From: Nitrospirae bacterium GWC2_42_7
GTDB taxonomy: Bacteria > Nitrospirota > Thermodesulfovibrionia > Thermodesulfovibrionales > UBA6898
Length of the DNA: 11,386 nucleotides
Assembly: GCA_001803645.1 (NCBI GenBank)
Contig: MHDW01000177.1
Coordinates: 812 to 12,197, forward strand
Direction of reading: 5' to 3'
Positions 1-11,386 of this stretch are shown piece after piece (position 1 is the stretch's first letter; each line of letters opens with the position of its first letter). The notes beneath the pieces were generated by a model, which had not been told where the DNA came from, did no database searches, and was given only the letters and a program-made list of their open reading frames with translations. The position numbers were made by a program, and so were the translations under genes.

Positions 1-503
1 ACCTTTTCGTACAAAAAATTCTGTGGATCATCCTCAAAACGCATCCTTCTTTCTTCCATCACAACATCACGTTCAGACAGAACAGCCTCAGGAGTAAGGA
101 CAAGGTTCTGCATCCTGTCGGCCTCAAGAGTAATTGGGAGATCTATTCTGTCAGCAGAGATCAGCTCAAAATAACCCGTATATTCTCGGGTGGTAAAGGC
201 ATTATCATTCCCTCCTGCCCTCTGTATCGTCTGAGAGAATGTCTTTGGCCCGAATTTCTCTGTGCCCTTGAACATCATATGCTCAAGGAGATGGCTCAGC
301 CCTGTTTTACCTATTGCTTCGTTTCTCGATCCGACCCTGTACCATATCTGGAATGTTGCAACAGGTGCCTTGTGTTCCTCAACGATCAAAACCTTCAGTC
401 CATTATCGAGCTTAAATTCATTCACGTTTATGGCGCATGCACTTAGCAGAAGAAGAAACAGAATAAATATAATCGCAGTTGTGGTCTTAAATAAATTTTT
501 CAT
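1..503 (-). CDS. M16 family zinc peptidase lipoprotein (C-terminus outside window)
   Basis: Reading the minus strand from the ATG at 503 gives 167 complete residues with no stop to the window edge, so only the N-terminal part is present. Residues 1-22 form a lipoprotein signal: a basic start, a hydrophobic stretch (about 10-20) and a lipobox L20-S21-A22-C23. The mature part matches the N-terminal domain of the pitrilysin/mitochondrial processing peptidase family: NGLKVLIVEEH near residue 34, then the inverted zinc motif HLLEH (H71, E74, H75), with the probable third ligand at E151 in VVMEERR, about 76 residues further on as expected. It would be a periplasmic or membrane-anchored metallopeptidase degrading peptides or processing exported proteins. 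All catalytic residues expected in this half are present, so it is the active-subunit type. The start is 3 bp after the stop of the HAD-like gene, suggesting co-transcription. The Shine-Dalgarno is weak. The family is secure; the substrate is unknown. Confidence 0.93.
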   Translation of the reverse strand, partial: MKNLFKTTTAIIFILFLLLLSACAINVNEFKLDNGLKVLIVEEHKAPVATFQIWYRVGSRNEAIGKTGLSHLLEHMMFKGTEKFGPKTFSQTIQRAGGNDNAFTTREYTGYFELISADRIDLPITLEADRMQNLVLTPEAVLSERDVVMEERRMRFEDDPQNFLYEK

Positions 504-506
504 GAG

Positions 507-1223
507 TTACTTTAATCTTTTCTCGATCTCTTTCCAGTCTTTAACATGCGTCGCGCCTTCGAACTCATCAAAACTTAATGCCAATGGCTTATACTCAGCT
601 GCTGATTCGATGACAGCCTGACTTCCTATTATTGCTTTAAGCCTAAAACCTTTTTCCTTTAAATCCCTGAATAATGAACCATTGTCCCAGGACATTACAG
701 CAGATTCAGGAAAACTGTTTTTCTTAAGCCATTGCTTTATTGATTTAGTTCCGAGTGTCCCTGAATGAAGATAAACAACAGGATATTTTTTAATTATATT
801 CTGTATTGCCTCTCTGCCTTTTTCTATAGGCTTCCTTGAAAAAGAATCAGAAAGCAGGCTACCTTCCACATCCACAAATACAATACTGCTGCCTTTCCTT
901 AAGGACAGTATTATCCCGGTATCCCTGTTTTTGCCATATATTACACTTATCTGGGTTATCCCTGTTTTTTTAGGGGTAAATAATCTATAAGCAAAGCCAT
1001 CACCGCCTGAAAGGGCGTTGCCTATAGACTTTCCTTCAGCAACAAACCTGACAACTTCACCGCCTTTTGAAAAATATCTGCCCTTTGTCTCAACAGTAAT
1101 CGTTATCTCCTCTCTTGTTAAGCCGATATTGTCATAGAGGACAACCTCGGCAAAAGATACTGATACGGAAACAATGATAAAAACCAAAATAGAAAAGAAG
1201 AACAGTCTTAAGTTATTTGACAT
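507..1223 (-). CDS. Exported HAD-like (LNS2-type) domain protein, hypothetical
   Basis: The protein has 238 residues. Residues 1-25 are a Sec signal peptide (hydrophobic 8-22, likely cleavage after SFA). Residues 26-110 look like a beta-rich Ig-like domain. From about 114 there is a HAD-like fold: a strand ending in FVDVEGSLL (D118, E120), a helix KPIEKGREAIQNIIKKY, a second strand with VVYLHSGT (motif II-like S/T154-156) and a late segment RLKAIIGSQ with a possible motif III. In HAD phosphatases the first motif is DxD. Here the second Asp is Glu, so catalysis may be lost or altered. The arrangement resembles bacterial relatives of the lipin LNS2 domain; this is inference from pattern, not alignment. 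It lies 3 bp ahead of the M16 peptidase gene and is probably co-transcribed with it. No clear ribosome binding site precedes the ATG. Reality as a gene is near certain; function is unknown. Confidence 0.8.
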   Translation of the reverse strand: MSNNLRLFFFSILVFIIVSVSVSFAEVVLYDNIGLTREEITITVETKGRYFSKGGEVVRFVAEGKSIGNALSGGDGFAYRLFTPKKTGITQISVIYGKNRDTGIILSLRKGSSIVFVDVEGSLLSDSFSRKPIEKGREAIQNIIKKYPVVYLHSGTLGTKSIKQWLKKNSFPESAVMSWDNGSLFRDLKEKGFRLKAIIGSQAVIESAAEYKPLALSFDEFEGATHVKDWKEIEKRLK

Positions 1224-1287
1224 TGTTAATTTTACTGTTTCAGAGCAGACATTGTCTATTTAGTACCTTTCCATAAATATCGTTTTT

Positions 1288-1370
1288 TCACCCTCCCCAA
1301 CCCCTCCCCTCAAGGGAGGGGCTAATTTTTAGTCCTCCCCCCTGGAGGGAGAGGGCAGGGGTGAGGGGGA
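1288..1370. repeat. GC-rich dispersed inverted-repeat element
   Basis: This intergenic element has two internal hairpins and outer arms. CCCCTCCC (1301-1308) pairs with GGGAGGGG (1314-1321) around a 5-nt loop. CTCCC (1335-1339) pairs with GGGAG (1347-1351). The outer arms TCACCC (1288-1293) and GGGTGA (1359-1364) are exact inverted repeats. It lies just beyond the selB stop on the minus strand and before the HAD-like gene. No T-run follows either stem, so it is not a standard intrinsic terminator, though the structure could protect the selB mRNA end. The base composition (long C and G runs) is unlike the AT-rich flanks. Elements of this look are, from memory, dispersed in many bacterial genomes; copy number here cannot be seen. 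Confidence 0.8.
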
Positions 1371-1395
1371 CCCTTAGTTTGTAAACAGACTCTAT

Positions 1396-3279
1396 TTAAC
1401 CCTTAAGCAGAAACTTTCTGACATCTCCGGTGCGCAGTGTAATATTGCCTGCATCAAGATATTCAAGGAACGGAAGAGCATATTTTCTGGTAGTATTCAG
1501 AATGTCCCTGAATTCCGCAATAGTTATCTCTGGTTTCTTCGAGAAAAATGATTTGAGGGATTCGAGCATATTTTTGTAGGAATCAGCAGAAAGATAGATA
1601 GATTCGTTGATCCTCACCACTTTTCCCTCTTTTGACAGTATTTTCAATATATCATTCATCCGCCTTATGTCTATTTTCAGGGCTGTAGCCATTTCATCTC
1701 TTGTCGGAGGCTGGAACATCCCCTTACTAAGGAGACTGAGTATCTTTGCACTATGCTCTTCCTCCTTACCTGAGAGCTCTATCTTAAAATCAGAAAGTTT
1801 TATCAGATCCTTCTCGAGAGTAATTCTCTTCAGGCCTGAAAGCACAAAATTAAACAACCGGGGGTCTATCCTCAGATTTGCCCTGACCTCTTCTTTTGGC
1901 ATTCCGTGTTTAAGCGGATTCTTTTTATGAAATGCTTCTATCACTGCAAAAAGCCGTTCCCTCAATAGGTCTAATGATTTTTTATGCAGAATAATATCCT
2001 CATGCTGTATTATCTCACCTGTTTTTTTGAGTTTCTTCAGGGAATCAGCAATTTCTCCGGCTTCGGCATTTATCCATCCATTTATCAAGTTGATAAAAAT
2101 GCCGTTGACACCGGCCTTTTCTATCTTCACGCTTATCTTCTGTTCAAGGTTTCCTTCATAGAGCATTCTCAGATCATCTATCCCATCCTTCTTCTTCCTC
2201 TTCATTGGTGAAGGATCCAGGATCTCCCCGCCCCCGAGTGTCTCAAGGGGAGAAAATCTTCTGATTATATATCTGTCGCCAGCCATAGCAATAACAGGGT
2301 CCTGCAACCTGAACTGGCAAAAACAATTTTCTCCTGCCTTCAATTCCTCTTTTTCGTAAAGCAGAACTCTCGCAATGGTCTCAGATGTGCCTGAATAAAA
2401 ATGCACTAGGCTTTTGTTCTTAAGCACAGGCGTATCTGACAGCAGTTCAAGAAATGCATTTATTGTTTTTGTTGAGGAAAATTTAGATGGAATTACAGCA
2501 ACATCCCCTCTTTTCAGGTCCTCTTTTTCAACAGCCTGGAGGTTTATCGCTACTCTCTGCCCTGCGCCTGCGGTTTCTATGGGCTTGCCGTGGCTATGCA
2601 GCCCCCTTACTTTTGTCTTGATATTACAGGGCAATATTTCGAGAGGATCATCAATTGATATCGAACCTGACAGTGCTGTGCCTGTAATAACAGTGCCAAA
2701 ACCCTTCATTGTAAACACCCTGTCAACAGGCATCCTGAAAATCCCCCCTGAGGTTTTTGGGGCTATACTCATTGCCAGAGTCTTTATCTCCTGTTTAAGA
2801 AGCTCAAGGTTTTCGCCGGTCTTTGAAGACACCGGGATTATTGGAGAGTTTTCGAGAAAAGTATTCTTAACAAAATTTTTTATTTCGTCCTTCACCAGGT
2901 CAAGCCATTCCTTTTCAACAAGGTCGGATTTTGTAAGGGCTATCATTCCTGCCTTGATTTTCAGAAGATTGCAGATAGCAAGGTGCTCGCGGCTCTGAGG
3001 CATGATCCCTTCATCAGCAGCGATAACAAGAAGGACCATATCTATGCCTCCAGCACCTGCAAGCATATTTCTGATGAGCTTTTCATGTCCCGGCACATCA
3101 ACGATACCGACTGAAAGTCCGCTCTCAGGAAACAGAAGATCAGCGAAACCTATATCAATTGTGATCCCGCGTTCTTTCTCTTCCTTCAGCCTGTCAGGGT
3201 CTATTCCGGTGAGAGCCTTTACAAGAGAACTCTTGCCATGATCTATATGTCCGGCTGTACCGAGGATTATATTGCGCAT
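1396..3279 (-). CDS. selB: Selenocysteine-specific elongation factor SelB
   Basis: SelB is the GTPase that carries selenocysteyl-tRNA(Sec) to the ribosome and recognises the SECIS hairpin beside a UGA codon. The protein is about 627 residues, normal for the family. Counting from MRNIILG, the N-terminal G domain has the P-loop [12 protein letters not shown] (about 7-18), the switch segment [12 protein letters not shown] with the SelB-typical IGF, the G3 motif DVPGHE, G4 TKSDLV and G5 SSKTGE. EF-Tu-like beta-barrel domains follow (about 175-350), then C-terminal winged helices (about 370-627) ending in [12 protein letters not shown] and the usual basic tail. Two in-frame ATGs exist. The one at 3279 has AAGGA 7 nt upstream; for the one at 3285 (2 residues longer) the same AAGGA is only 1 nt away, so 3279 is preferred. 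selA is on the same strand further upstream, separated by a plus-strand gene, so selB probably has its own promoter. Confidence 0.97.
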
Positions 3280-3334
3280 TACCATGTCCTTAAAATTTTG
3301 ATAACATTATTGTCTGTTTATAAACTCTCTTTGT

Positions 3335-3426
3335 CTGTCATTCCGGCTTGTCAGGAATCTTTCTTTAAGAATGATTCCCCACCTGCCTACCGGCAGGCAG
3401 GCGCGCTTCGCTTGCGTGAATGACAG
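3335..3426. repeat. Dispersed inverted-repeat element (PAYRQAG-type), upstream of selB
   Basis: Outer arms CTGTCATTC (3335-3343) and GAATGACAG (3418-3426) are perfect 9-bp inverted repeats. An inner hairpin pairs CTGCC (3383-3387) with GGCAG (3392-3396) over TACC. GC-rich blocks contrast with AT-rich flanks. The plus-strand translation across the centre reads PPAYRQAGALRL, a peptide pattern I remember from repeat-derived false ORFs in many environmental genomes. It lies in the selB upstream region, ending about 50 bp before the selB start. It shares the GTCATTCC-type ends and the CCTGCC/GGCAGG core with the element at 3938-4069. Confidence 0.8.
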
Positions 3427-3509
3427 AGGAACGCCATTTATAACCAGTCTTTAATTATAGTATTTTAACAGGCTTATTTGTGCAGTCCTGTCAAATCTAT
3501 AATTTTAAT

Positions 3510-3542
3510 TTGACTTTTTTTTATTTTTTGATAGTTTATAAT
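3510..3542 (+). promoter_or_regulatory. Weak candidate promoter for the two-CW gene
   Basis: TTGACT (3510-3515) and a perfect TATAAT (3537-3542) stand in a strongly AT-rich tract upstream of the gene starting at 3577. The spacer is 21 nt, longer than the usual 16-18, so the two boxes may not work together; the TATAAT alone is the stronger element. A GGAGG Shine-Dalgarno follows at 3562-3566, 10 nt before the ATG. Confidence 0.35.
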
Positions 3543-3576
3543 ATATAGAATAGATAAACACGGAGGAATTGTTTTC

Positions 3577-3882
3577 ATGAAGAAACTTAATTGTTGGGAA
3601 TTCAAGAAATGCGGAAGAGAACCCAAGGGCGCTAAAGTACAAGAGTTTGGAGTATGTCCTGCAACAACTGAAAAAAACCTGGATGGTGAACATTATGGAA
3701 AAAATGCTGGCAGGTGCTGCTGGATACTTGCCGGCACATTATGCAAAGGCGAAGTACAGGGAACTTTTGCTCAAAAGTATAAGAGTTGTGTGGATTGTGA
3801 ATTTTATAAGCTTGTAAAAAAAGAGGAATTCCCTCATTTTGTGCTTTCAGCTGTTCTGTTCAAGAAGTTAAACAGAATATAA
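3577..3882 (+). CDS. Two-CW domain cysteine-rich small protein
   Basis: The protein has 101 residues with 8 cysteines: C6, C12, C27, C47, C48, C56, C71 and C74. The hallmarks are NCWEFKKCGR at the N-terminus (first CW), RCCWILAGTLC in the middle (second CW) and CVDCEFYKLV near the end, the pattern of the two-CW family found alone or fused to signalling proteins in anaerobic bacteria. The cysteine spacing suggests a bound metal or an iron-sulfur cluster, but the ligand is not known. There is no signal peptide, so it is probably cytoplasmic. A GGAGG ribosome site at 3562-3566 supports the ATG at 3577. It is the only plus-strand gene between selA and selB and is flanked on both sides by dispersed repeats, so it looks like an independent unit and need not be a selenium gene. 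The family call is good; the role is unknown. Confidence 0.85.
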   Translation: MKKLNCWEFKKCGREPKGAKVQEFGVCPATTEKNLDGEHYGKNAGRCCWILAGTLCKGEVQGTFAQKYKSCVDCEFYKLVKKEEFPHFVLSAVLFKKLNRI

Positions 3883-3937
3883 AAAACGTACAAATTACTT
3901 TTTTTAGGTCATAAGCAAAGACATCTATATTTCTTTC

Positions 3938-4069
3938 GTCATGCCCGAAGTTCTCAGTCGGGCCTGCCTGTCCGGTAGGCAGGCATCCATGGTTCTGCGA
4001 GTTTATCATAACAACTGTCAACCTTAGCCGGTGAAGAGTGGATTCCCGCTAACTACCTGCGGGAATGAC
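3938..4069. repeat. Dispersed inverted-repeat element, downstream of selA
   Basis: Outer arms GTCATGCCCG (3938-3947) and CGGGAATGAC (4060-4069) match at 9 of 10 positions when inverted. Inside, GCCTGCCT (3962-3969) pairs perfectly with AGGCAGGC (3977-3984), and ATTCCCGC (4042-4049) pairs with GCGGGAAT (4059-4066). The element ends 13 bp from the selA stop codon. The hairpins could act as a 3' mRNA boundary for selA and for the convergent two-CW gene, but no T-run follows, so intrinsic termination is not supported. It shares end sequences and the CCTGCC core with the element at 3335-3426. Confidence 0.8.
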
Positions 4070-4082
4070 AAATCGTGTAGTC

Positions 4083-5501
4083 TTAGAACTCATCAGGATT
4101 ACACAAGGCAAGAGTTATCGCAGCAACAAGGCTTTTGATCTCGTGCTTTTGTATTGTTCTGGCATCAAGCAGCAGTGAATTGCCTTTTATCCTTGCTATG
4201 ACCGGAGGAGAATTTCTTCTCAATCTTGACTCTAATACATTAACTGTTATATGAGCAGGCCTCAATGATACAGCAAAGGTCGGGAAATCAGCCTCAGGGA
4301 GCGAACCGCCGCCTGCCCTTGAGAAGTCCTTAATAATTTCGATTTCTGCATTGCTGATCTTTCTTCTAAGTTCAGATGCGATCTTTCTTGCCCTTGATAA
4401 TATACTTTCAGGAGTCTGAAAGAGCAGATCCAGCACAGGTATCTTCTTTATAACGTTCTCATCGTCCATATAATCCATGAGCGTTGCCTCAAAAGCAGCT
4501 ATGGTCATTTTATCAACCCTCATTGCCCTTGCCATCGGATTTTTCTGGGCCATCTCCACATATTTTTTTCTGCCTGCGATCACACCGGCCTGAGGGCCAC
4601 CAAGTAGTTTGTCGCCACTGAATGTTACGATATCAACCCCAAGCCTTGCGATCTCCTGAACAGAAGGTTCTGAATGAATACCGTGTGGTTTCAGGTCTAC
4701 AAGGCATCCGCTGCCGAGATCATACATAACAGGTATTCGATTCTTTTTCCCAAGAGAAATGAGTTCCTCAATCTTCACATCTTCAGTAAACCCTATGATC
4801 TTATAGTTTGACTGATGCACCTTCAGGATCATCCCTGTGTTTCTATTTATTGCCCTCTTATAGTCATAAAGGTGCGTCTTGTTGGTCGTTCCGACTTCTT
4901 TGAGCACTGCGCTGCCTGCTGCCATAACATCAGGCACCCTGAAAGAGCCGCCGATCTCAACAAGCTCGCTCCTTGAAACAATAACCTCTCTGCCTTTTGC
5001 GAGAGTGTTCAGACAAAGAAGAACAGCAGCCGCGTTGTTGTTTACGATAAACGCATCCTCTGCGCCGGTGATCTGCTTCAGGAGTCTTTTGGTATGAGTA
5101 TGCCTCTTACCCCTTTTTCCTGTTTCGAGATCATACTCTAAATTCGAATAGCCCCTCGCAACATCAATGATATTCCTGACTGCCTTTTCTGAAAGCAGCG
5201 CTCTTCCAAGGTTTGTATGTATGACTATGCCTGTTGCGTTAATAACAGGCATAAGGCTGTAAGATGAAAATTTCCTGATCCGCAGATCAATATCACTGAT
5301 AATTGCTTCCAGTGATATTTCAGGCGTCTGGCTGTCAAGAATGTTCTTCCTCTTTTCAGCAAGAACATCCCTTATAGCCTGGATAACAATTTTTCTCGGT
5401 GTTACAGAAAGCCATTGACTGCCTTCAGGACTCTTAAGCAGTTCATCAACCGACGGCAGGGATGAAAGCTGTTTCTTTTTTTCTTCGTTAATTGCCTTCA
5501 A
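4083..5501 (-). CDS. selA: L-seryl-tRNA(Sec) selenium transferase SelA
   Basis: SelA is the PLP enzyme that converts Ser-tRNA(Sec) to Sec-tRNA(Sec) using selenophosphate. The 472 residues match the usual 450-475 of bacterial SelA. An N-terminal helical tRNA-binding region (SLPSVDELL, about 13-80) precedes the conserved INATGIVIHTNLGRA (88-101), GYSNLEYDLETGKRGKR (117-133), NNNAAAVLL, SELVEIGGSFRVPDVM and EVGTTNKTH. The PLP lysine is K298 in SGDKLLGGPQAG, equivalent to K295 of the E. coli enzyme. The C-terminal domain continues to LLLDARTI and the end. All signature residues are present and there is no frameshift. The ATG overlaps the stop of the 92-aa gene by 4 bp, which indicates translational coupling. 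With selB close by, the organism very probably decodes UGA as Sec. Confidence 0.98.
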   Translation of the reverse strand: MKAINEEKKKQLSSLPSVDELLKSPEGSQWLSVTPRKIVIQAIRDVLAEKRKNILDSQTPEISLEAIISDIDLRIRKFSSYSLMPVINATGIVIHTNLGRALLSEKAVRNIIDVARGYSNLEYDLETGKRGKRHTHTKRLLKQITGAEDAFIVNNNAAAVLLCLNTLAKGREVIVSRSELVEIGGSFRVPDVMAAGSAVLKEVGTTNKTHLYDYKRAINRNTGMILKVHQSNYKIIGFTEDVKIEELISLGKKNRIPVMYDLGSGCLVDLKPHGIHSEPSVQEIARLGVDIVTFSGDKLLGGPQAGVIAGRKKYVEMAQKNPMARAMRVDKMTIAAFEATLMDYMDDENVIKKIPVLDLLFQTPESILSRARKIASELRRKISNAEIEIIKDFSRAGGGSLPEADFPTFAVSLRPAHITVNVLESRLRRNSPPVIARIKGNSLLLDARTIQKHEIKSLVAAITLALCNPDEF

Positions 5502-5776
5502 TCAAGCCCCATTTTCTTTAATGCCTGTGAAGCATCACTGCCTCCGGGCGCCTCCTCAGGCAGATACAGCATGACCCCGCCCTTTACCGGCCTTATGACT
5601 ATCTTGCCCTCAGTCGCAAGCTTGTTTGTTGCTTCTACAGGGTTTTCACCTTCAAAATATTTTTTAAAAGCCTCATTAAAACCTGAGTATACAGTATGAA
5701 TGCCCTTATACCCCTCTTTCCTCAAGCTGACAACCGCCTTTTTGACAAACTCTTCATGTGAAAGTTTTGCGTCCAT
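5498..5776 (-). CDS. Small winged-helix-like protein of unknown function, coupled to selA
   Basis: The protein has 92 residues, is soluble and has no signal peptide or cysteine. The pattern is helix (HEEFVKKAVVSLRK), a short loop, helix (GFNEAFKKYF), helix (NPVEATNKLATEG) and then two strands with a turn (KIVIRPVKGGVMLYLP), ending in an acidic, probably disordered tail. This order is that of a winged helix-turn-helix, with the GG turn as the wing, but the basic charge expected for DNA contact is modest. It starts with a strong ribosome site, AGGAGG 5 nt before the ATG, and its stop overlaps the selA start (ATGA), so the two are made together. I remember similar small proteins as uncharacterised and cannot name the family. 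A role in nucleic-acid binding, such as tRNA or selA regulation, is possible but is inference only. Confidence 0.8.
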   Translation of the reverse strand: MDAKLSHEEFVKKAVVSLRKEGYKGIHTVYSGFNEAFKKYFEGENPVEATNKLATEGKIVIRPVKGGVMLYLPEEAPGGSDASQALKKMGLD

Positions 5777-5911
5777 AAGTTCCTCCTGATCAATTTGAAA
5801 TTCAACTTATAATACTAAAAAACAACCTTTTAATAAAGAAGGATTTTTTCAGGCTCGGGACCATGAATACAGGGCATTTTTGTCCCGGATCAACAAATAT
5901 AAAAAAATCTA

Positions 5912-5940
5912 TTGATTGTGTATGGTTTTTCCATTATAAT
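5912..5940 (+). promoter_or_regulatory. Sigma-70-type promoter for the small exported protein
   Basis: TTGATT (5912-5917) and TATAAT (5935-5940) are separated by exactly 17 nt. The -10 box is perfect and the -35 matches four of six. The start codon lies 46 nt after the -10, with a strong Shine-Dalgarno (AAGGAGG) between, so a short 5' leader is expected. The -10 is part of the palindrome ATTATAAT. Confidence 0.8.
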
Positions 5941-5985
5941 GAAACCAAAACAATAACAATTCTTAATTGAAAAAGGAGGATTTAA

Positions 5986-6255
5986 ATGAGAAGATTTCTG
6001 ATCCTTATTATTGCAGTAGCTTTGGTTCTTGTTGCTATTCCGGCCTTTGCCGATACTGATGATTCAGCAGCCATGATTGGGGATATTGTTTTCGCAAGGC
6101 CAATCGGGCTTGCCAGCATTGTTGTAGGCACAGGGTTTTTTGTCCTAGCTCTGCCTTTTGCAGCAATGACAGGCAGTGTTGATGAGATATCAGAGGCACT
6201 TATTGTGAAACCGGCTAAATTTACCTTTGCACGGCCTGTAGGCAATTTCGAATAA
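5986..6255 (+). CDS. Small exported membrane-associated protein, hypothetical
   Basis: The protein has 89 residues. Residues 1-22 are a clear signal peptide (MRR, hydrophobic 4-18, AFA cleavage). The mature part has a second hydrophobic segment (about 37-60, IGLASIVVGTGFFVLALPFAAMTG) and two similar flanks: ARPIGLAS before it and ARPVGNFE at the end. The arrangement ARP-G, hydrophobic helix, GSVDE, LIVKPAKFTFARP-G resembles a small family seen in many Gram-negative bacteria and sometimes mislabelled as transporter-related; no function is known to me. It is probably anchored in the inner membrane with its ends outside the cytoplasm. The strong promoter and ribosome site (AAGGAGG, 7 nt before the ATG) and the hairpin terminator downstream make it a complete single-gene unit, suggesting high expression. 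Confidence 0.8.
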   Translation: MRRFLILIIAVALVLVAIPAFADTDDSAAMIGDIVFARPIGLASIVVGTGFFVLALPFAAMTGSVDEISEALIVKPAKFTFARPVGNFE

Positions 6256-6279
6256 TTCTTTGATCCTATAAAAGAAGCC

Positions 6280-6325
6280 AAAAAAAGGAACAGAGAGGAA
6301 TCATAATATCCCTCTCTGTTCTTTT
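6280..6325. terminator. Bidirectional intrinsic terminator
   Basis: GAACAGAGAGG (6288-6298) and CCTCTCTGTTC (6311-6321) form a perfect 11-bp stem with a 12-nt loop. Seven A residues precede the left arm and TTTT follows the right arm. Read on the plus strand it ends the small exported gene. Read on the minus strand the A-run becomes seven U, ending queC and its upstream genes. It lies between two convergent stops (6255 and 6330). Confidence 0.92.
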
Positions 6326-6329
6326 AAAT

Positions 6330-7178
6330 TCAATCAACCAACAGCGGGTCTATCAGTCCAGCCTCTTTAAAACCTTTTTCCCTCAGGCGGCAGCTGTCGC
6401 ATAAACGGCAAGGAACAAAGTTAGCTCGTAGGTCATAGCTCATAGTCTTTTCTTTTGAGTTCTTCTTTGTACTTTCAGCTATGAGCTTTGAGCCATGAGC
6501 CTTTACCGGTTGCGGATCATAACAGCTCCATGTCAATGAATAATCGAGTCCGAGTGTCGTGCCCATTTTAATTATCTCTGATTTTGTCATTGAGACAAGC
6601 GGCGCACGTATCGCAAATCTCATTTTTCCTTCAACAGAAGCCTTTGTTGCAAGGTTTGCCATCTCCTCAAAGGCCTTTAAATATTCAGGCCTGCAATCAG
6701 GATATCCGCTGTAATCTATTGCATTTGCGCCTATGAAAATATTTTCCGACTCAAGTACCTCTGCCCATCCAAGAGCAAAAGAAAGAAATATCGTGTTTCG
6801 AGCAGGAACATAAGTGACAGGAATCAGCCCGGAAGTTCGGAAGTCCGGAAGTTCGGAAGATATTGCCGGGAGACTTTTTCTTTTTATGTTTTTAAATTCT
6901 TTACTTCTGGCTTCTGACTTCTGACTTCTGACTTCTTTTGGTACTTCGATCTCCGAAGTCAGCGCAGACCCGCCGATCTCCCTGAGGTCAAATTTCACTA
7001 TCAGGTGTTTCTTGACATTCAGCGCTGCTGCAACCAGCTTTGCTGATTCGAGCTCTCTCCTGTGCCTCTGGTTATAGTCAAAGCTCACAGCATAAAGCTC
7101 ATGTCCTTCTGCTTTTGCCATAGATAAAACTGTTGAGGAATCCAGCCCACCGCTCAAAAGAACAACAGCACGTTTCAT
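6330..7178 (-). CDS. queC: 7-cyano-7-deazaguanine synthase QueC with two repeat-derived insertions
   Basis: QueC turns 7-carboxy-7-deazaguanine into preQ0 using ATP and ammonia, a step toward queuosine in tRNA. From the ATG at 7178 it has 282 residues, against about 220-235 normally. Visible motifs are the PP-loop SGGLDSS (9-15), [10 protein letters not shown] (33-42), [13 protein letters not shown] (121-133), [17 protein letters not shown] (150-166), [14 protein letters not shown] and the zinc cysteines C219, C257, C260 and C263. The extra length falls in two places: about residues 81-118 (contains RSQKSEARS and SELPDFRTS) and about 225-252 (between C219 and C257). Both coincide with tandem inverted repeats in the DNA and keep the frame. 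The enzyme is probably still active because both lie in loops. The start at 7178 matches family N-termini but has no Shine-Dalgarno. An in-frame GTG at 7265 would add 29 repeat-encoded residues. Confidence 0.93.
6423..6506. repeat. Intragenic inverted heptamer-repeat element in queC (zinc-site insertion)
   Basis: The left arm consists of 7-nt units TCGTAGG, TCATAGC, TCATAGT (6426-6446). The right arm consists of 7-nt units GCTATGA, GCTTTGA, GCCATGA (6478-6498). They face each other across a 31-nt spacer; AGCTCATAG (6437-6445) and CTATGAGCT (6479-6487) are perfect inverted 9-mers. It encodes roughly residues 225-252 of QueC, between zinc cysteines 1 and 2, where relatives have only a few residues. 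Limits are approximate. Confidence 0.82.
6825..6938. repeat. Intragenic inverted octamer/heptamer-repeat element in queC
   Basis: The left arm has 8-nt units CGGAAGTT, CGGAAGTC, CGGAAGTT (6830-6853) plus a partial unit. The right arm has 7-nt units (6903-6937), four of type ACTTCTG or GCTTCTG and a last ACTTCTT. The arms are loosely complementary across a 43-nt AT-rich spacer. It encodes about residues 81-118 of QueC, in the linker before VTYVPARN that is normally about ten residues long. The limits are set by where QueC family similarity stops and resumes. Confidence 0.85.
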
Positions 7179-7185
7179 TAAACAA

Positions 7186-7261
7186 AAGGGTTCAAGGATC
7201 CAAGGGTTCGAGCGCAAAGAAAAATGTTTAACTTGACCCCTCGACCCCTTCTTGTTCCTTT
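7186..7261. repeat. Inverted octamer-repeat element over the queC start region
   Basis: The left arm has 8-nt units AAGGGTTC, AAGGATCC, AAGGGTTC (7186-7209). The right arm has TTGACCCC and TCGACCCC (7233-7248), then a degenerate unit. The spacer is 23 nt and AT-rich. It fills most of the 96 bp between the DUF4388 gene and queC. The left arm ends 7 nt from the queC ATG. It has the same design as the two elements inside queC. Confidence 0.8.
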
Positions 7262-7274
7262 GCACTCATGTCTT

Positions 7275-8327
7275 CTAGTACATATCATCTTCTGTGCCTT
7301 CACTGCCGTCTGCACCAGCACTAATAAGGTAAAAAGAATCGTCCTTGATCCTGTAGATAAAAGGCCTTTTCCACGGATCTTTCTTGTTCGAAATAAGTCC
7401 AAGGTTCTCCGGATATTCCGAATGTTCAAATTTATAGGTCTCTATCAAAAACCTTAAGTCCTCTATCATCCCTGATGCCCTGAACTCTTTTATAATACTC
7501 CGGTCTTGTGATAGAACAATTGCAAAAGAGAGCAAAATCGAGATGATAATTACAACCACAGGCAGATAGCCTAAAAAAGACGGAAGTTCTTTTTTGGGAG
7601 CTACAGTATCTTCTCTGACAACTAACGGCACTTCATCAGCTGCTTCGATAGCGCCTTTTTCCATAAGAGAAAGCAAGGTTTTTGAGACCTGAAAATTGTC
7701 AAGGCCGGAGATATCTATAATGGTGCTTACGTCATTCTCCCCGTCAACGCACGAGAAAATCTCCTTTTCATCATCTGTCAGATTGAAGGTCGATTCGTTC
7801 TTTATGATGAATACGGTATCAAGTGTGAGTTTTCCCTTTATCTGAGACCATTCATCTACTATCCTCAACCCTTCCATAAGAAGATGCTGGGTATCAAGTG
7901 AGATCAGAAACTCTTTATCCGGTGGAACGCCCTGTGCTGTAAACTCGTATGTGCCTTCTTTCCAGCCAAACACCTGAATAACGGTCTCTGTTATCTGGTT
8001 CTTCAGTATCTCCTTGATTATTTCTTTTTTGACAAGATCCCTGTTAATCAGAATATTGCCAAGTTTATTTCCGGTGGTGCGCTGCTCTTCAAGGACAGCC
8101 TGAAGGTCCTCCTCCTTAATAATGCCCTTTTTTAACAGTATCTTGCCGATCCGGTTGTCTTCTATCCTTCTTTTCGATTCAGCGCTGACAATGTTCCCTT
8201 CCAGAAACAGCATCCTTACTTTGTCCATCCTGCCTTCGAGAACAAGAATGCCGGTCTTCCTCTGAAAACATATCAGTTGAAGAATATCAGCAAGGCCAAA
8301 ATCCTTTAAAGATCCTTCTAAAGCCAT
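7275..8327 (-). CDS. DUF4388/PATAN protein with transmembrane helix and pseudopilin-like C-terminus
   Basis: The protein has 350 residues and an unusual domain order. Residues 1-56 match the DUF4388 (PATAN-type) start: LEGSLKDFGLADILQLI, RKTGILVLEG, LFLEGNIVSAES. Residues 57-110 resemble the GspE/MshE N-terminal domain (IGKILLKKGIIKEEDLQAVLEEQ), which binds nucleotides such as c-di-GMP in some relatives. A helical region (about 110-230) follows, then one membrane helix (254-273). Residues 285-350 look like the tail of a GspG-type pseudopilin: LIETYKFEHSEYPENLGLI, DPWKRPFIYR and a final SAGADGSEGTEDD, the acidic loop that binds calcium in GspG. The domain order suggests cytoplasmic sensing and a periplasmic head, but the N-terminal prepilin methylation motif is absent, so it is not a normal pseudopilin. 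The start overlaps the upstream gene by 10 bp, implying coupled translation. Confidence 0.88.
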   Translation of the reverse strand: MALEGSLKDFGLADILQLICFQRKTGILVLEGRMDKVRMLFLEGNIVSAESKRRIEDNRIGKILLKKGIIKEEDLQAVLEEQRTTGNKLGNILINRDLVKKEIIKEILKNQITETVIQVFGWKEGTYEFTAQGVPPDKEFLISLDTQHLLMEGLRIVDEWSQIKGKLTLDTVFIIKNESTFNLTDDEKEIFSCVDGENDVSTIIDISGLDNFQVSKTLLSLMEKGAIEAADEVPLVVREDTVAPKKELPSFLGYLPVVVIIISILLSFAIVLSQDRSIIKEFRASGMIEDLRFLIETYKFEHSEYPENLGLISNKKDPWKRPFIYRIKDDSFYLISAGADGSEGTEDDMY

Positions 8328-10027
8328 CCCTTTGATATCCTCTGTCTTGTTATAAAATTAATAATAAGATACAGCACAACTGCTAAAGTTATCGCTGCCC
8401 ACTTAAAGAATTCATGTGATAAGAGCATATTATCAGTAACAATGATAGAAATCATAAACGGCGCTATCACAAAGAACAGGAAGAGCCACATATATGCAAA
8501 ACCGGTAAGCATTTTACCTGAATATATCTGCGCCGACCCCGGGATGATGAATGAGAGTATCTTCATAATATCCCTGCGCCTTTTCTGAAGGTCATACAGC
8601 CGGAGCAGTCTTGCAACCCTCTCTTTTGTATCGAGCTCGTCGAGCTTAACCAGAGATCTGTAACACTGCGGGCACATCTGTCCCCACATAAGATGTTTTT
8701 CGCATTTTCCGCAGAGGACTGTGTTGCATCTCCTGCATTTGTAAGCAGTATATTTCAATTTCCTGCACATCATGAAAAATAATGCACTCAGTACAGCAGA
8801 TATCACTGAGAGCAGCCAAGGCGGCCCGACTATGATGCCGAAAGAACTGACTTTCTTTATTTTTTCGATACTGTAGTTCCATAGTTCGTAAAAACCTATT
8901 GTTTCATCAGCAACAAGCCTGCCGGGTGTCCTGCCATAAATATTTCTGTACATAACAAGCGCATCCCTGTTGAGCAAAACAGCGGCCTTAAAATATTCGT
9001 CTCCCTTTGTAAAATCGAACATCTCCCTCGAGACTTGAGAAAGATTATAGTATGCGGAGGCAGATGGTTGCATGCTGATAGCCGTCAGATAATGCTTTTC
9101 AGCCTCCTGAAGATTGTATTTCATCTCGTCATTGAAATTGTACAGCCCAACATAGCAGTTACCGAGATTTACATATACAGCCGGAGAAGGTCTTATCTTA
9201 AGGAGTTCATTATAAACCTCTATGGCCTCATCATAACGCTTCTCCCGTTTCAATGCGAGGGCATATGTAAATAGTGCATCATATTCTTTGTTGTTCTTCA
9301 GCAAAGATATGGCGTAACTGTTGCCCCTTGATTCATTGGTCTGCACGATCGACTTCATGCTCCCGGATGAGGGTGTACTGACAAAAAACGCAGCTGCCTT
9401 AAATAACAAAGGTGAAAATACCAGGCACAAAAGAAAGAAGTATACAATGATACTGTCCCTCTTCCTCATATAGATCCCTATCAGTATCAAAATACCGGCT
9501 AACAAAAGCAGAGGGCTTATTATAGAAAGTGGTATCAGGCCAAGCAGGATCAATATCCTTGAATAATTCTCCCTGATATCATGCGATATGAGCGAAATAT
9601 CCCCGGGAAGCCTTATTATTATCAAGAGCAACAGTGCAAGGATAAAAGAAAAGACCAGGCTGTAAAAGAATATGCCGCTTATTGTGAACGACCACCAGAA
9701 ATTTCTGAGATAAGAATTGATTCCCTGAACAAAATAGTTAAAACTGTTCATGATCCCGTCATAAGAAGGAGACAGGCTGTTTTTGGAAAGTTCGAAATAA
9801 ACAGCAGGGAGATCAGGAGAAAATTCAGCAGCCTGGTTCAAAAGCCTGTTTGATCCGGCCTTGTCCTTCTGCGCCTTCTTTATCAATATATAAGAATACG
9901 CATCGGAATTCTTGATCCCCTTGTTCAGCTGAGACTCGTATAGCTCTTTACCTGATAATTCTTCACTACCTGCATGATTCGGCAATAAAAGGACCGCAAG
10001 AAATATAAGAACCAGAAGTCTTCTCAT
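8318..10027 (-). CDS. Multi-pass membrane protein with TPR repeats and zinc ribbon, hypothetical
   Basis: The protein has 569 residues. A signal peptide (1-19) leads to a short helical region (25-95), then three hydrophobic segments (about 113-139, 158-187, 192-215). Residues 245-355 carry TPR-like helices: DALFTYALALKREKRYDEAIEVYNELLKIRPSP, then AEKHYLTAISMQPSASAYYNLS. After a membrane helix (400-421) comes a cysteine cluster C431-x2-C434, C439-x2-C442, C452-x2-C455, a zinc-ribbon-type site. A TM2-like stretch (PGSAQIYSGKMLTGFAYMWLF, 496-516) and two helices (512-531, 543-560) end the protein. TPRs usually hold protein partners; here they should lie outside or inside the membrane depending on topology, which the sequence does not settle. 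It overlaps plsY by 4 bp and the DUF4388 gene by 10 bp, so it probably works with the latter. No family name is secure. Confidence 0.85.
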   Translation of the reverse strand: MRRLLVLIFLAVLLLPNHAGSEELSGKELYESQLNKGIKNSDAYSYILIKKAQKDKAGSNRLLNQAAEFSPDLPAVYFELSKNSLSPSYDGIMNSFNYFVQGINSYLRNFWWSFTISGIFFYSLVFSFILALLLLIIIRLPGDISLISHDIRENYSRILILLGLIPLSIISPLLLLAGILILIGIYMRKRDSIIVYFFLLCLVFSPLLFKAAAFFVSTPSSGSMKSIVQTNESRGNSYAISLLKNNKEYDALFTYALALKREKRYDEAIEVYNELLKIRPSPAVYVNLGNCYVGLYNFNDEMKYNLQEAEKHYLTAISMQPSASAYYNLSQVSREMFDFTKGDEYFKAAVLLNRDALVMYRNIYGRTPGRLVADETIGFYELWNYSIEKIKKVSSFGIIVGPPWLLSVISAVLSALFFMMCRKLKYTAYKCRRCNTVLCGKCEKHLMWGQMCPQCYRSLVKLDELDTKERVARLLRLYDLQKRRRDIMKILSFIIPGSAQIYSGKMLTGFAYMWLFLFFVIAPFMISIIVTDNMLLSHEFFKWAAITLAVVLYLIINFITRQRISKGWL

Positions 10028-10608
10028 GTTTTCCCGCCGATCTTCGATTCTGTCCCCTTGAGCATACGGGAAACATTATCAATATGCCTGATGAATAATA
10101 TTAAAGTGATCAGAAAAGCTATAGGAAGCTTATCTTTTGTATCAAGCAGAATAATGCTTACAGGCAGAGCTCCAAATGATATAAGCGCTCCCAAAGATGA
10201 ATATCTTGTGATTAGTACGATCATCAACCATATTATAATAGTAATCAGGGCAGTTTTTGGAGAATATATACAAAGAACTCCTATACTCGTTGCAACTCCC
10301 TTGCCGCCTTTGAACTTAAGGAACAATGAGAAGTTGTGTCCAAGGATGGAACATATCCCGATTAAGCCCTCATAAAACATTCCTACCTCAAAGTATCTTG
10401 CTATTAAGACCGCTAAGGCGCCTTTTAGAATATCTCCGAGAAGAGTCAACAGCGCCGGGAGTCTTCCTGTAGTGCGAAGGACATTTGTCGCGCCTATATT
10501 CCCGCTGCCGCTCTTTTTTATATCAATGCCACGACTTTTTGCTATTAGCAGTCCGGTTGGTATTGAACCGATCATAAAAGCAAGGGCTGTGAGCAGTATG
10601 ATCTTCAT
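10024..10608 (-). CDS. plsY: Acyl-phosphate glycerol-3-phosphate acyltransferase PlsY
   Basis: PlsY moves the acyl group from acyl-phosphate (made by PlsX) to glycerol-3-phosphate, giving lysophosphatidic acid at the inner membrane, the first acylation of phospholipid synthesis. The 194 residues are of normal length. The conserved loops are visible: GSIPTG (14-19), GSGNIGATNVLR (34-45), GHNFSLFLKFKGGKGVAT (90-107) and RHIDNVSRMLKG near the end, between hydrophobic helices expected of the polytopic enzyme. The ATG overlaps the pgsA stop by 4 bp (ATGA) and the stop overlaps the next gene by 4 bp, so it sits inside an operon. The pairing with pgsA is functionally sensible, since both act in the glycerophospholipid pathway. 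Confidence 0.97.
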   Translation of the reverse strand: MKIILLTALAFMIGSIPTGLLIAKSRGIDIKKSGSGNIGATNVLRTTGRLPALLTLLGDILKGALAVLIARYFEVGMFYEGLIGICSILGHNFSLFLKFKGGKGVATSIGVLCIYSPKTALITIIIWLMIVLITRYSSLGALISFGALPVSIILLDTKDKLPIAFLITLILFIRHIDNVSRMLKGTESKIGGKT

Positions 10609-11150
10609 ATTCTTTTCCAGAATGAATTGGTATATTTTATGCCTGATATAATTGAGAGCACAAGCGCGACCCAGATAAAGACATGTCCTGCATCGTACAG
10701 ATCAAAAGGAAATAAACTTTCAAAAAAAGTGCCGACCAGCACAAGGCATAATATGGCTGTAATCTGCGCTCCTGTCTTCAGCTTCCCTCCCATTTCAGCC
10801 GGGATGACTATGTCCTTTGAAAGCGCCACAACCCTCAGCCCTGTTACAAGAAATTCACGAACAATCAGGACAATAGCTATTCCTACGGAAAGCCTATCCA
10901 TATCAACCAGAACAATAAGTGCAGATATTACAAGAAATTTATCAGCAATCGGGTCTAAAATAATCCCGAATTTTGTAACCTGACCTGAACGTCTTGCAAA
11001 ATAACCATCCAGAAAATCAGTCGTCGCCGCAATCGCGAAGACCGCAGCGCCCAAAACCGGATACCTGGACACAGAGAAGACAAAAAAAGGTATAAGGAAT
11101 ATCCTGCTTAGTGTTAGTACGGTGGGAAGGTTAATCTTTAAGGTACTCAT
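10605..11150 (-). CDS. pgsA: CDP-diacylglycerol-glycerol-3-phosphate 3-phosphatidyltransferase PgsA
   Basis: PgsA makes phosphatidylglycerol phosphate from CDP-diacylglycerol and glycerol-3-phosphate in the inner membrane, the committed step to phosphatidylglycerol and cardiolipin. The 181 residues fit the family. The CDP-alcohol phosphotransferase motif is complete: D45-x2-D48-G49-x2-A52-R53-x8-G62-x3-D66-x3-D70, followed by hydrophobic segments. The N-terminus LPTVLTLSRIFLIPFF and later REFLVTGLR are typical of PgsA rather than of phosphatidylserine synthase. The start is preceded by AGGGG and lies 20 bp inside the end of the KdsC-like gene, so both are translated from one message. Another CDP-alcohol transferase is possible but less likely. 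Confidence 0.95.
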   Translation of the reverse strand: MSTLKINLPTVLTLSRIFLIPFFVFSVSRYPVLGAAVFAIAATTDFLDGYFARRSGQVTKFGIILDPIADKFLVISALIVLVDMDRLSVGIAIVLIVREFLVTGLRVVALSKDIVIPAEMGGKLKTGAQITAILCLVLVGTFFESLFPFDLYDAGHVFIWVALVLSIISGIKYTNSFWKRI

Positions 11151-11386
11151 CGAGCATCCCCTGCCAGATTCCCTTAGACTTTAAAATAAGGTCTGTTATT
11201 TCCCTAACAGCACCCCTGCCACCTTTTCTTTTGGTGATCATAACAGCGTATTTCTTTGTCAGCTCATCAGCATCAGCTACTGCAACCGGAAGCCCGACTA
11301 TCGTCATTATAGGAATATCAACGATATCATCTCCTATGTAAGCTACATTTTCATCAGAAAACCTGTACTTTCTCACAAGCTTCTCA
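11131..11386 (-). CDS. kdsC: KdsC-type HAD phosphatase, C-terminal part (N-terminus outside window)
   Basis: Only the last 84 residues are present; the frame is open to the window edge. A GTG at 11376 is only an internal valine, as the codons before it (EKL) also fit the family. The sequence ENVAYIGDDIVDIPIM carries the fourth HAD motif (GDD-x3-D), followed by VGLPVAVADA and the KdsC-typical GGRGAVREITDLIL and an ending like GIWQGMLDEYL. KdsC removes phosphate from 3-deoxy-D-manno-octulosonate 8-phosphate, a step to the Kdo sugar of lipopolysaccharide. A related sugar phosphatase or the nucleotidyltransferase-linked NeuA-type phosphatase is the main alternative. It overlaps pgsA by 20 bp. Confidence 0.88.
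   Translation of the reverse strand, partial: EKLVRKYRFSDENVAYIGDDIVDIPIMTIVGLPVAVADADELTKKYAVMITKRKGGRGAVREITDLILKSKGIWQGMLDEYLKD

Follow-up and report, generated by a model that had tools for sequence, protein, structure and literature searches.

The queC locus and its three repeat elements

The window, by which we mean the whole stretch of DNA analyzed, comprises 11,386 nt from Nitrospirae bacterium GWC2_42_7 (GCA_001803645.1, contig MHDW01000177.1, positions 812 to 12,197 of the forward strand). The assembly, referred to below as G000, is 71% complete and holds 2,579,021 b. On the minus strand of the window lie queC (6330..7175; PF06508, E = 1.8e-69) and, upstream of it, a DUF4388/T2SSG-like gene (7275..8327; PF14332 and PF08334). 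An earlier note on this DNA had described three elements of one design, two in the queC frame and one at the start of the gene. The placement was correct: elements 1 and 2 are inside the queC frame, in predicted loop sites 2 and 1, respectively, and element 3 is in the junction between queC and the DUF4388/T2SSG-like gene. The shared design held clearly for elements 1 and 2; for element 3 the layout was found but the support was weak.

In element 1, an arm of 7-nt units of the TAGCTCA type (6422..6445; 3.4 copies with 82% matches by Tandem Repeats Finder [TRF], also called by our own detector) faces an arm of the AGCTATG type (6477..6500; called by TRF). The two arms form inverted repeat I3, 82% complementary, and pair as a hairpin. 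Element 1 is a good hairpin, since its fold beat those of shuffled sequences both as DNA (z = -3.38; 2 of 200 shuffles as good) and as queC-strand RNA (z = -4.70; none of 200). Element 2 has arms of different period, an array of 8-nt units (CGGAAGTT) at 6830..6859 (TRF, 3.8 copies, 90%) and a facing array of 7-nt units (ACTTCTG) at 6903..6936 (TRF, 4.9 copies, 92%). Its fold gave z = -2.20 as DNA (6 of 200 shuffles as good) and z = -1.22 as RNA (23 of 200). Element 3 (7186..7261) combines a weak 8-nt arm at 7186-7212, in which imperfect copies at 8-nt spacing from position 7186 (direct repeat family D2) are 82 to 91% alike, with a shorter, C-rich facing arm recognized by eye at about 7229-7255. 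It was called neither by TRF nor by our detector, and its fold was inside the shuffle range (DNA, z = -0.75, 39 of 200; RNA, z = -1.31, 20 of 200); it has the right layout but is marginal. A function through RNA-level pairing was rejected because, as RNA, elements 2 and 3 did not fold clearly better than shuffles.

Run on the window, the detector called four facing arms, two from element 1 and two from element 2. In 200 shuffled versions of the window (first-order Markov), the mean was 0.02 and the maximum 1. This agrees with the earlier claim that such structures exceed chance. Both arms of element 2 have matches elsewhere in G000, but these are single-arm matches; whole-element copies of the window's elements were not found in this 71% complete assembly.

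Other features of the window were recorded alongside. A GC-rich palindromic stretch of the GGGGAGG type at 1288-1376 is one copy of a repeat dispersed in G000; the copy in contig C190 (L048) matches both the window copy and that in contig C30 (L037) at 83%. The interval 1396-5501 holds SelA (PF03841), with a SelB-like elongation factor recognized nearby by eye from its translation. Two CTGCCTACCGGCAGG-like palindrome copies (3375-3425 and 3955-3990, by eye) flank a small gene. A tRNA search of the window found none.

Recurrent occupation and turnover of the queC sites

For comparison, 80 queC loci were gathered by likeness to the window's protein, with two of the six search words lying inside the window's own inserts. 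Of these 80 related loci, 50 carried arrays in one of the two loop sites or in the 120 b preceding queC (40 loci at site 1, 30 at site 2, and 15 upstream). The limits of site 1 could not be set in 3 loci and those of site 2 in 5, and 9 loci in which a motif was not found were omitted from the site tables used for the insert and covariation comparisons. Across loci the arrays mostly differ in sequence. Arrays with periods of 6 to 8 nt numbered 111 in the 71.5 kb made up of queC and 120 b upstream and 66 in the remaining 1,283 kb of the 80 loci, so that their density in queC and its junction is about 30 times that of the rest of the locus sequence. Since the sites are recurrently occupied in relatives, the three elements within about 840 b, which the earlier note had weighed as separate copies of one architecture, are not three independent surprises. 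Sites 1 and 2 fall in short stretches between aligned blocks of 3bl5, the Bacillus subtilis QueC, and this alignment predicts that both are loops.

An insert of 78 nt occurs at site 1 in 13 loci. In seven of them (L056, L063, L064, L076, L100, L101, and L104) the detector found no array, so that the repeat-free inserts that the earlier note had held to speak against its proposal do exist in part. Four of the seven come from mutually close relatives, and one of the seven carries an inverted repeat of a different kind. In L067 and L094, units are kept in the right half alone (by eye). We read the array-less inserts and half-arrays as decayed elements, although a plain long loop is also possible.

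Closely related genomes differ in their elements. Over 14 kb of alignment, loci L080 and L090 share 94.7% identity, and their element-free queC blocks reach 88, 98, and 97%; all three queC sites nevertheless carry different elements. Turnover outside queC was followed by comparing nine regions of genome G062 with G071: five aligned, L285 matched partially, and L282, L291, and L293 had no full-length orthologous match. Within five genes, six orthologous sites could be compared: two differ by presence or absence and four by the element present. In thiE, four units in G062 are missing from G071 (24 nt net), and an array at site a of a KAS gene is present in G062 only; different elements occupy a second KAS site, a PMT glycosyltransferase gene, the L286 gene, and a NadB-like gene. 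Both queC loop sites likewise differ between L082 (G062) and L052 (G071), among the clusters listed (the first 75 from L051 onward, of 146 clusters in all). At thiE and KAS site a, the sole presence/absence sites, no target duplication was visible; the flanks there have diverged.

The arms of an element match each other within a species. The left half of each element was compared with the reverse complement of the right half from its own or from another species at the orthologous site, using 28 nonredundant sequences of 35 for site 1 and 35 of 43 for site 2. Means were 11.43 within versus 6.74 between species at site 1 (best of 5,000 permutations, 9.57) and 11.14 versus 6.43 at site 2 (best permutation, 7.86). 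A complement-only control was also raised, but less (7.82 versus 6.33 and 7.63 versus 5.98; reached by 0 of 2,000 permutations). Site 1 and site 2 elements were alike within a genome (18.9 versus 12.6; 0 of 5,000 permutations; 35 loci, uncorrected for species kinship), most strongly in L068, L085, L082, L130, and L066. At the level of units, likeness between arms was 4.64 of 7 versus 3.82 between elements (50 pairs). Unit order, in contrast, was not mirrored between arms (510 versus 504.7, standard deviation 7.0; 36 elements), and hairpin copying of whole arms is therefore not visible. Our reading is that the arms had a common origin and then changed separately. Hairpin copying might be expected to leave a mirrored order of units, and this was absent overall among these 36 elements, the one clear case being L092:17442-17532, where unit variants are mirrored between arms (permutation P = 0.027, uncorrected); one such element in 36 at P ≤ 0.05 is about the chance rate.

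Extent of the heptamer design and the dispersed family D

The earlier note had proposed a class of such elements, and arrays were indeed found in G000 and its relatives, in frame in genes of unrelated function. Twenty G000 contigs (207,467 b) held 13 arrays with periods of 6 to 9 nt, several with a facing arm, versus 0.33 per shuffle. Across 100 loci from G000 and Nitrospirota relatives (1,561,995 b), period 7 accounted for 162 of 229 arrays with periods of 5 to 12 nt, versus one of five in a single shuffle. A facing reverse-complement match of at least 12 lay within 100 b of 55 of the 162 period-7 arrays, compared with 13 for direct, 18 for complement-only, and 6 for reverse-only controls. 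Similarly, among 152 adjacent array pairs (gap of at most 60, periods within 1), 50 were reverse complements at score 10; at the same score the direct, complement, and reverse controls gave 8, 15, and 6.

The design is unevenly distributed. Sampled densities of period-7/8 arrays per Mb were 447 in G037, 220 in G039, 145 in G038, 121 in G050, and 120 in G059, with a lower range of 81 in G058, 48 in G000, and 12 in G034; samples of 60 to 80 kb each from G040, G041, G046, and G047 had none. A pattern of three GTYMRRA units matched in 19 of 61 genomes, including once in G047, and its reversed control gave 1, 2, and 2 matches in G000, G022, and G059 and none elsewhere. In element-rich samples, 58 of 117 period-7/8 arrays were inside open frames of at least 200 codons, against a background of 67%. 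Hosts of in-frame arrays in G000 include UbiD, CarB, RecR (two arrays), a KdsB-like transferase, a BadF-like ATPase, TatD, and a NuoG/Fdh-like protein; those in G062 include KAS, ThiE, a Mur ligase, PMT, NadB-like and HolB-like proteins, and an aminotransferase. The host genes in L226 and L286 had no Pfam match.

Family D, with units CGTRATG/CATYACG, is a dispersed family of this design. Its alignment contains 22 elements (23 rows, one of them a second match within one element) from unrelated places in seven genomes, and most of the irregular unit order is common to them. The 60% consensus has outer ends ACCGT...ACGG, with the right arm ending in ACGG, and the loops are AT-rich and of widely differing length. 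Because the rows were picked by CGTAAYGAGT, only the outer ends and the remaining order are independent of that choice. A 17-nt family D word matched 15 times in 6 of 10 chosen genomes in mostly unrelated surroundings, with L232 and L241 looking like one sequence at two contig ends. Counting overlapping matches, a pattern of three CGTRAYG units was found 29 times in G062 (18 listed places, two apparently one sequence), 13 times in G061, and 40 times in G065; it was found 0 times in G071, and the reversed control gave one match overall. Despite this absence, G071 holds diverged family D copies. By its distribution, family D is a mobile or copied element family. The earlier suggestion of a class of small elements is supported by family D, dispersed with common ends; for the window's own elements, only single-arm matches were found in G000.

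Beyond family D, unit sharing within sampled genomes was generally weak (P = 0.07 over seven genomes; P = 0.0085 without G038). A high-copy family with a fixed loop was not found in the case of family B, whose loop pattern matched once across 61 genomes; family B is therefore not high-copy. In the one-contig genome G038, larger dispersed repeats, bordered by tandem units, were seen several times (L135, L136, L137, L145, L147, and L149). Many G038 arrays lie in or beside such larger repeats, so arrays there can also ride on bigger elements. GC-rich tiny palindromes of the TCCGCCGCGGCGGA type, a second small-palindrome class nested in the heptamer-arm class, were seen in or beside heptamer arms at L052:1687-1700, L074:10312-10326, and L083:9970-9983.

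Origin of the elements and comparison with known systems

These findings point to a class of tiny spreading elements able to enter protein genes without breaking them. Our best explanation, which we consider probable, is that the window's elements are part of an order-wide class of tiny palindromes spread by copying. Members would have two facing arms of 6- to 9-nt units, mostly 7 nt, around a short AT-rich loop. An element would be copied to new places in the genome; family D shows such dispersal by its distribution, and a like origin of the window's elements is suggested by common design and common sites. A copy would survive where the frame is kept and where it lands in a loop, a linker, or a gene junction. 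Units might later be gained, lost, or homogenized within each arm, and the element might decay or be overwritten by another at the same tolerated spot. Copying may take place when single strands fold into hairpins during replication or repair, with no dedicated transposase or reverse transcriptase involved. More tentatively, these could be transposase-free mobile palindromes copied by hairpin formation or template switching at the replication fork, in frame in essential genes and overwriting older elements; if so, sister species should differ in their genome-wide repeat word with the sites unchanged.

We give a smaller chance to the arrays having been made in place: in a loop or junction where inserts are tolerated, polymerase slippage would have begun from a small palindrome, which would explain why the arms match. 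The diversity of units (138 distinct classes among 287 period-7 arrays), their unmirrored order between arms, and the loop inserts of equal length without repeats all fit such slippage, and a heptamer excess together with the slippage idea has already been published (PMC4692102). Slippage in place should, however, favor multiples of three in frames, and period 7 dominates there (157 of 222 arrays in open frames of at least 200 codons; 47 of 76 outside the queC set). Identical units also recur at many unrelated sites within one genome, and most of the irregular unit order is common to the 22 family D elements. A slippage-prone 7-nt unit thus accounts for variation in arm length and not for the sharing of units between unrelated places.

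An unlikely reading is that a RAYT/Y1 transposase, since lost from some genomes, moved the elements, which would then be miniature elements of the REP kind. The elements are palindromic and dispersed, REPs within genes are known (PMC3733652), and Y1_Tnp is present in 49 of 61 relatives. Against this, no Y1/RAYT transposase was found in the 71% complete G000, and the family D consensus, the only one inspected by eye, has no GTAG or CGTC end tag. Enzymes were searched by family across genomes, rather than as RAYT genes flanked by arms, and array richness was gauged by one unit pattern that is blind to other units. On this measure Y1 was not associated with the arrays (16 of 19 pattern-bearing versus 33 of 42 other genomes; P = 0.74). 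G050, rated 100% complete, has no Y1 and yet 8 period-7/8 arrays in 66 kb, and G040 has 3 Y1 matches and yet no such array in 80 kb. The linked transposase or RAYT-type protein that the earlier note had advised looking for found no support in G000 or across relatives.

Other enzymes did not stand out by the same pattern either. The reverse transcriptase family PF00078 was present in 8 of 19 pattern-bearing versus 14 of 42 other genomes (P = 0.57), with no match in array-rich G037, G039, G049, and G053. Loss of the hairpin nuclease SbcCD was tested on too few cases to decide, SbcD being above the cutoff in only 6 of 61 genomes (1 of 19 versus 5 of 42; P = 0.66). Mismatch-repair loss did not fit either: MutS_I was present in 59 of 61 genomes and missing from G037, but also from pattern-free G011. 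G037, rated 93% complete, is at once the densest sampled genome and one with no MutS_I match. None of the tested enzymes tracks the arrays as gauged by this pattern. Since slippage also misses the unit sharing and the dominance of period 7 in frames, we favor copying through hairpins by the replication or repair of the host, as an inference.

Least probable is that the different queC elements are old alleles swapped between species by homologous recombination rather than new insertions: L080 and L090 are 88% identical in one 150-column block beside site 1, L080-L066 identity climbs to 93% in the element-bearing block, and L066 mixes the site 1 type of L080 with the site 2 type of L090. Short recombination tracts may contribute to the L080/L090 differences. 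Such exchange covers spread between alleles and not the origin of elements or the dispersed family D, nor does it account for the six sites that differ in five genes other than queC.

Spread by copying, as we prefer to read it, would provide a second and richer setting, outside Rickettsia, for protein-gene invasion of the kind known from Rickettsia palindromic elements (RPEs), and a link to bacterial heptamer repeats, whose excess is unexplained. With three recurrent sites and many elements in dozens of species, queC of this order is a natural test bed for the origin, replacement, and decay of tiny elements. There is also a warning for annotators, as hydrophilic insertions, for example of the ASRITHHASR kind, may be elements or their remnants and not protein innovations. 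Titles and abstract openings in the openly licensed literature yielded no account of such elements in Nitrospirota. Older work exists on the cyanobacterial STRRs.

The closest described repeats are the heptamers of Xanthomonas and Nostoc (GGGAATC, GGGGAYT), reported as runs of 7-nt units, most often four, with 70 and 75 cases of two close convergent runs in two xanthomonads, strong variation at the same intergenic spots among close species, and no known function; slippage was proposed for them (PMC4692102). As there, the heptamer runs here exceed chance and form close inverted pairs. By that description, however, the published repeats are of one G-rich unit type and, in the two xanthomonads, lie 89 to 93% between genes, whereas here there are many units and about half of the arrays are inside long open frames, in frame in core enzymes. 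TAACTGA heptamers are also reported from Beggiatoaceae (PMC4679880). In the P6b hairpin of a cyanobacterial tRNA-Leu intron, degenerate heptanucleotide repeats pair and vary in copy number, as they do here; that hairpin, as described, occupies one RNA-intron site with no dispersal into protein genes (PMC3488679). REPs are, like our elements, small dispersed palindromes, described as 20 to 40 b long with GTAG/CGTC-tagged ends, some within genes, with movement of the GTAG type attributed to RAYT (PMC3733652); unlike them, family D lacks the tag, and no Y1 association was seen for the arrays.

RPEs are described as palindromic inserts that keep the reading frame of the protein genes they enter and lie at exposed positions; at one site, orthologues may hold different RPE groups or an insert lacking a typical RPE (PMC3767692, PMC10969869). 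The earlier comparison with them is apt in effect, since here too elements are in frame in unrelated protein genes and differ at an orthologous site (PMC3767692). Near-copies at unrelated sites of one genome, as in RPE families, exist for family D; for the window's own elements none were found in G000. Compared by description, RPE families measure about 100 to 150 b, while the elements here measure about 70 to 114 b, have tandem-heptamer arms, and belong to another phylum. Facing heptamer arrays and in-frame palindromes are each known separately; what is new is their combination here.
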